Assembly: GCA_023512255.1 (NCBI GenBank) | Contig: JAILZY010000104.1 | Span: 1 to 11,755, forward strand | DNA from: a bacterium | GTDB lineage: Bacteria; SZUA-182; DTGQ01 | DNA: 11,755 nt | Reading direction: 5' to 3' | Shown here: positions 1 to 11,755 of the stretch, piece by piece | How the letters are laid out: each line of letters starts with the position of its first letter | How positions within the stretch are numbered: the first letter of the stretch is position 1 | Made by a program: the position numbers and the translations under genes | Notes under the pieces: generated by a model | Seen by the model: only the letters and a program-made list of their open reading frames with translations | What the model was told of the DNA's origin: nothing | Databases searched by the model: none

Positions 1-18
1 TAGCTACCATTGAGAGAC

Positions 19-56
19 ATAACCCTAATAAGAGCTAAGCTCCTTTGAGGGTTTAT
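19..56 (-). repeat. Compound inverted repeat just downstream of the RT gene
   Basis: Two nested inverted repeats lie 30-65 bp past the RT stop codon. The outer arms are AACCCT (21-26) and AGGGTT (48-53); the inner arms are GAGCT (32-36) and AGCTC (38-42) around one base. On the minus strand this could fold at the 3' end of the DGR transcript. No T-run follows, so it is not a classical intrinsic terminator. It may be an RNA processing or rho-associated structure, or chance. Confidence 0.3.
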
Positions 57-85
57 GGTGTCTGATATATAAGAGCGTTAGGCTT

Positions 86-1750
86 TCATACCCAGAAGGC
101 AGAAGATACCGGCTCTAAAACCCGATAAATTTCCCGCACAAACCGGTCTTTGACTAACCAGCCTGTTACGGCCTCATCCAAAATAGCCACATCCCTGCCC
201 AAACCAAGAGTCTTATCTATAAATTCTCTCTCCAGCCGGACGGGGAAACCCGCCGCCCATCTCCTTCCCCGAAAATTTTCCTTTATCTCAAGCCCCAGAC
301 TAGGGGCAAGACCAAGAGCATCCTGATCGTATAATTCCATAAATTTCCCCACTTGGAAGAAGAGAACCGTATTGTTCAGCCTGGTCCTGAAAAACAGGTA
401 TTGGTTGTGAAACGACCGAAATAAGCCCTTGTGTTTATAGCGATCTTTTAACTTTCCCTTATGGAAAATGAAATACTCTCCAAGCCATGAATTGGCCGCC
501 AAAAGTGAATTGATCAGCCTGAAGGTATTAGCATGTTTAAAATGCCCCAGATAAGAGGCCAGGGTTTGCCTTAGCTTCCTTATCATCTCATCAGGCTGCA
601 TAATTACTTTTCTGACCTTCAGGCCATGAATCCGAAGCTCTTGAATCATCTTATCTTGAAACCGAGCCAACTTGAATTTTAAATTATTGACCACTCTTTT
701 CCGAGCCAGTAGATACCCAGGCCTGACAATATAGCCTAAAAAGTCAGCTCCCTCCGAAACCCTTTTTATCTTTCCCCTTCCCTTAAGCTGAAGAGCAAGC
801 TGCTTTTCTAGAAATTCCCCGATTCTGCCCTCCCACTCAAGTAACTGGTCTTTGTCAGGCGAGATGAGAACAGCGTCATCCACGTACCTGATATAAAAGC
901 GGCACTTAAGGCTATGCTTTATCAACTGATCCAGCTTATTCAAATAGACATTGGCCAGGAATTGAGAGGTAAGGTTGCCTATTGGCAGTCCTTTGCCCTG
1001 AGGCGCCTTGAAAAGCGATTTATGAGCTGGAATCTTATCCAGCATGGCCGGATCGCCCTTAAAGAAGTAGTCATCAGGACAATGATGAAAGATAGTTCGA
1101 TGAAGCAGGTAAAGGAGTGCCTCCGATTCAATATCTTTTCTAGGCAAAAGCTCTTGTTCGAGAATCTGAAAGAGTATCTCTTTATCTACACTCATGAAAA
1201 AGGAGCGAATGTCAAACTGAAGAAAATAAGCGACCCGCTTCTGATTTCTGGTCGCTTTAAGCATAAATTTCTGGAGCCTGGCCACAGCCGCATGGATTCC
1301 TTTCCTTGTCCTTGAGGCATAGGAATCGTAGATAAATTTTCGCTCCCAAACCTTTTCCATCTCTCGTACAATCAGATGATGAACGATCCTATCCCGAAAA
1401 TCAGCGGCAAAAATCTCACGTAACTTGGGACTTGTGGTAACAAAGCAAACAGAGCGGGATGGCTTGTAGGTACCGTTTTGTAAATCCTGCGCCAGGCCGA
1501 ACAGGTTATCTAATAAACGGCCTTCAAACCTGAGCGCATTTATCGTACCTCTTTTCCTTCGTCGGCAATCAAGATAAGCTCTCCAGACCGATCTAAAGGA
1601 GAGCAGGGAACACTTTCCGCCACGCACGGCTCGCACATAATAGCTGTTCGACTTATTGTTGTTGTTGACGCTGCCGTTGCTGAAGTTCACGCACCAGGCG
1701 TTATCAGTATTGCTGGCATTGGTAGTAGACGACCAGTATTCGGACGACAT
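86..1750 (-). CDS. DGR reverse transcriptase with C-terminal MutS domain I-like module
   Basis: This is the reverse transcriptase of a diversity-generating retroelement. It should copy the TR RNA into cDNA with errors at adenines, working with Avd. In the 554-residue form starting at ATG 1750, residues 1-45 are the translated TR and the RT proper begins near residue 49 (LLSFRSVWRAYLDCRRRKR). Visible RT motifs are FDIRSFF (first catalytic Asp at about 180), the DGR-typical GLPIGNLTSQ (about 254-263) and the catalytic YVDD box (about 289-292). Residues about 447-554 align along their whole length with MutS domain I: QYL, VLFFQVGKFMELYDQDA (MutS: LLFYRMGDFYELFYDDA), AAGFP (MAGIP) and a final VREIYRVLEP (VVRIVTPG). 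The Phe-x-Glu mismatch motif is present as FME. GGGAAGG lies 5 nt before ATG 1750. An upstream GTG at 1756 is in frame but overlaps that site. No ATG, GTG or TTG occurs between the TR and the RT core. RT identity is near certain; the start is less so. Confidence 0.95.
   Translation of the reverse strand: MSSEYWSSTTNASNTDNAWCVNFSNGSVNNNNKSNSYYVRAVRGGKCSLLSFRSVWRAYLDCRRRKRGTINALRFEGRLLDNLFGLAQDLQNGTYKPSRSVCFVTTSPKLREIFAADFRDRIVHHLIVREMEKVWERKFIYDSYASRTRKGIHAAVARLQKFMLKATRNQKRVAYFLQFDIRSFFMSVDKEILFQILEQELLPRKDIESEALLYLLHRTIFHHCPDDYFFKGDPAMLDKIPAHKSLFKAPQGKGLPIGNLTSQFLANVYLNKLDQLIKHSLKCRFYIRYVDDAVLISPDKDQLLEWEGRIGEFLEKQLALQLKGRGKIKRVSEGADFLGYIVRPGYLLARKRVVNNLKFKLARFQDKMIQELRIHGLKVRKVIMQPDEMIRKLRQTLASYLGHFKHANTFRLINSLLAANSWLGEYFIFHKGKLKDRYKHKGLFRSFHNQYLFFRTRLNNTVLFFQVGKFMELYDQDALGLAPSLGLEIKENFRGRRWAAGFPVRLEREFIDKTLGLGRDVAILDEAVTGWLVKDRFVREIYRVLEPVSSAFWV
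1616..1750 (-). repeat. DGR template repeat (TR), 135 bp
   Basis: This is the invariant donor copy of the VR at 2390-2524, in the same orientation and reading frame. Codon-by-codon comparison over 45 codons gives 15 differences, 13 of them at TR adenines (38 adenines in total). Nine of its ten AAY (Asn) codons differ in VR, including a run of four at codons 29-32. The last ten codons (from TATTATGTGCG to GGCGGA) are identical in both copies and are the likely initiation-of-mutagenic-homing region. Homology stops abruptly at the ATG on the 5' side. On the 3' side it ends at GGCGGA, or one codon later (AAG against CAG, again an A change). The TR runs directly into the RT coding sequence with no separate spacer. 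Confidence 0.95.
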
Positions 1751-1942
1751 TTTCACCTTCCCACTTGATGGCTGTCCGGCTTACACGGCAATCCAGCCAT
1801 AAAAGCCATCAGCCCACCGAATATTAATTTCTCCACTCGGAAAAGGGATTTTTCTTGCTGCTTTGAAAATAATATCCTGCATAAAAATGCCTTCCTGGAA
1901 AGGCGGGGAAGGCGCACAGTGTTATTGAGCACACTCATCGAC
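1751..1942 (-). other. avd-TR spacer, probable 5' part of the DGR template RNA
   Basis: About 190 bp lie between the avd stop and the TR. No convincing gene is present: an open frame crosses it but starts inside avd in another frame. It ends with the ribosome binding sequence GGGAAGG (1756-1762), 5 nt before the TR/RT ATG. In characterised DGRs the sequence flanking TR is part of the structured template RNA that RT and Avd bind. That role here is inferred from position only. Confidence 0.4.
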
Positions 1943-2320
1943 TCATCCCTTTTCAGACGATTGATGATTCCGGCTTCCCTTACTGCTTTTAAGCCATCCC
2001 TCACTCTGTTTGCATAGAATAACCGCCATGCCTGAGACATGCTGAAAGGTCTTAAAATTGTCAAACGCCCTGGCTTCCTTAGCAAAGACCAGTGCTTGTT
2101 TCAGCAGCTCGCATTTTTCCACCAGCTCTCTAAGGACGCTTTCTTTATCTGCAGATGAATTAGCCCTGATAATCAGAAGAATTATATTCCTTGAAAGATC
2201 GCGCAGCTCAGTGCCAATGGTGTATTTGTTATACCGGCTGAAATTCCTGACTATATTCTGAAGGTAAATACCCAGCTCCATCGCCTTCTTATATATGGGC
2301 AAATGCTCATATCTGGCCAT
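1943..2320 (-). CDS. avd: Avd, DGR accessory variability protein (four-helix bundle)
   Basis: This 125-residue protein lies between the variable target gene and the TR, the usual place for avd. Family features are visible: an N-terminal LPIYKKAMELGIYL helix, then the TIGTELRDLSRNIILLIIRAN stretch, a charged helix with VLRELVEKCELLKQAL, and a final helix ending QSEGWLKSSKG. The pattern matches the Avd / S23-type four-helix bundle, whose pentamer in the Bordetella phage system binds nucleic acid and the RT and is needed for cDNA synthesis. The C-terminus is basic. The start ATG at 2320 has AGGGGAG 10 nt upstream. The gene begins 60 bp after the target gene stop and is probably in the same operon. 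Identity is judged from motif pattern and context. Confidence 0.9.
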   Translation of the reverse strand: MARYEHLPIYKKAMELGIYLQNIVRNFSRYNKYTIGTELRDLSRNIILLIIRANSSADKESVLRELVEKCELLKQALVFAKEARAFDNFKTFQHVSGMAVILCKQSEGWLKSSKGSRNHQSSEKG

Positions 2321-2380
2321 CTTCCAGCAACTCCCCTGCTTTAACCACCCTAATACTCAAATATTCAAATAACCAAATAT

Positions 2381-3064
2381 TCAATCCTGTCCGCCACGCA
2401 CGGCTCGCACATAATAGCTGTAAGACTTATAGTAGTAGTAGACGCTGCCGTAGCCGAAGTTCACGCACCAGGCGCTATCAGTAAGGCCGGCATAGGTAGT
2501 AGACGACCAGTATAAGGACGACATGGTATTTGGAAAATATTTTTGGTTGATAGCCGGGTTGCTGCAAGCACCACGATCCACAATCATAGACAATTCTTTA
2601 ATCGTCGGCAGTCGCCAGTCGGAGAAGCCGCCGAATTTTTCATTATTCAGCCTGGCAATAAAGATAGTGTGCGCATCAATCCAGGAATAGGTGTTATCCT
2701 TATCATGAATTAAACCATCGTCGGTTTTATTTTCCCAGATCAGGCCGGTAACATTGTCCTTGATCATGCTCCAGGAGGTAGCGGAATCTGGCAGAGGTTT
2801 GCCTTGAGCATCGAGTTTGGTGTAGGAGGGAGGATTTATGGTGTAGTCCGAATCCTCGCCGAAGGTGTCGCTGAAAATTATAGTTTGTCCGGTGTCGGGG
2901 ATGGGGCGAGTGACTGAGACCGCAAAAGCCACCGAGCCTCCACCATGCCCTAGGAACAGCCCAAGCCCCAAAAGGCCAGCCATCATCCACACGGCCACTG
3001 AAGCTGCCATAAAATTTACCATCCACTTTACCCTTGACTCTATTAACCTTTCTAACCTGGTCAT
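2381..3064 (-). CDS. DGR-diversified exported DUF1566 (C-type-lectin-fold) target protein
   Basis: This 227-residue protein is the DGR target. Residues 1-16 are basic, about 17-39 form a hydrophobic segment and AFA near 46-48 is a plausible signal peptidase site, so it should be exported or anchored in the inner membrane. The mature part starts with PIPDTGQT, common at the start of DUF1566 proteins, followed by DNVTGLIWENK (103-113), FGGFSDWRLPTIKEL (144-158), YWSSTT (185-190), WCVNF (199-203) and a terminal YYVRAVRGG. This is the DUF1566/Lcl-C pattern, a C-type-lectin-like fold used by many DGR variable proteins. VR encodes residues 181-225, two codons before the stop. The diversified positions form a tyrosine-rich face (YGSVYYYYKSYSYY). 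AGGAGG lies 7 nt before ATG 3064, and a promoter lies at 3160-3189. The ligand cannot be inferred. Confidence 0.92.
   Translation of the reverse strand: MTRLERLIESRVKWMVNFMAASVAVWMMAGLLGLGLFLGHGGGSVAFAVSVTRPIPDTGQTIIFSDTFGEDSDYTINPPSYTKLDAQGKPLPDSATSWSMIKDNVTGLIWENKTDDGLIHDKDNTYSWIDAHTIFIARLNNEKFGGFSDWRLPTIKELSMIVDRGACSNPAINQKYFPNTMSSLYWSSTTYAGLTDSAWCVNFGYGSVYYYYKSYSYYVRAVRGGQD
2390..2524 (-). repeat. DGR variable repeat (VR), 135 bp
   Basis: This is the recipient copy of the TR at 1616-1750, forming the 3' end of the target gene. Relative to TR it shows nine A-to-T, three A-to-G and one A-to-C changes plus two G-to-T changes. Substitutions lie in 13 codons; most turn Asn codons into Tyr codons. 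The 3' portion from AGCTATTATG to GGCGGA is unchanged and would serve as the homing initiation site. After the VR the sequence is AT-rich with a duplicated TTGAATATTTG. I do not see the GC-rich hairpin that follows VR in some phage DGRs. Confidence 0.95.
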
Positions 3065-3159
3065 CTTACTTCCTCCTAAATTATTTTATAATTGATTTTA
3101 TAAATTTTTAGTAATTCTTAAATTAATTAAAAGATAGTAATATTAATATAACTGCTATA

Positions 3160-3189
3160 ATTTTATCTAGCTCAAAAATTATTTGTCAA
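3160..3189 (-). promoter_or_regulatory. Sigma70-type promoter of the DGR operon
   Basis: On the minus strand there is a perfect -35 TTGACA (3184-3189), an 18-bp spacer and -10 TAAAAT (3160-3165). Transcription would begin near 3153, leaving a leader of about 90 nt that is very AT-rich and ends in the AGGAGG site of the target gene. It is the only strong promoter seen upstream of the target, avd and RT genes, so all three probably share it. Confidence 0.65.
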
Positions 3190-3254
3190 CTAAAAATGAA
3201 ACTAAAATATCAAAAAATCGAAGGCCAAAAAAATAAAGGCTATATTTTTAAACG

Positions 3255-3283
3255 TTGTTTTATATTTTCTGTTATGCTATACT
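3255..3283 (+). promoter_or_regulatory. Extended -10 promoter facing fhs, divergent from the DGR promoter
   Basis: On the plus strand TTGTTT (3255-3260), a 17-bp spacer and TATACT (3278-3283) are present, preceded by TGC to give an extended -10. Transcription would start near 3290. It points toward fhs, whose start codon is about 520 nt downstream, so it either gives fhs a very long leader or drives a separate RNA. Confidence 0.5.
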
Positions 3284-3287
3284 AAGC

Positions 3288-3307
3288 AAGCCATAGGATT
3301 ATGGCTT
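3288..3307 (+). other. 5' stem-loop at the predicted transcript start
   Basis: AAGCCATA (3288-3295) and TATGGCTT (3300-3307) form a perfect 8-bp stem around the tetraloop GGAT. It sits right at the predicted start of the transcript from the 3255-3283 promoter. Such 5' stem-loops can stabilise RNA. No T-run follows, so it is unlikely to be a terminator. Confidence 0.4.
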
Positions 3308-3469
3308 ATATCTCCCCCCTTGCTCCAAAAAAGCAGTAAGAAAAGGGATATAGCGGCTCTTCATCCAGCAGGGAAAACAGGCAGCAGGGAAAATAGGTCC
3401 AAGCAGCAAAGAAACGGCAGCAAAAGATAGAAAATGCCAGCATAAGCAGTATTGAGCACAAGCAGTAAT

Positions 3470-3757
3470 AGTAATAGATAACCCCAGCAATAATAGATAA
3501 TACCGGACCGGAATAGATAACACCAGCAATCAGGTAACCAGCAAGCAGGTAAGCGCTCAAAAACCCAAGGATCAGGTAAGAGCTCAAAAACTCAAGCGAT
3601 AATGGACTCTTTGGACAAGAAGGCTACTTTCATCATACAGCCTAGGCCAAAAACCCAAGCGATAAGAATGAACCTAAAGGCCCAAAATCAATCATATAAC
3701 CTAAAGGCCCAAAATCAGATTTATAACTAGGCCAAAAATCTAAGCTATAAGAATTTG
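3470..3757 (+). repeat. Degenerate tandem-repeat leader upstream of fhs
   Basis: No gene is seen in 3190-3809. Between 3470 and 3757 the sequence is built of short direct repeats. AATAGATAA units sit about 20 bp apart near 3473-3531. CAGGTAAG-GCTCAAAAAC units start at 3546 and 3573. A perfect 20-nt unit (AACCTAAAGG followed by CCCAAAATCA) lies at 3671-3690 and 3698-3717. A 30-nt unit beginning TAGGCCAAAAA lies at 3643 and 3728. Two of the periods are 27 bp. The units are degenerate and differ from block to block, so this is not a CRISPR array. Function is unknown. Confidence 0.6.
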
Positions 3758-3809
3758 TATCGCTGCATTCCCTTAAACCAAAATTTTAAAACAGTATGGG
3801 AGGACAACT

Positions 3810-5573
3810 ATGCCCTTAGATCCGAGATATCACAAAGATTGGGAAATTGCCGAAGAAGCCGAAAGCCGGATGAAAACCGTATCCGAACTTGGGGAGATGC
3901 TTGGGCTGGAAAAAACAGAGCTCATCCCCATGGGGCACTATATCGGCAAGATTGACTTTGCCGCTATATTGAGGCGGCTAAAAGACAAACCAAATGGTAA
4001 GTATATCGACGTTACGGCAATTACCCCAACCCCGCTAGGTGAGGGAAAAAGCACCACCACGATGGGTCTGGTCCAAGGGCTTGGCAAGAAAGGGCTCAAA
4101 GTCATTGGGACTATCCGCCAGCCGTCCGGTGGGCCAACCTTCAACATCAAGGGAAGCGCCGCTGGCGGAGGTCTTGCTCAGTGCATCCCCTTAACCCCAT
4201 TTTCCCTTGGCTTGACCGGCGACATCGACAAGGTAACCAATGCTCACAATCTGGCCATGGTGGCCCTGACCTCAAGGATGCAGCATGAGGCCAACTACTC
4301 GGATGAGGAGCTGGCCAAGCGGGGCTTGCGAAGGCTTGATATTGATCCCAAAAATGTCGAGATGCGCTGGGTGATTGATTTTTGCGCCCAATCGCTTCGG
4401 GACATTATCATTGGGCATGGGAGCAAGATGGATGGCGTGCTGATGAGATCGGGATTTGCCATTTCGGTCAGCTCTGAGATCATGGCTATTTTGGCCGTCT
4501 CGACCAGCCTTAAAGATATGCGGGAGCGAATGAGCAGAATTGTCGTGGCTTATAATAAGCGCGGGGAGCCGGTGACTACCAAAGACCTTGAGGTCGATGG
4601 AGCCATGACCGCCTGGATGGTCCAGGCCCTCAATCCTAACCTGCTGCAAACCCTAGAAGGGCAGCCGGTGTTAGTCCATGCCGGGCCTTTTGCTAACATC
4701 GCCATTGGCCAGTCCTCGATCGTGGCCGATCAGGTAGGGTTGAAGCTGGCCGACTACGTAGTAACGGAAAGCGGCTTTGGAGCAGATATCGGCTTTGAGA
4801 AATTCTGGAACCTAAAGTGCCGCTTCAGCGGCCTAAAGCCACACTGCGCGGTTATTGTGACCACAGTCAGGGCGCTCAAGATGCACGGCGGAGGCCCCAA
4901 GGTGGTGCCAGGGAAACCCCTCGATGATGCCTATACCCACGAGAATGTGGAGCTGGTCGAGAGGGGCTGCCAGAACCTGATTGCCCATATCGAGACGGTC
5001 AAAAAGGCCGGAATAAACCCTGTGGTCTGCATCAATGCCTTCCATACCGACACCAAGGATGAAATCGCCACTATCCGCCGCCTGGCCGAGCAGACCGGAG
5101 CCAGGGTAGCCCTTTCCGAACACTGGCTGCGGGGCGGCGAAGGGGCCCTTGAGCTGGCCGAGGCAGTGATCGAGGCCTGCAATGATCAGAACGACTTTCG
5201 CTTCCTGTATGATGATGCTACCCCACTTCGGGAAAGAATCAAGCTTTTGGCCACCGAGGTCTATGGAGCCGACGATGTCTCCTACACTCCCGATGCGCTG
5301 GCCAAAGCCAAGAGGATCGAAGAAGATCCTGAGCTTTCCAAACTGGGCACCTGCATGGTCAAAACGCACCTTAGCCTGTCCCACGATCCGAATATCAAGG
5401 GAAGACCACGAGGGTGGACCCTCCCCATTCGGGATATCATGCTCTATCGGGGAGCAGGATTTGTCGTGCCAGTGGCCGGGGATATTAAACTCATGCCGGG
5501 CACGGCCTCTGACCCAGCTTTTCGGCGAATCGATGTGGATACCGAAACCGGCAAGGTGCGGGGCCTGTTTTAA
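3810..5573 (+). CDS. fhs: Formate-tetrahydrofolate ligase
   Basis: This cytoplasmic enzyme joins formate to tetrahydrofolate with ATP to give 10-formyltetrahydrofolate, feeding purine synthesis, the serine/glycine pathway or, in anaerobes, the methyl branch of the Wood-Ljungdahl pathway. The ATP-binding loop [12 protein letters not shown] lies at about residues 72-83, followed by the family signature stretch [19 protein letters not shown] (103-121). The conserved [14 protein letters not shown] segment and a C-terminal [16 protein letters not shown] are also present. At 587 residues it is about 30 longer than the typical 556-560 residue enzyme, resembling a long subtype. GGGAGG lies 6 nt before ATG 3810, so the start is secure. 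It stands alone, with neither folD nor a methylene-THF reductase next to it, so the pathway direction cannot be told from context. Confidence 0.97.
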
Positions 5574-5634
5574 ATAGAGGTTTTAATATAGGACTATTTT
5601 TATTTATATATTTTATTTATAAAGAAAACTGTTT

Positions 5635-5696
5635 TAATGGCTCTTTCGCTAAATGCGTAACACAAGGTAGGGGTAGGTTTAAAACCCACCCCTACC
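5635..5696. repeat. Repeat module plus 31-bp palindrome (REP/MITE-like)
   Basis: The segment 5635-5666 (TAATGGCTCTTTCGCT...) matches 8262-8294 with three transitions and one indel. It is joined directly to a palindrome at 5666-5696, GGTAGGGGTAGG against CCCACCCCTACC, giving a long stem with a tiny AT loop. No T-run follows, so it is a poor terminator, though it may serve as the 3' end of fhs mRNA. The rest of 5574-5819 is AT-rich with small duplications (CAGGTTATTTAA twice near 5785-5812; ACTAATGATCATAAATGATCATAA-like units near 5710-5745) and no gene. Confidence 0.55.
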
Positions 5697-5819
5697 AATT
5701 ACTAATGCCACCTACCAATTTTACTAATGATCATAAATGATCATAATTTGAAACTCTCTCGTAATTTGAAACTCTTCTCGAACTCAGGTTATTTAAACTT
5801 CAGGTTATTTAACCTCAGA

Positions 5820-6713
5820 TTATTTATAAGTGTAATCGAAGAAGTAGTCCGACCTGAGCCAGGTTTCAAGCTGGGTTGCGTCTTTGAGTGATTCGATATT
5901 CTTGGAAAGAGATAAAAAAAAGGCTGCTTCCTCATCCTTGTGATGTTTCAAACATCCACAGGCATAAATTTGGCATTTGCGTTTCAGCTCGGCTTTAGTG
6001 GCCTCCTGCTGCAGAGGGCTCAGGCATCCTTCGGCCATAATCTTGAGCATGGCCCTGATGCGCAGCTTGTCCAGCCCAACAAACTTCTGGGAGAGCTGAT
6101 CCTGGTGCCCACCTCTTTTGATAATAAGACGCTCTGGCAGATAGCCGATCGGAAACTGGCAACCTATCCGAAGCCACAGATCGTAATCCTCGCAGGCGGG
6201 AAAAGACTCATCAAAACAGCCGACTTGCTCCAGGATGTGGCGAGCTAACATCACTGACGATGGGCTAATAATGCAAAGCGGCAGGAGCCGCTCAAAGATA
6301 TGGCCGGAAAACTTCTGATGCTTCAATTTTTGATTCAACCAGGCACCATTTCGCAGCCAGATCTCGTTCGTATAACAGATTTGATATTCAGGATGCGCCT
6401 CAAGAAAGGCAATCTGAGCGGAGAGTTTGTTTTTCTTCCACAGGTCATCAGAATCCAGAAAGCAGATGAGCTTTCCTGAAGAATTAGCGATCCCCGTATT
6501 TCTAGCCGCACTCACCCCGCGATTATCCCCATGTTGAATGAGGAGCAGCCGATCACGGTAGGGCTGGATCAGCTTCAGGGTGTCATCGGTCGATCCGTCA
6601 TCGACGAGCAAAAGCTCAAAATCCCGATAGCTTTGAGACAGAACGCTCTCGATGGCCTCGGGAAGAAAAAAAGCCCGATTATAAGCAGTAATGATCACGC
6701 TGACCGCAGGCAT
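5820..6713 (-). CDS. Family 2 glycosyltransferase (GT-A fold)
   Basis: This is an inverting nucleotide-sugar glycosyltransferase of about 297 residues, probably cytoplasmic or membrane-peripheral and acting on surface polysaccharide or lipopolysaccharide. The N-terminus has PAVSVIITAYNRAFFLPEAIESVLSQ in two overlapping conserved blocks. Next come LLVDDGSTDDT (about 35-45), NRGVSAARNTGI, and FLDSDDLW (about 85-92) with the DxD-type metal site. CEDYDLWLRIG (about 174-184) carries the probable catalytic acidic residue. A helical C-terminal tail follows. ATG 6713 is preferred because it directly precedes the conserved core. An in-frame TTG at 6728 is possible, and neither has a convincing ribosome site. 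Donor and acceptor cannot be named, and no sugar-pathway gene is adjacent. Confidence 0.9.
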   Translation of the reverse strand: MPAVSVIITAYNRAFFLPEAIESVLSQSYRDFELLLVDDGSTDDTLKLIQPYRDRLLLIQHGDNRGVSAARNTGIANSSGKLICFLDSDDLWKKNKLSAQIAFLEAHPEYQICYTNEIWLRNGAWLNQKLKHQKFSGHIFERLLPLCIISPSSVMLARHILEQVGCFDESFPACEDYDLWLRIGCQFPIGYLPERLIIKRGGHQDQLSQKFVGLDKLRIRAMLKIMAEGCLSPLQQEATKAELKRKCQIYACGCLKHHKDEEAAFFLSLSKNIESLKDATQLETWLRSDYFFDYTYK

Positions 6714-6863
6714 GTACTTTGTCAACAAATTCCCAGTTTTTCAACAAATTCCCATAAGAGTTGCTTACTAGTGGACACATTTTATCTTCCGGTTTTGCAT
6801 GTGCCTTATATTTTGTATGTGCCTTCTAAGTGCAGTTATTTCATGTCATGTGCAGGCATTTCA

Positions 6864-6954
6864 TGTCATTTCCGCATAGGCGGGAATCCAGAGGGTTGCT
6901 GCAACCATACATAGATTACCACTTTCGCGGGAATGATGATAGCGGGAATGATGA
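6864..6954. repeat. dRS3-like intergenic repeat remnant
   Basis: At 6868-6887 the sequence ATTTCCGCATAGGCGGGAAT matches the pattern ATTCCC-N8-GGGAAT known from Neisseria dRS3 repeats and similar elements elsewhere, with one mismatch. A second arm, TTTCGCGGGAATGATGATAG (6924-6943), lies 50 bp away in the opposite sense and is followed by a duplicated GCGGGAATGATGATA. The rest of 6714-7016 holds other small duplications (CAACAAATTCCCA twice at 6724-6753; TTTCATGTCAT twice at 6839-6869) and no gene. Confidence 0.45.
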
Positions 6955-7016
6955 TAAAAGTGTCGGTAGTGAAAAGAGTTGCCCCCCTGTTTTAGCTTGG
7001 TTCTCAAAATAATGAA

Positions 7017-7045
7017 TTGACTTTTTGAGGCAGCTTTATTATGAT
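7017..7045 (+). promoter_or_regulatory. Strong promoter of tRNA-Arg
   Basis: TTGACT (7017-7022), a 17-bp spacer and TATGAT (7040-7045) give a near-consensus sigma70 promoter. Transcription would start near 7052, about 56 nt before the tRNA. An imperfect duplication (GATAAAGCTACTA twice, 7060-7100) fills the leader. Confidence 0.6.
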
Positions 7046-7107
7046 AAATCCACTACTTGGATAAAGCTACTACTTATCATGACTTTGATAAAGCTACTAT
7101 TTGTCAT

Positions 7108-7180
7108 GCGCCTGTAGCTCAGGGGATAGAGCGCAGCGCTCCGGACGCTGAAGCCGAAGGTTCGAGTCCTTCCAGGCGCA
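7108..7180 (+). tRNA. tRNA-Arg (anticodon CCG)
   Basis: This is a 73-nt cloverleaf. The acceptor stem is GCGCCTG/CAGGCGC with discriminator A; the D arm contains GCTCAGGGGATAGAGC. The anticodon stem CAGCG/CGCTG encloses the loop CTCCGGA, with anticodon CCG reading CGG Arg codons. The T arm contains GGTTCGAGTCC. The 3' CCA is not encoded. Confidence 0.95.
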
Positions 7181-7201
7181 TAAAATCACCCTTCACTTCC
7201 C

Positions 7202-7280
7202 CCCTTACGCTTTAGGGTAAAAAGCACTAGCTGGCAGGTACACCAGGCTGGTAGGCTCACTTCTCCCTTACGCTTTAGGG
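7202..7280 (+). repeat. Pair of CCCTTACGCTTTAGGG repeats after tRNA-Arg
   Basis: The 16-mer CCCTTACGCTTTAGGG occurs at 7202-7217 and again, perfectly, at 7265-7280, each followed by an A-run (TAAAAA, GAAAAA). Each copy can form a weak CCCT/AGGG hairpin. No plus-strand T-run follows, so a terminator role for the tRNA is doubtful. The rest of 7281-7660 is low-complexity AT-rich sequence with small duplications (CTCAATAAAAACAA twice near 7331-7360; TTTTGGTATCTTT twice near 7632-7660). I see no gene in it. Confidence 0.45.
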
Positions 7281-7662
7281 GAAAAACCTAATCTATCTTC
7301 TCTAAGACTATCTTCTCTCAATAACTCAATTCTCAATAAAAACAATCTCAATAAAAACAAAGACAAGATGATAGATTTCCCGCCTTCCCCTTATTTCCCA
7401 CTCCATTTTTGCTTCCCTATAAATCTTTGGCAGCAGGATTTGTTACTGGAGTATAGCATAAAAAAAGACAAAGGGTTATCAAACCGACAAATCAAGTTAA
7501 ATATCACACTCTTATATCCCACTTTTGCCTTTTTGCTCTCATCTTGCCTTTTCGCTTTCATTCTCCTCCTTTTGAGTAATAATGCTTTTTAGTAATAATG
7601 ACTTTGGAATGTTAGGAACATATTCTTTTGTTTTGGTATCTTTTTTCTTTTGGTATCTTTGC

Positions 7663-7690
7663 TTGTATTTTCAGAGAAACGGATTATAAT
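7663..7690 (+). promoter_or_regulatory. Promoter of the small exported protein gene
   Basis: TTGTAT (7663-7668), a 16-bp spacer and a perfect TATAAT (7685-7690) are seen. Transcription would start near 7697, immediately at the AAAGGAG ribosome site, giving a leader of about 16 nt. This placement supports translation from 7713 rather than from an in-frame ATG at 7650, which would lie upstream of the transcript. Confidence 0.45.
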
Positions 7691-7712
7691 TAAATTAAAG
7701 GAGATGATTTAT

Positions 7713-8117
7713 ATGTCAAACAAATTCATCTTTACCTTATCTTTGACAATTTTTGCAATCTTAGCGGCCGCGTCTTTCTTCGTCGGCACTGCCTTGGCTC
7801 AGTTTTTCGGCACTCATACCTACGCTATCCGGGTGGGGAGTATAGAGCAGGGATACCTGACCGTTACTTTTAATCCAGATGGCACTATTTTGGGCAAGGC
7901 TCAGTTGTTAGGCCAAGGGCGGCAGCCGATTCCCCTGTCTGGCATTTATGGTGAGACAATATTTGTCATCAAATACACGCTGGAGGATGGCACTGAGGTT
8001 TTGGATCACTGCCGATTTATCTCCGAAGATGAATTTATTGGCTTTGAGCGCTATGTTGTTGATGGAGATATTAGGGGGATAACTAAGATCAGCGGACTTA
8101 AGAAAGATAATATCTAG
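7713..8117 (+). CDS. Small exported protein of unknown function
   Basis: I do not recognise this 134-residue protein. Residues 1-30 form a textbook signal peptide: MSNK, a hydrophobic core TLSLTIFAILAAASFFVG, then TALAQ with likely cleavage after ALA. The mature part (about 104 residues) has alternating hydrophobic/polar stretches (YAIRVGSIEQGYLTVTFNPDGTILGKAQLL) that suggest a small beta-rich domain, with one cysteine (C100). The mix of aromatic and acidic residues and absence of later hydrophobic spans suggest a periplasmic or secreted protein. AAAGGAG (7697-7703) sits 9 nt before ATG 7713, fixing the start. It appears to be a single-gene unit with its own promoter and a terminator downstream at 8396-8439. 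Confidence 0.75.
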   Translation: MSNKFIFTLSLTIFAILAAASFFVGTALAQFFGTHTYAIRVGSIEQGYLTVTFNPDGTILGKAQLLGQGRQPIPLSGIYGETIFVIKYTLEDGTEVLDHCRFISEDEFIGFERYVVDGDIRGITKISGLKKDNI

Positions 8118-8260
8118 GAAGTATAAATAATATCTAGGGAATACAAGATATTATCTTTATCTTAGAGTGTATTCATCTTAGAGCCTATTCCCCAAAACCC
8201 TATGCCGGTAAAAATGATCTTGCTTGCTTACTTATAACAAGGGAATTTTTGGACGGTGTC

Positions 8261-8383
8261 CTAAGTGGTTCTTTCGCTAAGTGCATAACACAAGTGCGCA
8301 GCGGATCAATTACGCTATCAATTGTAGGTGCGGACCTTGGCCCGCCGCAGCTTGCGCACTTTGTTAGCGAAAAGACCACTAAG
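8261..8383. repeat. 123-bp MITE-like element with ~33-bp inverted ends
   Basis: The left end CTAAGTGGTTCTTTCGCTAA (8261-8280) and the reverse complement of the right end (8351-8383, CTTAGTGGTCTTTTCGCTAA...) match closely, and both continue inward to AGTGCGCA-G. The left arm carries about 9 extra bases (GTGCATAAC). The interior is about 50 bp and includes a CAATT/AATTG inverted pair. There is no coding capacity. The left arm is shared with 5635-5666, so this looks like one member of a dispersed noncoding family. I cannot identify clean target-site duplications. The remaining sequence of 8118-8260 holds small duplications (AATATCTAGG, ATCTTAGAG) and no gene. Confidence 0.6.
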
Positions 8384-8395
8384 ATTGGGTAGGAT

Positions 8396-8439
8396 GATGC
8401 GGATTATGGACTTGCCCATAATCCGCATCGCTGTTTTTT
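8396..8439 (+). terminator. Intrinsic terminator
   Basis: GATGCGGATTATGG (8396-8409) and CCATAATCCGCATC (8416-8429) form a perfect 14-bp stem with the loop ACTTGC. GCTG and a run of six T residues (8434-8439) follow. It is properly oriented to end transcripts from the exported protein gene, about 280 nt downstream of its stop codon. The stem also works as a palindrome on the other strand, but there no T-run follows. Confidence 0.8.
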
Positions 8440-8556
8440 AGGCTTCGCTCTTATTTATTCAATGCCATGCTCACCAGAATAACAACAGAAAGAAACTTTC
8501 ATAATTGGGTAATTACTCATTTTTAACTATCTCGGATCTTGGAAATTAAATTTGGA

Positions 8557-8585
8557 TTGACAAACGAATTTGAATCTGCTATAAA
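8557..8585 (+). promoter_or_regulatory. Promoter of the tRNA-Gly/tRNA-Cys unit
   Basis: A perfect -35 TTGACA (8557-8562), a 17-bp spacer and -10 TATAAA (8580-8585) preceded by TGC make a strong extended promoter. Transcription would start near 8592, about 10 nt before the first tRNA. The two tRNAs are probably co-transcribed. Confidence 0.7.
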
Positions 8586-8601
8586 TTATCATATCTGAAA
8601 A

Positions 8602-8673
8602 GCGGGAATAGCTCAGCGGTAGAGCATCGCCTTGCCAAGGCGGTGGTCGCGGGTTCAAATCCCGTTTCCCGCT
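8602..8673 (+). tRNA. tRNA-Gly (anticodon GCC)
   Basis: This is a 72-nt cloverleaf. The acceptor stem is GCGGGAA/TTCCCGC with discriminator T; the D arm is GCTCAGCGGTAGAGC. The anticodon stem TCGCC/GGCGG (one T-G pair) encloses TTGCCAA with anticodon GCC. The T arm contains GGTTCAAATCC. CCA is not encoded; a pyrimidine-rich spacer of 22 bp separates it from tRNA-Cys. Confidence 0.96.
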
Positions 8674-8695
8674 CTTTTCTTTTTTTCTCAAACAA

Positions 8696-8763
<68 letters not shown>

Positions 8764-8767
<4 letters not shown>

Positions 8768-8997
8768 TCACTGGTTGGGAGGCTGCTCTAACCGGTGTTG
8801 GTGGGTGCCTTCAATAGGCGGCCCGATGCTCCTGTATTATCGTATCGCCTTCATTGGCCCGGCGGCTATCAACTCTATATTCGGATCTGCCACTTTTATA
8901 TTCTTCCTTAATATTATTCTTCTTCATATTATTTTTCGTATTTTTCGGGTCTGCCGCTTTATAGTACTACTTTCTAGCCGCTGCCTTCACTGCTCGG
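8764..8997 (+). repeat. GCCTTCA direct repeats spreading from the tRNA-Cys 3' end
   Basis: The last bases of tRNA-Cys and what follows, GCCTTCACTGG (8764-8774), recur in degenerate form as GCCTTCAATAGG (8808-8819), GCCTTCATTGG (8847-8857) and GCCTTCACTGCTCGG (8983-8997). Between them a second pair, TCGGATCTGCCACTTTTATA and TCGGGTCTGCCGCTTTATA (8881 and 8945), is 64 bp apart. No gene lies in 8768-8986. These may be degraded duplications or worn attachment-site copies. Confidence 0.4.
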
Positions 8998-9514
8998 CAA
9001 TGTAGGCGAATATTTTTTCGATCCGGCTGATAACCTCATCAATTGAAATAGCGGTAAAGCATTCTCGGCTCCGACATGAGCGACGATATTCAGGGGAACA
9101 AGGGGAGCAGGCGAGCCCTTTCCAGATAATTTCATTCCGCGCTCCAGCGCGCCCCGACCAGGCAAAGGGTTTGGTCGGTCCGAAAAGTATGATGCATGGC
9201 ACGCCTAGCGATGCAGCCAGCCTGCTTGTGCCTCCGTCCGGGCCGATAAACAGGTTACAAGAGCTTATGATCTCCCCTAATTTATCTAATTCCAATAGGC
9301 TGATCGTATTAGGTCTTTCTCCCTTCATCCGATCCGTAATCTCTTTTACATAATCCTGATCTGTTAAACCGGCTATGATCCAAATTTCAAAACCATAATC
9401 CTGCTGACATTTGCGAAGCAAATCCGCTGTCCGGTATGCAGGCCAAAATTTTTCCCCATATCCAATCCTTGGATTGAGAACAAGTTTTGGTTTACCAGTG
9501 CTGTGATTTTCCAT
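8987..9514 (-). CDS. C-terminal half of a GT9 (heptosyltransferase-like) glycosyltransferase
   Basis: This 175-residue product contains only the nucleotide-sugar-binding C-terminal domain of a glycosyltransferase family 9 enzyme; full enzymes are about 340-370 residues with two Rossmann-like domains. The family signature is clear at 91-116: GPDGGTSRLAASLGVPC followed by IILFGPTKP. A cysteine-bearing segment (C136, C139, C147, C152) matches the CxxC...C pattern of many GT9 C-termini. An N-terminal strand LVLNPRIGYGEKFWP corresponds to the start of the domain. A TAA stop lies in frame eight codons before ATG 9514, and no N-terminal domain is encoded upstream. AGGAAA lies 9 nt before the ATG, so the fragment could be translated. 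It is either a remnant or a stand-alone domain; without the acceptor-binding half, normal activity is unlikely. Confidence 0.75.
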   Translation of the reverse strand: MENHSTGKPKLVLNPRIGYGEKFWPAYRTADLLRKCQQDYGFEIWIIAGLTDQDYVKEITDRMKGERPNTISLLELDKLGEIISSCNLFIGPDGGTSRLAASLGVPCIILFGPTKPFAWSGRAGARNEIIWKGLACSPCSPEYRRSCRSRECFTAISIDEVISRIEKIFAYIAEQ

Positions 9515-9704
9515 GATGATGTTTCCTGCGCTAAATTAAAGCCCCTTATCTGGCTGGCTCTCGATCAACCAAAATGGAGCATAGTGGAATCATATACATT
9601 ATAATTATAATAATAATAAACTATAGATCATCCGTCCAGTTTAAAATAACTATCTTTCTAAAAATCAATATGTTCCGTGGTGATATAGCCTTCTTCTTCC
9701 AGGA

Positions 9705-9734
9705 TAAGTGCCCGGCCATAAAGATCTGTAACTT
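9705..9734 (+). repeat. Left copy of a diverged ~30-bp direct repeat
   Basis: TAAGTGCCCGGCCATAAAG and the following bases to AACTT recur at 11553-11583 (TAAGTGCCCGACCAATAAAG...AACTT) with one indel and a few substitutions. The two copies bracket the membrane-protein gene at 10219-11514. The region 9515-10218 has no convincing gene. It also holds a TAATAA microsatellite near 9605-9620 and many small duplications. Confidence 0.45.
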
Positions 9735-9742
9735 ACTCTTAG

Positions 9743-9767
9743 CAGCACAAGCGTCTCGCCTGTGCTG
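9743..9767. repeat. Short GC-rich palindrome
   Basis: CAGCACAAGCG (9743-9753) and CGCCTGTGCTG (9757-9767) form an 11-bp stem with one mismatch and the loop TCT. This kind of sequence is common among dispersed intergenic palindromes in many bacteria. No T-run follows, so no terminator is claimed. Confidence 0.45.
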
Positions 9768-9788
9768 GACAAACGAGGTGCTTATCTT

Positions 9789-9863
9789 ATCCTAACCAAT
9801 ATAATTATCCTAACCAATATCCTAACCAATGAGGTTATAGTTTACCAATAAGGTTATAGTTTA
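9789..9863. repeat. Cluster of short tandem duplications
   Basis: ATCCTAACCAAT occurs three times (9789-9800, 9807-9818, 9819-9830), then AGGTTATAGTTTA occurs twice (9832-9844, 9851-9863). The units are near perfect, implying recent duplication. They lie in the gene-free stretch before the membrane-protein gene. Confidence 0.6.
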
Positions 9864-10179
9864 TTATGGTCGAATAACTAGGAGAGTCGTGAAAGGGGAG
9901 GGCAGTCAACCCATAAATCCGAAATTGCTGGAGAGCTAAATTGGTATATACTAATTCAAGTTAGGTTTTGATTGGCATGAATATTGATAATCACGTTAAT
10001 GAATATATATTATGGTAAGCCGAAGACAATACTGAAATAAACTATAAAAATAAACTATAAATTTTCACCAAAATAGTTGATAAAAATCATGCCTGGAAAA
10101 ACTAAAGTTGAAGCACTATAGGTATTGGTATTGATATATGAGGTAAATGAATCTTCGGATTTTGGGGCTTTGCAGCACC

Positions 10180-10209
10180 TTGCGAATAGTGCTTTAGATA
10201 TGGTATATT
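10180..10209 (+). promoter_or_regulatory. Possible promoter of the membrane-protein gene
   Basis: TTGCGA (10180-10185), an 18-bp spacer and TATATT (10204-10209) preceded by TGG form a moderate extended -10 promoter. The start of transcription would fall near 10216, just 3 nt before ATG 10219. That would make a nearly leaderless mRNA, which would also explain why no ribosome binding sequence is visible. Confidence 0.3.
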
Positions 10210-10218
10210 AGTCAAATT

Positions 10219-11514
10219 ATGATTCACGTGAATGAGGCGCCTGAGAAAAAATATACTCTATTTTTCTGGTGTTGTACATGCCTAGCCCTCGTTTTCACGC
10301 TGTCTTTCATTGTTACCTATCTGGATGATGTTCAAAGTGCTTTAGCTAATGCTAGGCAGCTAGCCGGCTATCTGGTTTTATTTATTCCCTTGAGCATCAG
10401 CCTATGGAAGGATTCAGAAGAGATTGGGCAGCAAGTTCTCCTATTTTATGGACTTTTGCTCATGTTCTGGGCCTATGGTCTGCTCCTTTCCATTGCTAGT
10501 TGGCTCTCTCTCGGGCTTGGGATTCTCTTTATGTGCGGCTGGATTCGATACTATGATGAAGACTGGTCATGTATTCTCTTTATGACCTTTCTCCTATGCT
10601 CTCTGCTCCTTGGAGAGACCTTGCCCCAGTTTGGCCTACGATTTATCGAAAACAAGGACCTAGTATGGGCTGGTTTATTTGACGAATTCCTTCACCTCCT
10701 GGCTGCCTTGCTGGTAATACTTCCCCTAATACTATCTGAAGAGAAGATGGCTAAGCGAGGGTATATGTTGTTTCTCATGATCCTGGCGGCGATACTAATT
10801 GATCTTGACCACATCAATCCCTTGCTTTTTTTCAGCACTGGTCGAGGAGTAGTTAGAGCAAGGACCGTAGCTCACAGTTTTCTCTTTGGTGGGCTTGCCT
10901 CTCTTCCCTTTTGGTTCCACCGGGATAAAAATTTTGGCCTGACATTTGTGCTGGCCCATTTTTCTCATATTCTCAGGGATTCCTATGGATCAGGACGGGT
11001 GCCTATGCTCTGGCCCCTATCCATCCAAAGATATCCAAAGATAGTGTATCCACTTGGTATGGTTATCTTATTCCTTATCTCTCTTGGTTTCCATTACCGA
11101 ACGTATAATCATGAGGAGGGATATAGACGAGTTACTCCTCGACAAATTTTCTGGGCTGTAAGTTTCGCCCTTCTGATAGGGGTAGGGATATTTTTTCTGA
11201 AAAGAATCCCTCCCTTGCAAATGCAAGTTTTGCCAAGTGTTCGATGGGCACAAAGGGGTGGCTTTCTTCTGCTCATTGGAGAAGTTCTTTTTCTTTCACT
11301 CTGGTTTCCTGACAAGGAAAACCCGAAATTCTCAAGCCCATACCCTAGCCCTTATCTTTTCTCTGGTGTCTGTTCTGGACTTGTGGCCGGAGTTGCCTAT
11401 ATTCTCTCAGCTGGCATGGTTACCTTACCTTACTTTCTGTTTCTCATAGCCCTTGTCGTTCTGCTCGTTATGATTGCTCGCTGCCAGCAGCAAGGGGTGC
11501 ATCTTTCGCCCTAG
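10219..11514 (+). CDS. Polytopic membrane protein with YdjM/DUF457-type metal-hydrolase motifs
   Basis: This 431-residue inner-membrane protein has about ten hydrophobic spans. Its middle carries the ordered polar motifs of the YdjM/DUF457 family (membrane-bound metal-dependent hydrolases): DEFLH (155-159), IDLDHINP (194-201), RTVAHS (215-220) and HFSHILRDSYGSGRVPMLWPL in parts (247-267). The conserved His/Asp residues would bind metal at the membrane. Family members are usually about 150-350 residues. Here about 150 residues with several spans precede the motif core and about 160 follow it. The substrate is unknown. YdjM itself is known as an E. coli SOS (LexA-regulated) gene, but I see no LexA box here. 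There is no ribosome binding sequence before ATG 10219 and no nearby alternative start. Codon use looks less GC-rich than fhs. Family assignment is probable, not certain. Confidence 0.7.
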   Translation: MIHVNEAPEKKYTLFFWCCTCLALVFTLSFIVTYLDDVQSALANARQLAGYLVLFIPLSISLWKDSEEIGQQVLLFYGLLLMFWAYGLLLSIASWLSLGLGILFMCGWIRYYDEDWSCILFMTFLLCSLLLGETLPQFGLRFIENKDLVWAGLFDEFLHLLAALLVILPLILSEEKMAKRGYMLFLMILAAILIDLDHINPLLFFSTGRGVVRARTVAHSFLFGGLASLPFWFHRDKNFGLTFVLAHFSHILRDSYGSGRVPMLWPLSIQRYPKIVYPLGMVILFLISLGFHYRTYNHEEGYRRVTPRQIFWAVSFALLIGVGIFFLKRIPPLQMQVLPSVRWAQRGGFLLLIGEVLFLSLWFPDKENPKFSSPYPSPYLFSGVCSGLVAGVAYILSAGMVTLPYFLFLIALVVLLVMIARCQQQGVHLSP

Positions 11515-11552
11515 AGGCCAATCTTCCTTGCGGCCACCGGCCAGCAGCAACG

Positions 11553-11583
11553 TAAGTGCCCGACCAATAAAGGTTTATAACTT
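11553..11583 (+). repeat. Right copy of the ~30-bp direct repeat
   Basis: This is the partner of 9705-9734, lying 38 bp after the stop of the membrane-protein gene. It begins TAAGTGCCCGACC and ends AACTT, as in the left copy. Confidence 0.45.
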
Positions 11584-11626
11584 GACATAATGGCGTAGCT
11601 ATAACCAAGTGAAATAATTATCCTGG

Positions 11627-11728
11627 CCAGAATGTTATAATCCTGAATCCAGAGCAAACACCTGAAAAGCTTTATATTAAAGCTTTATATTCCAGAATGT
11701 TAACTCACACATTTTGTGAAAGTTAACT
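11627..11728. repeat. Short duplications and an inverted repeat at the window end
   Basis: CCAGAATGTTA occurs at 11627 and 11692, and AAAGCTTTATATT occurs twice between 11666 and 11692. GTTAACTCACA (from 11699) and TGTGAAAGTTAAC (ending about 11728) form an imperfect inverted repeat. No gene is seen in 11515-11755. Confidence 0.45.
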
Positions 11729-11755
11729 GATTGATTTTAAAATGCAATCAAGCAT

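Follow-up and report, generated by a model that had tools for sequence, protein, structure and literature searches.

The window is the whole 11,755-nucleotide stretch of bacterial DNA analysed here (contig JAILZY010000104.1). It carries a complete DGR, consisting of a reverse transcriptase (RT), Avd, a TR/VR pair and an Lcl_C target, all on the reverse strand. The RT is encoded by an open frame with a C-terminal extension (positions 86–1,756). Approximately 46 residues at the N-terminus of this frame are encoded by TR, and the conserved RT starts near position 1,610. The catalytic domain (725–1,426; residues 111–344) scores 68 bits against Pfam RVT_1 and contains the sequences IGNLTSQ and YVDD. 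The former fits the pattern (I/V/L)GxxxSQ, which tests for the SQ motif described for DGR RTs (PMC3521204). The closest solved structure to the window RT is that of the BPP-1 DGR RT (8ub7; TM 0.88 by target). The two systems have in common the RT core, the SQ motif, an Avd partner and adenine-directed TR/VR variation. However, the BPP-1 chain in that structure has 328 aa and stops after the thumb, whereas the window RT continues into MutS_I.

TR (1,613–1,750) and VR (2,387–2,524) are each 138 nt long. TR abuts the RT, with which it is in frame. VR forms the 3' end of the target gene and is 88% identical to TR, without gaps. Fourteen of the 16 mismatches fall at TR adenines (hypergeometric p 3e-7). 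The target gene (2,381–3,064) encodes an Lcl_C protein (Pfam E 3.9e-37). The avd gene (1,943–2,320) matches the PHROG family 'Avd protein of DGR' (E 1.2e-21), and its Pfam bAvd score of 37.7 bits is slightly below the cut-off of 40. A DGR with a separate avd, as proposed in an initial annotation of this DNA, is therefore what the window contains. The genome yielded no further clean VR; the candidates were only paralogous Lcl_C domains, without adenine bias.

Between TR and the in-frame RT, no start codon was seen in the sequence read (1,613–1,756). Hence, the RT start may lie inside TR. Close spacing of TR and RT was dismissed as a trait of fused DGRs, being equally frequent in viral DGRs without the tail. 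Judged by eye, the neighbours look like a formate-tetrahydrofolate ligase (3,810–5,573, forward strand), a family 2 glycosyltransferase (5,820–6,728, reverse strand) and a family 9 glycosyltransferase fragment (8,987–9,514, reverse strand). The setting thus resembles an ordinary chromosome and not a phage.

A MutS domain I at the RT C-terminus

The initial annotation assigned positions 86–430 to MutS domain I. Pfam placed MutS_I (PF01624) at 113–412 on the reverse strand (ORF residues 449–548). Hence, the domain and its place at the RT C-terminus stand, with slightly trimmed boundaries. The score was 43.4 bits in the whole protein and 46.8 bits for the tail alone, against a cut-off of 20.6. 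The match spans profile positions 3–105 of 113, and the profile aligned the same motifs that had been lined up in the initial annotation. NCBIfam MutS models also match the tail region. A separate genome scan recovered the same site (E 1.7e-11), together with one ordinary 926-aa MutS elsewhere in the genome. A phmmer search of PDB sequences identified MutS, with Taq MutS at the top (2.4e-5). A profile built from 44 tails found PDB MutS at 8e-16.

The predicted structure gave the same identity. For RT plus tail, modelled by AlphaFold2 with an alignment of 39 relatives, pLDDT was 92.8 and pTM 0.84. For the tail only, pLDDT was 90.8. Foldseek matched the tail-only model to MutS, MSH3 and MSH6. 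VIA-align gave Z scores of 16.2–11.4 for MutS, MSH3 and MSH6 chains and 5.3 for the next unrelated entry (XPB and others). The N-terminal damage-recognition domain of XPB (2fz4) is weakly like the MutS domain I fold (Z ~5). It sits in a helicase context and the match is far weaker, but it illustrates how a similar fold may function in a protein other than MutS. We conclude that window positions 113–412 encode a genuine MutS domain I at the C-terminus of a DGR RT. Chance is excluded because over 40 other genomes carry the same fusion.

The tail shares with domain I of MutS, MSH6 and MSH3 the fold over ~108 residues, the motif order, the aromatic wedge and the Glu. Unlike these proteins, it has no domains II–V, has lost the Asp before the Phe, often has Tyr for Phe and is joined to an RT. 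No MutS connector, clamp or ATPase domain with dimerisation was found in the ORF, which has domain I only. Nor is there a small stand-alone PF01624 gene of the MSL type in the window, where the domain is fused.

Distribution, origin and decay of the fusion

We scanned GTDB species genomes with an alignment of RT and tail. This yields a similarity-biased sample of at least 80 loci and not an estimate of prevalence; among the matches listed, an iterated HMM placed MutS_I inside the RT frame in 44 of 80 DGR RTs. Other DGR RTs with the tail, which the initial annotation had suggested looking for, thus exist. Two more divergent tails (L094 and L123), with W-x-E or Y-x-E, were recognised by eye, and at one further locus (L098) the frame into the tail is broken. 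Pfam alone confirmed MutS_I in 35 of the 39 aligned relatives scanned (E 0.01). The hosts belong to Desulfobacterota, Pseudomonadota, Nitrospirota, Nitrospinota, Elusimicrobiota and KSB1/Calditrichota, and further to Acidobacteriota, Planctomycetota, Chloroflexota, Verrucomicrobiota and Myxococcota. At the fused loci, avd lies beside the RT in 41/49 and an adenine-biased TR/VR pair is present in 38/49. Hence, fused loci are DGRs as a class. Most DGRs work without a MutS_I domain.

Among viral DGR RTs, 0 of 80 examined had the tail. Neither the full protein nor the tail alignment, when used to scan viral contigs, recovered a relative of the tail. A tblastn search of phage and plasmid collections with the tail gave weak matches only (best E 2e-4), and those with an annotation were MutS.

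In a domain tree built by a quick method from few columns, the fused MutS_I domains formed one clade (SH-aLRT 99), separate from both MutS and the stand-alone MutS-like genes. On the RT tree, presence and absence of the tail require 4 (starred branches) to 7 changes. We rejected independent gains, since the domain tree gives one clade and the changes on the RT tree are best read as one gain and several losses. The simplest reading, on a presumed root and direction, is one ancient fusion with later losses. Domain I would have been acquired a single time from a protein of the MutS type, and would then have spread along with a clade of DGRs that are mostly cell-encoded.

Some copies are damaged. 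In G001, a genome of the same genus, the sequence ahead of the tail lacks one T (CATTTAAAC vs CATTTTAAAC) and the tail is in the -1 frame. In that frame, the first start codon comes no earlier than codon 114, downstream of the wedge. We noted that the tail of this same-genus relative (L033:2716–3234) sits behind a slippery heptamer, T TTA AAC. A programmed -1 frameshift was considered and set aside; the heptamer is in the right frame, but the change is equivalent to losing one base from a run of T and was seen once. The frame is probably broken or mis-assembled, and a programmed shift is less likely. Comparing the window with G001, dN/dS was 0.12 for the RT, 0.37 for the tail and ~0.5 for the domain alone, values from one close pair in which the sister's tail is out of frame. 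Adjoining the G001 DGR (L033:3238–10142) are long proteins with repeated Lcl_C units (YWSS...YVRAVR), which are possible further targets. Within the same family, another DGR (G003; L034:2388–4387) seems degenerate, with a deleted RT thumb, SR in place of SQ, avd split in two frames and no wedge. At L098:7930–8110, RT and tail are put out of frame by a tandem duplication of 17 nt.

A link between MutS_I and DGRs is already known, because the MSL accessory protein (PF01624) has been published. PMC10053308, citing Wu et al. 2018 for MSL, gives HRDC and MSL as known DGR accessory proteins, and MSL bears out the mention of MutS-like accessory proteins in the initial annotation. There, 'domains fused to RT' is given as a class of hit, without MutS_I being named. 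Like the window domain, MSL consists of PF01624 by itself and is genetically linked to a DGR that has avd and RT. It differs in being an accessory protein, whereas the window domain is the C-terminus of the RT. No description of an RT–MutS_I fusion was found in the literature searched, in which MSL is covered through its citation in PMC10053308. The RT-fused form, its single-clade origin, the conserved wedge and the loss of Asp were likewise not found in that literature.

Separate MutS_I genes were seen only at L088/L071, L123 and L134. They form their own clade and have F-x-Q or lack the motif. L088 (same record as L071) and L123 have both a fused tail (F-F-E and Y-W-E, respectively) and, by avd, a separate MutS_I gene of 107–122 aa with F-x-Q. 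L134 has the separate gene only. In the Lambdaproteobacteria DGR L071, the stand-alone gene (F-L-Q) is at 8571–8936 and the RT-fused domain (F-F-E) at 6342–7895, both on the reverse strand; avd and two Lcl_C targets are also present. A small MutS_I gene in G182 (L072) was discarded, as it is a frameshifted ordinary MutS adjoining mutL. In the MSH6/MSH2 pair, which is asymmetric, one partner bears the wedge. By analogy, our guess is that fused and stand-alone F-x-Q copies might pair in this way.

Conservation of the mismatch wedge

The codons for Phe-Met-Glu lie at 335–343 on the reverse strand. By sequence and alignment, they are the counterpart of F36-x-E38 in E. coli MutS. Hence, the Phe-x-Glu motif is intact, as had been noted initially. 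We compared 39 MutS domains with 46 DGR tails (the window and 45 others). An aromatic-x-Glu motif is retained in 41/46 tails (F-x-E in 31, Y-x-E in 10), at a mean tail identity of 28%. The aromatic and Glu positions are among the most conserved columns of the tail alignment. The residue between them is Tyr in 97% of MutS and freely variable in tails. The five exceptions are the degenerate G003, one C-x-E and three Elusimicrobiota-type tails without the motif. Two of the latter three loci still have an adenine-biased TR/VR pair. Judged from these alignments, the wedge motif is under clear constraint in fused tails.

Other features of the domain have changed. Identity of the tails to MutS is low, at 22%. 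The Asp preceding the wedge Phe is invariant in the 39 MutS compared but lost in tails, where Arg or Lys replaces it in 26/46. Median net charge is +8.5 for tails and +3 for MutS domain I; the window domain is just +2.

Possible roles of the fused domain

In MutS, DNA clamping, ATP use and contact with MutL belong to regions outside domain I, and domain I itself works within a clamped dimer. Since the tail has domain I only, without connector, clamp or ATPase, it could recognise mismatches but not start repair. Constraint on the aromatic-x-Glu motif makes mismatch binding likely. Hence, the tail probably binds the element's own mismatches but would not recruit MutL. Guiding the RT to heteroduplexes, shielding them and biasing which strand is kept, as proposed in the initial annotation, are candidate roles. 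That the fusion occurs in dozens of bacteria with its mismatch-reading residues kept points to an element that deals with its own mismatches.

The best explanation overall, which we hold tentatively and at somewhat less than even probability, is that a captured MutS domain I binds the element's mismatches and shields them from host repair. The RT would misincorporate opposite template adenines. Mispairs would arise first in the hybrid of TR RNA and cDNA, and later in the heteroduplex of cDNA with VR. The tail would bind those mispairs and hold the RT–cDNA complex at the mismatched duplex, so covering them from host MutS until replication fixes them. Conservation of the wedge, the raised basic charge of the tails and the single clade of fused domains speak for this explanation. 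Deletion of mutS raises retron editing in E. coli 21-fold, and host MutS opposes cDNA-templated edits (PMC6868368). The published DGR experiment on mutS in E. coli relied on an insertion of 18 nt (PMC12875486). This leaves shielding undecided, because such an insertion is not a MutS substrate.

In favour of shielding, MutS1 scored over the cut-off in 40/44 fusion genomes and in 7/30 genomes of unfused cellular DGRs in our set, the latter hosts being largely Patescibacteria, archaea and Campylobacterota. We did not accept this as an association of MutS1 with the fusion; Fisher's test gives p 2e-9 as a count, but the signal is inseparable from kinship (3 independent contrasts on supported branches). 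In G411, the genome of L151, MutS was found only with many TGA codons read through, as expected of a Gracilibacteria genome with recoded TGA. Several points count against shielding. In MutS, domain I acts as part of a clamped dimer, all 80 viral DGR RTs examined lack the tail, motif-less Elusimicrobiota-type tails accompany adenine-biased TR/VR pairs (2/3 loci), and the tail has a higher dN/dS than the RT in one close pair.

Alternatively, the tail could grip the RNA/cDNA hybrid by its minor groove where a fresh mispair has formed, and so aid extension by the RT past that mispair. The yield of heavily mutated cDNA would rise and host repair would be irrelevant. We consider this rather unlikely, although the domain is fused in cis right behind the thumb, with which an RT contacts its primer-template duplex. 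AlphaFold2 places the domain confidently, basic charge is raised and the aromatic wedge is retained. However, MutS domain I is known for binding DNA duplex and not RNA/DNA hybrid. Furthermore, tail-less DGRs mutate adenines equally heavily. The idea that the tail increases adenine mutation was rejected, with 735/1625 TR positions changed with the tail and 539/1394 without, no clear difference. A general role in docking to nucleic acid or protein, such as TR RNA, Avd or target DNA, with the fold kept and mismatch recognition lost, is less probable still. It would explain the replaced Asp before the wedge, the more basic surface, the low identity to MutS (22%) and the Elusimicrobiota-type tails that have the domain without the motif. 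It fits poorly with an aromatic and a Glu fixed in 41/46 tails while the residue between them drifts, a pattern in which selection on the wedge itself is hard to avoid. The tail is also no substitute for Avd, because avd adjoins 41/49 fused RTs.

It is very improbable that the tail is a relic in decay with no function today. The lost frames of G001 and L098, the state of G003 (deleted thumb, split avd, no wedge) and the relaxed dN/dS of the tail relative to the RT point that way. However, the wedge is conserved in over 40 intact, in-frame fusions from many phyla, dN/dS is below 1 and G003 decays as a whole element. Family-wide conservation therefore disfavours this reading. We favour mismatch binding with shielding of heteroduplexes, then help in cDNA synthesis, then repurposing. 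A broader proposal is possible but doubtful. It holds that a widespread clade of cell-encoded DGRs would carry its own repair antagonist, a repair-dead MutS domain I sometimes paired with a stand-alone F-x-Q copy.

The fusion bears on how mutated DGR cDNA escapes host mismatch repair and is then fixed in its target gene. A putative built-in mismatch-binding domain with a known key pair of residues makes this testable, using point mutants in mutS+ and mutS-minus hosts. Because host MutS limits related cDNA-based editing, the domain may also be of use in tools engineered for in vivo hypermutation. If these DGRs do carry a repair antagonist, the host would be kept from erasing the mismatches that yield diversity.
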